Source: Bradyrhizobium sp. BR 10289 (GTDB lineage Bacteria; Pseudomonadota; Alphaproteobacteria; Rhizobiales; Xanthobacteraceae). From it: a stretch of DNA of 64,000 nucleotides. The translations under genes and the position numbers were made by a program. This document shows, in pieces, positions 1-64,000 of this stretch (positions are counted from its first letter, which is position 1; each line of letters opens with the position of its first letter). Below the pieces are notes generated by a model. That model worked only from the letters and a program-made list of their open reading frames with translations, had not been told where the DNA came from and did not search any database. Location of the stretch: assembly GCF_019455385.1 (NCBI RefSeq), contig NZ_JACOFR010000002.1, positions 422,822 to 486,821 on the forward strand. The letters are read 5' to 3'.

Positions 1-904
1 TCGCATTCGAAACATCGCCGCTGGCCTTGCCGGCTGCGTCCAGAACCTGGTCGCCGGTCGCCTCGCCGAAATGATAGTCGATGCCCGTCCCGACCAGATC
101 GGACGTGCCGTCTCGCGCCTTGGTCACCGCGGCAGCGACATCCTTGCCGGCCAGCCCGGTCACGATCGCATTCGAGATATCACCGCCTGCCTTGCCGGCT
201 GCATCCAGAACCTGGTCGCCGGTCGCGTCGCCGAACTGATAGTCGATGGCGGTCTTGGCCAGGTCGGAGACACGGTCGCGGGCTTCGGTCACGGCGGAGG
301 CAAGGTCCTTGCTCCCCAACCCCGTCACGATGGCGTTCGAGACGGCACCACCGATCCTGCCAACCGCATTGAGGACCTGGTCACCCGTGGCATCGCCGAA
401 ATGATAGTCGATGCCCGTTTTGATCAAATCGGATCCGCTGTCCCGAGCGCCTGCGATGGCCTCGGCTGTGTCCTTGCCTGCCAACCCCGTGACAATCGCG
501 TTCGAAACGTCTGCGCCGACCTTTCCGGCAGCGTCGAGCACCTGATCGCTCGTGGCCGCGCCAAAATGATAGTCGATCAGCTTGCCGCCCAGATCCCTGC
601 CGCTGTCCTCCAGCCCGGTGACGGCATGCGCCAGATCCTGGCCGCCCAGTCCGGTCACCACCGTATTCGTGACGCCTTCGATCGCCTTCGTCGCGGATGT
701 CAGGACCTGATCGTCGGTTGCATCCCCGAAATGATGATCGACCAGCGATGAGCCGAAATCGGCCAGCGATGCCCTGGCTTCGCTGGCGGCGGCCAGGGTC
801 TCCGAAACCCTCGTCTCAGCGATCCTTTTCGCCTTGGCTCCGATGCCCTCTATGAAGGCCTCGACGTTCGACTGACCGTCGGAATTGGTTTGCGCGTCGG
901 CCAT
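1..904 (-). CDS. Partial gene for a protein made of 55-residue tandem repeats
   Basis: The frame is open from an ATG at 904 to the left edge of the window, so the 3' end is missing (301 codons seen). A GGAGGG ribosome site lies just upstream of the ATG. After about 55 non-repeat residues (starting MADAQTNSDG) the protein becomes a string of 55-residue units, each opening with a (Y/H)(H/Q)FG(D/E/A)AT motif and containing SNAIVTGL and a charged helix-like stretch. The unit starts lie exactly 165 bases apart (near 736, 571, 406, 241 and 76), giving four full units and one partial. There is no signal peptide or membrane segment. I do not recognise the family; amphipathic helical repeats suggest a structural or binding role, but this is inference. 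Confidence 0.75.
   Translation of the reverse strand, partial: MADAQTNSDGQSNVEAFIEGIGAKAKRIAETRVSETLAAASEARASLADFGSSLVDHHFGDATDDQVLTSATKAIEGVTNTVVTGLGGQDLAHAVTGLEDSGRDLGGKLIDYHFGAATSDQVLDAAGKVGADVSNAIVTGLAGKDTAEAIAGARDSGSDLIKTGIDYHFGDATGDQVLNAVGRIGGAVSNAIVTGLGSKDLASAVTEARDRVSDLAKTAIDYQFGDATGDQVLDAAGKAGGDISNAIVTGLAGKDVAAAVTKARDGTSDLVGTGIDYHFGEATGDQVLDAAGKASGDVSNA
77..736 (-). repeat. Four 165-bp in-frame tandem repeats
   Basis: Four complete 165-bp units inside the left-edge gene: 736-572, 571-407, 406-242 and 241-77, with a fifth partial unit at 76-1. The spacing is invariant, so every unit keeps the reading frame. The units nearest the left edge resemble one another most, as expected for recent duplication at that end. 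Confidence 0.9.
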
Positions 905-1262
905 AAATACCCTCCGCAAAATACGTGAATGCTGAAATGAGCATATATCGACACAATTTTGCCACACTGTCTACTGGTATGGCCGGCTCTCTAAACCAGA
1001 GATGGTCGTGTACGCACGGTGGCAAAGCTAGCCGCGCGCCTTGTTCAAATGCGTTGGCTGCGGGCTTGGACGCTCAGGACCATCGATGCCATCTCTCTCG
1101 CGGCGCGGGTCGGTCGATCAGCATCGACACCGTCTTCGGGCGACGCCGCGGAGCGGCCAGCGCCCCGCTGTGGGTGTTCGATCATCAGGACTGCAACGTC
1201 CTTGACTTCACCCAGCCCCACCTTTAAGTCCCCCCTCGTTCCGCGCGCTTTGAGCGAACCAC
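905..1262. other. 358-bp intergenic region, no gene supported
   Basis: This gap lies between the start of the repeat-protein gene (minus) and tRNA-Asp (plus). It must hold the promoters of both. Short open frames occur on both strands but lack a ribosome site and credible composition. No convincing promoter boxes were identified. Confidence 0.5.
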
Positions 1263-1339
<77 letters not shown>

Positions 1340-1534
1340 TTTTGGCAACCCCTCCAAAGACTTAGCCCCGACGTCTCAATGCTTTTCGCGGCTGCCTGGA
1401 CGCTTTGCCGCGTTCGGCGGGAACTCGTGGCATAGTCAGTCCCGTCCCGAATCGTCTACCCCTTCGGGAACTTAGAGGGATCCCCACGCATTTCCGGCTT
1501 TCCCGGGGCCTCTCTGTTATTGAGGAGGCCAGAC

Positions 1535-1879
1535 ATGGCTAAGAAGGACTTGGCGAAGAAGGATTCGGGCAAGAAGGACTCGGCCAAGAAAGCCGCCGCG
1601 CCCGCCACCATCACGCTCAAGCACTTGGCCGCCGACATCGCAGAGAGCCAAGATCTCTCCAAGAAGCACGCCGAGGCCGTGCTGACCGACATGGTCGACC
1701 TGATCACTAAGCACCTGAAGAAGGGCGACCGCGTCCGCATCGTGGGCCTCGGCATCCTCCAGGTCCGTAAGCGCGCAGCCCGCACCGGCCGCAATCCCTC
1801 AACCGGCGAGGCCATCCACATCAAGGCGAGCAAGAAGGTGGCGTTCCGCCCGGTCAAGGAGCTCAAGGAAGCGATCTGA
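1535..1879 (+). CDS. HU-family DNA-binding protein with a lysine-rich N-terminal tail
   Basis: This 114-residue protein is a histone-like nucleoid protein that bends and compacts DNA. The HU fold covers roughly residues 27-114, including the beta-arm region with GRNPSTGEAI. It is preceded by a tail of about 24 residues built from four five-residue units of the type (A/G)KKD(L/S), which HU proteins normally lack at the N terminus. The ATG at 1535 is preferred over the in-frame TTG at 1520 because the GAGGAGG ribosome site overlaps the TTG and sits seven bases before the ATG. The gene stands alone between tRNA-Asp and pepT. The tail probably adds nonspecific DNA affinity, which is inference. 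Confidence 0.92.
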   Translation: MAKKDLAKKDSGKKDSAKKAAAPATITLKHLAADIAESQDLSKKHAEAVLTDMVDLITKHLKKGDRVRIVGLGILQVRKRAARTGRNPSTGEAIHIKASKKVAFRPVKELKEAI

Positions 1880-1975
1880 GCGGCTTACGTTTCGTTAAGC
1901 CTGTTCGGCCGCATCAAGGCCCGCTTTTCTGATATACCGCCTGCATCCCCCAAAGACCCGGCGGTTTGACCAGAA

Positions 1976-3226
1976 ATGACCTCCCTCAATTTCTCCCACA
2001 CCGTGACCGAGCGCTTCCTGCGCTACGTCACCATCGATACCCAGTCCGATCCAGCCTCCCCCAGCTCGCCCTCGACCGAGAAGCAGAAAGACCTCGGCCG
2101 CGTGCTTGCCGCCGAGCTGAAGGCCATGGGCATCAGTGACGCCCATCTCGACGATTACGGCTATGTCTACGGAACGATCCCGGCCAATACGACCAAGAAG
2201 GTGCCGGTGATCTGCTTCTGCTCGCACATGGACACCTCGCCCGACGTCACCGGCAAGGACGTCAAGCCGCAAGTCGTGAAAAACTATCGCGGCGGCGACA
2301 TCACGCTTCCGGGCGATACCAGCCAGGTGATCCGCTTCAACGAGCATCCCGCGCTGAAGAACCAGATCGGCAACGACATCATCACCACCGACGGCACCAC
2401 GCTGCTCGGCGCCGACAACAAGGCCGGCGTCGCCGAGATCATGGATGCCGCTCAGTTCTTCATCAACAATCCCGACGTGAAGCACGGCACCATCAAGATC
2501 CTGTTCACGCCGGACGAGGAGATCGGCCGCGGCGTCGACAATGTCGACATCAAGAAGCTGGGCGCTGATTTCGGCTACACCATGGACGGCGAGAGCGCGG
2601 GAAGCGTCGAGGACGAGACCTTCTCGGCTGACGGCGCCACCATCACCATCAACGGCGTCAGCGCCCATCCCGGCTATGCCAAGGGCAAGATGGAGCATGC
2701 GATCAAGATCGCGGCCGCCATCGTCGAGCGCCTGCCGAAGGAAGGCTGCTCGCCCGAGACGACGTCAGGCAAGCAGGGCTTTTTGCATCCGATCAGCATC
2801 GAGGGCGCGCTGGAGCAGGCCACGCTGTCCTTCATCGTGCGCGACTTCACCGAGGAAGGGCTGAAGGAGAAAGAGGATCTGCTCGAAGGCATCGTCAAGG
2901 ACGTGATGAAGGACTATCCGCGCTCGACCTACAAGTTCGAGGTGCGCGAACAGTACCGCAACATGAAGCAGGTGATCGACCGTCACCCGCACGTGCTCGA
3001 ATACGCCATCGAGGCGATCCGCCGCGCCGGCCTGCGCCCGATGCGCACCGCGATCCGCGGCGGCACCGATGGCTCGCGCCTGTCCTTCATGGGTCTGCCC
3101 TGCCCCAACATCTTTGCGGGCGAGCACGCGTTTCATTCGCGCCTCGAATGGGTCAGCCGTCAGGACATGGAAAAGGCCGTGCAGACCATCGTGCACCTTG
3201 CGATGATCTGGGAGGAGAAGGCGTAG
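1976..3226 (+). CDS. pepT: Peptidase T (tripeptide aminopeptidase)
   Basis: A cytoplasmic M20-family zinc aminopeptidase that removes the N-terminal residue of tripeptides. At 416 residues it is the usual length for PepT. Di-zinc site motifs are visible: SHMDTSPD (His84 and Asp86), LLGADNKAG (bridging Asp147), and DEEIGRG with the general-base glutamate at 181 or 182. A dimerisation lid with GVSAHPGYAKG and a C-terminal GGTDGSRLS and HAFHSRLEW complete the catalytic domain. The gene appears monocistronic, with about 100 bases after the HU gene. Assignment to PepT rather than other M20 peptidases rests on overall sequence likeness. Confidence 0.95.
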   Translation: MTSLNFSHTVTERFLRYVTIDTQSDPASPSSPSTEKQKDLGRVLAAELKAMGISDAHLDDYGYVYGTIPANTTKKVPVICFCSHMDTSPDVTGKDVKPQVVKNYRGGDITLPGDTSQVIRFNEHPALKNQIGNDIITTDGTTLLGADNKAGVAEIMDAAQFFINNPDVKHGTIKILFTPDEEIGRGVDNVDIKKLGADFGYTMDGESAGSVEDETFSADGATITINGVSAHPGYAKGKMEHAIKIAAAIVERLPKEGCSPETTSGKQGFLHPISIEGALEQATLSFIVRDFTEEGLKEKEDLLEGIVKDVMKDYPRSTYKFEVREQYRNMKQVIDRHPHVLEYAIEAIRRAGLRPMRTAIRGGTDGSRLSFMGLPCPNIFAGEHAFHSRLEWVSRQDMEKAVQTIVHLAMIWEEKA

Positions 3227-3410
3227 CGTCGGCAGCTCAGGCTGGGACCTTTCGTGTCGGGCGCGTGCGACGTCGCGTTCGCCCGAGGCTCGTGACATTC
3301 GCTCAGACCGAGGCATCGGTAAGAGGCGACGCGATCGAATTGCGCCTCGCAAGTTGAGGCCAGCAGTGGGGCCTGCGATTGAAGCATTAATTTGGCTTTG
3401 GCGACTCTCC

Positions 3411-4433
3411 CTAGGCGGCGCGAAACTTTCGCGGCGTGGAGCCGGTCCATCGACCGAAGGCGTTAGTGAAGGAGCTGGCCTCGCGATAACCGAGCAGCCA
3501 GGCGATCTGCGAGATCGGTAGCTGCTGCTCGCTGAGGTATCGTTTGGCCAGCGCCGCGCGCGTGTCGTCGAGCAATTCCGAGAAAGTTATGTCTTCCTCC
3601 GCCAATGCACGTGCGAGCGTACGGCGACTCATGCCGAGGCGGCCGGCGATCAGTTCTACATTGGCCCGTCCGTGCGGCAACGCCTGGACGATCGCATCCT
3701 CCACGCGGGAGCGAAAGTTCGATCGCGGCGGATTGCGATTACCCAACGCCTCGTTGGCATAGTCCAGCAAGAGCTTGTTCAGATAGAGGTCGGCATCGAC
3801 GGACCGCAGCGACGCGGCCGACGCTGCGAAGACGATCTCGTCTGCATTTGCGCCGAACTGGATTTCGCAGCCGAGGAAGGTCAGGATTCGCGCGGGTAGT
3901 GCGGAGCGATAATGCCTTACCCTGATCTGTTGTGGGGCCATCCGGCTGTTCGTCACCCGGCGGCAGACACGGACCAGCGTGCCGAGCCAGAACTCGGCCT
4001 GATGACGATCGGAGTGACGAGCGACATTGACATAGTCGAGCGTGATGGCGACGCCGCGCTCAAGATCGACGGCGAGCCGAACGCCTTCGTTGTTCAGAGT
4101 GCTGTAGCGCGCGGCATTACGAAGCGCCGCGGCTAGAGTCTCTGACGACGCCATGACGTAGTACAGCAGCCCGATCTCTCGAAGATCGAAGTCCCGCGCC
4201 AAGTGAAAGCCGAGATGCTCGTCGCGCAACACCTCCGCAGCTAGATCGAGGAGCTTGATCTGCGCTACAACGTCGAGACGACGCGATGGCTCGTCGATAA
4301 GATCGAGCGTCAGCCCGGCGCGCGACACCAGACCTGCCAAGTCTTTGCCGGCGCCGCGGACCCGCTCGCATGCCAGTCGCGCGATTCCGCCGGTGGCACT
4401 GGGTAGGGAACTGAGCCGGTTCGTGTGGTGCAT
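3411..4433 (-). CDS. AraC-family transcriptional regulator
   Basis: A 340-residue regulator. The N-terminal two thirds match the arabinose-binding-like domain of the OruR/ArgR type of AraC proteins. The C-terminal ~85 residues carry two helix-turn-helix motifs (ELIAGRLGMSRRTLARALAE, then QIAWLLGYREASSFTNAFGRWTG) ending in the typical TPRKFR. The ATG at 4433 (MHHTNRLSSL) fits the family better than the one at 4496, which adds an unrelated 21-residue lead. It is divergent from the MarR gene at 4699, with about 265 bp shared between them, so cross-regulation is possible. The effector is unknown. Confidence 0.88.
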   Translation of the reverse strand: MHHTNRLSSLPSATGGIARLACERVRGAGKDLAGLVSRAGLTLDLIDEPSRRLDVVAQIKLLDLAAEVLRDEHLGFHLARDFDLREIGLLYYVMASSETLAAALRNAARYSTLNNEGVRLAVDLERGVAITLDYVNVARHSDRHQAEFWLGTLVRVCRRVTNSRMAPQQIRVRHYRSALPARILTFLGCEIQFGANADEIVFAASAASLRSVDADLYLNKLLLDYANEALGNRNPPRSNFRSRVEDAIVQALPHGRANVELIAGRLGMSRRTLARALAEEDITFSELLDDTRAALAKRYLSEQQLPISQIAWLLGYREASSFTNAFGRWTGSTPRKFRAA

Positions 4434-4698
4434 GGCTGTGGCAACGCCCGTTGTCCCCAAAAACCAAATCCGTGGCACGCTTTCACAAATGGGCATTCCG
4501 AGCCGGGCCTATATCGCAGGTCGGACGCCGGGATCGATTCTGCGTGCCTCGATCACCCTCACATTCCACGAGCGACAGGCACAGCCAGACATTGATCTGG
4601 GTCAAAGAACTGACGATGCAAATCATAAATCCGGCCGGGCCGCAGCGACTGCATATGGCTTTTGCAACACGTCCGCCGGCACGCAATCGAGCGAGATC

Positions 4699-5334
4699 AT
4701 GCCAATCCGCGAAACCGTCGAGCTGCTCGCGCAAGCCGCCAGCGCCTTGCAGACGCCCGACAATCTGCGCGGATTGCGGGAACGGGAATGGAGCGCCCTG
4801 CGGTTTCTGGCGCGCGCCAATAAGTTTTCGCGAAGCCCGACCGCCTTGGCCAGGTATCTCGGCACGACGCCGGCCACCGCGACCCAGGTCATCAAGACTC
4901 TCGAAGATAAAGGGTACCTCGCCCGCAAGCCGTCGCCGCGCGACAAACGCGCTGTGCTGCTTTGCGTCACAACACAAGGTGAGCGGCTGCTGTTGCAACA
5001 CGATCCGATCAACGGCGCGGTACACGCGGTCGCGACGCTCATTGAAGAGGATCGCATCCAGTTGCGGAATGCGCTGAACTCAGTCCTGAGCCGCCTCGAA
5101 TCGCCCTACCGCCAAGTCAATGCCGGTGTTTGCCGAGGCTGCTTTTTCCTGAACAAGGGTGCTGCATCCACGGGTTCAGTCAAGCCAGGCTCGACCAAGT
5201 TGGGTTCAATCAGGTCCGGTTCAATCAAGGTGCTGACGGAGGCCGAATTCCGCTGCCGGCTTCACCGTGCGCCGATCGCGGCGCACGAAACCGAGTTGCT
5301 CTGCACCAGTTTCGAGCGCGCAGGCGAGGAGTGA
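4699..5334 (+). CDS. MarR-family regulator with a four-Cys C-terminal module and inserted repeat
   Basis: A 211-residue protein. Residues 1-~140 form a MarR winged helix (SPTALARYLGTTPATATQVI recognition region; wing around KPSPRDKRAV). The C-terminal part has CRGC, then RCRLHRAP and ELLC, that is four cysteines in the arrangement seen in MarR relatives with a small putative zinc module. Between the first and second Cys pairs lie four 5-residue units starting GS, encoded by exact 15-bp repeats (5173-5232). The start at 4699 is chosen because the regulator domain begins there; the frame is open further upstream but that stretch overlaps the opposite AraC gene. Its target is unknown; the divergent AraC gene is one candidate. 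Confidence 0.85.
   Translation: MPIRETVELLAQAASALQTPDNLRGLREREWSALRFLARANKFSRSPTALARYLGTTPATATQVIKTLEDKGYLARKPSPRDKRAVLLCVTTQGERLLLQHDPINGAVHAVATLIEEDRIQLRNALNSVLSRLESPYRQVNAGVCRGCFFLNKGAASTGSVKPGSTKLGSIRSGSIKVLTEAEFRCRLHRAPIAAHETELLCTSFERAGEE
5173..5232 (+). repeat. Four 15-bp tandem units in the MarR gene
   Basis: Four consecutive 15-base units, each beginning GG(T/C)TC, encode GSVKP, GSTKL, GSIRS and GSIKV. They keep frame and lengthen the linker within the Cys module. Confidence 0.85.
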
Positions 5335-5361
5335 ACGACACCATCCGCGCTCGCAGGGTCG

Positions 5362-6246
5362 TCACGGCACCGGCATCGCGCGTGGCGTGCGATGGAAGCG
5401 GTTCGCGCTGGCCATCCAATTCGGCAACGGTTCGCCATCGCGATGCCGTCCGCCGGCAACAGCAGCAGCCCACGCCACCGCGGCACCGATCAGGGTCGCG
5501 ACCGCCACCGAGAACGCCACGATGATCGAGTTGCGCCGTGCCCGGTTGATGGCGGTCTTGGAATCCGCGATCAGCGCATCGACCCGCCGTTCGGAGTCAG
5601 GGGCCGCCAGTCCCGTGAGAGCGGCGACTTGTTGCACAAGGTAGCTCCGGTCATCCGAGCTGACGCCGCTGTGGCTGGACGACGTCATCAGGATGCGCCC
5701 GGCTTCGGCGCGAGCTTCCCTCATATCCGTATTGGGCGGACGACGCGGCGCGCGGAACAGCTTGTCGAGCTCATAGCTCAACACAGGCTCGGCCGCGGAC
5801 GTGTTGCTCGCGCCGCTGCGCATCGGCGATCGGTCGATCGCAGCAGCCCCGAGCAGTGCGAGCAAAGCCGCACCGGCCAGCACGGCCAGAGCCCAGGAGG
5901 TCAGCCCATGCAGACCATCCCGCCGCTCGCCATCGTCTTCGATCGTTGCGAGCGCAGGCGCCGGGCGCGTCGTCCGGCCGGAGATGTAGCCGCCGAAGCC
6001 GAAGCTGATGATGGCCTGGATGATCAGATAGAGTCCCGACAGCAGCGCCAGCGCAGCGGATGCATCACGCCAAGTCGGCGAAGCCGAACTAACGCCCAGG
6101 CCCACTGCAACGCCAAAACCGATCAGGATAAAGGACATTGCGCCGGCGGCGAGAGCGCCTGCGAACACCGAGCTCCACTGGATGGTCCGGGGGCCGGCAG
6201 CCGCCACGCCCCCCTCCATCATGTCGTCCCTTACACGCGTTTCCAT
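5362..6246 (-). CDS. Inner-membrane protein of unknown function
   Basis: A 294-residue protein with about four hydrophobic helices: two near residues 25-75 (glycine/alanine-rich, with FGFGGYISGR after the second), one near 115-135, and one near 240-265. A soluble segment of about 100 residues lies between helices three and four. I do not recognise the family. It follows the 24-residue microprotein gene by 10 bp on the same strand, so the two are probably co-transcribed. It converges with the MarR gene. Confidence 0.75.
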   Translation of the reverse strand: METRVRDDMMEGGVAAAGPRTIQWSSVFAGALAAGAMSFILIGFGVAVGLGVSSASPTWRDASAALALLSGLYLIIQAIISFGFGGYISGRTTRPAPALATIEDDGERRDGLHGLTSWALAVLAGAALLALLGAAAIDRSPMRSGASNTSAAEPVLSYELDKLFRAPRRPPNTDMREARAEAGRILMTSSSHSGVSSDDRSYLVQQVAALTGLAAPDSERRVDALIADSKTAINRARRNSIIVAFSVAVATLIGAAVAWAAAVAGGRHRDGEPLPNWMASANRFHRTPRAMPVP

Positions 6247-6256
6247 GGTCGCTCTC

Positions 6257-6331
6257 TCAGCGCAGGCCGAAGAACGACAGGATCGCCATGATGACGACGA
6301 TTAAGCCGATGAGATAAATCAGTCCGTCCAT
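6257..6331 (-). CDS. 24-residue single-helix membrane microprotein
   Basis: A short frame starting at the ATG at 6331 and ending with TGA at 6257. The product starts MDGLIYLIGLIVVIMAILSF and is almost wholly one hydrophobic helix with a C-terminal Arg. A strong GAGGAGG ribosome site sits seven bases upstream, which is the main reason for calling such a short gene. The 294-residue membrane protein starts 10 bp downstream, which suggests the peptide is its partner or regulator. This is inference. Confidence 0.7.
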   Translation of the reverse strand: MDGLIYLIGLIVVIMAILSFFGLR

Positions 6332-6604
6332 AGTCCGTCCTCCTCGAATGCTCCGGGTCGCTAATCAGGCGGAGGGAGGAATGTTCCTAATTTCTGCATC
6401 GGGCGCGGAACGAACGGGCTCGATGCGAATTGTCTGCTCAAGTCCCAAGGATGATGAAGATTGTGAGCACAGAGGCCTCAGCCGGTCAGCCCCGGCTGGG
6501 GCCTCTCCGGTTTTGCCCCGCGTCTCCTGTCCTTTGTTAACGACGTCGGCGTCGAAATCGTCGAGGATGCGAGCGGGGCAGACACTCCGGATCAGGAGAG
6601 TCGC

Positions 6605-6844
6605 GTGGATCGCAGAACGGCCTGCTTGCAGCAAGCGGACGCATTCCGGGAAAAGGCCATCGCCGATCCCGAGCACCACGATCAGTGGATCGACGAAGCC
6701 ATCAAATGGCTGGAGCGGGCGATGGAAGCGGGCTGTCGCGCCGCGATCACCGTGGAGCCCGGCAATATCTGGCCAGTTTCGGAACCGGCCCGTTCGACAC
6801 CCGACGGGCTCGCCCCTCAAAGCCGCATGATTACCCGGCAGTGA
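6605..6844 (+). CDS. Conserved hypothetical protein, 79 residues
   Basis: A small soluble protein starting at GTG 6605 behind AGGAGAG. The first half is a predicted amphipathic helical segment (ACLQQADAFREKAIADPEHH, then DQWIDEAIKWLERAMEAG), a pattern I associate with small Bradyrhizobium proteins of unknown role. The C-terminal third is low in structure. No motif points to a function. Confidence 0.6.
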   Translation: MDRRTACLQQADAFREKAIADPEHHDQWIDEAIKWLERAMEAGCRAAITVEPGNIWPVSEPARSTPDGLAPQSRMITRQ

Positions 6845-6961
6845 GAAGCGCTCGCAGTGCCGGCGGTGCGGCATTTGTTCCGAGGACGTAACATTATTGC
6901 GGGTCGACACTGTTCCGGCGGCCGTGCTACCGCAGGCCGATCAGAATCCCGAGTGCCCCCA

Positions 6962-7327
6962 GTGACCTCGTTCCGCCCCCCCTGTCGCTTTTGCTTCTCG
7001 CGCAACTGGCGTGGGCTGGTGGCCGTGCTGGTCGCAACGATGTACCTGCTGTCCGGCATGCTGCACGGTGCGCACGACATCGACGTCACCAGCCCCTCCG
7101 GTGGCTCGGAGATCGCCTCGATCCTCGACGAAGGTTCCGCCGGCCATGGCGATCACAAGGCACTCGGCGGCCATCACTGCCACGGCTGTTTCTCGGTCGC
7201 CGTCGCTCAGCCCCTGTTGGCCGAAGCCTCAGCCGACATCGTTGCCGCACCGATCGCGCAGCGTGAGCCTGCGCTGATCGGCATTGCGCTCGACACCGAC
7301 TCGCCTCCCCCCAAACACCTGACCTGA
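6962..7327 (+). CDS. Small His/Cys-rich membrane protein ahead of czcCBA
   Basis: A 121-residue protein with one hydrophobic segment (LVAVLVATMYLLSGMLHG, about residues 18-35), a His/Cys cluster HGDHKALGGHHCHGCF, and a hydrophobic patch after it. It resembles the small DUF2946-type proteins often found near metal-efflux genes. The start is uncertain: GTG at 6962 or 6953 both give a short basic N terminus; the frame remains open to 6857. It lies 56 bp before czcC with a GGGCGC/GCGCCC hairpin between, so it may be the first gene of the metal operon. A periplasmic metal-binding role is inference. Confidence 0.6.
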   Translation: MTSFRPPCRFCFSRNWRGLVAVLVATMYLLSGMLHGAHDIDVTSPSGGSEIASILDEGSAGHGDHKALGGHHCHGCFSVAVAQPLLAEASADIVAAPIAQREPALIGIALDTDSPPPKHLT

Positions 7328-7338
7328 ACTGATCAGCC

Positions 7339-7355
7339 GGGCGCTTCGCGCGCCC
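7339..7355 (+). other. Hairpin between the His/Cys-rich gene and czcC
   Basis: A perfect 6-bp inverted repeat GGGCGC / GCGCCC around a 5-base loop, without a T-run. It could attenuate or protect the czc mRNA; there is no evidence for termination. Confidence 0.4.
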
Positions 7356-7383
7356 ACGATGCTATTGTTCACAGGTCACCTCC

Positions 7384-8654
7384 ATGTCTTGCAGACGGAC
7401 TGCCGCGCGCCTTGCGTGCGCGATGGCAATTTTCATTGGCTTCTCGCCGACGCAGCACGCCCACGCCCAGACGCTGACCATGCGCGCCGCGCTCTCGCGC
7501 GCGCTGGCGGCGAGCCCGCGCCTGACGGCGGCGGAACGCGACGTTGGCATCGCCACCGGCCAGCGCATCCAGGCCGGCGCCCTGCTCAATCCGGAACTGT
7601 CCTATGAGCAGGACAATTCTTTCGGCTCCGGCAATTATCGCGGCACGAAATCGGCCGAGACCACGCTCCAGATCAGCCAGGCGTTCGAGCTGTTCGGCAA
7701 ACGCGAGGCGCGGATCGCCGCGGGCGCGGCCGGCATCGAGGTCGCAGCGATCCAGCGCAAGGCGATCAGGCTGGAGGTGCTGTCGGAGACCGCGATCGCG
7801 TTTCTCGGCGTGCTCGGCGCGCAGCGGCGCATCCAGATCCTCGACGAGCAGATCGCTGCGATCGACCAGTTGACCCCGCTGCTCCGCCGCCGCGTCGAAG
7901 CCGGCGCCTCCTCGCCGGCGGAGACCGGCCGCGCAGAGGTTGCCTCTGCGCTGGTGAAGGCCGACCGCGAGCGCTTCAAGGCGACGCTGGCGAGCGCACG
8001 GCGCGAGCTTGCCGTGCTGATGGGCGATCCCAACGCGAAATTCGGCGAGGTCTCCGGCCGGCTCGACTCCATGGTGAAGCCGCCGACGTTCCAGTCCGTG
8101 GTCGCCGCCATCGATGCCAATCCGCAGCTGGTGCGCTGGACCGCGGTCTATGCCCAGCGCAATGCCGAGCTCCTGATGGCGCGCCTGCGGCCTTATCCCG
8201 ACGTGCGGATCGCCGCCGGCTGGCGCCATTTCAACGAGACCAATGACGACGCCGTGCGCCTCTCCGTCTCGGTGCCGATCCCCGTGTTCGACCAGAACCA
8301 GGGCAACATCCTCTCGGCGCAGGAGAGCCTCGCCAAGACCCGCGCCGAGCGCGAGGCCAACCGGAACACGCTGATCGTGGTCGCCGGCCGCGCCTATGAC
8401 TCGCTCCAGGGCTCGCTGCGCGAGCTCGCCGTGCTGCGCGAGACAGCCATCCCCAAGGCGACCGAGGCCTCGGAGGCGATCTCGCAAGGCTACGGCCAAG
8501 GCCGCTTCACCCTGCTCGAGGTGCTCGACGCCCAGGCCAGCGTGACGCAGGCGCGGCTGCGCGAGCAGGAGGCGCTGCAGAATTTCCATGCCGGCGTCGC
8601 CACCATCGAAGGCCTCGTCGGCAATCCCTTTGCGCTGGCCCGGGAGAGCGCGCG

Positions 8655-8658
<4 letters not shown>
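7384..8658 (+). CDS. czcC: CzcC-type outer-membrane factor of a metal RND efflux system
   Basis: A 424-residue TolC-family channel that carries exported cations across the outer membrane. It has an N-terminal signal peptide (about residues 1-28, ending HAHAQ) and two related helical halves with long coiled-coil hairpins (around 95-215 and 295-410). The repeated GxxxxxEVLDAQASVTQARL-type helix near the C terminus is typical of the family. Its TGA overlaps the ATG of czcB (ATGA), implying translational coupling. Substrate is inferred from CzcA downstream. Confidence 0.92.
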
Positions 8659-12834
<4,176 letters not shown>

Positions 12835-12836
12835 GT

Positions 12837-13826
12837 TTGGGCAGCCACGACCACCACGGTCATCACCACCACGACCATGCCGGCCACCAGCACGATCATG
12901 GTCACGGCCATGACCATAGCCATGACCACGGCCATGCCGGGCATGTCCACGCGCCCGCCAATTTCGGCAAGGCGTTCGCGATCGGCATCATGCTCAACAC
13001 CACGCTGGTCGTGGCCGAGGCTATCTATGGCTATCTCGGCAACTCCACCGCCCTCTTCGCCGACGCCGGGCACAATCTGTCCGACGTGCTCGGCCTCGTC
13101 GTCGCCTGGGGCGCCTCGATCGCAGCGCGGCGCGCGCCGAGCGGCCGCTTCACCTATGGCTTTCGCGCCTCCACCATCCTCGCCGCGCTGGCGAATGCGG
13201 TGTTCCTGCTGGTTGCGACCGGCGCGATCGGCTGGGAGGCGATTTTGCGCCTGCGCGAGCCGGAGCCGGTTGCGGGCGTCACCGTGATGGTCGTCGCCGG
13301 CATCGGCATCCTCATCAACGGCTTTACCGCGCTGCTGTTCGCCAGCGGACGCAAGGACGACATCAACATCGAAGGCGCCTATCTGCACATGGCGGCCGAT
13401 GCTGCGGTCTCGCTCGGCGTAGTCATCTCCGCAGCGCTGATCATCTGGACCGGCTGGCTCTGGCTCGATCCCGTCACCAGCCTCGTCATCTGCCTCACCA
13501 TCCTCTGGAGCACGACCAGCCTGCTCCGCAGCTCGATCGACATGTCGATGGCGGCAGCGCCCAAGGGCACCGACCTCGCCGCGATCAAGCTATTGCTGCT
13601 GGAGCGGCCCGGTGTGTCAGGGATCCACGATCTTCATGTCTGGCCGATCTCGACCACCGAGATGGCGCTGACATGTCATCTCGTGATGCCCGCAGGGAGC
13701 GGCGATGCGTTCCTGATGGAGACCGCGCAGATGCTGAAGACGAGCTTCCGCATCGGCCACACCACGCTCCAGATCGAAACGCATCCGGATAACGGCTGCG
13801 CGCTGGCGCCGGATGACGTGGTCTGA
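12837..13826 (+). CDS. CDF-family cation exporter with a His-rich N terminus
   Basis: A 329-residue cation diffusion facilitator of the CzcD/DmeF type that moves Zn, Co or related ions from cytoplasm to periplasm. It begins at TTG 12837, two bases after the czcA stop; no in-frame ATG precedes the first helix. Nineteen of the first 38 residues are His, forming a metal-binding tail. The transport site HxxxD pairs are visible in TM2 (HNLSDVLG) and TM5 (HMAADAAVSLG). The C-terminal domain contains GISGIHDLHVWPI-like sequence (GVSGIHDLHVWPI). It likely feeds periplasmic metal to the CzcCBA pump. Confidence 0.92.
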   Translation: MGSHDHHGHHHHDHAGHQHDHGHGHDHSHDHGHAGHVHAPANFGKAFAIGIMLNTTLVVAEAIYGYLGNSTALFADAGHNLSDVLGLVVAWGASIAARRAPSGRFTYGFRASTILAALANAVFLLVATGAIGWEAILRLREPEPVAGVTVMVVAGIGILINGFTALLFASGRKDDINIEGAYLHMAADAAVSLGVVISAALIIWTGWLWLDPVTSLVICLTILWSTTSLLRSSIDMSMAAAPKGTDLAAIKLLLLERPGVSGIHDLHVWPISTTEMALTCHLVMPAGSGDAFLMETAQMLKTSFRIGHTTLQIETHPDNGCALAPDDVV

Positions 13827-13846
13827 GGGGGCGACTGGCCTATCCA

Positions 13847-13933
13847 CGTCATTGCGAGCGCAGCGAAGCAATCCAGACTGCCTCCGCGGGAAGACTCTGG
13901 GTTGCTTCGTCGCAAGTGCTCCTCGCAATGACG
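13847..13933. repeat. Bradyrhizobium-type palindromic intergenic repeat
   Basis: An imperfect palindrome of about 87 bp. The left arm begins CGTCATTGCGAGCG and the right arm ends CGCAATGACG, with GAAGCAATCC and TTGCTTCGTCG inside. Such elements are widely scattered between Bradyrhizobium genes. It lies between convergent genes, so it may act as a bidirectional terminator. Confidence 0.75.
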
Positions 13934-13953
13934 GCGTGGTGGGAGCGGAGGCC

Positions 13954-14814
13954 CTACCCCACCTTCGCCGTCACGATCCAGATCGCCCCTTGCAGCGCCA
14001 CACTCTGCCCCTGCAGGAACGGTGTGAGCATCTCGCGGATCGAGGCTTTTGCGGCCGCATAGGTCTCCGGCGGATGGCCCTGGAGCGCACGGCTGGCGGG
14101 ACCGATCTGGAGCGCGCCGTCGACGGCGGCATCGAGCCCGCCGCCGATTGCGATGTCCATCGGAAGGCTATGCGGCTCCATCGCGACATCCGCGAAGCCC
14201 GCACCTTTCAGGATGTGCGTCACGCGCTCTTCCGAGGCGAAGGCGAACGGGCCCGGCTCTTCCGGCCCGACCGGCGGCATCTTCGGCACGTGCTTGTAGA
14301 CCGCCATCAGCGGCGCCATCATCCACGGGTTCTCCTTCGGCTCGCGCCAGCAGGCGAAGGCGAGCCGCCCGGACGGCTTCAGCGCGCGACGAAGATTGCT
14401 GAAGGACGCGATCGGATCGGCGAAGAACATCACGCCGAAGCGCGAGGCGAGCAGATCGAAGCTCGCCGGCTCGAACGGATAGACGGTCGCATCCGCCAGC
14501 ACGAAATCCAGCGGGAGACCCTTTGGCGCAAACGCGCGCGCCTGCGACAGCATCGGCTCGGAGACGTCGAGGCCGAGCGCGAAGCCATCGGGCGCGACCG
14601 CCTTTGCGAACGCAAACGTCGTCGCCCCCGAGCCGCAACCGACATCGAGCACGCGCTCGCCCGGTTTCGGCCTCGCACGCTCGATCAGGACGTCGGCGAT
14701 GGGTCCGAGCAACTTCTCCTGCGCCGCATGGCGATCGGCCCAGCGCTGGCCACTCGGCCCGTTCCAGTAGGCGATCTGGTCGGCGTTCTGCTGGTGTCCG
14801 CTGGGCTGTTGCAT
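13954..14814 (-). CDS. Class I SAM-dependent methyltransferase
   Basis: A 286-residue methyltransferase of the UbiE/COQ5-like type. Motif I is VLDVGCGSGATTFAFA (residues ~55-70), the acidic motif II is ALGLDVSEPM, and LADATVYPFEPASFDLLASR matches motif III and the post-III strand. The N-terminal IAYWNGPSGQRWADRH is shared with a set of uncharacterised small-molecule methyltransferases. The substrate is unknown. It is transcribed alone, converging with the metal operon. Confidence 0.88.
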   Translation of the reverse strand: MQQPSGHQQNADQIAYWNGPSGQRWADRHAAQEKLLGPIADVLIERARPKPGERVLDVGCGSGATTFAFAKAVAPDGFALGLDVSEPMLSQARAFAPKGLPLDFVLADATVYPFEPASFDLLASRFGVMFFADPIASFSNLRRALKPSGRLAFACWREPKENPWMMAPLMAVYKHVPKMPPVGPEEPGPFAFASEERVTHILKGAGFADVAMEPHSLPMDIAIGGGLDAAVDGALQIGPASRALQGHPPETYAAAKASIREMLTPFLQGQSVALQGAIWIVTAKVG

Positions 14815-14865
14815 CGGGGCCTCTCGCTCGATATCGCCCGCCTTCGCCTATGGGCTTCGGCGCGG

Positions 14866-14941
14866 CAGCCTTCGTTCGCTTCGCGCCATGACGGGTGAGG
14901 CTGGCTCGCCAAACCGAAGCTCGCGAAGCGAGCGAAGGCTG
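14866..14941. repeat. Palindromic element abutting tRNA-Val
   Basis: Twenty-base arms (left CAGCCTTCGTTCGCTTCGCG; right CGCGAAGCGAGCGAAGGCTG) match except for one position and enclose about 36 bases. The right arm overlaps the last two bases of the tRNA-Val CCA end, so the element starts where the tRNA stops. It could serve as the tRNA terminator or be a mobile palindrome lodged there. Confidence 0.7.
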
Positions 14942-15016
14942 GTGGGCGGTCACGGATTCGAACCGCGGACCCTCTCGGTGTAAACGAGATGCTCTAACCA
15001 GCTGAGCTAACCGCCC
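14940..15016 (-). tRNA. tRNA-Val (TAC)
   Basis: Read on the minus strand: acceptor GGGCGGT pairs with ACCGCCC, D-arm AGCTCAGCTGGTTAGAGC, anticodon loop TTTACAC (anticodon TAC) closed by TCTCG/CGAGA, T-arm with GGTTCGAATCC, discriminator A and encoded CCA. Length 77 nt. Confidence 0.97.
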
Positions 15017-15066
15017 CTCGCCGCCTCTTTATCCCTACCCGCCCCGTACGGGCAAGTCCGGAACGG

Positions 15067-15471
15067 TCAATCCTCCGGCTTTCCCGGCAGCAGCGGCACC
15101 GCGTCGATCCACACTGCGGCCGAGCGGCACCAGATCTGCCTGACCGGGCGGAGGGCGTCGCGCTGGCGGATCGCGCCCCAGCGGATGCCCCAATCATCGG
15201 CCTGGTCGCCCTCGCCGCTGGTGAACAGCGGGGAACCGCACTCGCCACAGAAGTGCTGGAAGCGCATCCGGCCGTTGTCGCCGCGCTTGCCGTAGACTTT
15301 TGGCGTGCCGGCGGTGAGCCGGACATCCGCCGCCGAACAGACGGCCGTCACACGGAACGGCGAGCCGGTCAGGGTCTGGCAGTCGGTGCAATGGCACACC
15401 GACACCGCCTCGGGGTCGATCTCGGCCTCAAAGCTGATCTTGCCGCAATGGCAGTGACCGTCGACCTGCAT
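15067..15471 (-). CDS. GFA-family zinc-binding protein
   Basis: A 134-residue protein of the glutathione-dependent formaldehyde-activating enzyme (Gfa/Mss4-like) fold. Zinc-ligand motifs are GHCHCGKISF, VCHCTDCQTL and HFCGECGSPL. Many proteins of this fold have no proven enzymatic role, so formaldehyde chemistry should not be assumed. ATG 15471 is preferred over 15519 because it is preceded by GGGAGGG and because the upstream codons run through the lon terminator. Confidence 0.88.
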   Translation of the reverse strand: MQVDGHCHCGKISFEAEIDPEAVSVCHCTDCQTLTGSPFRVTAVCSAADVRLTAGTPKVYGKRGDNGRMRFQHFCGECGSPLFTSGEGDQADDWGIRWGAIRQRDALRPVRQIWCRSAAVWIDAVPLLPGKPED

Positions 15472-15486
15472 CGTCCCTCCCCCAAA

Positions 15487-15514
15487 CAAAAACGGCGCCC
15501 GAAGGCGCCGTTTT
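15487..15514 (-). terminator. Rho-independent terminator of lon
   Basis: On the minus strand a GGCGCC...GGCGCC hairpin (arms extended by A-T pairs) is followed by TTTTTG. It sits about 20 bp beyond the lon stop and just upstream of the GFA gene start. Confidence 0.8.
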
Positions 15515-15532
15515 ATCATGTTTCGCTGAAGC

Positions 15533-17956
<2,424 letters not shown>

Positions 17957-18130
17957 GGCCTTTTCCTTTTGCTTTGCCCCCTCGCACGCAGTCCGCCGTC
18001 TTCATGCGCAACCGCCACAAGGTGCCGAGGTGATCCAAAAATCCAGTCTACCGTTCGAAGGTTGGACCGAGCTTGCCGGATCTGAACTGAGGCGAATCTC
18101 GAACAGGATTCGAGCTTCGCCCTGCGACAT

Positions 18131-18159
18131 TAGGTGGCTATCGACCGGGGGGGTGTCAA
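18131..18159 (-). promoter_or_regulatory. Candidate lon promoter
   Basis: On the minus strand TTGACA (18159-18154) is a perfect -35 box, followed after 17 bases by a weak -10 CACCTA. CCTAAT two bases further is an alternative, at a poorer spacing. A heat-shock sigma-32 promoter would be expected for lon but the match is not good. Confidence 0.35.
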
Positions 18160-18217
18160 GTCATTGAAAGACGCGCGCCATCAGGCGCTTACGCACGCGA
18201 ATAAGCGACGCAACACC

Positions 18218-18242
18218 GGCTGCGGAGATACTTTCCGCAGCC
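18218..18242 (-). terminator. Stem-loop after clpX
   Basis: A 9-bp perfect inverted repeat (GGCTGCGGA / TCCGCAGCC) around a 7-base loop, 40 bp beyond the clpX stop. There is no T-run, so termination is not certain. Confidence 0.5.
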
Positions 18243-18283
18243 CGAAACTGATGAGACGATTGAAGCGTTCCAGCGCCGGGGAA

Positions 18284-19555
18284 TCAGGCGCTGGCGTTCT
18301 CGACGGCGCGATCGGTCCGATCGGCGTAGATGTAGAGCGGACGCGCCGTGCCTTCCACGACTTCGCGGGAAATCACGACCTCTTCCACACCTTCCAGGCC
18401 CGGCAGATCGAACATGGTCTCGAGCAGGATCGCCTCAAGGATCGAACGCAGACCACGCGCGCCAGTCTTGCGCTCGATCGCCTTGCGGGCAACCGCGCCA
18501 AGCGCCTCGTCGGCGAAGGTCAGCTCGATGTTCTCCATCTCGAACAGCCGCTGGTACTGTTTCACCAGCGCGTTCTTCGGCTCGGTGAGGATCTTCTTCA
18601 GCGAGGTCTCGTCGAGGTCCTCGAGCGTCGCCACGACCGGCAGACGGCCGACGAATTCAGGAATGAGACCGTACTTCAGGAGGTCCTCAGGTTCGACGTG
18701 GCGGAAGATCTCGCCGGTGCGGCGGTCTTCCGGTGCCATCACCTGGGCCGCGAAACCGATCGAGGTGGACCGCCCGCGCGCCGAGATGATCTTCTCGAGA
18801 CCGGCGAACGCACCGCCGCAGATGAACAGGATGTTGGTGGTATCCACCTGCAGGAACTCCTGCTGCGGATGCTTGCGGCCGCCCTGCGGCGGGACCGAAG
18901 CCACCGTGCCCTCCATGATCTTCAGCAGCGCCTGCTGCACGCCCTCACCCGACACATCGCGCGTGATCGAGGGATTGTCGGACTTGCGACTGATCTTGTC
19001 GATTTCGTCGATGTAGACGATGCCGCGCTGGGCGCGCTCGACATTGTAGTCGGCGGCCTGGAGCAGCTTCAGGATGATGTTCTCGACGTCCTCGCCGACA
19101 TAGCCGGCTTCGGTCAGCGTGGTCGCGTCCGCCATCGTGAACGGCACGTCCAGGATGCGGGCGAGCGTCTGCGCGAGCAGCGTCTTGCCCGAACCGGTCG
19201 GACCGATCAGCAGGATGTTCGACTTCGCGAGCTCGACGTCGTTGTGCTTGGTCTGGTGGTTGAGGCGCTTGTAGTGGTTGTGCACCGCGACCGACAGGAC
19301 CTTCTTGGCATGGCTCTGGCCGATCACGTAATCGTCCAGCACCTTGCAGATCTCCTTCGGCGTCGGAATGCCGTCGCGCGACTTGACCAGCGAGGACTTG
19401 TTCTCCTCGCGGATGATGTCCATGCAGAGCTCGACGCACTCGTCGCAAATGAAGACCGTGGGACCCGCGATCAGTTTGCGGACTTCGTGCTGGCTCTTGC
19501 CGCAGAACGAGCAATATAGCGTGTTCTTGGAGTCGCTCGTGCCGACCTTACTCAT
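18284..19555 (-). CDS. clpX: ATP-dependent Clp protease ATP-binding subunit ClpX
   Basis: A 423-residue AAA+ unfoldase that feeds substrates to ClpP. The N-terminal zinc-binding domain has Cys15, Cys18, Cys37 and Cys40 (CSFC and CDEC). Walker A is GPTGSGKT, Walker [11 protein letters not shown], and an IGF-type ClpP-docking loop region and sensor motifs follow ([11 protein letters not shown]). The length is normal. It lies downstream of clpP on the same strand, as is usual, with an unusually wide 458-bp gap. Confidence 0.97.
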
Positions 19556-20013
19556 TCATGTCTCCGTCCGCGGTTCGATCCCGTCCGCTCGATCGCCCCA
19601 TCCCGACACATCGATCGGCATGAAGCTTAAGTAGAGCAAATTCCGTACCAAAAAAGACCCTACGCGTTACATCCCGTGCGAATCACGGTCACTCGATTCT
19701 CCCGCGATCATAGCCGATCAATCGTAGCCAACCATGCTGTCACCCGACTATCAAGAATTCGCTAATCGGGGGTCGCCGGCTACCCGTGACAATACCGTGA
19801 TTTCCGGTCTTGGCACGGGCGAAGTGATGGAAATCACCCCGGCGTTGCTGGATTGCCACGAAAAACAAGCACGAAAGCGGAACTTTCTGCCTGTCGCGGG
19901 GCGCAAAATACCGTTTTGCGATGCGCGCCCGCGCACCTAACGTGAACGCGCCCTGATGGTCCCCGGAGATCCCCAAGATATTCCGAGGGATCTCCGTAGC
20001 GGGGCCAGTAGTG
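19556..20013. other. 458-bp gap between clpP and clpX
   Basis: Two short open frames lie here on opposite strands (about 68 and 78 codons). Neither has a ribosome site or recognisable content, and they overlap each other. A 10-bp inverted repeat (CGGAGATCCC / GGGATCTCCG, about 19966-19998) probably ends the clpP transcript. The remainder must contain the clpX promoter. Confidence 0.5.
19966..19998 (-). terminator. Stem-loop after clpP
   Basis: Ten-base arms CGGAGATCCC and GGGATCTCCG around 13 bases, about 15 bp beyond the clpP stop. It has no T-run. Confidence 0.5.
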
Positions 20014-20649
20014 CTACGGGGCCTTCGCCGGCGCCGGCTCTTCGGCGCGCTTGTCGATGACCTTGTCGACCAGGCCGAACTCCTTGGCGTCGTTGGCGGT
20101 CAGGAACTTGTCGCGTTCCAGCGCGTCCTCGATCGTCTTGTAGGTCTGGCCGGTGTGCTTCACGTAGATCTCGTTGAGCCGCTTCTTCAGGTTCAGGATT
20201 TCCTGGGCGTGCAGCATGATGTCAGTGGCCTGACCCTGGAACCCGCCGGAGGGCTGGTGAACCATGATGCGCGCGTTCGGCAGCGAGAAGCGCATGTCCT
20301 TCTCGCCGGCGGCGAGCAGCAGCGAGCCCATCGAGGCGGCCTGGCCGGTGCAGAGCGTGGAGACCGGCGGGCGGATGAACTGCATGGTGTCGTAGATCGC
20401 AAGGCCCGACGTCACCACGCCGCCCGGCGAGTTGATGTACATCGAGATTTCCTTCTTCGGATTTTCCGCCTCGAGGAACAGGAGCTGCGCGACGATCAAC
20501 GTCGACATGCCGTCCTCGACCGGGCCGGTCACGAAGATGATGCGCTCTTTCAGCAGGCGCGAGAAAATGTCGTAGGCGCGCTCGCCACGGTTGGTCTGCT
20601 CGACCACCATGGGCACGAGGTTCATGTAGGTTTCAACCGGATCGCGCAT
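20014..20649 (-). CDS. clpP: ATP-dependent Clp protease proteolytic subunit ClpP
   Basis: A 211-residue self-compartmentalising serine protease. The catalytic triad is Ser106 (GQAASMGS), His131 (MVHQPSGG) and Asp180 (ERDKFLT). The N-terminal residues that form the axial gate and the handle-region helix ([16 protein letters not shown]) are present. The C-terminal tail is rich in Ala/Pro/Glu. It lies between tig and clpX, the conserved order. Confidence 0.97.
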
Positions 20650-20953
20650 GAGTCACCTAGGGTTTTAGAGGCGGACATCGCCAGTCTTGGCCGCAGTCTT
20701 GGCTGCCAGTCAGACTGGATGTGCCGGAAGGCCGATGGACGCCCCGTGATGCAGGAAGTTGGTAGAGGTAGAACGCGTAGGTATCGACAGATATAGCGCA
20801 ATTCGCGCCAGACAAGTGCGGAGCGAATTAAGCCTTAATCCATTCGGCCCCTTGCGGCACTTGAAGCTGATTCTCGCAAAAAGGCCCAGCCGGCCATCTG
20901 GCTAGCTGGGCGCTTCCGCTGATCATCCTTAATGGAAGACTGTATCAAAGCCT
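20650..20953. other. 304-bp gap between tig and clpP
   Basis: Contains the tig terminator at 20876-20913 and, necessarily, the clpP promoter. No gene was seen, and I could not pick out a promoter with confidence. Confidence 0.5.
20876..20913 (-). terminator. Rho-independent terminator of tig
   Basis: On the minus strand GCCCAGC ... GCTGGGC arms with a partly paired loop are followed by TTTTT. It sits about 40 bp beyond the tig stop. Confidence 0.75.
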
Positions 20954-22312
20954 TCAGGCTGCAGTCTTTTCCTCGTCGTCCTTGTAGAGCTCCTCGCGCG
21001 AGACCTTCTTCTCGGTGACGTTGGCGAGCTCGAGGATGAAATCGACGACCTTGTCCTCGTAGATCGGGGCGCGAAGCTGGGCCAGCGCCTGGGCGTTGTT
21101 ACGATAGAAGTCCCAGACTTCCTTCTCGCGGCCGGGCATCTGGCGGGCGCGCTCGATCACGGCACGACCCACCTCGTCGTCAGTCACGGTGATCTTGTTC
21201 TTCTCGCCAATCTCGGAGAGCACGAGGCCGAGCCGCACGCGGCGGTCGGCGATCTTGCGGTACTCTTCCTTCGCCTTCTCCTCAGTGGTGTCCTCGTCGG
21301 CGAAGGTCTTGCCGGCGGAGTCCATCTCGGCCTTGACCGAGTTCCACATCAGGTTGAACTCCTCGTCGACGAGCGACGGGGGAGCTTCGAAGCGATGCGC
21401 CTCGTCGAGACGGTCGAGCAGCGCGCGCTTGACGCGCTGGCGCGTCGCACCCGCGAACTCGGCGGCCAGGCGCTCGCGCGCGGCTTCCTTCAGCTTGTCC
21501 AGCGATTCGAGGCCGAGGGTCTTGGCGAACTCGTCGTCGATCGCAACGTCCTGCGGCGCCTCGATCGTGGTCGCGGTGGTCTCGAACTCGGCCGGCTGGC
21601 CGGCGAGCTTCTCGCTCATGTAGTTCTTCGGGAACGTCACCTTCAGCGTGCGGGTCTCGCCCGCGCCGATGCCGATGAGCTGCTCCTCGAAACCCGGAAT
21701 GAAGGTGTTGGAACCGATCACGACTTGGATGCCCTCACCGGTGCCGCCCTCGAAGGCTTCGCCGTTGATGGTGCCCTTGAAGTTGATGGTCACGCGATCG
21801 CCCGACTCCGCCTTGGCGCCGTCGGCCTTCGCGGCATAGCCGCGATTGGTGTCGGCGATGCGCTTGATCGCCTCGTCGACATCGGCGTCGGAGACGTCAG
21901 CGACGGGCTTCTCGACCTGGAAGGTCTTGAAATCGGCGAGCGCGATGGCGGGCACCACCTCGATCGCGACCGTGTAGGTCAGATCGGTCTTGCCGCTCAG
22001 CAGCTCCTCGACCTCGGCCTGCTCGGTCGGCATCGTGATCTTCGGCTCGGTCGCAAGGCGGAAGCCGCGCTCGGAGAACAGCTGCGTGTTGGTGTCGCGG
22101 ATGGTCTGGTCGATGGTCTCGGCCATCACCGAGCGGCCATAGACCTTCTTCAGGTGCGTCACCGGCACCTTGCCGGGACGGAAGCCGTTGATGCGGACCT
22201 TGTCCTTGAGGTCGGTGAGCTTGGCGCCGGCCTTGGCGTCGAGATCAGACGCGGGAACGCTGATCTTGAACTCGTGCTTCAAACCTTCCGAGAGGGTTTC
22301 TGTGACCTGCAT
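20954..22312 (-). CDS. tig: Trigger factor (ribosome-associated chaperone)
   Basis: A 452-residue prolyl isomerase/chaperone that binds nascent chains at the ribosome exit tunnel. The ribosome-docking signature is visible in GFRPGKVP (residues ~44-51). The FKBP-like domain spans ~150-250 ([20 protein letters not shown]), and a C-terminal helical chaperone domain follows. ATG 22312 ([10 protein letters not shown]) is chosen, since the family starts there; the frame is open upstream but runs back through tRNA-Leu. It is the first gene of the tig-clpP-clpX-lon block. Confidence 0.96.
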
Positions 22313-22486
22313 GGCGTCCAATCTTCTTCTCGTTCGGTCCCGGCACGCATGCGTCGGGACGCTGTCGTTAATCGATCCAGCGCAAGGCAAAGCGCCTCGA
22401 CGCCGGTGGTTCATCGACCGGCTCCAGACGGACAAAACATCCGCCAGGAAGCAGGTCGCGTAATCCGTGCAAACGCGATGAGCGCT

Positions 22487-22571
22487 TGGTGCGGGCGGAG
22501 GGACTCGAACCCCCACAACTTTCGTCACTGGAACCTAAATCCAGCGCGTCTACCAGTTCCGCCACGCCCGC
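22487..22571 (-). tRNA. tRNA-Leu (TAG)
   Basis: A class II tRNA of 85 nt on the minus strand. Acceptor GCGGGCG pairs with CGCCCGC, the D-arm is TGGCGGAACTGGTAGACGC, the anticodon stem CTGGA/TCCAG encloses TTTAGGT (anticodon TAG), then a long variable arm, a T-arm with GGTTCGAGTCC and an encoded CCA. Confidence 0.97.
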
Positions 22572-22725
22572 GTGAAGTTGCATCAAGACCGGCCGCGATG
22601 CCGCGGGCGGCCGGGCTTATAGCATGTGCCCGACTGTTCGCAGCAAAAAAATGGCCTGATGGCGGCAGGCTTCAAGTAGGCACGATGGCTGGACTTATCC
22701 AGCGCGGCATGGTCCGGATCGCGCC

Positions 22726-24051
22726 ATGAGAACGCGGATATCTGCCCCCAATCGGCGTGAGGTTCTGGCCGGGCTTGGAGCTTCCCTGGGAGCCTCTCTT
22801 GGCGCCACGGTAGCCGGGCTCGCGGCGGCAGGCGCAGGCCCGCTCGTGACCGCCCAGCTCGCGCTTCAGGCCAGGGCCGCAACCCTGGCTCTCAGGCCGG
22901 GTCAGCCACCTACACCGATCTGGGAGCTGACCGCCGTAAGTCACCTCGGCGACGTCCGTCTCAAGCGCTTCGACAACTGCCAGGTGGTGTTCCGGAACGA
23001 CCTGCCTGTGCCGCTTGCGCCGGTCTGGTACGGCCTGAGTGCCCCGGCCGTCACCGATCAGTTCCGGGGCCGCGCGCCGGTGGCACCGGACGCGACCGAA
23101 ACGTCAATGGTTTCAATACCAAACGCTGGAACCCTGCTGGCCGACTTCCGACTCTTCGAGGACGGCCTGAAGCAGCCCGCGCGCCCCCTCCCGATCATCG
23201 CCACCGAATCCAGCCGGGTCCCCGTCGATCGCGACGTGATCCTGCTGATCGAGGAGTGGCGCCTGCGGCCGGATGGCACCGCTATTCCCGCCGGACGCGA
23301 TCCCAAGGACACGGCGGTCCTCTACACGATCAACGGCAAAACTTCATTCGAACTCTCAGCCTCGGCCGGCGAGCGCCTCCGGCTGCGCTTTATCAATGGC
23401 TCCCAACGCTCTGTTCTCGCGATCAAATTGGAGAATCACGAGGTCCAGGTGGTGGCCCTCGACGGCCAGCCGGCCGAGCCGTTCCCGGCCCGCAACGGCG
23501 CGCTGGTGCTGGCCCCCGGCGCGCGCGCCGATGCCTTTGTGGATGCAGCCACATCGGCCCCTTTCCTGCTGCATGACGGCAAGCAGGCGCAACAGGTCGG
23601 AACTCTGACGATCTCAGGCAGGCTGGAACGCCCGCCGCTGTTGCCGCCGCAGCCGCTCCCGCCAAACGACTTGCCCGAGAAGCTCGACCTGAAAGGTGCC
23701 CTGCGGTTCGATGTCGCGCTCGGCGCGCCCGATCTTGTCTGGGCCCGGCCTGCGACCTTCTCCGTCAACTCTGCCCCCGCCTTCCGCGCCAGGACCGCCC
23801 GGACCGTCGTACTGGCCCTCAAGAACCCCGCCCCCATTGCCACCGTGTTCCATCTGCACGGCCACCATTTCCGCCTGCTCGACAAGCTCGACGATGGCTG
23901 GAAGCCCTACTGGCTCGACACGCTCGCGATCGAACCCGGCCAGACCCAGCGCATCGCTTTCGCGGCGACCTCGCCCGGCCGATGGCTGCTTGAGTCGGTC
24001 GTAACCGACTGGGCTGCGCCGCGACTGGTGCGCTGGTATGCGGTGGAGTGA
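22726..24051 (+). CDS. Cupredoxin-fold multicopper-oxidase-like protein lacking copper ligands
   Basis: A 441-residue exported protein. The N terminus has NRREVLAGLG followed by a hydrophobic stretch, consistent with a Tat signal. Three cupredoxin domains can be traced. Domain 1 has VWYGLS where an active oxidase has HWHG, and TLLADFRL where it has WYHSH. Domain 3 keeps HLHGHHF, but the expected HCH copper cluster near the C terminus is replaced by WLLESVVTDWAAPRLVRWY. It is therefore unlikely to be a working oxidase and is better compared with the copper-free FtsP/SufI division protein. Function is inference. Confidence 0.8.
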   Translation: MRTRISAPNRREVLAGLGASLGASLGATVAGLAAAGAGPLVTAQLALQARAATLALRPGQPPTPIWELTAVSHLGDVRLKRFDNCQVVFRNDLPVPLAPVWYGLSAPAVTDQFRGRAPVAPDATETSMVSIPNAGTLLADFRLFEDGLKQPARPLPIIATESSRVPVDRDVILLIEEWRLRPDGTAIPAGRDPKDTAVLYTINGKTSFELSASAGERLRLRFINGSQRSVLAIKLENHEVQVVALDGQPAEPFPARNGALVLAPGARADAFVDAATSAPFLLHDGKQAQQVGTLTISGRLERPPLLPPQPLPPNDLPEKLDLKGALRFDVALGAPDLVWARPATFSVNSAPAFRARTARTVVLALKNPAPIATVFHLHGHHFRLLDKLDDGWKPYWLDTLAIEPGQTQRIAFAATSPGRWLLESVVTDWAAPRLVRWYAVE

Positions 24052-24063
24052 AGACGCGTAGGC

Positions 24064-24471
24064 CTACCGTGTCCAGAGATAGCGAGCATCCGGCTCCTTC
24101 TCCTCGTTCCGCGCTCCGTCGGTCTGCTCGACCAGCACGAAGCCGCGCGCTTCATAGAAACGCCGCGCCGGCGCGTTGCGCTGGAAGGTCCAGATCTCCA
24201 GCCGATCGCAGGCGTCCTTGGCGAGGTCGAGGAGTTCGGTACCGATGCCGCGGCCGCGCGCGGCCGGAAGCACGTAGAGCTGATCGACCCAGCCGTCGCG
24301 GAAGGCAATAATGCCGCTTAGCACGTCGTCATCGAAATGGCCCCATACGCGGCAGGTCTTGAAGACATGCTCGCGGTAGAACCAGCGGTCCTCGTCCGGC
24401 GTGTGCAGCCCGACGAGCCAGGGCATCGCATGGTCGAACGCGGTCCGACGAACCTGCGCAGCGGCGTCCAT
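24064..24471 (-). CDS. GNAT-family N-acetyltransferase
   Basis: An acetyl-CoA-dependent acetyltransferase. The core has VDQLYVLPAARGRGIGTELL, which is the acetyl-CoA-binding motif (RGRGIG), and FYEARGFVLVEQTDG at the C terminus. The ATG at 24471 gives 135 residues but cuts the first strand. The frame stays open upstream, and LRQLALADMDAAAQVRR looks like the usual GNAT N terminus, so translation may begin at a non-ATG codon near 24500, overlapping the stop of the NAD(P)HX gene. The substrate is unknown. Confidence 0.8.
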   Translation of the reverse strand: MDAAAQVRRTAFDHAMPWLVGLHTPDEDRWFYREHVFKTCRVWGHFDDDVLSGIIAFRDGWVDQLYVLPAARGRGIGTELLDLAKDACDRLEIWTFQRNAPARRFYEARGFVLVEQTDGARNEEKEPDARYLWTR

Positions 24472-24497
24472 ATCGGCGAGCGCGAGCTGCCGCAGCG

Positions 24498-25997
24498 CTA
24501 GTACTCCACCCCGAGCGCGCCATAGATCCGCCGATGCACCGCCGGCAGCGTCTCGGTGAGATCCTCCGCGATCAGTCCCGGCCCGGCCTCGCTGGCCGCC
24601 TCGCCGTGCATCCACACGCCCATGCTGGCGGCTTCGAACGCCGGGACACCTTGCGCCAACAGCCCCGCGATGATGCCGGCGAGCACGTCGCCGGCGCCGG
24701 CGGTTGCGAGCCAGGGCGGCGCGTTAGCGGCAATGGTGGCCCGACCGTCGGGGGCCGCGATAGTGGTATCCGGGCCCTTGAGCAGCACCACGGCGCCGGA
24801 GCGTTCGGCGGCGGCGCGCACGCGCTCGAGCTTGGATCGGCCTGGAGTCTTGTTGCTGAGGTCGGAAAACAGCCGTGGAAACTCGCCCTCATGCGGCGTC
24901 AGCACCACGGCGGTGTCATGCGACGACTTGATCGATTCAAACAGCCGCTCCGGCTTGGCGGCAAAACTCGTCAGCGCGTCGGCATCGAGCACCAGATGCC
25001 GCTGCGCGGTCAGCGCGGTGTGGACCATGTCGCAGGTGCGCTCACCGATGCCGGCGCCCGGACCGATCATGCAGGTGCTGTAGCGCCTGTCGCCAAGCAG
25101 CTCGCCGAACTCCACCGCGGTGTCGACAGGACGCACCATGACAGCGGTCAGCGCGCTCGCGTTGATCGCAAGCGCATCGCGCGGGGTCGCCAGCGTCACG
25201 AGGCCCGCACCCGCGCGCAAAGCGCCCCGCGCAGCGAGCCGCGCCGCCCCCGTCGCGGCCGCATCACCCGACACCGCCAGCACATGGCCGCGCGCATATT
25301 TGTGGCCGTCGATACGCGGCACCGGGAAAGCGGCGCCCCAGAAATCCGGATCGTTCTCGAAGGTCTGCGGTGCGATCTCGTCCAGCACTTGCGCGTCGAT
25401 GCCGATGTCGGCGACCCGCACGCGGCCGCAATGCATTCGCCCCGGAAGCAGCAAATGCGCGGGCTTCTTGCGGAAGAAGGTGACGGTCTCGGTGGCGTTG
25501 ATCGCGACGCCCATCATGGCGGCGCTGGTGCCGTTGATGCCGCTCGGCAGATCGACGGCAAGCACCGGCGCACCGTTGGCATTGATGGCCTCGATCATGT
25601 CGCGCGCCTCGCCCTCGACGGGACGGCTGAGGCCCGCGCCGAACAGCGCATCGATGATCAGCGCCGGCTTTCCGATCGCCTGCGGATTGAACGGCAGCAC
25701 CGGCTGCTTCCAGCCGCGCGCGGCGGAAGCCGCATCGCCCTGGAGCTGGTCGCGCTCGCACATTAGGATGACCGAGACCTCGCGCCCCTGGGCGGCGAGC
25801 TCGGCGGCTGCGACGAAACCATCGCCGCCATTGTTGCCGGGACCGGCCACGATCAGGATCGGCCCCTCCTCGACGAGCGCGCTGGCGGCCTCAGCGACCG
25901 CCTGGCCCGCGCTCAGCATCAGCTTGAAGCCGGGCGTGCCGGCCGCGATCGCGAGCTGGTCGGCACGCTGCATTTCGGCGGTTGTCAGAACTTCCAT
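24498..25997 (-). CDS. nnrD: Bifunctional NAD(P)HX epimerase/dehydratase
   Basis: A 499-residue metabolite-repair enzyme. The N-terminal epimerase half (YjeF_N, residues 1-~215) has GPGNNGGDGFVAA. The C-terminal ADP/ATP-dependent dehydratase half (~230-499) has LTPHEGEFPRLF and TAGAGDVLAGIIAGLLAQG. Together they return hydrated NADH/NADPH to the active form. ATG 25997 is chosen: it opens with the family's MEVLTTAEMQRADQLA and follows GGAAG. It probably forms an operon with the GNAT gene, with overlapping ends. Confidence 0.93.
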   Translation of the reverse strand: MEVLTTAEMQRADQLAIAAGTPGFKLMLSAGQAVAEAASALVEEGPILIVAGPGNNGGDGFVAAAELAAQGREVSVILMCERDQLQGDAASAARGWKQPVLPFNPQAIGKPALIIDALFGAGLSRPVEGEARDMIEAINANGAPVLAVDLPSGINGTSAAMMGVAINATETVTFFRKKPAHLLLPGRMHCGRVRVADIGIDAQVLDEIAPQTFENDPDFWGAAFPVPRIDGHKYARGHVLAVSGDAAATGAARLAARGALRAGAGLVTLATPRDALAINASALTAVMVRPVDTAVEFGELLGDRRYSTCMIGPGAGIGERTCDMVHTALTAQRHLVLDADALTSFAAKPERLFESIKSSHDTAVVLTPHEGEFPRLFSDLSNKTPGRSKLERVRAAAERSGAVVLLKGPDTTIAAPDGRATIAANAPPWLATAGAGDVLAGIIAGLLAQGVPAFEAASMGVWMHGEAASEAGPGLIAEDLTETLPAVHRRIYGALGVEY

Positions 25998-26715
<718 letters not shown>

Positions 26716-26867
26716 GCCGGGTGCTATCCCGCATTTTGCGACACTCTGACAAGAAATAAGGCTGCTTCGGCGGCCTGATTTCGTTTGTGCGGTCGCGCAA
26801 AACTCGCCCAAAGCGAGAATAATTTTGCTCACCTGGAAACCGACCCGCAGAGCCAAAAGGGGTATGC

Positions 26868-28277
26868 ATGAAGACCGCCAAAGACGTCCTGAAATCGATC
26901 AAGGACAACGACGTCAAATACGTCGACCTGCGCTTCACCGATCCACGCGGCAAGTGGCAGCATGTGACGTTCGACGTCAGCATGATCGATGAGGACATTT
27001 TCGCCGAAGGGACGATGTTCGACGGTTCCTCGATCGCCGGCTGGAAGGCGATCAACGAGTCCGACATGTGCCTGATGCCGGATCCGGTGACTGCGACGAT
27101 CGATCCGTTCTTCGCCGAGACCACCATGGTCATCACCTGCGACGTGCTGGAGCCGACCACCGGCGAGCCCTACAACCGCGACCCCCGCGGCATCGCCAAG
27201 AAGGCGGAAGCCATGGTGAAGTCGATGGGCGTGGGCGACAGCGTGTTCGTCGGCCCCGAAGCCGAGTTCTTCGTGTTCGACGACGTGCGCTATTCGACCG
27301 ACCCCTACAAGACCGGTTTCCGGCTCGACTCCTCGGAACTGCCGATCAACTCCGACACCGAATATGAAGGCGGCAATCTCGGCCACCGCGTCCGCACCAA
27401 GGGCGGCTACTTCCCGGTTCCGCCGCAGGACTCCGTGCAGGACATGCGCTCCGAGATGCTTGGCGCCATGGCCAAGATGGGCGTCAAGGTCGAGAAACAT
27501 CATCACGAGGTCGCGTCCGCCCAGCACGAACTCGGGATGAAGTTCGACACGCTGACGCTGATGGCCGACCACATGCAGATCTACAAATACTGCATCCACC
27601 AGGTCGCGCACATCTACGGCAAGACCGCCACCTTCATGCCGAAGCCGGTCTACGGCGACAACGGCTCGGGCATGCATGTGCACCAGTCGATCTGGAAGGA
27701 CGGCAAGCCGGTGTTCGCCGGCAACAAATATGCCGACCTGTCGGAGACCTGCCTCCATTACATCGGCGGCATCATCAAGCACGCCAAGGCGATCAACGCC
27801 TTCACCAACCCCTCGACCAACTCCTACAAGCGTCTGGTCCCGGGCTATGAGGCCCCGGTGCTGCTCGCCTATTCCGCGCGCAACCGTTCGGCGTCCTGCC
27901 GCATCCCCTACACCGCTTCGCCGAAGGCCAAGCGCGTCGAGGTGCGCTTCCCCGATCCGATGGCCAACCCCTATCTCGGCTTCGCCGCGATGCTGATGGC
28001 CGGTCTGGACGGCATCAAGAACAAGATCGATCCGGGTCCGGCGATGGACAAGGATCTCTACGATCTGCCGAAGGAAGAGCTGAAGCAGATCCCGACCGTC
28101 TGCGGCAGCTTGCGCGAGGCGCTGGAAAACCTCGACAAGGACCGCGGCTTCCTCAAGGCCGGCGGCGTGTTCGACGACGACTTCATCGACGCCTACATCG
28201 AGCTGAAGATGACCGAAGTCGCCCGCTTCGAGATGACCCCGCACCCGGTCGAGTTCGAGATGTATTATTCGGGCTAA
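26868..28277 (+). CDS. glnA: Type I glutamine synthetase
   Basis: A 469-residue GSI-beta enzyme that forms glutamine from glutamate, ammonia and ATP as a dodecamer. Active-site motifs are [18 protein letters not shown], the ATP loop [16 protein letters not shown] and the glutamate-binding [17 protein letters not shown]. The adenylylation site is Tyr398 in [10 protein letters not shown], so activity is expected to be set by GlnE under PII control. It is the usual length. A strong terminator follows. Confidence 0.97.
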
Positions 28278-28302
28278 GCGGCCGAAATAGTTTGCGGCAA
28301 GC

Positions 28303-28333
28303 AAAAGGCGCCCTTCGCGGGGCGCCTTTTTAG
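28303..28333 (+). terminator. Rho-independent terminator of glnA
   Basis: AAAAGGCGCCC and GGGGCGCCTTTTT form a stem-loop ending in a T-run, 25 bp beyond the glnA stop. Confidence 0.88.
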
Positions 28334-28367
28334 TTTGCTTCGTGGGACGGAGTTTTTGTTCTGCATC

Positions 28368-28404
28368 TGACTCCACTTCGTTCTCAAAGAACGAATCGGA
28401 GTCA
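28368..28404. repeat. 37-nt near-perfect inverted repeat
   Basis: Two 17-base arms (TGACTCCACTTCGTTCT and AGAACGAATCGGAGTCA) pair at 15 positions around a 3-base loop, between glnA and the convergent small periplasmic protein gene. The near absence of a loop is unlike a normal terminator and suggests a dispersed palindrome. Confidence 0.6.
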
Positions 28405-28480
28405 CGAAAATCGGCGCACGCCAATTCTTGCTGATTGGTTTACTGAGCCAAGTTACGCGAGCTCAATGCGGCGACCGAAC

Positions 28481-29092
28481 TCACTTGTCCGGAAAATTCA
28501 CCCCGATCTCCGTCACGACAGGCGCGAACTTCACCAGCGCCGCATTGTCGGAAGCCGCCTTCACGCCGTCGCCCAGCAGCGATTTCGGCGCGGCGGCTTT
28601 CTTGTCGAAACGCACCGTGATCGTGCAGCCGCCCTGCAGCGGTCGGCTGAGCGCGCCGCCCTTCCAGTTGGTGACGTAACCGCCATAGTCCCATTCGAAA
28701 CCGTTGACCAGGAACGGCTTGCCATTGGCCTTCTGCACCTCGGCAAGGCTCGATCCGATCGTGATGCCGGCAACGCTCCAGCGGCTGGTCCTAGCGGTGT
28801 CGCGCAGGGTCAAGCCGGAGGCGCGCCTGGCCTTGTCATCGGTGAAGGCGATCTCGAGGCGCCGGTCCGCCGCCTTGGGAAACAGCACGAGGCCCTTGTA
28901 CGTCTCACCCTCGGCGCCCGGCAGGTTCTGCATCACGGCCTCTTTGCCATAGCGCTGCTTCAGGCTCCGCTCCGTGTCATCTGGCGCGACCGGCGAAGCG
29001 CAGGTGATCGGGCCGTCCTGCGGCGGAGCGGATTGGGCGAATGCGGGAGATGCGAGCAGGACGAGAGCGGCGGCAGCAAGGTTGCGTATCAT
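28481..29092 (-). CDS. Periplasmic protein of unknown function
   Basis: A 203-residue protein. ATG 29092 opens a clear signal peptide (MIRNLAAAALVLLASPAFAQ). The mature part has scattered beta-like segments, including SRWSVAGITIGSSLAEVQKANGKPF, which recalls secreted proteins with a small conserved SxxxVxxxNGKPF feature. Two cysteines (ITCASP and GGCTITV) could form a disulfide. The family was not recognised. It is monocistronic. Confidence 0.72.
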   Translation of the reverse strand: MIRNLAAAALVLLASPAFAQSAPPQDGPITCASPVAPDDTERSLKQRYGKEAVMQNLPGAEGETYKGLVLFPKAADRRLEIAFTDDKARRASGLTLRDTARTSRWSVAGITIGSSLAEVQKANGKPFLVNGFEWDYGGYVTNWKGGALSRPLQGGCTITVRFDKKAAAPKSLLGDGVKAASDNAALVKFAPVVTEIGVNFPDK

Positions 29093-29210
29093 CGGGCTGC
29101 AAGTCCAATTTCGAAAAGGACTTGGAAAGTAGCGCGCAAGATCAACTCGGCACAACTGCCCTGATTGCGAGTGGAGGGAGCTTGCCTAAAGCGTCCGGCG
29201 TCACCCGCAG

Positions 29211-29984
29211 CTACGCCGCCGCGCGCTGCTTCGCCACCATGGCTTCGCCAAAGGCCTCGAACAGCTTGCGGTTGATCGGATTGCGCTGCGGGTCGTATTC
29301 GGCGTGCCATTGCACGCCGAGCGCAAACGTCGGGGCTTCGGCGATGCGGATGGCCTCGATGGTACCGTCTTCGGCGACGCCTTCGATCAGCACGCGCTTG
29401 CCGGGATCGAGAATGCCCTGGCCGTGCAGCGAATTCACCCTGATCTTCTCGCAGCCCAGCAGCTTCGCGAACGCGCCGCCGGGCGTGAGGTCGACGTCGT
29501 GACGGTCGGCGAACACGACGGTCGGATCGGGATGGATCTCGCCATTCTCGAGCCGGGGCATGCGGTGGTTCATGCGGCCCGGGATCTCGCGGATTTCAGG
29601 GTGCAGTGAGCCGCCGAAGGCGACGTTCATCTCCTGCAGGCCGCGGCAGATGCCGAACAGCGGAATGCCGCGGGCGACGCAGGCCACCGACAGCGCAAGC
29701 GCCACCTCGTCGCGATGGATGTCGTAGGGCTCGTGCTTCTCGCAAGGGTCGACGTTGAAGCGGGTCGGATGGACATTGGCGCGGGCCCCCGTGAGGACGA
29801 TGCCGTCGACGGTATCGAGCAGCGCCGCGATATCGGTGATGTCAGGCGAGCCCGCAAACATCACCGGCAAGCCGCCGGAGACCTCGGCCACGGCGCGCAA
29901 GTTTCGCTCGCCGACCATCTGCACCTGAAATCGATTTTCGACGCGATGGGCATTCCCGATCACACCGACGACCGGCTTTCTCAT
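29211..29984 (-). CDS. Class I glutamine amidotransferase-like hydrolase (PuuD type)
   Basis: A 257-residue gamma-glutamyl hydrolase of peptidase family C26. The catalytic triad is Cys113 (FGICRGLQEMN), His227 and Glu229 (GVQWHAEYD). The oxyanion region LTGARANVHP is present. The nearest characterised relatives are PuuD, which splits gamma-glutamyl-GABA in putrescine breakdown, but no other puu genes are nearby, so the substrate is open. Confidence 0.88.
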   Translation of the reverse strand: MRKPVVGVIGNAHRVENRFQVQMVGERNLRAVAEVSGGLPVMFAGSPDITDIAALLDTVDGIVLTGARANVHPTRFNVDPCEKHEPYDIHRDEVALALSVACVARGIPLFGICRGLQEMNVAFGGSLHPEIREIPGRMNHRMPRLENGEIHPDPTVVFADRHDVDLTPGGAFAKLLGCEKIRVNSLHGQGILDPGKRVLIEGVAEDGTIEAIRIAEAPTFALGVQWHAEYDPQRNPINRKLFEAFGEAMVAKQRAAA

Positions 29985-30250
29985 CTTCCGTTCCGACCTC
30001 CCGCCGAAAAAGATTCTCCAAAGATGCCCCCGGGATGGAACAAATTCAACAGAAGGGATCGCGGGACGGCAATGCTATTTTCGCGCAAATCCCGGGTCGA
30101 GGGGCACCGACGCATCCCCAAAGGCACCCTTTTGACCCGGTCGCGTTGGCTCTTACGGCCAAGCCGCAGCAGATCGGCAACCCGGCCGGCTTGATCGCCG
30201 CTAAAATTTCGCGAAAGACTGCCCCGCCCGCCGCCTCGAAAGGATCCGAC

Positions 30251-31383
30251 GTGACCATCTCCAGAGATGAACGCAGCCGCAGCGACCTCGCCTGGGCGAT
30301 CTCGGTCGGCGGCATCGGCGTCGTGCTGTTCACGGCGCTGCTCGCCTTCACCTGGTATTTTGCCGCCACCCTGCTGCTGATCTTCACCGGCATGCTGCTC
30401 GGCGTCGGGCTCAACGCGCTGACGAATGCGCTCGGCCGCCGGGTGCACCTTCCCCATACGGCGCGGCTCGTGATCGTCTGTGCCGTGCTCGCGGTGCTGC
30501 TCGCGGGCGTCGCCTATCTCGGCGGCGCTACCATTGCCGATCAGGCCTCGGCGCTGAGCAAGACCATCAAATCGCAAATCGGCACGGTGAAATCCTATCT
30601 GGATCATCATGGCATCGACACGAGCTTCTTCGACTTCGGCAATGCGGCATCCGACTCCTCGGCCACGCCCCCGTCGGACTCGACGTCTCCGCCAGCTGCG
30701 ACGCAGCGTGGTCCCCTGCCCGGTGCTGACGCCCTGGCCTCCAGCGGTGGAGCCATCGTCAGCCAGACTTTCAAGCTGCTTCTCGGCACCATCCACGGCG
30801 TCGGCAATATCTTCATCGTGTTCTTTTTGGGGCTCGCCTTTGCAGCGCAGCCGAGCGTCTACACGACGGCCTGCTGTTCCTCGCACCGGCAAAGCATCGT
30901 GCCCGCATCGCGCTCGTCGTCGACCGCATCGGCGAGACGCTGGAGCGCTGGCTGATCGCGCAGATCGTCGTGATGCTCGCGGTCGGCGCGGTGACCTGGA
31001 TCGGGCTTGCCATCATCGGCATTCCCGGCTCGTTCATCCTGGGGATTCAGGCAGGCCTGCTGGCCTTCATCCCGACCGTCGGCGCCATCATCGCCGGCGT
31101 CGTCGTGGTGCTGGCGAGTCTTGCCTCGGGCTGGATCCCAGCGCTGTCGGCCTTCATCCTCTTCATGGGCGTGCACGCCATGGAGAGCTATGTGCTGACG
31201 CCGCTGCTGCAGCGGCAAGCACTCGATATTCCGCCGGCGACGCTGTTCGCGTTCCAGATCCTGCTCGGCGTCGTCTTCGGCATCTGGGGCCTCGCGCTGG
31301 CGCTGCCCCTCGTCGCCATCGCCAAGGTCGTGATCGACCATTTCAAGACGTATGAGGCGCCACCTCTGGCGGAAGTGGCCTGA
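30251..31383 (+). pseudogene. AI-2E/PerM-family transporter gene split by a one-base deletion
   Basis: The N-terminal half (GTG 30251 to about 30863) encodes membrane helices and a Ser/Pro-rich loop in frame 2. The C-terminal half (to 31383) continues in frame 1 with the conserved FIPTVGAIIAGV and HAMESYVLTPLLQR signatures of the family. Around 30863 the sequence TACACGACGGCC is one base short; restoring a base would give Tyr-Thr-Asp-Gly-Leu-Leu and join the halves into a ~377-residue protein. The unrepaired frame ends at 30955. Either the gene is broken or the sequence has an error. Confidence 0.8.
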
Positions 31384-31389
31384 CCCAGC

Positions 31390-31686
31390 CTAGGTCGTCA
31401 GCACGGTCTCGGTGTGCTCGACCTCGGGCGGCGCGGCAAAATACTGGCCGACCAGGCCGCGCCATTCCGTAAAGTTCTCGGAGCCGCGGAAATCGACGGT
31501 GTGGTTCTCCAGCGTCGCCCACTTCACCATCAGCCGGTAACGCTGCGGCTTCTCGATCGATTTGTGCAGCTCGAAACCGTGAAAGCCCTTGGAGCGGCCG
31601 AAGGCGGCCTTGGCCTTGGCGACGGCGGCTTCAAAATCCTTCTCGCTGCCCGGCTTGACGTCGATTTGCGCGATCTCGGTGACCAT
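31390..31686 (-). CDS. ABM-domain (antibiotic biosynthesis monooxygenase-like) protein
   Basis: A 98-residue single-domain protein with the ferredoxin-like ABM fold: VTEIAQIDVKPGSEKDFEAAV strand and helix, then GFELHKSIEKPQRYRLMVKW and NHTVDFRGSENFTEWRGL. Members are often dimeric monooxygenases or have no known activity. It ends 7 bp after the stop of the converging transporter pseudogene. Confidence 0.8.
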   Translation of the reverse strand: MVTEIAQIDVKPGSEKDFEAAVAKAKAAFGRSKGFHGFELHKSIEKPQRYRLMVKWATLENHTVDFRGSENFTEWRGLVGQYFAAPPEVEHTETVLTT

Positions 31687-31736
31687 CAGTTTCCACCCTT
31701 TTGTGTTCGGTGGACGTGTCTACCGCAGTCACGGGC

Positions 31737-31763
31737 AAAGAAAAAGGCGCCGAAACGGCGCCC
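31737..31763 (-). terminator. Rho-independent terminator
   Basis: On the minus strand GGCGCCGTTTCGGCGCC is followed by TTTTTC. It ends the transcript of the 78-residue gene (31789-32025) before the ABM gene start. Confidence 0.8.
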
Positions 31764-31788
31764 TGCCTGCTCCAAAAATGCAGGTCGC

Positions 31789-32025
31789 TCAGGCCAACAG
31801 CAGCACCGTGCCCGCCACGACAAGCGCACAGCCGGCGAACAGCGCGATCGGCCAATAGCTGCGGCTCTGCGTGTAGCGTCCCTGGGCGCGGCGCTCGGCG
31901 ATGAGCGCCGTCTCATACTCGTCCGCGGTCGAGAACAGGCAGGCGAAGCCGCTGCGCGCCGAAGCTGCGTGAGCTTCGAGCAACATCAGGGCAGCCTGCG
32001 GATTCTGTCGACGGATCGATTCCAT
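31789..32025 (-). CDS. Small membrane-anchored protein of unknown function
   Basis: A 78-residue protein with a soluble N-terminal part and one C-terminal helix (YWPIALFAGCALVVAGTVLL), that is a tail-anchored layout. No motif was recognised. Support comes from the following T-run terminator and consistent codon use; the ribosome site before ATG 32025 is weak. Confidence 0.55.
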   Translation of the reverse strand: MESIRRQNPQAALMLLEAHAASARSGFACLFSTADEYETALIAERRAQGRYTQSRSYWPIALFAGCALVVAGTVLLLA

Positions 32026-32084
32026 GACCGCAATGGTAGGAACCGAATGGTAAACAGGGCATTACCGCGAGGCCGCCCTTCATC

Positions 32085-33305
32085 TCAAGCGGTCGCCGGA
32101 CGCGCCTGCGGCGCACCGGCCCGTGCGGCGCTCTGCCGCCGCCAGTTCTCCAGCGACAGCGGCAGCTCTTCAGCGGCCTCGACGCGGTTACGGCCGCCGC
32201 GCTTGGCTTGGTAGAGCGCGGTGTCGGCCGAGGCCAGCAGCACTTCGAGCTCGGTGCCGGCAGGACCGCCGGCAACGCCGATGCTGACGGTGGTATCGAC
32301 CGGACCTTCGTCGACCACGACGCCGGAGGTCTCGAAGGCTTCGCGGACGCGCTCGGCGACCAGCACACCTTCCTCAAGTGAGCACGGCAACAGCGCGGCG
32401 AACTCCTCGCCGCCGATGCGGCCTGAGAGGTCGGAGATGCGCAAGTTGCTGACGACGACGGTCGAGAACAGTTTCAGCATCTCGTCGCCCGCGGGATGAC
32501 CGAAGCGGTCGTTGATCGACTTGAAATGGTCGATGTCGAAAATCATCACGGTCACGGGACGCCCGGCCTTGGCCTCGCGTTCGATCACCCGGCCGCAGGC
32601 TTCCGAGAAGCCGCGGCGGTTGAGCATGCCGGTCAGCGGATCGGTCGAGGCGGCGGTGCGATGCGCCGTCACCGTGCGCTCGGACACCAGCATGAAGATC
32701 ACGAACACGGTGCCGACGGCATAGAGGATGAGCTCGACCGCGAACACCGTGACCCAGATGCTCGTGGCGAAACCGGCATCGTGCGGGCGCAGGAAGCTGC
32801 CAAGCAGGATCGGCAGCATCAACACGCAACCATGCATGACCGGCACGACGAAGGCCGGCCAGCGCCGTTGCAGGCTCTTGCGCCGTTCGACCCAGAGCTC
32901 GCTCGCGGTCAGCGCCGCATAGACCGAGACGATGCCGGCGCCGACGATCATGCGCAGCATGGATGCGGTGGGATCGAGCAGCGTGGCGGCTGCGGCCCAG
33001 GCGAGCGCACCGACGAGCAGGCCCGGCCAGTTCGGCTTGCGGCCGTGGAAGACGCGCGCCGCATTCCACACCATGCCGCAGGCCACGAAGCCGACCGCGT
33101 TCAACGCGAGATAAAGATGCGGGCCGAGCTTGTCGCCGGCCGCAGTCCACAGCGCGACGGAGGCGGCACCAAGCAGATACGCGGTGCCCCACCATTTCAG
33201 CGCAGGACTGTTCTCCTGCCTGCCGAAGAACACCATCATGGCGCCGAGCAGTGCGGCAACCATGGTGGCAACCAAATAGAGCGTGATGCTATCGAGCGAC
33301 ATCAT
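32085..33305 (-). CDS. Membrane diguanylate cyclase (GGDEF)
   Basis: A 406-residue c-di-GMP synthase. Residues 1-~210 form about six membrane helices of a sensor type I cannot name. The GGDEF domain spans ~218-385: TDPLTGMLNRRGF, IFDIDHFKSINDRFGHPAGD, and the active loop GGEEF at 298-302. The inhibitory RxxD site is intact five residues before it (RISD, 289-292), so product inhibition is expected. It is expressed alone on the minus strand. Confidence 0.93.
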   Translation of the reverse strand: MMSLDSITLYLVATMVAALLGAMMVFFGRQENSPALKWWGTAYLLGAASVALWTAAGDKLGPHLYLALNAVGFVACGMVWNAARVFHGRKPNWPGLLVGALAWAAAATLLDPTASMLRMIVGAGIVSVYAALTASELWVERRKSLQRRWPAFVVPVMHGCVLMLPILLGSFLRPHDAGFATSIWVTVFAVELILYAVGTVFVIFMLVSERTVTAHRTAASTDPLTGMLNRRGFSEACGRVIEREAKAGRPVTVMIFDIDHFKSINDRFGHPAGDEMLKLFSTVVVSNLRISDLSGRIGGEEFAALLPCSLEEGVLVAERVREAFETSGVVVDEGPVDTTVSIGVAGGPAGTELEVLLASADTALYQAKRGGRNRVEAAEELPLSLENWRRQSAARAGAPQARPATA

Positions 33306-33460
33306 GTCGGCCCCCTCTTAGACATAGCAGTTACGCGATCGGTACATCCGATTTGCGCGCCCTTCCGAAGGCGACGCTATGTCCGCCGAGTTCCATTCAG
33401 GTTTTCGCGCAAGCGCAAACTTTCGGGAAACACGCGCTCAATTTGCGTACAAACGAACAA

Positions 33461-33493
33461 CAAAAAAGGCGCTGAAATCAGCGCCTTTTTGCA
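33461..33493 (-). terminator. Rho-independent terminator of rplM-rpsI
   Basis: The stem GGCGCTGAAATCAGCGCC is flanked by an A-run and a T-run, so it works on both strands. It lies about 40 bp after the rpsI stop. Confidence 0.85.
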
Positions 33494-33534
33494 TCTCATT
33501 GAAGCCGCTTTCGCGGCGAATGCGACCGAAGCGA

Positions 33535-34014
33535 TTAACGCTTCGAGAACTGGAAGGACCGGCGGGCCTTGGCCTTGCCGTACTTCTTGCGCTCGACCAC
33601 GCGCGAGTCGCGGGTGAGGAAGCCGCCCTTCTTGAGGACGCTGCGCAGCTCGGGCTCGAAATAGGTGAGCGCCTTGGAGATGCCGTGACGCACTGCGCCG
33701 GCCTGGCCGGACAGACCGCCGCCGGCGACGGTGCAGACCACGTCATACTGGCCCGAACGTGCGGCCACCGAGAACGGCTGCTCGATCATCATCCGCAGCA
33801 CGGGACGGGCGAAATAGACCTCGACCTCGCGCGAGTTGACGGTGACCTTGCCGGCGCCCGGCTTGATCCAGACGCGGGCGACCGCGTCCTTGCGCTTGCC
33901 CGTGGCATAGGCGCGGTTGAACTTGTCGACCTTCTTCTCGTGCTTGGGCGCGTCGGGCGCAGCAGTGGTCTTGAGCTGCGAGAGCTGATCGAGCGACTGA
34001 ATGGATTCGGCCAT
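33535..34014 (-). CDS. rpsI: 30S ribosomal protein S9
   Basis: A 159-residue S9 with an N-terminal alpha-proteobacterial extension of about 30 residues. The conserved core includes [14 protein letters not shown], the glycine-rich [19 protein letters not shown], and the C-terminal [14 protein letters not shown] tail, which reaches the P-site tRNA. It starts two bases after the rplM stop. Confidence 0.97.
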
Positions 34015-34016
34015 GA

Positions 34017-34481
34017 TTATGCGGCCCTCGTGTTCTTGCGGTTCAACTTGGCGATGTCGATCTTCTCGGGCGTCTGGGCCTCATGCGGATGATCGGCGCC
34101 GCCGTAAACACGGAGGTTGCCCATCTGGACGCGACCGAGCGGACCACGCGGGATCATGCGCTCGACGGCCTTCTCGAGCACGCGCTCGGGATGCTTGCCC
34201 TCGAGGATCTGGCGCGCGGTGCGCTCCTTGACGTGACCGACATAGCCGGTGTGCTTGTAATAGGTCTTCTGCTCGCGCTTGCGACCGGTGAGGACCGCAT
34301 GCTGCGCGTTGATGATGATGACGTTGTCGCCGCAATCGACGTGCGGGGTGTAGGTCGGGAGGTGCTTGCCGCGCAGGCGCATGGCAACGATGGTGGCGAG
34401 ACGGCCGACGACCAGACCCTTGGCGTCGATCAGCACCCACTTCTTCGTCACCTCAGCCGGCTTTGCCGAAAAGGTTTTCAT
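34017..34481 (-). CDS. rplM: 50S ribosomal protein L13
   Basis: A 154-residue L13. Conserved blocks are [34 protein letters not shown] and the [10 protein letters not shown]-type loop ([13 protein letters not shown]). ATG 34481 ([10 protein letters not shown]) is chosen over 34520 because the extra 13 residues do not belong to the family. First gene of the rplM-rpsI operon; the ~120 bp upstream are strikingly AT-rich for this genome, as expected for a strong ribosomal promoter. Confidence 0.97.
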
Positions 34482-34639
34482 ATCGGAGTTTCCGTGGACG
34501 GGAGATATCGGCGCGAACACCGCACCGGACTGCGCGGGTTTCTAGAGACAAGACGCGTAACGGTCAATGCCAAATGACGCAATTTATATCTGCAATATCA
34601 ATATCTTAAAAATATGGTGTGATAATACCTGCAAAAAGC

Positions 34640-35068
34640 TCAAACGTTTGGAATGGAATAGGTGGATGTGACATGGGCGATCGGGTCGGGCGAGGTCCCC
34701 GACAGCAGCTTCACCTCCCCGACCGCCAGACGCTTGCCGAGCTTGAGCAGCCGGGCCTCCGCCAGCACGTCCTGCCCGGGCTGGCCCTTGCGCAGGAAGT
34801 TGATGTTGAGATTGGTGGTGACCGCCAGTCCGACCGGGCCGATCGCGGACAACAGCACGACATACATCGCGAAATCGGCCAGCGCCATCAGCGTCGGGCC
34901 AGATACGGTTCCGCCCGGCCGCAGCATCTTCTCGCTGAAGCGCTGGCGCAAAAGGCAGGTCTGGCCGTCCGCGCTCTCGATCGTGATGTCGTCGCCGCTG
35001 AAGGCCTGGGGAAACTCGTCACGGAGAAACTGTTCGACCTCCGCCACGCTCATTTTCGCTAATGCCAT
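34640..35068 (-). CDS. PaaI-family hotdog thioesterase
   Basis: A 142-residue hotdog-fold acyl-CoA thioesterase candidate. The core has RPGGTVSGPTLMALADFAMYVVLLSAIG, where the usual HxGxxxGG...D motif is replaced by RPGGTVSG but the following Asp is kept, then LNINFLRKGQPGQDVLAEARLLKLGKRL. It is divergent from the crotonase gene (85 bp apart), so the two may share regulation in acyl-CoA metabolism. Confidence 0.82.
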   Translation of the reverse strand: MALAKMSVAEVEQFLRDEFPQAFSGDDITIESADGQTCLLRQRFSEKMLRPGGTVSGPTLMALADFAMYVVLLSAIGPVGLAVTTNLNINFLRKGQPGQDVLAEARLLKLGKRLAVGEVKLLSGTSPDPIAHVTSTYSIPNV

Positions 35069-35153
35069 GCTGTTCCCGTCCTCGCTTCACTTGCCCTGTT
35101 ACATTAAGTTATCGGCGTCATCTCATTGCAATCATCCAACGGAAGTCGCGTCA

Positions 35154-35978
35154 ATGTCCGCCCAGGCCGCCCGCGCCCCCTCCCCGCAACCGCCAATTCT
35201 GCTGCGCGAAATGGCCGGCCCCATCGCGGTCCTGACGCTGAACCGCCCGGCCGCGCGCAACAGCCTGTCGGCGGCGATGATCGCCACCCTGCATGCCGAG
35301 CTGAATGAGATCCGTGACGACAAGTCCGTCCGCGGCTTGGTGATCGCGGCCAATGGTCCCGCCTTCTCTGCCGGCCACGACATGAAGGAGCTGACCGCAC
35401 ACCGCACCGACCCGGATCGCGGCCGCGCCTTCTTCGCCGAGATGATGAATGCCTGCAGCGCGATGATGCAGGCGATCGTGCATCTGCCGAAGCCCGTGGT
35501 GGCTGCGGTCCAGGGCATCGCGACCGCCGCCGGCTGCCAGCTCGTCGCCAGCTGCGATCTGGCGATCGCATCGGAGGCCGCGAAGTTCGCAACGCCCGGC
35601 GTCGACATCGGCCTGTTCTGCTCGACACCGATGGTGGCGCTGTCGCGCAACGTGCCGCGCAAGCAGGCGATGGAGATGCTGCTGACGGGCGAGCCTGTCA
35701 CGGCCGACCGCGCCCGCGAGATCGGGCTCGTCAACCGCGTGGTGCCCGCCGGCACCGAGCGCGACGCAGCAATCGCGCTCGCGCAACAGGTCGCGTCGAA
35801 ATCCGCCTACACCGTCAAGCTCGGCAAGGAGGCCTTCTATCGTCAGGCCGAGATGAGCCTTGCCGATGCCTACCGCTATGCGGCAGAGGTGATGACCGAG
35901 AACATGATGGCGCGCGACGCCGAAGAAGGCATCAAGGCCTTCATCGAGAAGCGCGAGCCGACATGGCGGGATGAATAA
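35154..35978 (+). CDS. Crotonase-fold protein, ECHDC3-like
   Basis: A 274-residue enoyl-CoA hydratase/isomerase family protein. The first oxyanion/CoA motif is AFSAGHDMKEL and the second is AAGCQLVASCDLAIA. The segment after it reads ATPGVDIGLFCS, where hydratases have a catalytic Glu after the Pro; the Gly here matches the ECHDC3-type subgroup. Hydratase activity is therefore doubtful. ATG 35154 is the natural start; the frame is open far upstream but that part is antisense to the thioesterase. Confidence 0.87.
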   Translation: MSAQAARAPSPQPPILLREMAGPIAVLTLNRPAARNSLSAAMIATLHAELNEIRDDKSVRGLVIAANGPAFSAGHDMKELTAHRTDPDRGRAFFAEMMNACSAMMQAIVHLPKPVVAAVQGIATAAGCQLVASCDLAIASEAAKFATPGVDIGLFCSTPMVALSRNVPRKQAMEMLLTGEPVTADRAREIGLVNRVVPAGTERDAAIALAQQVASKSAYTVKLGKEAFYRQAEMSLADAYRYAAEVMTENMMARDAEEGIKAFIEKREPTWRDE

Positions 35979-35982
35979 TCAA

Positions 35983-36086
35983 CTCCTCATCCTGAGGAGC
36001 CGCGGAGCGCGGCGTCTCGAAGGATAGAGGCCCGACCGTGGCTTCATGGTTCGAGACGCGCGTTCCGCACTCCTCACCATGAGGAC
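35983..36086. repeat. Palindromic intergenic repeat (CTCATCCTGAGGAG type)
   Basis: The left arm has CTCCTCATCCTGAGGAGC and GGCGTCTCGAAGGAT; the right arm has GGTTCGAGACGCG and CTCCTCACCATGAGGAC. This is a second class of Bradyrhizobium intergenic palindrome, different in sequence from that at 13847. It ends about 15 bp before the next start codon, so it lies within the leader of the CoA-binding protein gene. Confidence 0.75.
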
Positions 36087-36101
36087 CTGAGAAAGAACAA
36101 G

Positions 36102-36686
36102 ATGAACCACGACGCCTATCCCGACAACTACATCCGCGGCATCCTCAACAGCGTGAAGTCGATCGCGATGGTCGGCGCCTCGCCGCAGAATGTACGGCCG
36201 AGCTACTTTGCGTTCAAATATCTGGCGCAGCGCGGCTACGACATGATCCCGGTCAATCCCGGCCATGTCGGCAAGGACCTGCTCGGAAAGCCCTTCGTCG
36301 CATCGCTGTCCGACATCGGTCGTCCTATCGACATGATCGACATCTTCCGCAACTCCAGCCACATCATGCCCGTGGTCGAGGAAGCCCTGACGCTCGATCC
36401 GCTGCCGAAGGTGATCTGGATGCAGCTCGGTGCGCGTGACGACGCGGCGGCGATGAAAGCGGAATCGGTCGGCATCAAGGTCGTGATGAACCGCTGCCCC
36501 AAGATCGAATATGGCCGTTTGTCTTCGGAGATCTCCTGGATGGGCGTGAACTCGCGCACGCTCAGTTCCAAGCGTGCGCCGGCGCCGACGCAAGGTATGC
36601 GGCTATCCCTCAATCGGATGAGTGTCGGCGGCGGCGACACGGCGGCCTCTGATCGCGCCGCAAAAAACAAGGCCGAGCAGAGCTGA
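36102..36686 (+). CDS. CoA-binding (YccU-type Rossmann) protein
   Basis: A 194-residue protein of the succinyl-CoA-synthetase-like CoA-binding family. The nucleotide loop is KSIAMVGASPQNVRPSYFAF, followed by YDMIPVNPGHVGKDLLGKP and VIWMQLGARDDAAA, and MNRCPKIEY near the end of the domain. The C-terminal ~40 residues are basic and disordered-looking, which is longer than usual. The role of this family is not established. Confidence 0.87.
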   Translation: MNHDAYPDNYIRGILNSVKSIAMVGASPQNVRPSYFAFKYLAQRGYDMIPVNPGHVGKDLLGKPFVASLSDIGRPIDMIDIFRNSSHIMPVVEEALTLDPLPKVIWMQLGARDDAAAMKAESVGIKVVMNRCPKIEYGRLSSEISWMGVNSRTLSSKRAPAPTQGMRLSLNRMSVGGGDTAASDRAAKNKAEQS

Positions 36687-36814
36687 CGCAACAAATTTCC
36701 GTTGCAAGAACGTGACAATCGTAGCGCGGTGTTGTGAAGCAGCGGCTTGACGCCAGCCGCCGCGCCGATCAGCATGCCGCGCGATTTCAGACCACAAGAA
36801 ATAGGACGCCCCCA
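36687..36814 (+). promoter_or_regulatory. GC-rich metY leader with stem-loops
   Basis: The 128-bp leader can form GCGGCT...AGCCGC and a longer-range GCGCGG...CCGCGC pairing. Sulphur-amino-acid genes of alphaproteobacteria often carry SAM-II riboswitches at this place, but the conserved SAM-II bases were not found by eye. Treat it as an unassigned structured leader. Confidence 0.3.
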
Positions 36815-38095
36815 ATGAGCGATCGCCTTCCGGGATTTTCGACCCTCGCCGTGCATGCCGGTGCACAGCCCGATCCCACCACCGGTGCGCGCGCAACGCC
36901 GATTTATCAAACCACGTCATTCGTCTTCAACGACGCCGACCACGCGGCCTCGCTGTTCGGTCTGCAGGCCTTCGGCAACATCTATACCCGCATCGGCAAC
37001 CCGACCAACGCGGTGCTGGAAGAGCGCGTCGCCGCGCTTGAAGGCGGCACCGCTGCGCTTGCCGTCGCCTCGGGCCATGCCGCGCAGGTCGTGGTCCTGC
37101 AGCAATTGCTGCAGCCGGGCGACGAGTTCATCGCCGCGCGAAAGCTCTATGGCGGCTCGATCAACCAGTTCACGCATGCGTTCAAGAGCTTCGGCTGGAA
37201 CGTGGTGTGGGCCGATCCCGATGACATCGCCAGCTTCGAGCGCGCGGTGACGCCGCGCACCAAGGCAATCTTCATCGAGTCCATCGCCAACCCAGCCGGC
37301 AGCATCACCGACATCGAGGCGATCTCGACGGTGGCGCGCAAGGCAGGCGTGCCGCTGATCGTCGACAACACGCTGGCCTCGCCCTATCTGATCCGCCCGA
37401 TCGACCATGGCGCCGACATCGTCGTGCACTCGCTGACGAAGTTCCTCGGCGGCCACGGCAACTCGCTCGGCGGCATCATCGTCGATGCCGGCACCTTTGA
37501 CTGGTCCACGGGCGGCAAGTACCCGATGCTGTCGGAGCCGCGGCCCGAATATCACGGCATTCGTCTCCAGGAGACGTTCGGCAATTTCGCCTTTGCGATC
37601 GCCTGCCGCGTGCTCGGCTTGCGCGACCTTGGCCCTGCCCTGTCGCCCTTCAACGCCTTCATGATCCTCACCGGCATCGAGACGCTGCCGCTGCGCATGC
37701 AGAAGCATTGTGACAATGCAAAGGCGGTCGCCGAATTCCTCGCCGGCCATCCGGCGGTGGCCTCGGTCAGTTATGCCGGCCTTGCGAGCGACAAGTACAA
37801 CCAGCTCGCCCGCAAATACGCGCCGAAGGGCGCGGGCGCCGTGTTCACCTTCAGCCTGAAGGGCGGCTATGACGCCGGCGTCAATCTGGTGTCGAAACTC
37901 CAGCTGTTCTCGCACCTCGCCAATGTCGGCGACACCCGCTCGCTGGTGATCCATCCGGCCTCGACCACCCACAGCCAGCTCGACGACGCAGCCAAGGTGA
38001 AATCAGGCGCCGGCCCCGACGTGGTCCGCCTCTCGATCGGCATCGAGGATAAGGAAGATCTGATTGCCGACCTCGAGCAGGCGCTCAGCGCTTAG
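36815..38095 (+). CDS. metY: O-acetylhomoserine sulfhydrylase (MetY/Cys-Met PLP enzyme)
   Basis: A 426-residue PLP enzyme that makes homocysteine or methionine precursors from O-acetylhomoserine and sulfide. The PLP lysine is Lys209 in VVHSLTKFLGGHGNSLGG. Substrate and cofactor residues are seen in TRIGNPTNAVLEERVAALEGG and at the C terminus (VRLSIGIEDKEDLIADLEQAL). ATG 36815 (MSDRLPGFST) fits the family start. MetZ-like use of O-succinylhomoserine cannot be excluded. Confidence 0.92.
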   Translation: MSDRLPGFSTLAVHAGAQPDPTTGARATPIYQTTSFVFNDADHAASLFGLQAFGNIYTRIGNPTNAVLEERVAALEGGTAALAVASGHAAQVVVLQQLLQPGDEFIAARKLYGGSINQFTHAFKSFGWNVVWADPDDIASFERAVTPRTKAIFIESIANPAGSITDIEAISTVARKAGVPLIVDNTLASPYLIRPIDHGADIVVHSLTKFLGGHGNSLGGIIVDAGTFDWSTGGKYPMLSEPRPEYHGIRLQETFGNFAFAIACRVLGLRDLGPALSPFNAFMILTGIETLPLRMQKHCDNAKAVAEFLAGHPAVASVSYAGLASDKYNQLARKYAPKGAGAVFTFSLKGGYDAGVNLVSKLQLFSHLANVGDTRSLVIHPASTTHSQLDDAAKVKSGAGPDVVRLSIGIEDKEDLIADLEQALSA

Positions 38096-38104
38096 CCGTT
38101 GTCA

Positions 38105-38135
38105 TTCCGGGGCGGTGCGTAAAATCGCCCCGGAA
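38105..38135 (+). terminator. Stem-loop after metY
   Basis: Perfect ten-base arms TTCCGGGGCG and CGCCCCGGAA around an 11-base loop, right after the metY stop. There is no T-run. Confidence 0.55.
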
Positions 38136-38145
38136 CGATGCCCTC

Positions 38146-38166
38146 GGTTAATAGTCGTTAACCATA
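38146..38166 (+). promoter_or_regulatory. Possible CtrA-type site
   Basis: GGTTAA and TTAACC form a perfect inverted repeat six bases apart, and the right half continues TTAACCAT, the CtrA half-site form known from Caulobacter. The full CtrA site has a seven-base spacer, so the match is imperfect. It lies about 55 bp before the secreted-protein gene. Confidence 0.35.
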
Positions 38167-38217
38167 ACTGCCCCATACATCGTACTTCGATCGCCCTGTT
38201 TTGATTCGGAGCCGACG

Positions 38218-38562
38218 ATGCTGCGCTGGATGCTACCTGCCCTTGCGGCCCTGCTGACGGTCTCGGCTGCATTTGCCGCCGATCTGCCGGCGACGCCGAA
38301 GCGGCGAGCTGTTGCGCCGGCGCAGGACCCGCCCAAGGTTTATGTCGAGACCGATCCGGACGCGCTGATCTCGCCGGCCTATGGCATCGGCAGCTACATC
38401 AGCAATCTGCCGGGTACGCCGCTGCTGCCTGGCTCGCACACCCTGCCGGGCTATTACGGCCGTCCCTGGGACTACGACTATCAGGGCTCGTATTACGGCG
38501 GCAAGCAGGTCGACTATTTTTGGCGCCTGCCTTATTCGTGCGGCATCTACGGCTATTGCTGA
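38218..38562 (+). CDS. Small secreted Tyr/Gly/Pro-rich protein
   Basis: A 114-residue protein with a clear signal peptide (MLRWMLPALAALLTVSAAFA, cleaved near residue 21). The mature part is rich in Pro, Tyr and Gly and ends YSCGIYGYC, with two cysteines able to form a disulfide. I do not recognise it beyond a general likeness to small rhizobial exported proteins. It converges with ctaA. Confidence 0.72.
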   Translation: MLRWMLPALAALLTVSAAFAADLPATPKRRAVAPAQDPPKVYVETDPDALISPAYGIGSYISNLPGTPLLPGSHTLPGYYGRPWDYDYQGSYYGGKQVDYFWRLPYSCGIYGYC

Positions 38563-38594
38563 TCAGCCGGGCTGATGGTGATCAGCCGGGCTGA
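38561..38594. repeat. Tandem 19-bp duplication across two stop codons
   Basis: The 15-mer GATCAGCCGGGCTGA occurs twice, 19 bp apart. The first copy overlaps the TGA of the small secreted protein gene; the second contains the TCA that is the ctaA stop on the other strand. Confidence 0.8.
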
Positions 38595-39664
38595 CCGACA
38601 GGAACCGCATGCGGCTGCACATCGGCGGATTGTCGTGACGCAAGCCGCTCGACCTGCATCACCGCAAGCGTCAGCACCACGATCGCAACCGCTTGATGCG
38701 ACAGCGCAAGGTCGATCGGCACCTGGTTGAGCAGCGTGAGGACGCCGAGCACCGCTTGCACGCTCACCGCCGCAAACAGCCAGAGCGCACCGCTTGCCGC
38801 CGCACCCGCGCGCGAGCGCACGGCGTCGATCGCGTGCAGCGCCGCCAGCACGAACAGCGCATAGGCGGTCATGCGGTGCTCGAACTGCACCGTCAGCACA
38901 TTGTCGAACATGTTGCGCCACCACGGCGTCTCGAACCACAGCCGCTCCCACGAGGGAACGAACGCGCCGTCAATCTGCGGCCAAGTGTTGTAGGCGCGCC
39001 CGGCGCGCAGGCCCGCGACCAGCGCACCAAAGTAGATCTGCACGAAGGTCACGGCCAGCAGCAGCGCGCTGGTGAAGCGCAGCCGCACGGGAGCCGCGAT
39101 CTGCGGCCGCTCCTTGAACCGCCGCACCGTCCAGACGATGCCAGCGAAGATCAGCAGCGCCAGCACCAGATGCGTCGCCAGCCGGTATTGCGAGACCTCG
39201 ACACGTTCGCTGAGGCCCGAGGCCACCATCCACCAGCCGACCGCGCCCTGGAGACCACCGAGCGCGAACAGCAGCCAGAGCCGCCGCTTCAGCTCACCCG
39301 ACAGGCCGCCGCGCCACAGGAAGAACAGGAACGGCAGCAGATAGGCGACGCCAATGAAGCGGCCGAGCAGCCGGTGGCTCCATTCCCACCAGAAGATCTG
39401 CTTGAACTCGGACAGGCTCATGCCCGCGTTGAGCTCGCGATATTGCGGGATCTTCTTGTAGGCCTCGAAGGCCTCGGTCCACGCCGCATCCGAGAGCGGG
39501 GGAACACTGCCCGTGACCGGTTTCCATTCGACGATGGAGAGGCCGGATTCCGTCAGTCGGGTCGCGCCGCCGACCAGCACCATCAGCGCGATCAAAGCGG
39601 CCACGGAGATCAGCCACCAGCGCACGGCGCGATGCGGGTTGATTGGGGCGGAAATCGTCGTCAT
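38582..39664 (-). CDS. ctaA: Heme A synthase (CtaA/Cox15)
   Basis: A 360-residue integral membrane enzyme that oxidises heme O to heme A for aa3-type oxidases. Eight membrane helices are predicted. Signature segments are [21 protein letters not shown] after helix 1, [15 protein letters not shown] (heme-ligand His), [27 protein letters not shown] and the last helix's [12 protein letters not shown]. The glutamate in EWSHR and the four histidines are all present. The other cox genes are not in this window. Confidence 0.95.
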
Positions 39665-39767
39665 TTCAGGGGCAAAACCAGAACTTGAAGGCTTGAACCG
39701 GACTGCGTGCCCCTTATAGTCCCCCGCTTCCGCAGCGCAAGTTACGCGAAAGCCTTAAAGCCCCGCC

Positions 39768-39989
39768 ATGACGATCCGCACCCGCAAGTTCCTCGGCGCC
39801 ATCCTGCTCCTGGTGCTGTGCACGGTCTGGGCCCTGCTCGGCATGGCGGCCGCGCAGATGCCATGGATCGCCGAATCGGGCTGGCGGCAGGCGATCTATT
39901 ACGTGGTGGTCGGGATGGGCTGGGTGCTGCCGGCGATGCCGATCGTGAGCTGGATGCAACGGCCCGACCGGGTCAAGTCCGGCTCGTAG
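39768..39989 (+). CDS. DUF2842 small membrane protein
   Basis: A 73-residue protein with two hydrophobic helices (residues ~9-27 and ~42-60), typical of the DUF2842 family restricted to alphaproteobacteria: RKFLGAILLLVLCTVWALLG and YYVVVGMGWVLPAMPIVSWM. Its last 17 bases overlap the 3' end of the deacetylase gene on the opposite strand. Function unknown. Confidence 0.83.
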   Translation: MTIRTRKFLGAILLLVLCTVWALLGMAAAQMPWIAESGWRQAIYYVVVGMGWVLPAMPIVSWMQRPDRVKSGS

Positions 39990-41022
39990 CGCTGCCCGTC
40001 GGTTTCACCGGAGCGAAGGTCGTACCCGCCACCAGCACACGCAATATGCGCAGCGAGCGCACGCGCCCGTCCCAAGAAATCCGCGGCAGTGCGCGCAGAT
40101 TGGTGCGCCCTTCCGCCTCGACGATGCCTGATATCGTCGACACCGCGCTGGCAAAGCCGGCCTCCTCCGCCATCACGACGTGGCTGCGCCGGAACGAGGC
40201 ACGATCGCCGAACGGAAAGGCCAGATGACGGATCTCGCGGTGGAAAGCGGATTCCGCGACCGCCTTGCCCATCGTGATCTCGCGCAGCGCAGCTGCGTCC
40301 TTCATGTTGGCGAGAACCGGGTAGTTGACGGTCGCGCTGCCGATCGTGACGAGCGGATCGGCCGCAAGCTTCGCCAGATCTTCCCAATTCATCGACGCCT
40401 CGCGCGAGAGCGCGGCCAGCTCGATGCGGTAGCGCGTGCAGAGATCGGTGATCGCCGCCGACAGATCCGCCGGCGGCAGCGAAAGCAGCCAGCCTTCGAG
40501 ATGCGAGAACAGCGCCTGCTTCTCGGCCTGGTCCGTGACGACGAAGCGCTGCTCCTTCTCGCCCATCATCAGGCTGATGCGGCTCTCGCGCGCGATCACC
40601 CGCTCGAGCCCGAGCCACCAGGCTTCGCCCACGCCGTCGGGAAACGCGGTCGGCACATAGATCGTGAAGGCCACGCCGTGGCGGGCCAGCACCGGATAAG
40701 CGAAGGTGATGAGATCCTTGTGCGCGCCATCGAAGGTGAGCGCAGCGAAGCGCCGCCTCTCGGGCAGCGTCACCGCGCGACGGCAGACCTCGTCCATGCC
40801 GACGATGTCGTACTTCCAGCGCTTCAGCGCGCGAATGGTTCGGTCGAGAAATTGCGGAGTGATCTCGTGCTCGCGCAGCGGCTGAAACGTGCCGCGCCGG
40901 CGCGGCCGCACATGGGCGAAGCGCAGGATGGCGCCGGCCCCGCGGCTGCGCAGCGCGGCCTGGCCGGTGAACCAGGTCAGCTCAAGGCGCAGCCGTTCCA
41001 GCCATCTGTCGTCGGATGCCAA
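39973..41022 (-). CDS. Polysaccharide deacetylase-fold protein with substituted metal ligands
   Basis: A 349-residue NodB-like protein. The fold is traceable, but the catalytic TFDDG is TFDGAHKD (residues 96-103), and the two metal histidines of the HTxNH motif are Ala230 and Tyr234 (GSATVNYP). FPFGDRASF (residues 269-277) remains. With both His ligands lost, deacetylase activity is unlikely. It is divergent from the FemAB-like gene and next to EPS genes, so a carbohydrate-binding or structural role is a reasonable guess. No signal peptide. Confidence 0.85.
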   Translation of the reverse strand: MASDDRWLERLRLELTWFTGQAALRSRGAGAILRFAHVRPRRRGTFQPLREHEITPQFLDRTIRALKRWKYDIVGMDEVCRRAVTLPERRRFAALTFDGAHKDLITFAYPVLARHGVAFTIYVPTAFPDGVGEAWWLGLERVIARESRISLMMGEKEQRFVVTDQAEKQALFSHLEGWLLSLPPADLSAAITDLCTRYRIELAALSREASMNWEDLAKLAADPLVTIGSATVNYPVLANMKDAAALREITMGKAVAESAFHREIRHLAFPFGDRASFRRSHVVMAEEAGFASAVSTISGIVEAEGRTNLRALPRISWDGRVRSLRILRVLVAGTTFAPVKPTGSATSRT

Positions 41023-41152
41023 TGTCCCACCTTCGCGTGCGCCCGGCGGTTCCTTCCCTTACCCATCCTCATTACCCTTTGTTGACGTTTCTTTGCAAAG
41101 GTCGGCCACGGGCCGAAATACGTATTTTTCGTTTTCTCGACAGGTTTCGCGA

Positions 41153-42334
41153 ATGACCATGGCTGCGGCGATGCAAAGCCGGACGGCAGAATCGCCAGCG
41201 CGGTCGAAAGCAAGCCGTATCGCGCATGTCGATATCGCCCGGGACCCCAACGAGGCCGAGGGGGTCTGGCGCACATTCGAGGAAAGCGGCCATCTCTTTA
41301 CCCCTTACCAGCGCTTCGACCTGCTGAGCCCCTGGCAACGGCTGGTCGGCGGCTGCGAAGGCTCGCGCCCCTTCATCGTCATTGCGCGCGACGCCGAACG
41401 CCGGCCGCTCCTGCTGCTGCCGCTCTCGCTGCGCCAAAGCCACGGGGTCCGTACGGCCTGCTTCATGGGCGGCAAGCACACGACCTTCAACATGGGCCTG
41501 TGGGATGCCGCGTTCGCGGCCCAAACCGGCGCCGCCGATCTCGACGCGCTCATTGCCGCGCTGCGTGAACATGTCGACGTGCTCGCGCTGACGCAGCAGC
41601 CGCTGCGCTGGCACGGTCAGCAGAACCCGTTTGCGCTCCTGCCGCGCCAGAGCGCGGTCAACGGCTGCCCGCTCCTCACGATGGAGCCCGGCGGTCCGCC
41701 CGCATCGCGGATCAGCAACTCGTTGCGCCGCCGCCTCAAGAGCAAGGAAAAGAAGCTCCAGGCGCTGGCCGGCTATCGCTACCACCTCGCGACCACCGAT
41801 GCCGAGGTCACCCGCCTGCTCGACTGGTTCTTCCGGGTCAAGCCGGTGCGGATGGCCGAACAGAAACTGCCCAACGTCTTCGCCGACCCCGGCGTCGAGC
41901 AGTTCATCCGCAGCGCCTGCCTGTCGCCGCGCGGCGAAGGCCGCGTCATCGACATCCACGCGCTCGAATGCGACGAGGAAGTGATCGCGATTTTCGCCGG
42001 CGTCGCCGACGGCCAGCGCTTCTCGATGATGTTCAACACCTACACGATGTCGGAGCACGCCCGCTACAGCCCCGGGCTGATCCTGATGCGCTACATCATC
42101 GATCGCTACGCCGAGCGCGGCTACCGCTCGCTCGACCTCGGCATCGGCTCGGACGAGTACAAGCGGATGTTCTGCAAGGACGACGAAGAGATCTTCGACA
42201 GCTTCGTGCCGCTGACCTCGCGCGGCAAGCTCGCGGCGATGGCGATGTCCTCGCTGAGCCACGGCAAGCGCCTGGTGAAGCAGAACCAGATGCTGTTCGA
42301 GCTGGCCCGGCGGCTGCGGCAGGCGTTCGGGTAG
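41153..42334 (+). CDS. FemAB/GNAT-like (CelD-type) acyltransferase in the EPS locus
   Basis: A 393-residue protein with the double-GNAT fold of the acetyltransferase_6 (CelD/BcsL) family, often found in polysaccharide clusters. Recognisable parts are FTPYQRFDLLSPWQRL near the N terminus, RRRLKSKEKKLQALAGYRY in the middle, and YSPGLILMRYIIDRYAERGY followed by LDLGIGSDEYKRMFC. The start may be ATG 41153 or 41159. It could acylate sugar or peptide parts of the polymer; this is inference from family and context. Confidence 0.82.
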   Translation: MTMAAAMQSRTAESPARSKASRIAHVDIARDPNEAEGVWRTFEESGHLFTPYQRFDLLSPWQRLVGGCEGSRPFIVIARDAERRPLLLLPLSLRQSHGVRTACFMGGKHTTFNMGLWDAAFAAQTGAADLDALIAALREHVDVLALTQQPLRWHGQQNPFALLPRQSAVNGCPLLTMEPGGPPASRISNSLRRRLKSKEKKLQALAGYRYHLATTDAEVTRLLDWFFRVKPVRMAEQKLPNVFADPGVEQFIRSACLSPRGEGRVIDIHALECDEEVIAIFAGVADGQRFSMMFNTYTMSEHARYSPGLILMRYIIDRYAERGYRSLDLGIGSDEYKRMFCKDDEEIFDSFVPLTSRGKLAAMAMSSLSHGKRLVKQNQMLFELARRLRQAFG

Positions 42335-42351
42335 CTCACAACTTCCAATAT

Positions 42352-42443
42352 CGTAGGGTGGGCAAAGCGCAGCGTGCCCACCACCTGTCGCAATCGTTGA
42401 AAGGTCGTGGGCACGGCGCAAGTGCGCCTTTGCCCACCCTACG
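42352..42443. repeat. Palindromic repeat, CGTAGGGTGGGC family, copy 1
   Basis: The outer arms are CGTAGGGTGGGCAAAGCG and GCCTTTGCCCACCCTACG. This copy is inverted relative to the copy at 50875-50965: the left arm of one matches the complement of the right arm of the other. Confidence 0.85.
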
Positions 42444-42470
42444 AGACCGAGTTCGCGGAGAGAGTAAGAA

Positions 42471-44741
42471 CTACGCCGCCACTACGCGCAAGTTCTCTGC
42501 CGCATTCGACGGCTGCACCGGCTTGCTCAGCATGGTCACCTCGCTGAAGCCGACGGCCCGGAGCTGCTCGCACATCAGCGCACGCGCATCGGAAGCCATC
42601 GATGCATCCGGCACCACGACGGCGCGGGCATGCGCCGTCAGCAGTTCGGCCGGAAGGTCCGAGGCGCTGCCGGCGTCGACCAGCACGTGGTCGTAGGCGC
42701 GCAGCAGCGCGTCAATCGCGAGCGTCACGCGCGGCGACTGGAGGAGGCTGCGGTCGAAGCCGGGACGGCCGGCCATCACCAGATGCAGCCGCGACAGCTT
42801 GTCCCTTGTGATCACCTGCGCGAACGAGGCTTCCCCCTGCATCAGCTCGGCAAGGCCGGGCGCGGAGGGATCGACGGACACGGCGGCAATGGTCGGCGAG
42901 GACGCGGCGAGATCGACCACGACGACCCGCGCATCGCGCGCCAGGTGCCGGGCCAGCGTCAGCGTCGACAACGTGATGGCCTCGCCCGAGGCGGTGCCGA
43001 GCACGGTGACCTTCTTCGCCGCGGCGCCCGCGGCGCGCAAGCTGTCGGCCAGCTGCCCGATCTCGGTAAATTCGGTGACATCGGCATCCGTCGTCATCTC
43101 CGGCTGGAGCGGTGCGGGCTCGTCCACGACCGGTTCGGCGAACGGCTCGACCACCGGCTCAGGCCTGACCGCGGCCTGCGCTTGTGCCGGCGCCGGCGCC
43201 GGCGTGACGGCAGCCACCGCGCGCGGCGCGGTCTGGCGCAGCAGCTCGCCGGTGACGACGACGCCGGACGAGAGCAGCAGCGTCGCGATCGCCGCGATCA
43301 GCACGATCGGCAGCTTCTTCGGATAGGCCGGCATGTTCGAGACGATGGCCCGCGAGATGATGCGGCCTTCCGCCGGCGCGGTGTCGATGGTCTCGCGGGT
43401 GCTGGCCTCGCGGTATTTTCCAAGATACGTCTCCAGCAGGTCGCGCTGCGCCTTGGCCTCGCGCTCGAGCGCGCGGAGCTGGACGTCCTGGCCGTTGGTC
43501 GATGTCGCCTGCTTCTTGAGCTGCTCGAGGCTCGCGGTCAGGCCGTCGACCCGGCCGCTGGCGATGCGCGCATCGTTTTCGAGCGAGCGCGAGATCTTGG
43601 CCGCCTCGTCGCGGATCTGACCGTCGAGGTCGCCGAGCTGCGCCTTCAATTCCTTGATCCGCGGATGGTTGCCGAGCAGCGTGGACGACTGTTCGGCGAG
43701 CTGCGCACGCAGCGTCACCCGCTGCTCGGACAGCCGCCGCATCAGCTCGGAGTTCACCACGTCGGAGGCCTCGATCGGCTTGCCGCTCTGGAGCATGTCC
43801 TTGATCAGCCGCGCCTTCGATTCCGCATCCGCCTTCAGCGCGCGCGCATTGTTGAGCTGGGTGTTGACCTCGCCCATCTGCTGGTTCGACAGCGTCGTGT
43901 TGTTGGTGCCGACGAAGAGCGAGGATTTGGAACGGAAATCCTCGACCTTGGCTTCGGCCTCGGAGACCTTCTTGCGCAGGTTCTCGATCTCGCCCGAGAG
44001 CCACTGGCTGGCATTGCGCGCCTGGTCCTGGCGGGCATTCTGCTGCAGCACGAGATACCCATCGGCGATCGAATTGGCGACGCGCGCGGCAAGATCGGGA
44101 TCGGCGGACTGGAATTCGACCACGATCACCCGCGACTTGTCGACGGCGTAGGCCTGAAGCCGCTCGTAATAGGCATCGAGCACGCGCTCTTCCGGCGTCA
44201 TCGAGAACGGGTCGCGGCCGATGCCGACCAGCGCGGCCAGCGATTTCAGCGGCGAAATGCCTTGCAGCACCGGATCGAATTCCGGGCGTTCGGCGAGCTT
44301 GTTCTTCTTGATGATCTCGCGCGCGAGATCGCGCGACAGCACGAGCTGCACCTGGCTGGTGACGGCCTCGGCGTCGAGCGCCTGCCGCTCTTCCGTGCTG
44401 CGGTCGCTGCTCGGACGCAGGAACACGTTCTCGCGGCCGTCGATCAGGATGCGCGATTCCGACTTGTAGCGCGGTGTGATCAGGTTGACGATCGCGAGGG
44501 AGGCGACCAGCGCGAGCACCGTCGGCACGATGATCCAGCCGCGCTTGCGCGCCAGCGCGCTGCCCAACGCGTGCAGATCGATGTCACCGGATTCGGCGGA
44601 TGCCTGCTTCGCCGCAACGGGCGCAGGCCGCATCTCAACCTTGGGGGCTGCTTCGGCCAACTTGGCTTCTGACTTGGGCTTTGCAACAGCCCGCTCGATC
44701 ACAGCCTTGTCCTTGCCGGCACGCCAGAACGCTAAACGCAT
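42471..44741 (-). CDS. Wzz/GumC-type chain-length protein fused to a degenerate tyrosine-kinase-like domain
   Basis: A 756-residue inner-membrane polysaccharide co-polymerase. The Wzz domain starts near residue 52, TM1 is near 69-88, a long periplasmic coiled coil spans ~230-450, and TM2 is near 475-497. A Pro/Ala/Glu-rich linker follows, then a BY-kinase-like domain (~575-756). In it, the P-loop reads GTASGEAITLSTL without the Lys, Walker A' is VVVVDLAASSP, and no Tyr cluster ends the protein. Kinase activity is thus unlikely. It faces away from the glycosyltransferase gene at 44944. Confidence 0.88.
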   Translation of the reverse strand: MRLAFWRAGKDKAVIERAVAKPKSEAKLAEAAPKVEMRPAPVAAKQASAESGDIDLHALGSALARKRGWIIVPTVLALVASLAIVNLITPRYKSESRILIDGRENVFLRPSSDRSTEERQALDAEAVTSQVQLVLSRDLAREIIKKNKLAERPEFDPVLQGISPLKSLAALVGIGRDPFSMTPEERVLDAYYERLQAYAVDKSRVIVVEFQSADPDLAARVANSIADGYLVLQQNARQDQARNASQWLSGEIENLRKKVSEAEAKVEDFRSKSSLFVGTNNTTLSNQQMGEVNTQLNNARALKADAESKARLIKDMLQSGKPIEASDVVNSELMRRLSEQRVTLRAQLAEQSSTLLGNHPRIKELKAQLGDLDGQIRDEAAKISRSLENDARIASGRVDGLTASLEQLKKQATSTNGQDVQLRALEREAKAQRDLLETYLGKYREASTRETIDTAPAEGRIISRAIVSNMPAYPKKLPIVLIAAIATLLLSSGVVVTGELLRQTAPRAVAAVTPAPAPAQAQAAVRPEPVVEPFAEPVVDEPAPLQPEMTTDADVTEFTEIGQLADSLRAAGAAAKKVTVLGTASGEAITLSTLTLARHLARDARVVVVDLAASSPTIAAVSVDPSAPGLAELMQGEASFAQVITRDKLSRLHLVMAGRPGFDRSLLQSPRVTLAIDALLRAYDHVLVDAGSASDLPAELLTAHARAVVVPDASMASDARALMCEQLRAVGFSEVTMLSKPVQPSNAAENLRVVAA

Positions 44742-44887
44742 CGAACACTCCCGCAGGGCAATGCTGCGACTCTACCTCAACCGGAGCGATTACACTCCAT
44801 TAAGGTTGCCGCTGGGTTAATTGCGATGTCGCGAGATCTGCGCTCGCGCACTCGTCACCGTTTGTTAACCACGAGGCCTCTTAATCC

Positions 44888-44905
44888 ATCTCGATATTTC
44901 GAGAT
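44888..44905. promoter_or_regulatory. Palindrome in the divergent EPS promoter region
   Basis: ATCTCGA and TCGAGAT form perfect 7-base arms around TATT, 39 bp before the glycosyltransferase start and in the region shared with the Wzz gene. It is a candidate operator; the regulator is unknown. Confidence 0.45.
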
Positions 44906-44943
44906 TTGTCCGGCATTCGCCGCACGCCGCGCTGGTTTTGAAC

Positions 44944-46077
44944 ATGCCCCCCTCTCTCGACCAGCCGCTTCGCATCCTGCATGCCGTGCGCGCGCCCGTC
45001 GGCGGCATCATCCGCCACATCCTCGACCTCGCCAACGGCCAGGTCGATCGCGGCCATCACGTCGGCATTCTCGCCGACAGCCTCACCGGCGGCGAGCGCG
45101 CGGACAAGGCGCTCGCCGAGATCGCGCCGCGGTTGAAACTCGGCGTGCACCGCCTCGCGATCCGCCGCGAGCCGTCGCCCGACGATGTCCTGGTCTGGTG
45201 GCGGATGCGGCGCCTGATCGCAACGCTCAAGCCCGATGTCATGCACGGCCACGGTGCCAAGGCCGGCGCCTTCGTCCGGATGCGGCGCCGCTCGGACGAC
45301 ACCATCCGCATCTACACCCCGCATGGCGGCTCGCTGCATTATCCCCTCAACACGTTGAAGGGCGAGTTCTACGCACGGCTCGAGCGCACGCTGATGGACG
45401 CGACGGACCTGTTCCTGTTCGAGAGCGCCTTTGCCCGGGACACCTATCAGCGCATCGTCGGCACGCCCAAGGGCGTGGTGCATTGCGTCTTCAACGGCGT
45501 GACGCCGGAGGAATTCGAGCCTGTCACCATCGCCGATGATGCCACCGACCTCTGCTATGTCGGCGAGTTCAGGCACATCAAGGGCGCCGATCTGCTGGTC
45601 GATGCGGTCGCGCGCCTGCATGAGCGCGGCAGGAAGGTCACGCTGACGCTCGGCGGCGACGGCGAGGAGACGGCGGCGCTGAAGGCGCAGGTCGGAAAGC
45701 TCGGCTTGACCGGCGCGGTCCGCTTCATCGGCCACGTCAAGGCCCGCTACGGCTTCTCCAAGGGACGGCTGCTGGTCGTGCCCTCCCGCGGCGATTCCAT
45801 GCCCTATGTGGTGATCGAGGCGGGCGCGGCCGGCATTCCCATGATCGGTGCCCGTGTCGGCGGCATCCCCGAGATCTTCGGGCCTGAGAGCCCGGCGTTG
45901 TTCGCCGCGAGCAACGCCGAGGCCATGGCGGAGGCGATTGCCGCCGCGCTCGACGATCCCCAGGGCACCGCGCAGCGGGCGTCGTCACTGCGCGAGCGCA
46001 TCTCCGCGCATTTCTCGCAAGCTGCGATGGTGGACGGCGTGCTCGCGGGCTACCGCGACGCATTTACCAATCACTAA
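44944..46077 (+). CDS. GT4-family glycosyltransferase
   Basis: A 377-residue GT-B retaining glycosyltransferase. The N-terminal acceptor domain has PVGGIIRHILDLANGQVDRGHHVGIL, and MHGHGAKAGAF. The C-terminal donor domain has LCYVGEFRHIKGADLLVDAV and the GT4 loop PSRGDSMPYVVIEAGAAGIP, with the nucleotide-sugar Glu. ATG 44944 or TTG 44938 may start it. It is followed by the priming transferase gene 120 bp on and likely adds a sugar to the lipid-linked EPS repeat unit. Confidence 0.92.
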   Translation: MPPSLDQPLRILHAVRAPVGGIIRHILDLANGQVDRGHHVGILADSLTGGERADKALAEIAPRLKLGVHRLAIRREPSPDDVLVWWRMRRLIATLKPDVMHGHGAKAGAFVRMRRRSDDTIRIYTPHGGSLHYPLNTLKGEFYARLERTLMDATDLFLFESAFARDTYQRIVGTPKGVVHCVFNGVTPEEFEPVTIADDATDLCYVGEFRHIKGADLLVDAVARLHERGRKVTLTLGGDGEETAALKAQVGKLGLTGAVRFIGHVKARYGFSKGRLLVVPSRGDSMPYVVIEAGAAGIPMIGARVGGIPEIFGPESPALFAASNAEAMAEAIAAALDDPQGTAQRASSLRERISAHFSQAAMVDGVLAGYRDAFTNH

Positions 46078-46197
46078 CCATCCTTAAGGCCCGCTTTAGA
46101 GAATCTTCCGATTTATCCGATAATCGAGGGGCCAGGGGATGCTGACCCGGGGCGCGAAGTCGCGGCCCACGGGTTTTTGGAATGGACGTGGACGCCC

Positions 46198-47745
46198 GTG
46201 GAACCGCTCAACGCACGCTCGATGCTCGATGCCGCGGCGACCGCCGCGGCCAAGCCTGCTGACCAGCCCTTCGTCGAACGCCGTCGCCGGCTCACGCCCG
46301 CCGCGCTCGAAGTCGTCAACCAGAAGGTCGCCCGCGCCTATTCGCCCGTCGTCATCACCGGCTTCGTGCGCGCGGCCGATTTCGCGCTGCTGAGCCTCGT
46401 CGGTATCGCGGTCTATGTCGGCTATGTCATGCCGCTCTCCGGCTTCAGCTGGGTGTACCCCGCGGAGATCGTCGCCGTCGCGGTCGCCGCCGTCGTCTGC
46501 TTCCAGGCCGCCGACATCTATCAGGTGCAATTGTTCCGCGGTCAGCTCCGGCAGATGACGCGAATGATCTCGTCCTGGTCGTTCGTCTTCCTGCTGTTCA
46601 TCGGCATTTCCTTCTTCGCCAAGTTCGGCAGCGAGATGTCGCGGCTGTGGCTTGCCGCCTTCTACTTCCTGGGGCTCGCCGCGCTCATCGCCGAGCGGCT
46701 GGTGCTGCGCTCGCTGGTGCGGAGCTGGGCGCGCGAGGGTCGGCTCGATCGCCGCACCATCATCGTCGGCTCCGACAGCAACGGCGAGCAGCTGGTCGAG
46801 GCGCTGAAGGCGCAGGAGGATTCCGACATCCACGTGCTCGGCGTGTTCGACGACCGCAACGACAGCCGCGCGCTCGACACCTGCGCCGGCGCGCGCAAGC
46901 TTGGCAAGGTCGACGACATCGTCGAGTTCGCCCGCCGCACCCGCGTCGATCTCGTGCTGTTCGCGCTGCCGATCTCGGCGGAGACGCGCATCCTGGAGAT
47001 GCTGAAGAAGCTCTGGGTGCTGCCGGTCGACATCCGCCTCTCCGCGCATACCAACAAGCTGCGCTTCCGCCCCCGCTCCTATTCCTATCTCGGCGAGGTG
47101 CCGACGCTCGACGTGTTCGAGGCGCCGATCACCGACTGGGACCTCGTGATGAAATGGCTGTTCGACCGTATCGTCGGCGGCCTCGCGCTGCTCGCAGCCC
47201 TGCCGGTGATGGGGCTGGTCGCGCTCGCCATCAAGCTCGACAGCCCCGGCCCGGTGCTGTTCCGCCAGAAGCGCTTCGGCTTCAACAACGAGCGCATCGA
47301 CGTCTACAAATTCCGTTCGATGTATCACCATCAGGCCGATCCGACCGCCTCGAAGGTCGTGACCAAGAACGATCCGCGCGTCACCCGCGTCGGCCGCTTC
47401 ATCCGCAAGACCAGCCTCGACGAGCTTCCGCAGCTCTTCAACGTGGTGTTTTCGGGCAATCTCTCCCTGGTCGGTCCGCGCCCGCATGCGGTGCAGGGCA
47501 AGCTCCAGAGCCGCCTGTTCGACGAGGCCGTTGACGGCTATTTCGCCCGCCACCGCGTCAAGCCCGGCATCACCGGCTGGGCCCAGATCAACGGCTGGCG
47601 CGGCGAGATCGACAACCAGGAAAAGATCCAGAAGCGCGTCGAGTTCGACCTCTATTACATCGAGAACTGGTCGGTGCTGTTCGACCTCGTCATTCTCCTG
47701 AAGACGCCGGTCTCGCTGCTGACCAAGAACGAGAACGCGTATTGA
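46198..47745 (+). CDS. Undecaprenyl-phosphate sugar phosphotransferase (EPS priming)
   Basis: A polyprenyl glycosylphosphotransferase of the WcaJ/ExoY type, 515 residues from GTG 46198 (TTG 46177 or ATG 46222 are alternatives). It has about five membrane helices, a CoA-binding-like Rossmann domain ([17 protein letters not shown]), and the C-terminal catalytic domain with [44 protein letters not shown] and [16 protein letters not shown]. It transfers a sugar-1-phosphate to undecaprenyl phosphate, the first step of EPS assembly. Confidence 0.94.
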
Positions 47746-47813
47746 GTTGAATTTTTCGGTCAAGCCGGGGCATGACAGCGGTGTTTGTGGCGTACGAGTA
47801 GCGTGAGCGTGTG

Positions 47814-49070
47814 ATGGCGTATGCGGCAACAGCCGGTGGAGTGAACGTATCGGCGCCGGCCGCGCCCGGCGTGCTGGCGCTCCAGCGCGCGCTGGTGTGG
47901 CTGGTCGGCGCCTCCGGCGCGATCGTCTTCATCGAGCCCAGCCCCTACGAGATCGTGACGCTGCTCGCCACCGTCACCTTCTTCGCCACCGGCTTGCGCC
48001 TGCGGCTCGCACTGATGCCGCTGGTGTTGATGCTGGTGCTGCTCAATGTCGGTTACACCATCAGCGCGATCCCGCTGTTCGAGCAGAGCGAGGTGGTGAG
48101 CTGGATCGCGACCTCCTGGTACATGGCCGTGACCGTGGTTTTCTTCGCAATGGTGACGTCCGAGGACACCTTGGCCCGGCTCGACATGCTCCGCCGCGGC
48201 CTCGTGGTCGGCGCGATGATCGCCTCGCTCTCGGCCATCGCCGGCTATTTCAACCTCGTTCCCGGCGGCCACGATCTGCTGACGCTCTACGAGCGCGCAC
48301 GCGGCACGTTCAAGGACCCGAACGTGCTCGGCGCCTTCCTGATCCTGCCGGCGCTGTTCGCGCTCCAGAGCGTGGTGTCGGACAAGCTGGCCAAGGCGTT
48401 CCGCAACGTCATCGCCTTCGGCATCATGTCGCTGGCGATCCTGCTGGCCTTCTCCCGCGCCGCCTGGGGTGGGCTGGTGCTGACTTCCGCCTTCATGCTG
48501 GCCCTGATGGTGCTGACCAGCCGCACCAACGCACAGCGCTCGCGCATCATCGTCATGGCCCTCGTCGCTGCGGTGCTGGGACTCGCACTGATCGCGGTGC
48601 TGCTGTCGTTCGATTCCATCGCCGAGATGTTCAAGCAGCGCGCCAGCTTCGACCAGAGCTATGACGAGGGCCGCTTCGGCCGGTTCGGCCGGCATATCCT
48701 CGGTGCGGAGATGGCACTCGACCTGCCGTTCGGCATCGGCCCGCTGCAATTCCACCGCTTCTTCCCCGAGGACACCCACAACTCCTACCTCAACGCCTTC
48801 ATGTCCGGCGGCTGGCTCTCGGGCGTGTGCTATCCCGCGCTGGTCTTCACCACGGTCATCATGGGTATCAGGCACATCTTCGTCCGCGTGCCCTGGCAGC
48901 GCGCTTATCTCGCCGTGTTCTCCGCCTTCGTCGGCACCGTCGGCGAGAGTTTCGTGATCGACACCGACCACTGGCGGCACTTCTGGATGATGCTCGGCGC
49001 CATGTGGGGCATGATCGCCGCCGCGCAAGCCTATAAAATCAAGGTTTCGGACGAAGCTTCTTCAATTTGA
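47814..49070 (+). CDS. O-antigen ligase/Wzy-type polymerase family protein
   Basis: A 418-residue membrane protein with about eleven helices. The long periplasmic loop and the YERARGTFKDPNVLGAFLIL and HNSYLNAFMSGGWLSG motifs match the Wzy_C/O-antigen ligase family. In an EPS locus with a WcaJ-type starter it most likely polymerises repeat units. It follows the priming transferase by 68 bp. Its last 32 bases overlap the 3' end of the MarR gene on the opposite strand. Confidence 0.87.
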   Translation: MAYAATAGGVNVSAPAAPGVLALQRALVWLVGASGAIVFIEPSPYEIVTLLATVTFFATGLRLRLALMPLVLMLVLLNVGYTISAIPLFEQSEVVSWIATSWYMAVTVVFFAMVTSEDTLARLDMLRRGLVVGAMIASLSAIAGYFNLVPGGHDLLTLYERARGTFKDPNVLGAFLILPALFALQSVVSDKLAKAFRNVIAFGIMSLAILLAFSRAAWGGLVLTSAFMLALMVLTSRTNAQRSRIIVMALVAAVLGLALIAVLLSFDSIAEMFKQRASFDQSYDEGRFGRFGRHILGAEMALDLPFGIGPLQFHRFFPEDTHNSYLNAFMSGGWLSGVCYPALVFTTVIMGIRHIFVRVPWQRAYLAVFSAFVGTVGESFVIDTDHWRHFWMMLGAMWGMIAAAQAYKIKVSDEASSI

Positions 49071-49566
49071 GATCCGGCCGCTTCTCCGGCGGCGTATCGA
49101 GCAGGCTCTTGAGCGCCTCGGTCGCAGCTAACACACCCTTGTAGCCTTCGTTGGCAAAGCGCAGCAGCAGACGTAGCTCCTCGTCGGAATAGGCGCCAAA
49201 CACCTTCTCCATCGCCTGCTGCATCGGCACGTAGAGCTGGCCAATTGTCATGGCCTTCTCGGGCACGACAGAGATGAAGACCTTGCGGCGATCCTTCTCG
49301 TCGCGCTCGCGACGAACGAAGCCAGCCTTCTCGAGCCGGTCGACCACGCCGGTAATGGCGCCGGTCGTCAGCCCCGTGACCTCGGCGAGCCTTCCTGCCG
49401 TGACGCGGCCCTCGAGATAGAGGATGTCCATGCATTCGAGGTCGGAATTGGCAATTCCGGCAACGTTCGCAACGGTCTGGCCGTAGAGCACGCCCTGCGC
49501 GGAGGACCGCCGCATCGCTTCCTCGAGCTCTCCCAGCAACGCCGTGCGCGCCTTCGTCCTTGACAA
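49039..49566 (-). CDS. MarR-family transcriptional regulator
   Basis: A 175-residue winged-helix regulator. Recognition helix region: RLAEVTGLTTGAITGVVDRLEKAG; the wing is VRRERDEKDRRKVFISV. The C terminus is Lys/Pro-rich. It is divergent from the flavin monooxygenase gene, with a 15-nt perfect palindrome between them (49596-49610), which suggests autoregulation and control of that gene, likely relieved by an aromatic ligand. The ligand is unknown. Confidence 0.9.
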   Translation of the reverse strand: MSRTKARTALLGELEEAMRRSSAQGVLYGQTVANVAGIANSDLECMDILYLEGRVTAGRLAEVTGLTTGAITGVVDRLEKAGFVRRERDEKDRRKVFISVVPEKAMTIGQLYVPMQQAMEKVFGAYSDEELRLLLRFANEGYKGVLAATEALKSLLDTPPEKRPDLKLKKLRPKP

Positions 49567-49595
49567 GGCCGACCTCTTATCTTACCAAACATATA

Positions 49596-49610
49596 TCTTA
49601 GTCACTAAGA
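49596..49610. promoter_or_regulatory. MarR-type operator between marR and the monooxygenase gene
   Basis: TCTTAGTCACTAAGA is a perfect palindrome with a one-base centre. A related half (TCTTA) occurs about 18 bp away on the MarR side. It lies 30 bp from the MarR start and 53 bp from the monooxygenase start. Confidence 0.7.
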
Positions 49611-49662
49611 GATTTAGCGATCGTAATTTCTCCTAGCACCACGGCAACGTCGGGAGCAAGCC

Positions 49663-50859
49663 ATGTCCACCCGTCCCCGCAAGGCCCTGATCATCGGCGC
49701 CGGCATCGCCGGGCCAGTCGCCGCGATCCTGCTGCGCCGCGCCGGCATCGAATCTTCGATCTACGAAGCCTGGCCCTACGCCAAGGGCATTGGCGGCGGC
49801 CTCCAGATCGCGCCGAACGGCATGCATGTCATGGACGAGATCGGACTGGCGGGCGAGCTGATCAGCCGCGGCTCCGTTGCGGAGTCCTTCGACTTCTTTT
49901 CGCAAGCCGGAGAGCGGCTCGGCTCGATCAACCGCGACATGGCGCGGCGTTTCGGCCAGCCAGCCGTCAACATCTCCCGCGCTGCGCTGAACGAGATCAT
50001 GATCGACAAGGCCTGGTGCGCCTGTGTCTCGCTCTATTTCGACAAGCGCCTGGTCAAGATCGAGGACCGCGGCGGCCAGCCCATCATCGCCTATTTCGCC
50101 GACGGCACCACGGCTGAGGGCGACTTCCTGATCGGCGCCGACGGCGTCCATTCGGTGGTGCGGCGCCAGGTGGTGCCTGATGGCCCGCAACCGTTCAACA
50201 CCGGACTGATCGGCTTCGGCGGCTTCGTGCCGCACGCCGTGCTCGACGGCAGGTCGATCGGCCGGCATGTCGAGACCACGTTCGGCCAGAGCGGCTTCTT
50301 CGGCTACGGCTATTGCAGCCCGGATCCGAATGACGGCGTGATGTGGTGGAGCACCCAGCCGGCGCATGGCATGGACGCCGCGATGTTCCGCGCGCTCGAC
50401 CAGGCAACCCTGAAGCAGCATCTGCGCAGCTTCCATCACGGCTGGCACGATCCGATCCCTGCCATCATCGAGGCCGCCGAAAACATCGTCGTCACCGACA
50501 CGCTCGACGTCGCGACCCTGCCGACCTGGTCGCGCAAGCGCTCGCTGCTGATCGGCGACGCCGCGCATGCGACCAGCCCCCATGCCGGCCAGGGCGCCTC
50601 GCTCGCGCTCGAAGATGCGATGCGGCTCGCACGCCTGATGCAGGAGGGACAGGAGCTCGGCGCGACGTTCCAGGCTTTTGAAGCCGAGCGGCGTCCGCGC
50701 ACGGAAAAGATCGTCGCCATGGCCCGCCGCAACGGCAACAGCAAGCGCGAGTTCAGCGCCACCGGCGCCTGGATGCGCAATCAGATGATGAAATGGCTGC
50801 TGCCGCTCGGGGCGAAGGGCATGGAGTTCATGTACGCGTATGACGCGCGGGCGGCGTAG
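49663..50859 (+). CDS. FAD-dependent monooxygenase
   Basis: A 398-residue group A flavoprotein hydroxylase related to salicylate/6-hydroxynicotinate monooxygenases. FAD motifs: ALIIGAGIAGPVAAILLRRAG (GxGxxG, start of the protein), GADGVHSVVR (DG motif), and GDAAHATSPHAGQGASLALEDA (GD motif). It probably hydroxylates an aromatic or polyketide-like substrate with NAD(P)H. Regulation by the divergent MarR gene is likely from the operator. No other aromatic-catabolism genes flank it. Confidence 0.9.
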   Translation: MSTRPRKALIIGAGIAGPVAAILLRRAGIESSIYEAWPYAKGIGGGLQIAPNGMHVMDEIGLAGELISRGSVAESFDFFSQAGERLGSINRDMARRFGQPAVNISRAALNEIMIDKAWCACVSLYFDKRLVKIEDRGGQPIIAYFADGTTAEGDFLIGADGVHSVVRRQVVPDGPQPFNTGLIGFGGFVPHAVLDGRSIGRHVETTFGQSGFFGYGYCSPDPNDGVMWWSTQPAHGMDAAMFRALDQATLKQHLRSFHHGWHDPIPAIIEAAENIVVTDTLDVATLPTWSRKRSLLIGDAAHATSPHAGQGASLALEDAMRLARLMQEGQELGATFQAFEAERRPRTEKIVAMARRNGNSKREFSATGAWMRNQMMKWLLPLGAKGMEFMYAYDARAA

Positions 50860-50874
50860 CGACACAGACGGTGC

Positions 50875-50965
50875 CGTAGGGTGGGCAAAGGCGCACTTGC
50901 GCCGTGCCCACGATCTCTCTCCATCACAAAAATGCGTGGGCACGCTTCGCTTTGCCCACCCTACG
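50875..50965. repeat. Palindromic repeat, CGTAGGGTGGGC family, copy 2
   Basis: Arms CGTAGGGTGGGCAAAGGCG and CGCTTTGCCCACCCTACG. It is inverted relative to the copy at 42352-42443, so the two flank about 8.4 kb as an inverted pair. Confidence 0.85.
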
Positions 50966-50974
50966 AGAGCTGAC

Positions 50975-52149
50975 CTAGTCTTCCACCTCGAACCTCAGTC
51001 CCGCATGCTCCCGCAGCCGCCTGATCAGCTTGTGCTGCATCGCCGCGCCCGGCGTCCACAGACCGGCCGGCACGTCCGGTGCATCGCGCAGCAGGCAGAT
51101 CGCGCATTCCGAGATCATCTTCGCCGTTGACGCATAGCCGGGATCGAGATCGCCCTTCACCGCCGCGCGAACCTGGCGGCCGTCGGGCGCGATTGCGACA
51201 TAGAGCAGATCGTAATGACCGTTCTGGCGCTCTTCCTTCGACGGCCCCTCGCCGGGCTTGAGCGCTTCGGGTCCGGTCTTTTCGCTGTTGGCGGCCATGA
51301 CGCGCTTCGCATTGGCCTGCCCTTCCTCCCCCGCTCCCGTCAGTACCATCTCGTCGTAGACGAAATCCCGGCCATAGGGGAATCCCATCAGCATGTTGGA
51401 GCGATGGACATTGCGGGTGTTGAGCACCGCCATCGCGAACGGAGCGGACCAGGATTGCAGATCCTCCTCGAACACCGGCTTGTTGCCGCGCGGCTGTTTC
51501 GGTCCCTCGAAGCCCGGCGTGAGCGCAAATGGATCCTGAGGATCGAGACCAGGCTGAGATCCTGTGCGACCGCTTCGAACGTCACGCGCGCGCTCGCGGA
51601 CGTGCCCCCTGAAAACTTCCAGCTGAGGTCGCGGACGCGTCCCTTGACGCGCGGCGCCGGGCTTCCGAACACGCGCCTGGCTTCCTCCTGAACGAAGAAA
51701 GCGCCGAGCTCGAACGGCATGGAATCGAAGCCGCAGGAGAACATGATGCGCGCGCCGCTCGCTTTGGCTGCCGCCTCATGCTTGTCGATCATCTGCTTCA
51801 GCCAGATCGGCTCACCGCAGAGATCCATGTAGTCGGTGCCCGAGGTGACGCAGGCGGCCAGCAGATCGGAACCATACAACTGATATGGGCCGACCGTGGT
51901 GACGATCAGTCGGGCCTGATCGACCATCGCGCGCAACGATGCGGGATCGGCGGCATCCGCAACGATGAGCGGCGTGTCCGCGGGCGCGCCAATCGCGTCG
52001 CGAACGGAGGCGAGCTTGTCCCTGCTGCGCCCGGCCATCGCCCAAGCGGGCGCGCCGGGCCCTGCGTAGTTCACCGCGAGATATTCGGCAACGAGCTGAC
52101 CGGTGTATCCGGTCGCGCCGTAGACGACGATATCGAACTTCGCGGACAC
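50975..52149 (-). pseudogene. Frameshifted copy of a trans-acting enoyl-reductase-like gene
   Basis: The 5' part (52149 to about 51540) encodes the NADP-binding Rossmann half of a saccharopine-dehydrogenase-like protein (FDIVVYGATGYTGQLVAEYL, TVGPYQLYG, CGFDSMPFELG). The 3' part (to 50975) continues in another frame with LQSWSAPFAMAVLNTRNVHR and TPGAAMQHKLIRRLREHAG. Compared with the intact neighbour at 52155, one base is missing near 51535 (GGATCCTGAGG against GGATCGTTCAGG). It is a broken tandem duplicate or a sequencing error. Confidence 0.85.
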
Positions 52150-52154
52150 GGACC

Positions 52155-53333
52155 TTACGCTTCCACGGTGAACGTCAGCCCCGCATTGTCTCGCAGCCGC
52201 TTGATCAGCTTGTGCTGCATCGCTGCGCCCGGCGTCCAGAAGCCGGCAGCGACGTCAGTGGTATCGCGCAGCATGCAGATCGCGCATTCGGAGATCATCT
52301 TCGAGGTCGAGCCGTAGCCGGGATCGCGGTCGCCGGTGACGCCGGCGCGGACCATGCGGCCGTCGGGCGCGATCGCGACATAGAGCAGATTGAAGAGCCC
52401 GTTCTCGCGCTCCTCCTTCGAAGGCCCCTCGCCCGGCTTCGGCGCATTCGGTCCGGTCTTCTCGGCGTTCGCCGCCATCACGCGCTTGGCGTTGGCCTCG
52501 CCCTTCTCGCCGGGACCGGTCAGGACCATCTCGTCGTAGACGAAATCCTGGCCGTAGGGAAAGCCCATCAGCATGTTGGAGCGATGGACGTTGCGGGTGT
52601 TGATCAGCGCCATCATGAACGGCGCGGCCCAGGACTGCAGGTCCTCCTCGAGCAGCGGCTTGTTGCCCCGCGGCTGCTTCGGACCGGTGAAACCAGGCGT
52701 GAGCGCAAATGGATCGTTCAGGATCGCGACGAGGCTGATGTCCTTGGCGACCGCATCGAAGGTCGCCTTGGCGCTCGCCGCGGTCCCGCCCGAGAGCGTG
52801 CCGCGCATGTCGCGCACGCGTCCCTTCACGCGCGCGGCGGGCGCGCCGAATACGCGCCTGGCCTCTTCTTGCACGAAAAACGTGCCGAGCTCGAACGGCA
52901 CGGAATCGAAGCCGCAGGAGAACACGATGCGCGCGCCGCTCTCTTTCGCGCCCGCCTCGTATTTGTCGATCATCTGCCGCATCCAGATCGGCTCACCGCA
53001 GAGATCGAAATAATCGGTGCCGGTGGCAACGCAGGCAGCCAGCAGCTCCTCGCCGTAGAGCTGATATGGGCCGACGGTGGTGATGACAGACATCGTCTGC
53101 TCCGCCATCGCCTTGAGCGAGGCCGCGTCCGATGCGTCCGCGACGATCAGCGGCGTGTTCCCGGGCGCGCCGATCGCATCGCGCACCGCTTTCAGCTTGC
53201 CGAGGCTACGGCCTGCCATCGCCCATTTCAGCGAATTGTCGGTCTTGTAGTGCTTCGTCAGATATTCGGCGACGAGCTGACCGGTGAAACCGGTCGCACC
53301 ATAGACGACGATGTCGAATTTCGCAGAGCTCAT
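52155..53333 (-). CDS. Saccharopine dehydrogenase-like / trans-acting enoyl reductase-like protein
   Basis: A 392-residue NADP-binding protein resembling the mycobacterial trans-acting enoyl reductase family rather than true saccharopine dehydrogenase. The Rossmann motif FDIVVYGATGFTGQLVAEYL opens the protein, followed by TTVGPYQLYGEELLAACVATG, DLCGEPIWMRQMI and SCGFDSVPFELGTFF. It is the intact member of a tandem pair, just upstream of the frameshifted copy and followed on its 5' side by the DUF169 gene (10 bp gap). The substrate in this organism is unknown. Confidence 0.88.
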   Translation of the reverse strand: MSSAKFDIVVYGATGFTGQLVAEYLTKHYKTDNSLKWAMAGRSLGKLKAVRDAIGAPGNTPLIVADASDAASLKAMAEQTMSVITTVGPYQLYGEELLAACVATGTDYFDLCGEPIWMRQMIDKYEAGAKESGARIVFSCGFDSVPFELGTFFVQEEARRVFGAPAARVKGRVRDMRGTLSGGTAASAKATFDAVAKDISLVAILNDPFALTPGFTGPKQPRGNKPLLEEDLQSWAAPFMMALINTRNVHRSNMLMGFPYGQDFVYDEMVLTGPGEKGEANAKRVMAANAEKTGPNAPKPGEGPSKEERENGLFNLLYVAIAPDGRMVRAGVTGDRDPGYGSTSKMISECAICMLRDTTDVAAGFWTPGAAMQHKLIKRLRDNAGLTFTVEA

Positions 53334-53342
53334 GGTCGGCCT

Positions 53343-54125
53343 TTACTTCTTCGCGTAACTCACGCCCATACCGGCACGGACGTCGCTTTGAATTCCATAG
53401 GGCGGGATCGGATAGCGCAGGCCGTTTTTGGCCAGCGCCTTCATACCCTCGATCGCCTTGGCGAGATGATCGGGCTTGAGAGCCATCAGCATCTCCTCAT
53501 CAGGCACGCCGCCATAGCGCCGTTCGGCATAGCATGGCAAGGACAGGCTGGGCTCGCCGGTCTTGAGCGCCCGTCCCCAGGAATCCGCGCACGCGGTTTC
53601 GCCGACCACGCCCCATTCGAATTTCTTATAGCCGGTATATTGCAGCCCGTTGATCAGGATGATCATCTGGCCGGGCGTCGCATAGACGAGGCAGATGTCG
53701 GGCGGATCGAGCCTTCCGCTGGCAAGCGGACTGACGGCAAGCGCCTGATAGTGCCCGAACGGCACCACGTCCAGCGCCTCCTGGCGCTTGCGCGCGTCTT
53801 CAGCCGTGCCGTGCCAGACCCCGACATAGTTTGCACCGGCGAGCCATTTGTCATCCTGTGGCGCGAGACCAATGACAGCGCGGCACTGGTGACCTACGAG
53901 ATCGTCGCCGGTAATGCCGACGGTCCAGCCGAGCCGCGAGGCCATGCTGACGATCTGGTCGGTGGTGTGGATTGCGCTCGGCCGCCGGATCTTCGGGATC
54001 GCCTCCATCTCTGCAGCGTTCGCGAACAGCTTCATGCCTGTGACCGTCGTCTTCAGCCGCAACAGGTTGTTGAGATCGGCGACGAGGCCGGCAAGATCGA
54101 TCCTCTCTGCACTCTGCCGCTGCAT
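53343..54125 (-). CDS. DUF169-family protein
   Basis: A 260-residue cytoplasmic protein of the DUF169 family. Features include an N-terminal helical segment (LADLNNLLRL-like), a central RLGWTVGITGDDLVGHQCRAVIGL, and ADSWGRALKTGEPSLSLPCYAERRYGGVPDEEMLMAL, where the Cys and Glu-rich end is conserved in the family. No enzyme role is established. It lies upstream of, and close to, the reductase-like genes on the same strand, so they may be one operon. Confidence 0.83.
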   Translation of the reverse strand: MQRQSAERIDLAGLVADLNNLLRLKTTVTGMKLFANAAEMEAIPKIRRPSAIHTTDQIVSMASRLGWTVGITGDDLVGHQCRAVIGLAPQDDKWLAGANYVGVWHGTAEDARKRQEALDVVPFGHYQALAVSPLASGRLDPPDICLVYATPGQMIILINGLQYTGYKKFEWGVVGETACADSWGRALKTGEPSLSLPCYAERRYGGVPDEEMLMALKPDHLAKAIEGMKALAKNGLRYPIPPYGIQSDVRAGMGVSYAKK

Positions 54126-54185
54126 GGCGTCCTCCCGGCCGGCGATCGCGCGCCGGTGCTGTGTTCTTGTTTGACAGCCTCCGTT

Positions 54186-54989
54186 CTAGTCCTTGCCCGG
54201 TCCCGGAAGCAACTCACCGGTCCTGCCCATGGCATGATACGTCAAAAGACCGATCCATTCGCGCACCGCGACGTCGGTCTTGCCGAGCCCATCCGCGCCA
54301 ATGCGGGTGAAGGCGAACAGCTCGTCGCGCCCGCCCATCCGCCAGTCCACCGGATAGGCTTCGACATCAAACCCGGCCTTGCGAAAGATCCCCATCGAGC
54401 GCGGCATGTGGAAAGCCGAGGTGACCAGCAGCCACCGCTCGCCCCGCTTCGGGTTCACCAACTGCTTCGTGAAGATCGCATTCTCCCAGGTATTGCGGGA
54501 GTCGCGCTCGAGGATCAGCCGCTCCTTGGGGATACCCAAACTTTCGAAAATCGGCGCGGAGTAATCGGCTTCCCTCGCCTCGGTCGAGACCAGGTTCGCG
54601 GTGCCACCGGTGAAAACGATGCGCGCATTGGGATAACGGCGCGCCAGCTCGGCCGGCGCCAGCATGCGATCGGCCGCATGCGAGACCACCGGCGTGCGAT
54701 GAGCCGCGGACAGATCTGTATCCACGGAACCGCCGAGCACGATGATGCCGTCAGGCGTCCCGCGCGAGGCGTCCCAGGCCGGAAAGCGCGACTCCAGCGG
54801 ATAAAGCAGAAGATTGCCGAGCGGCGAGAACGCGGCGAGCGCAAGCAGGACCAGCGTGGCCACGGCCAGCTTGCGGCCAAGTGAAGCAAAGCGCGTCACC
54901 ATCAGCAGGAGCGACAGGATTCCGAGCTCGACAAGGAGATTGATCGGCAGCAATGCAACGCCGAGAGTCTTGGACAGAACGAAATACAG
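54186..54989 (-). CDS. YdcF/SanA/ElyC-family (DUF218) membrane protein
   Basis: An inner-membrane protein with two N-terminal helices and a DUF218 domain. Domain motifs: DGIIVLGGSVD, RIVFTGGTANLVS, ERDSRNTWENAIFTKQ and LLVTSAFHMPRSMGIFRKAG. A TTG at 54953 would give 255 residues, but the codons before it spell LYFVLSKTLGVA, the usual start of this family. An upstream CTG at 54989 behind GAGG is therefore the likelier start (267 residues). Relatives act in cell-envelope or undecaprenyl-phosphate metabolism. Confidence 0.83.
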   Translation of the reverse strand: MYFVLSKTLGVALLPINLLVELGILSLLLMVTRFASLGRKLAVATLVLLALAAFSPLGNLLLYPLESRFPAWDASRGTPDGIIVLGGSVDTDLSAAHRTPVVSHAADRMLAPAELARRYPNARIVFTGGTANLVSTEAREADYSAPIFESLGIPKERLILERDSRNTWENAIFTKQLVNPKRGERWLLVTSAFHMPRSMGIFRKAGFDVEAYPVDWRMGGRDELFAFTRIGADGLGKTDVAVREWIGLLTYHAMGRTGELLPGPGKD

Positions 54990-55119
54990 GGGAGCCTCGC
55001 TGAATGATCGTGCCTTGCGCGGGCTTGACCGGCCCCGCCATCTTCAATCTTCTTGGAAGAGGATCGATCGCCCGGTCAAGCCCGGGCATAACGGCCAAAA
55101 CCGATTGGACCCGCGGCAC

Positions 55120-56061
55120 ATGACCCATCACCACCTGCATTCCAGCCCCGAAACCTGTCATTGGGGCTTCTTCGAAGCCGCGCTCAAGCCTGTGCTCACC
55201 GTCAAGAGCGGCGACGAGGTGACGGTCGACACCATCAGCGGCGGTCCCGACATGCTGCCCGACCGCGACACATTCCACATTCCGCCGGAGATGTACGACG
55301 TGCATGCCAAAAGCGAGCGCATGCTGCCCGGCCACATTCTCACCGGCCCGATCGCGGTCGAAGGCGCCGCGCCCGGCGACGTGCTCGCGGTCGAGATCCT
55401 CGACGTCCAGCTCCGACAGGACTGGGGCTGGAACATGATCAAGCCGCTGTCCGGTACCCTGCCCGACGATTTCCACGAGACGCGTATCCTGAACATCCCG
55501 CTCGACCGGGAGAGGATGGTCGGGCGCATGCCGTGGGGACTAGACCTGCCATTGAAACCCTTCTTCGGCGTGATGGGCGTGTCGCCGCCCCCTAGCTGGG
55601 GCCGCATCTCCTCGCTGGTCCCGCGCGCGATGGGCGGCAATCTCGACAACAAGGAGCTAGGTGCGGGCGCGACGCTGTATCTGCCGGTGTTCGTGCCCGG
55701 CGCGATGTTCTCCTGCGGCGACGGCCATGGCGTGCAGGGCGACGGCGAGGTCTGCGTCACCGCGATCGAGACGGCGCTGCAGGGCCGCTTCCGCCTGACA
55801 CTGCGCAAGGACCTCAAGCTCGACTATCCCCGCGCCGAGACGGCGACGCACTACATGACCATGGCGATGGACCCCGATCTCGACCAGTGCGCCGTGCGGG
55901 CGCTGCGCGACATGATCGTGCTGCTTGGCGAGCGGCGAAACCTGTCGCGCGAGGACGCCTACACGCTGTGCAGCCTGGCCGCCGATCTGCGCGTGACCCA
56001 GACGGTCAACGGCTCCAAGGGCATCCATTGCATGATCGAAAAGGCGATCGTGCACGGCTGA
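55120..56061 (+). CDS. Acetamidase/formamidase family protein
   Basis: A 313-residue cytoplasmic hydrolase of the FmdA/AmdA family that releases ammonia from short amides. Conserved parts are the His-rich start (THHHLHSSPETCHWGFF), GHILTGPIAVEGAAPGDVLAVEIL, FFGVMGVSPP, GGNLDNKELGAGATLYLPVFVPGAMFSCGDGHGVQGDGEV with the catalytic region, and ending YTLCSLAADLRVTQTVNG. ATG 55120 is taken as the start; upstream in-frame codons overlap the opposite YdcF gene and do not fit the family. Confidence 0.9.
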   Translation: MTHHHLHSSPETCHWGFFEAALKPVLTVKSGDEVTVDTISGGPDMLPDRDTFHIPPEMYDVHAKSERMLPGHILTGPIAVEGAAPGDVLAVEILDVQLRQDWGWNMIKPLSGTLPDDFHETRILNIPLDRERMVGRMPWGLDLPLKPFFGVMGVSPPPSWGRISSLVPRAMGGNLDNKELGAGATLYLPVFVPGAMFSCGDGHGVQGDGEVCVTAIETALQGRFRLTLRKDLKLDYPRAETATHYMTMAMDPDLDQCAVRALRDMIVLLGERRNLSREDAYTLCSLAADLRVTQTVNGSKGIHCMIEKAIVHG

Positions 56062-56209
56062 GCCGGTCCGCACTTCCCCAATTCTAGACGCCAGGCCGCC
56101 GCCCGGGACTCCGCGCGGCGCGCCGCGTCGTGGCCGATTTTTCCAGCGATTCCAATCGGCTGGACCACCGTTACAATCCGGATTTGACTTCCACCCCTGA
56201 ACCTAAATA

Positions 56210-56214
56210 GAGTC
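56210..56214 (+). promoter_or_regulatory. GAnTC (CcrM) site upstream of the RHH-gcrA pair
   Basis: GAGTC lies 47 bp before the 65-residue gene. CcrM-methylated GAnTC sites in promoters are the targets through which GcrA acts in alphaproteobacteria, so autoregulation is possible. A single five-base site is weak evidence. Confidence 0.35.
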
Positions 56215-56260
56215 TTAATCGTTACTTTTATGTACCTGCGTAAGAGGCTAGCGTTTAGGC

Positions 56261-56458
56261 ATGGCCACCGAAAAAGCCGAGACTGACCGCATTCCCGTAA
56301 CCTTGGCGCTCTCGACCATCACCTATCTGGAGAAACTGGTGAGACAGGGCACCCACGGCACCAGCGTTCCCGGCGTCGCACGTACTTTGATCGAGGAAGG
56401 CATCCGTCTCGCCATCAAGGACGGTCTTTTGTCGATTCGCGACAACGGCAGAACCTGA
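56261..56458 (+). CDS. Small ribbon-helix-helix-like protein
   Basis: A 65-residue protein with a beta-strand-like RIPVTLALSTITYLEKLVRQG and a following helix pair (VPGVARTLIEEGIRLAIKDG), the layout of an RHH-type DNA-binding domain. It lies 73 bp before gcrA on the same strand and may share its transcript. DNA binding is an inference from shape; no characterised relative comes to mind. Confidence 0.68.
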   Translation: MATEKAETDRIPVTLALSTITYLEKLVRQGTHGTSVPGVARTLIEEGIRLAIKDGLLSIRDNGRT

Positions 56459-56531
56459 GCGCACCGGGTTGAGTGAAGCGGACGGATCTCGCGAAGCGGA
56501 TGGCCGACATCTGCAACCTGGGACCGCTACA

Positions 56532-57011
56532 ATGCCTATTCTCTCACCAACCTGGACTGACGAACGAATTGAACTTCTAAAGCAACATTTCGAAGCCGGC
56601 CTCTCCTGCCGCGAGATCGCCGCCGACATCGGCGTCAGCCGTAACGCCGTGATCGGCAAATTGTCGCGGCTCAATCTCACGCGCGGACGGACCGTCGACG
56701 ACCGCAAGGTCGTGGACAGGAACTTTGCGCCGGCACGCGCGCCCAGGGCGGTGCCGCGGCTGCAATACGAGATGCTCGCCACGATCTATGGCGAGACCGA
56801 CACGCCGATGGTCGCGGGCCCCATCGACGAGGCCAATCGCTGCTCGCTGCTGGAGCTGTCCGAAAACCGCTGCCGCTGGCCGATCTCGACGCCCGGCGCG
56901 GAGGATTTCTGCTTCTGCGGCAACAATGCGGCCGACGGCCAGCCCTATTGCGCCGGTCACAGCCGCCTCGCCTACCGGCCGAACTCGCGCGCGCGCATGA
57001 TGCGCGGCTGA
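56532..57011 (+). CDS. gcrA: GcrA cell-cycle regulator
   Basis: A 159-residue sigma-70-associated cell-cycle transcription factor. The N-terminal MPILSPTWTDERIELLKQHF and helix-turn-helix SCREIAADIGVSRNAVIGKL bind methylated GAnTC DNA; the C-terminal sigma-binding domain has CRWPISTPG, FCFCGNNA and PYCAGHSRLAY. The ATG at 56532 is chosen as the family start rather than the upstream in-frame TTG. It works with CcrM, which is not in this window. Confidence 0.95.
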   Translation: MPILSPTWTDERIELLKQHFEAGLSCREIAADIGVSRNAVIGKLSRLNLTRGRTVDDRKVVDRNFAPARAPRAVPRLQYEMLATIYGETDTPMVAGPIDEANRCSLLELSENRCRWPISTPGAEDFCFCGNNAADGQPYCAGHSRLAYRPNSRARMMRG

Positions 57012-57029
57012 AGAGAGGTCCCCAAAACG

Positions 57030-57061
57030 AAAAACCTCCGGCGGGGCATCACCGGAGGTTT
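57030..57061 (+). terminator. Stem-loop terminator of gcrA
   Basis: AAACCTCCGG and CCGGAGGTTT form ten-base perfect arms around a short loop, 20 bp after the gcrA stop and followed by TCTGG. Confidence 0.75.
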
Positions 57062-57239
57062 CTGGAGGCTTAGCATGAAGCTAAGAGCCGCAACTTTCGT
57101 AATCGGCTGAGAGCTATATAGCTGATCAACTCAGGTAAGTAAATAAGTTTGAGCGCGATCGAACCGCATAGCTCGTCTTCGTGTCGTGCACGGCCATCCG
57201 ATTTCGGAAAAGCCATCCTCGTGAAAAAGCCCCGCTCGT

Positions 57240-57273
57240 GAAAAAGCCCCGGCGGTGTCCCGCCGGGGCTTCA
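57240..57273 (-). terminator. Rho-independent terminator of the porin gene
   Basis: On the minus strand a GAAGCCCCGGCGGG stem folds with CCGCCGGGGC and runs into TTTTTC. A partial copy of the A-rich side (GTGAAAAAGCCCCG) lies just beyond it, at 57221-57234, apparently a short duplication. Confidence 0.82.
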
Positions 57274-57295
57274 TCGGGTGCGAAGACCTTACAGC

Positions 57296-58852
57296 TTACC
57301 AGTTGCGCTGGGCGCGCAGCAGCAGGCTGTAGGTGTCCTGGTCCTTCAGCTCGTAGGTCGCGGCCGGCTTGGCGACACTGGTCAGCGCACCGGTCGTGAT
57401 CACGCCAGAATACTTCTGGTCGAGGTGGCTGTAGGTGAAGTCGGCCGAGAAGGTCAGGTTCTTCACCGGGGTCCAGCGGGTGATGACACCCACCTGGCCG
57501 ATGTTGAAGTCCGGGTTGCAGGTGCCGGTCAGGGTCGCGAACGCGGCGCTGCCGCAGATCAGGCTCTTCGCATTGCTGTTGTAGTTGACCGCAGCCCACG
57601 CGCCATAGAGCGCCGTGTTCCAGTACGGGCTCCAGTTGTGGGTGTAGGCGCCACGGAAGCCGTAGGTCTTGGTCAGCTCGAGGCCGCCGCCGGGGCCGAA
57701 CACTGCGTCAGACACGCCGGCGAAGCCGATGCTCTGATACGCGCCGCTGGAGCTGCCGAACATCGAATAGCTGGTCGCAGCCAGCTCCTGGAAGTTGTAG
57801 CGGCTCGCGCCCTCGGTGTAGACGCCCGAGACGTTGATCACGTCGCCGGCGCCGGTCGGGATGTTCTTGATCTGCAAGGCGAGCTGAACGGCCCAGCCCC
57901 ACTTGTCTTCGGGGTGGCCGGTGGTCTCGCTCGCACCGTAATAGCCGACATGGTTGTCGTGAGCGGCAACGGACGCCTGGAACAGGCCCCAGGCCTGGTC
58001 GACGCGAAGGGCAGCCACGAGGTCGGGCGACCGGCTGCCGCCGAGATCGTTCGAGCCGTAGGCGCCGCCGAGCACGCCGGTGGTGGACATGCCGGCCGTG
58101 TTCCAGATGTTGGTCTGGAACACCTGCGTCTGGTCCTGCGCCGAGAAGATCGCCGTGATGCCCTGGCCGAAATCGGCCGTGTAGGTGAACTGCGTCACGC
58201 CGTTGGTGGTGCCGCTGCCGCCGACCAGCTGGTCGAAGTTGTTGCCGGGATAGTTGATCCAGGGCGCGTCGAACTGCGACACCGCCTTACCCATGGTGAA
58301 GCCGGCGAACTGAATGAAGGCGTAGTAGACGCCGAGCGCACCGCCCGAGAGGTTGCCGTCGGTGCCGTTGACGTTGCCGCTGCTCGAACCGATCAGGCCG
58401 GTGCCGGCCGCGTTGAGGCCGAGCGTGCCGCTGTACTGGGTCGCGCCGGTGGCGCTGCCCGCGCCGACATAGTTGCCGGTCGTCCAGGTGAAGACCGCAT
58501 CGAAATAGGTGCGGACAACGCCGTACTCGCTCTGGGTGCGCGTGTCGATGTTGAGATCTTCACGGGCGCGCATCGAGTAGTAGTTGGTCAGGCGGTTGTT
58601 GGCCGCGAACACGCCGTTGTACTGGGCGCTGTAGTTGCCGCCGGCGTTCAGCGCGACTTCGGCACGCAGATAGCCGCCCAGCTTGATGCAGGTGTCGGTG
58701 CCCGGGATGTAGTAGAAGCCCGCGCCGTAGAGCGAGCAGACCTTCACGTACTCGACCGCCTTGGCCTTGACCGGAAGATCGGCCGCCTGGGCTCCACCGG
58801 CGGCGATCAGGACCGCCGCAGTGCCGAGCAGAATGCCCTTCACCACTTTCAT
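57296..58852 (-). CDS. Outer-membrane porin (alphaproteobacterial porin family)
   Basis: A 518-residue general porin. It has a signal peptide (MKVVKGILLGTAAVLIAAGG, cleaved after AQA), the conserved start YVKVCSLYGAGFYYIPGTDTCIKLGGYLRAEV, which is the hallmark of rhizobial porins of the Omp2/RopA class, then alternating beta strands rich in Gly, Asn and aromatic residues. It ends RAQRNW, with the aromatic C-terminal residue expected for outer-membrane insertion. A long leader (356 bp to the MarR gene) precedes it. Confidence 0.94.
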   Translation of the reverse strand: MKVVKGILLGTAAVLIAAGGAQAADLPVKAKAVEYVKVCSLYGAGFYYIPGTDTCIKLGGYLRAEVALNAGGNYSAQYNGVFAANNRLTNYYSMRAREDLNIDTRTQSEYGVVRTYFDAVFTWTTGNYVGAGSATGATQYSGTLGLNAAGTGLIGSSSGNVNGTDGNLSGGALGVYYAFIQFAGFTMGKAVSQFDAPWINYPGNNFDQLVGGSGTTNGVTQFTYTADFGQGITAIFSAQDQTQVFQTNIWNTAGMSTTGVLGGAYGSNDLGGSRSPDLVAALRVDQAWGLFQASVAAHDNHVGYYGASETTGHPEDKWGWAVQLALQIKNIPTGAGDVINVSGVYTEGASRYNFQELAATSYSMFGSSSGAYQSIGFAGVSDAVFGPGGGLELTKTYGFRGAYTHNWSPYWNTALYGAWAAVNYNSNAKSLICGSAAFATLTGTCNPDFNIGQVGVITRWTPVKNLTFSADFTYSHLDQKYSGVITTGALTSVAKPAATYELKDQDTYSLLLRAQRNW

Positions 58853-59147
58853 TTAAAACCTCCAAGTTGCTCATTTCACGGAGACCGGACCGTGAGGCCC
58901 CCCAAGATCCCCGTCTTTAAAATCCGCCCGGCCGCTTCGCGCTTTCGGACACACCCGCATTCGACGCGAGGGACGTGAGCGAACCACCTGCAACGGGACG
59001 ATCGAGTACCCCCCACCGTCGCCAGCCAATATGCCTGCGCCGTTCGGCTAATCAAAATAGTTTATTAGATCAGCTTTCTGGTTTCGCCGAGCCTGTGTTC
59101 CGCGGGCAACACTGCGGCACCGGAAAAATACTGATCTGCTCATGTTT
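58853..59147. other. Porin leader and promoter region
   Basis: The 295 bp between the porin start and the MarR operator are non-coding. The part next to the porin gene holds the ribosome site (GGAGG before ATG 58852); the part around 59047-59075 is AT-rich, suggesting a promoter. I could not assign boxes. Confidence 0.5.
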
Positions 59148-59169
59148 GTAATTTTAGTGACAAAATTAC
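59148..59169. promoter_or_regulatory. 22-nt palindromic operator before a MarR gene
   Basis: GTAATTTT and AAAATTAC are perfect 8-base arms around AGTGAC. The site ends 39 bp before the MarR start at 59209 and lies in the region it shares with the divergent porin gene. Confidence 0.72.
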
Positions 59170-59208
59170 CCTGCTCTGCACTTGCGTCAGAGCAGGCTTG
59201 CGTGGACT

Positions 59209-59766
59209 ATGGCCTCCCACGAGCACCGGCCTGAAGAATCAGTTCACGGGAGTGACGCTGTGTCAGCGACGAGGAAAGAAGGGGCGCGCCTCCGCCCCAT
59301 CGGCAATCTGGATATCATCAGGCGCTTCACCTGGGAGATATCGTCGATCAACATGCATCTGGAGGAGCTGCGTCAGTTCTGGGCGAGGACGCTCGGCATC
59401 AGCGGCCCGCAATGGCTGATCCTGATGGCGATCTCCGACCTCGACAAGGACGACGGCGTCCCGGTCAACGTGGTCTCCAAGCTGCTCCATGTCGACCCCT
59501 CCTTCGTCACCACCCAGTCCAAGCTGCTGGAGAAGAAGGGCCTGTTGCGCCGGCGGCCCTCGCCGACCGACGCCCGCGTGGTGCGGCTGTCGCTGGTCGA
59601 AAAGACGCAGAAGCACATCGCCAGCCTCAACGAGCAGTACAAGACGATCCGCGAATTCGTCTTTCAGGAGTTCGACGAGAACGAGCTCACCGAATTCACC
59701 ACCAAGCTCGCGACGCTGAAGACGCGTCTCGAAAAGGCCTGCGTCAGGCTCTCGATCGACTACTGA
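59209..59766 (+). CDS. MarR-family transcriptional regulator
   Basis: A 185-residue winged-helix regulator with an N-terminal extension of about 30 residues. The helix-turn-helix is NVVSKLLHVDPSFVTTQSKLLEKKG and the wing is LRRRPSPTDARVVRLSL. ATG 59209 is taken; TTG 59182 is possible but lacks support. The perfect palindrome 39 bp upstream suggests autorepression. The divergent porin gene is a candidate second target. The ligand is unknown. Confidence 0.9.
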   Translation: MASHEHRPEESVHGSDAVSATRKEGARLRPIGNLDIIRRFTWEISSINMHLEELRQFWARTLGISGPQWLILMAISDLDKDDGVPVNVVSKLLHVDPSFVTTQSKLLEKKGLLRRRPSPTDARVVRLSLVEKTQKHIASLNEQYKTIREFVFQEFDENELTEFTTKLATLKTRLEKACVRLSIDY

Positions 59767-59794
59767 GCGCCGAGCCCAGCCCCGAAGCGCGCGC

Positions 59795-60910
59795 TCAGAT
59801 CCGCCGGCCGGCGGCGCCAAGCTGCGATTCAAGCCAGTCGAAGATGTATTCGTTGGCAAGGCTCGGATTGTCCGCGTGGGCCTGCGCCGCGCCGGTCTCC
59901 GCCGCGGTGAACACCTTCAGCGCGATATCGGAGCTGCCGAGCCGCGAGGTCTGCACGATCTGGCGGGCCCGGTCGGCCTTGAGCCAGCCGTCCTCGCCGA
60001 GCGTGATCAGCACCGGGCAGTCGGCGGTGGAGGCCATCAGCGGCGCATGCGGCACCGGGACGATGCTGAGATCGCTCATCGCAAAGCGGCTGGCAAAGAA
60101 CGACCGCTCGTGCAGGTCCCACAGCCCGCCGTCGCAGACGGCCGCGGCCAGCCGCGGCTCCTGCGTCACCGCGCGCGCGACGAAGGACGAGCCCCAGCCG
60201 TCGGCCACGATCGCGACGCGGTCGAAATCGACGTCGGCACGCGTCTCCAGATAATCCATGGCGCTGGCGATCGCGCTTTCGAGATCGCGGCGCTGCAGCA
60301 GCGTATCGGTGTAGTCGTCGCGCTGGTCGCCGAGCAGGTCGAGCGCCAGCATCGACAATCCGCGTTCGCGCGCATGCGGCGCGAGCTTGAACAAAAACTC
60401 TTCCTTGCGGTGGCCGGGCTCGCCGATGCAGATCACGGTAGGAGCGCGGCCGCCCGCCGATGTCGCCGGCAGGAAGTAGCCCTGCAACGCATGGTCCTCG
60501 ACCCAGGGGATCGTCACGACCTCACCGCCCGGCGCGCGCGCCGAGAGGTAGCGGCGGGCACATTCCTGCATCGCCAGCACCGCGACCCAGCGGCGCTCGT
60601 CGGACGGATCGAGCGGCATGGCCGCTGCACCGTAGTAATTCAAGGCCCGCAGCCAGTTGCGCTGCGCGCTCGCCATGTGGCCCTCGGCGAATGCCGCCTC
60701 GGCACGCTGGCGGTTGGCGCGCGCGAGCTTCTTCCACTCGCGATGCCAGGACTGCTCACCGCCCTGTTTGAGCTGCCGCGCGATCATCAGGCATTCGGCG
60801 ATGGTCGCCCCACCCTCCTGGGCCGCGGTCAGGAGCCGCGCGAACTCAGCGGAGATGTCCTCTCGCTCCGGGCAAAGGATCCAGTCGTCGGAGAGACATG
60901 CGGGTATCAT
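59795..60910 (-). CDS. Alpha/beta-hydrolase-fold protein lacking the nucleophile
   Basis: A 371-residue protein with a helical N-terminal region (~1-110) and an alpha/beta-hydrolase domain. It resembles the 2,6-dihydroxypseudooxynicotine-hydrolase/FrsA type. The nucleophile elbow, normally GxSxG, reads VAIVADGWGSSF, with Gly where the Ser belongs. The acid region (LITLGEDGWLKADR) and a histidine (AQAHADNPSLANEYIFDWL) are still present. Esterase activity is doubtful unless the adjacent Ser takes over. It converges with the MarR gene and is expressed alone. Confidence 0.8.
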   Translation of the reverse strand: MIPACLSDDWILCPEREDISAEFARLLTAAQEGGATIAECLMIARQLKQGGEQSWHREWKKLARANRQRAEAAFAEGHMASAQRNWLRALNYYGAAAMPLDPSDERRWVAVLAMQECARRYLSARAPGGEVVTIPWVEDHALQGYFLPATSAGGRAPTVICIGEPGHRKEEFLFKLAPHARERGLSMLALDLLGDQRDDYTDTLLQRRDLESAIASAMDYLETRADVDFDRVAIVADGWGSSFVARAVTQEPRLAAAVCDGGLWDLHERSFFASRFAMSDLSIVPVPHAPLMASTADCPVLITLGEDGWLKADRARQIVQTSRLGSSDIALKVFTAAETGAAQAHADNPSLANEYIFDWLESQLGAAGRRI

Positions 60911-61195
60911 CGGGAGCTACGCTCTATCGTCGCGTTACCGCTGATTCACTAAACTATATTGGTTCCTCAACCAAGCCATCGTGCGCCGAATGAGAGCCGT
61001 TTGACATCACCATCGCTTGAACATTGCTTGAACGCGGGAACATGTTGCATGCGTAACATTCCGCCGCCGCATGGGGCGCGAGCTTCTGCAGGAAAACTGG
61101 CAAGAGGTGGCACGTAAAATCGCCGGTCGCATCTTGCCATGATGATCATCATACCTATTTAACCGCGCGATCGTTGATGATCTCAGCCAACCGCG

Positions 61196-62167
61196 TCAAC
61201 CGAGGCGCCAGCCGACCTCCTGCGTGAAACTTTCGTAGAAGGAACGGTCATAGGCCTGCTCCGGCGTCGCGCGAACGCGCTCGTCGAGACGCTTGGCGTC
61301 CTCGCCCACGAGAATGCGCCAGCGCTCCGCCTTGACGCCGTCGAGGATGATCTTCGCGGCTTGCGCAGCCGTGGTCGGCGCATCCTCGAGAAAGCTGCGG
61401 GCGCGTTCGGCGAACGCCGCCTGGATGTCCTCGTCCGACATCTTGTCGGCATCCGGCACGCCGGCGGCGACCATGCGCTTGCGCGTCAGCGCGACCTCGT
61501 CGGCATTGAGCCGTTCCGATCCGTCGGCGCTCTGCACCTTGCGCGAATTGGAGACGATCGAGGTGCCGATATGGCCGGGCATCACCACCGAGCATTTGAC
61601 GTGCGGGGCGTGCAGGCGCAAATCGTTGATCAGCGCTTCGGTGAATCCCTTCACCGCGAACTTGGCGGAGCTGTAGGCGGTGTGCGCCTGGTTCATGCCG
61701 ATCGAAGCCCAGAAGCCGTTGACGCTGGCGGTGTTGACGATGTGGGCCTCGTCGGCCGCGACCAGCATCGGCAGGAAGGTGCGCACGCCGAGATAGACGC
61801 CGCCCCAGCAGATGTTGAAGGTGCGCTCCCACTGCTCGCGGGTGTTGGTGAACAGGCTGCCGCCGCCGCCGATGCCGGCATTGTTGAACAACAGATGGAT
61901 CCTGTCGGTCTTCTGCTGCTCGGTGAGTTCGTCGCGAAAACGCTTGAGATGATCCTCGATCGCGACGTCGGCGACATGTGTGGTGATGCGCAGGCCTTGC
62001 GGCAGTTTCTCGACCTCGCAGAGCCGCTTGGTCTCGGCCATCGCGGCTTCCGAGACGTCGCACATCGCGACATTGCAGCCCTCGGCCACGAGCTGCCGCG
62101 CGAGCTCGCGCCCCATGCCCGTGCCGCCGCCGGTGATGACGGCGATCTTTCCAGCAAAATCCTTCAT
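61196..62167 (-). CDS. Short-chain dehydrogenase/reductase
   Basis: A 323-residue classical SDR. The cofactor loop is VITGGGTGMGRELARQL, NNAGIG is intact, the catalytic Ser lies in IVNTASVNGFWAS and the active-site pair is YSSAK. Acidic residues after strand 2 (AMCDVSE) favour NAD(H). ATG 62167 opens MKDFAGKIAVITGG; an upstream in-frame ATG at 62251 adds 28 unrelated residues. The substrate is unknown. Confidence 0.9.
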   Translation of the reverse strand: MKDFAGKIAVITGGGTGMGRELARQLVAEGCNVAMCDVSEAAMAETKRLCEVEKLPQGLRITTHVADVAIEDHLKRFRDELTEQQKTDRIHLLFNNAGIGGGGSLFTNTREQWERTFNICWGGVYLGVRTFLPMLVAADEAHIVNTASVNGFWASIGMNQAHTAYSSAKFAVKGFTEALINDLRLHAPHVKCSVVMPGHIGTSIVSNSRKVQSADGSERLNADEVALTRKRMVAAGVPDADKMSDEDIQAAFAERARSFLEDAPTTAAQAAKIILDGVKAERWRILVGEDAKRLDERVRATPEQAYDRSFYESFTQEVGWRLG

Positions 62168-62572
62168 GGGACTTTCGGCCCCTCCCTTGTCGGTGTGTTT
62201 CTTGTCGCTGTGCCGCTGATACGGCCGCGTGCAAATGTAGCAGCGCCGCATCCGCAGGTAAAAGCGATCGGCGCTGCGATTTTGCCATCCGTTATTTCGG
62301 CCAGCGGACTATCCGGCCGCATCGATGTGCGGCTCGTTCAAGGCACCGGGCCCCCGAAGCCCTCCAGATCGGCATTCCTACGGACATCCGCCGGCCCGGC
62401 TCCCGTAGTTGCCCGGCTTCGGTTTAAGGGCAATTTTTTTACAATCCGAATCGTCAAATGAGCGTGGACGCTTGCCGCGAGTCGGCCAGGCCAGCGTGTT
62501 GTTTGTGTCACAGGCTCTGGCACTCCACTTGCATCCTTGTCGTGGTCAGCAACTACCGATGAGGTGACTGGA
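62168..62572. other. 405-bp divergent regulatory region
   Basis: It lies between the SDR gene (minus) and the 79-residue gene (plus). It contains the sigma-54 promoter at 62517-62533. The rest shows a poly-T/A stretch near 62432 and nothing else I can name. Confidence 0.5.
62517..62533 (+). promoter_or_regulatory. Near-perfect sigma-54 promoter
   Basis: CTGGCACTCCACTTGCA matches the TGGCAC-N5-TTGC consensus at every listed position, with GG and GC exactly ten bases apart. Initiation would fall near 62545, about 28 bases before the ATG at 62573. A TGT-N10-ACA motif at 62497-62512 has the NifA site form but is too close to be a normal upstream activator site. Confidence 0.82.
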
Positions 62573-62812
62573 ATGTTCGTGACCGTCGTAGCCGTGCTCT
62601 GCCGGCTTAGCGCAGCTAGCTCAGGCAGTTGCGTCGAAGAAATCGTGACCGACAGCAACATGACGCCCGAGATTTCGATGATGCAATGTGCGATGGGCGC
62701 ACAGGCACCGCTGGCGAAATGGATGGGCGAGCATCCGATCTATCACGCCAACTGGCGCCTCGAACGCTACAAATGCGTGCCGGGTCACTACGAGATCAAG
62801 GGCCACGCCTAA
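62573..62812 (+). CDS. Sigma-54-controlled small protein of unknown function
   Basis: A 79-residue protein with a hydrophobic start (MFVTVVAVLCRLSAASSG) that may be a signal or anchor, and cysteines in GSCVEEI, MMQCAMG and RYKCVPG. The middle contains APLAKWMGEHPIYHANWRLE. The start is ATG 62573, behind GAGGTGA. I do not know the family. The promoter upstream marks it as part of a sigma-54 (RpoN) regulon, such as nitrogen, carbon or symbiosis control. Confidence 0.75.
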   Translation: MFVTVVAVLCRLSAASSGSCVEEIVTDSNMTPEISMMQCAMGAQAPLAKWMGEHPIYHANWRLERYKCVPGHYEIKGHA

Positions 62813-63100
62813 GGCCCCGTAAAACTACGGCTAACGAGGAAACGCCCGGAGGCGCGCTTCTGTCCCCTCCGTTGCAAGCTCTCCTGATAGCGCCAGCCTG
62901 CCGAGGCCATGCGCTCTGTGATAGCGATCACGCCGCTACCCGAGCCCAATGGCGCTCAGAATCACCGAACGCGGCACTCCCATCGATGAGAAGCGGGACG
63001 GTTCCAAACCAACATTTGTTGGCTGAAGCGCTACGAACGAGCTCGCACCGATCCTTAATGACTCGCCCCTATCGTGCCTCCCGCAATGAAGGAGCGTTCG

Positions 63101-63871
63101 ATGGCAGGGGCTTGCAAGGGCTGCGGTGATGGTGAGGGGCTGCCGTTCGAATTCAGGATGGCATTTCAGCCGATCGTCGCGGTGAACGAGCAGCGTGTCT
63201 GGGGTTATGAAGCCTTGGTGCGCGGGGCCAATGGCGAAAGCGCACACAGCGTGCTGAGCCAGCTGACAGACGACCAGCTTTATCGCTTCGACCAGGCTGC
63301 CAGGGTCATGGCGATCGAGACTGCCGGAAAACTGTTCGGCGATCCGCAAGCCCGGCTGTCCATCAACTTCATGCCCAACGCCGTCTACGAGCCGCAGGCG
63401 TGCATCCAGAAATCGCTGGCGGCCGCGCGCCGTTCGAACTTCCCGGCCTCGAACCTCATGTTCGAGTTCACCGAAAACGAACGCATGACCGATCCCGCGC
63501 ATGTCGAGCGCATCGTGCAGACCTACAAGAAACTCGGTTTTCTGACAGCGCTCGATGATTTCGGCGCCGGCTATGCCGGGCTCGGTTTGCTGGTGAGGCT
63601 CCAGCCCGACCTCATCAAGGTCGACATGGAGCTCTTGCGCGACATCCACCTCAGCCGTGCGAAGCAGGTCATCGTCGCCGGCATCGCCGCGATGGCGCGC
63701 CAGCTCGATATCCAGGTCCTCGCCGAGGGCGTCGAAAGCGAAGCCGAACTCACCGTGCTCCGGGCCGCCGGGATCGACCTGTTTCAGGGCTATTATTTTG
63801 CCAAGCCGGCGTTCATGAGCTTGCCGAGCGTCACGACGTTCTCCAGCACGAGTGTGGCCCTCGCCGGCTGA
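63101..63871 (+). CDS. EAL-domain c-di-GMP phosphodiesterase
   Basis: A 256-residue, single-domain cytoplasmic protein. All key EAL residues can be traced: Glu in YEALVRG, Asn in INFMPN, Glu in FEFTENE, the double Asp in LDDFGAGYAGL, Lys in LIKVDMELLR and Glu in LAEGVESEAE. It should therefore hydrolyse c-di-GMP to pGpG. The start is ATG 63101 with AAGGAG in front. The N terminus has a CKGC pair. No sensor domain is attached. Confidence 0.92.
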   Translation: MAGACKGCGDGEGLPFEFRMAFQPIVAVNEQRVWGYEALVRGANGESAHSVLSQLTDDQLYRFDQAARVMAIETAGKLFGDPQARLSINFMPNAVYEPQACIQKSLAAARRSNFPASNLMFEFTENERMTDPAHVERIVQTYKKLGFLTALDDFGAGYAGLGLLVRLQPDLIKVDMELLRDIHLSRAKQVIVAGIAAMARQLDIQVLAEGVESEAELTVLRAAGIDLFQGYYFAKPAFMSLPSVTTFSSTSVALAG

Positions 63872-63892
63872 TAGTCGCCGCGCCGACAGCCC

Positions 63893-64000
63893 TCAGGCTA
63901 TCGCACGCATGATCAACGCCCGCGCGCGCCGTCCCTCCGGCGTCGGCATCAGGGCATAATTGTGCGGCTGGTCGCGCAGCAGATGCAGCTCGACCGAAAC
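63893..64000 (-). CDS. C-terminal fragment of an unknown gene
   Basis: An open frame enters from the right edge and ends with TGA at 63893 (35 residues seen). The tail reads LLRDQPHNYALMPTPEGRRA and on to the stop. It is compatible with a genuine gene end because of its coding-like codon use and its convergent position to the EAL gene, but there is too little to name it. Confidence 0.5.
   Translation of the reverse strand, partial: VSVELHLLRDQPHNYALMPTPEGRRARALIMRAIA

Follow-up and report, generated by a model that had tools for sequence, protein, structure and literature searches.

A tandem 55-residue repeat protein encoded beside a GTPase and membrane proteins at a variable site of the Bradyrhizobium sp. 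BR 10289 chromosome

The repeat array and its continuation across an assembly gap

The window, a stretch of 64,000 nucleotides from Bradyrhizobium sp. BR 10289 (contig NZ_JACOFR010000002.1, positions 422,822 to 486,821), opens inside a gene, here termed A, that starts at an ATG at 904-902 on the minus strand and leaves the window in frame at base 1 (Table 1). The window part comprises a 56-aa lead, four 55-aa units and the first 25 aa of a fifth. An earlier, sequence-only reading had described 165-bp units, four full and one partial, with invariant spacing, and our coordinates, strand and unit count agree with it; Tandem Repeats Finder reports, at 1-418, a period of 165 with 2.5 copies, 77% matches, no indels and a score of 472. 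The 55-residue repeat of gene A is real. The units had also been called exact, which holds for their length and not for their sequence, as the four full window units share 51-73% amino-acid identity and 58-72% DNA identity. The opening motif is present in a looser form than the (Y/H)HFG(D/E)AT first given, reading [YH][HQ]FG[DEA]AT, and SNAIVTGL is replaced by TNTVVTGL in unit 1. A hydropathy scan of gene A found neither a hydrophobic signal nor a transmembrane (TM) segment, in line with the signal peptide having been judged absent.

Table 1. Features at the left edge of the window; positions are those of the window
Feature	Position	Strand	Remark
Gene A, 5' part	1..904	-	301 aa of at least 836; runs left past base 1 to a stop at L004 9116
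Unit 5, partial	1..76	-	First 25 aa and one base; gap starts at the next base
Unit 4	77..241	-	92% DNA identity to first full unit past the gap
Unit 3	242..406	-	
Unit 2	407..571	-	
Unit 1 (HHFGDAT...)	572..736	-	Most diverged unit of the window
N-terminal lead of gene A, 56 aa	737..904	-	Modelled as two helices, residues 2-31 and 36-56
Shine-Dalgarno-like box GGAGGG of gene A	910..915	-	
Right-hand part of 6,626-bp insertion (L004 5389-12014, 100 N included)	1..1192		Absent from 8/8 congeneric loci; the rest, with B, C and D, lies left of the window
tRNA-Asp (gtc)	1263..1339	+	Beside the insertion

Locus L004, taken from the window's own genome on a contig of 644,734 bp, extends left of the window. 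Exactly 100 N adjoin window base 1 on that side (L004 10723-10822), and because of its round length this run is probably scaffold filler that does not give the true size of the gap. The earlier reading had proposed that the array be followed to the left and its units counted, and had held that a frame broken just outside the window would tell against it. Past the gap the frame of gene A instead continues in register through three more full units, the last of them diverged, and into a tail. The gap splits unit codon 26, whose first base closes the left side and whose second base opens the right; the missing DNA, provided that the frame is kept, therefore amounts to 165 x k, where k is at least 0. 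Gene A has a minimum of 8 units and 836 aa, a lower bound given that the gap interrupts the array. Its C-terminal tail of 340 aa, up to the stop, is rich in Asp and Ser; counted over 344 aa it holds 66 Ser and 65 Asp and has a net charge of -72. All seven full units are acidic as well (net charge -2 to -6). This long, acidic tail is probably disordered.

Unit 4 and the first full unit past the gap, neither of which includes the gap, share 92% DNA identity, and the unit spliced over the gap, with k taken as zero, is 92% identical to unit 4 and 96% identical to that first full unit. The last unit before the acidic tail has 55-66% DNA identity to the others and the first unit 55-65%. Since the gap-side units are 92-96% identical and both ends are diverged, the expansion is internal: to judge from unit identities, the middle of the array is the part that duplicated last, and the assembly breaks there. 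The recent expansion put forward in the earlier reading did occur, in mid-array rather than at the C-terminal end where it had been placed. Within the unit, there is no more than a hint of a half-unit duplication of about 27 aa (permutation p 0.013).

Between units, dN/dS is 0.22 in the gene A frame (seven full units; 20 of 21 pairs with usable dS) and 1.21 on the opposite strand (15 of 21 unit pairs usable and free of stops), and the differences at codon positions 1, 2 and 3 number 285, 247 and 597. Gene A therefore encodes a selected protein, under purifying selection. The strand opposite gene A (window 2-751, plus) is open over 249 codons, a mirror of the repeat's codon usage, and on its dN/dS this frame would appear to be non-coding. 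That open strand, together with the failure to find homologues of gene A, might be taken to mean that A is itself junk, a drifting frame or a DNA satellite open by chance. We find this barely credible, as the low dN/dS is confined to the gene A frame, the frame persists past the gap into a tail whose composition differs, and a GGAGGG box and a tight operon accompany it. A promoter scan returned 1 site against 1.6 expected, with none standing out upstream of gene A.

The insertion and the neighbours of gene A

Eight congeneric loci were fetched through the adjoining HU-like gene and compared by BLAST at E 1e-5. L004 5389-12014 has no match of at least 60 bp in any of the eight. The flanking blocks are separated by 38, 38, 92, 104 and 193 bp in five congeners; in the remaining three, other DNA of 0.86, 6.1 and 3.5 kb lies between them. 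Because the segment is unmatched in all eight congeners and the flanks lie close together in five, genes A to D are, by this comparison, an insertion at a variable chromosomal site beside tRNA-Asp. GC content is 61.6% in the insert and 63.9% and 63.0% in the flanks, and no integrase was recognised among A-D. The variable site, bounded by a short conserved ORF (MNHSIHSAD...) and tRNA-Asp, is empty or nearly so in five of the eight congeners and carries other cargo at L020 16302-17162, L023 7755-13829 and L024 2799-6261. The tRNA-Asp block matches opposite to the flank orientation in five of the eight (L020, L022, L023, L024 and L025), and on these alignments the tRNA seems to be inverted at the site. 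The gene at window 1535-1879 encodes an HU-like DNA-binding protein whose N-terminal tail is made of 5-residue KKDSA-like repeats (15-bp tandem repeat at 1537-1590); in relatives (L018-L021) this tail varies in length, with three to four AKK units or a single one.

Genes A, B (L004 9101-7689), C (7692-6823) and D (6808-5444) follow one another on the minus strand, with 14 bp between A and B, a 4-bp overlap between B and C, and 14 bp between C and D. They form a tightly packed four-gene operon with A first, and no homologous operon was found in the searches run.

B carries the GTPase motifs GTRGAGKT, DFPGG and TKAD. Against DO-GTPase2 it scores 18.4 bits (E 0.0019) and against DO-GTPase1 13.6 bits, the cut-off being 27 in both cases, and a PF19993 search of the whole own genome gave no match at E 0.001. 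The 72,556 plasmid records searched hold one match to B (E 4e-4), in Nonomuraea gerenzanensis (L026, NZ_LT559118.1), a record labelled as a plasmid though 11.85 Mb in size. The two proteins share 23% identity over 332 columns (E 3e-12 as a single comparison), and the Nonomuraea protein is a DO-GTPase2 above the cut-off (44 versus 27 bits). Because of this match, B is likely to be distantly akin to DO-GTPase2. At the presumed Walker B place B has DFPGG, which lacks a Glu, and the Nonomuraea protein has DYPGK aligned there despite passing the family cut-off. B was found in 0 of 194 genus genomes, in 0 of 384 genomes of the class and, with a two-row profile (A4), in 0 of 397 of the phylum; phages gave no match, and single-sequence patterns, which reach close relatives only, yielded no confirmed relative in genome_contigs or viral_contigs. 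In the genus, class and phylum scans for B, as in those for A (194, 264 and 396 genomes), only part of each genome's first-look candidates was scored, and weak relatives may be missed.

C has one TM segment (176-201), no Pfam family to E 1, no match in 59 other genus genomes and none among plasmids. D has TM segments at about 38-82 and 126-147, followed by Sel1 above the cut-off (31.4 versus 30.7 bits), and also gives weak TPR-type Pfam matches. Matches to D occur in 33 of 59 other genus genomes, where all rows listed begin at residue 189 or later and thus cover the Sel1 part only, and in 61 plasmid records, where the matches listed cover only the N-terminal TM region. Membrane topology follows from the positive-inside rule, by which the Sel1 part of D is predicted to be periplasmic. 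A search of the whole own genome for GAP1-N2 (PF20013) gave no match, with a positive control in Corynebacterium glutamicum, and neither C nor D matches GAP1.

Family and predicted fold of the unit

The earlier reading knew of no family with this repeat, and wider searches bear it out: the repeat part of A has no Pfam family above cut-off, NCBIfam and PHROGs gave no convincing match, PADLOC matched nothing and the searches returned no homologue. Pfam repeat families (TPR, Sel1, HEAT, PPR and the like) are lacking up to E 10 in the 300-aa N-terminal part and five two-unit windows, and up to E 1 in the C-terminal part. Gene A has no tblastn match among plasmids and phages, and a two-unit alignment (A1) gave 19 pattern matches in genome_contigs and 21 in viral_contigs with none confirmed, these pattern searches being strict, so that distant relatives of A may exist unseen. 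The protein was found in 0 of 194 other genus genomes and 0 of 396 other order genomes. A profile search among relatives, also proposed earlier, placed the A1 profile in 0 of 264 other genus genomes; a three-unit alignment (A3) shifted register and was left out. By these comparisons the libraries used contain no family with this repeat, while the general kind, a helical-repeat protein in a GTPase operon, is already known. Since the repeat occurs in no scanned family and no other searched genome, the protein is either very young or very fast-evolving.

A paper on gene A's repeat was not found in the open-access literature. One paper on a '55 amino acid repeat' concerns, in the part drawn on here, SLH (PMC3297441). 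SLH repeats share the unit length of about 55 aa, but SLH proteins are secreted, whereas A has no SLH match up to E 10 and no hydrophobic N-terminus.

The mean hydropathy profile of the seven full units peaks in the helix band, with permutation p 0.0005 for the whole unit and 0.002 and 0.0035 for its halves, and the units show amphipathic helical periodicity at 92-98 degrees. AlphaFold2 run on the 301 aa alone gave two helices per unit at pLDDT 57.1 and pTM 0.50. The prediction of two units that the earlier reading had asked for, run with three window rows, likewise gave two helices per unit (7-29, 35-57, 63-86 and 90-109) at pLDDT 48.7 and pTM 0.37; in both of these low-confidence runs the helices are about 20-26 aa long. 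The nearest solved folds are mainly designed helical-repeat proteins, with 7ue2 at E 5.3e-5 in Foldseek (TM-scores of the top matches 0.2-0.4) and 8ga7 at Z 25.9 in VIA-align (rmsd 5.2 over 301); VPS35 and importin-beta match more weakly, at Z about 10-12. Absence from PDB structure lists is no evidence of a new fold. The low-confidence model of A superposes on helical-repeat solenoids of the designed DHR, retromer VPS35 and importin-beta types, but has no sequence relationship to them (identity about 5-15%), and natural helical families are unmatched by HMM. Judged by these models, the units are probably alpha-alpha hairpins.

The units are Gly-rich for helices, which counts against a helical reading, but the main counter-hint comes from sub-cut-off Pfam matches of A to alpha/beta families, namely Peripla_BP_6 (E 6.8e-6, summed over repeats) and TrkA_N (E 1.4e-4), on the strength of which the unit may be mixed alpha/beta. 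TrkA-N scores 22.6 bits in the C-terminal part of A against a cut-off of 23.8, and 18.8 in the N-terminal part; it matches three of five two-unit windows, one of them at 16.4 bits. The GDAT and VTGLAG of the unit resemble TrkA-N. A TrkA-N or Rossmann identity of the unit was rejected, as the scores do not reach the cut-off and are lower without summing over repeats, and it is kept as a caveat only. PDB matches of A to bacterial haemoglobin and ChuY-like proteins, at E 0.27 or worse, were also set aside.

Amphipathic periodicity and the TM proteins linked in the operon might also describe a perilipin- or synuclein-type protein that coats lipids or membranes with long amphipathic helices. Proteins of that type are 11-mer amphipathic-helix proteins. 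In A, hydropathy shows no period of 11 residues (autocorrelation -0.02 at lag 11), and the negative charge of both units and tail is unfavourable for attachment to anionic bacterial membranes, which makes such a coat improbable. Nor do we give much credence to an exported adhesin or type I secretion substrate, in which the repeats would form a surface stalk and the acidic tail an export signal: A lacks a signal or TM segment, secretion genes are absent among B-D and no surface-repeat family is matched in Pfam up to E 10, although a repeat array with an Asp/Ser/Gly-rich C-terminal tail has the outline that such a protein would have.

Proposed role and relation to known GTPase systems

We tentatively favour, at a probability of about 0.42, a model of an acquired GTPase module linked to the membrane, in which A is the multivalent helical-repeat scaffold or the recognition subunit. 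From the low-confidence models and the lack of export features we infer a cytosolic protein of tandem helical hairpins, with two amphipathic helices per 55-residue unit, followed by the acidic tail. Genes A-D would have been acquired as one block at the variable chromosomal site. GTPase B would serve as a nucleotide switch, while C, with one TM segment, and D, with several TM segments and predicted periplasmic Sel1 repeats, would anchor the module to membrane and wall. The array may present repeated binding sites for B, for A itself or for a client, and binding affinity could shift with unit number, the middle units being recently duplicated.

In the part of Kaur et al. 2020 drawn on here (PMC7159879), a DO-GTPase together with GAP1 defines the GTPase-centric systems, whose partners are FNIII or GASH proteins; TM parts are often present, and so are repeat components that evolve rapidly. 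The criteria in that part include a conserved Glu in Walker B and a GAP1 downstream of, or fused to, the GTPase. Genes A-D are similar in combining a P-loop GTPase of distant DO-GTPase2 similarity with TM proteins and a repeat protein in one operon in a variable region. They differ in that no GAP1 was found, B falls below the family cut-off and A is neither FNIII nor a recognised GASH, neither being among its Pfam matches. Because of these three differences A-D are not filed under DO-GTPase systems, though they may function in a similar way.

A closer kinship would make A-D a DO-GTPase-type module for defence or stress, carried on an island and directed against phage or envelope damage. B would then be a degenerate Double-GTPase, with C standing in for GAP1, A acting as a fast-evolving sensor and D forming the envelope part. 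The distant DO-GTPase2 kinship of B and the variable chromosomal site are consistent with this, as are, within the parts of the sources used, the pairing of GTPases in published DO-GTPase systems with TM parts and with repeat or helical proteins that vary (PMC7159879) and the report of DO-GTPases beside some psp envelope-stress operons (PMC11237479). We nonetheless consider it possible but doubtful, given the lack of GAP1-N2 in the whole own genome and of any GAP1 match in C or D, the score of B under the DO-GTPase2 cut-off with no match in the genome at E 0.001, the empty PADLOC result and the fact that no effector enzyme was recognised.

The Nonomuraea cluster offers the nearest comparison for B. 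At L026 3680-7888 a DO-GTPase2 gene is flanked by a gene for a dynamin-like GTPase and one for a protein with a C-terminal hydrophobic stretch. The cluster is like A-D in its GTPase, which matches B at the 23% identity given above, and in the hydrophobic stretch of the next protein. It is unlike A-D in that no 55-aa repeat protein is found among its ORFs, it adjoins a dynamin-like protein (Dynamin_N 24.9 bits, just under the cut-off of 27), and C shows no similarity to the protein that follows the GTPase. Two upstream proteins of L026 resemble CHAT peptidases by eye.

A bolder form of the scaffold or recognition model would hold A-D to be a hitherto undescribed, self-contained and horizontally acquired GTPase-driven membrane system, where the internally expanding helical array is a tunable recognition element, its avidity or specificity governed by the number of units, and the acidic tail is an arm that binds a client or the switch. 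In this full form we think the proposal rather unlikely. A travels with a GTPase that seems to be distantly related to a GTPase of predicted bacterial conflict systems, minus the GAP1 thought to be defining. If the module works as proposed, a newly made repeat scaffold would have become the core of a rebuilt GTPase system, and repeat expansion could be followed at a locus where assemblers leave a gap.
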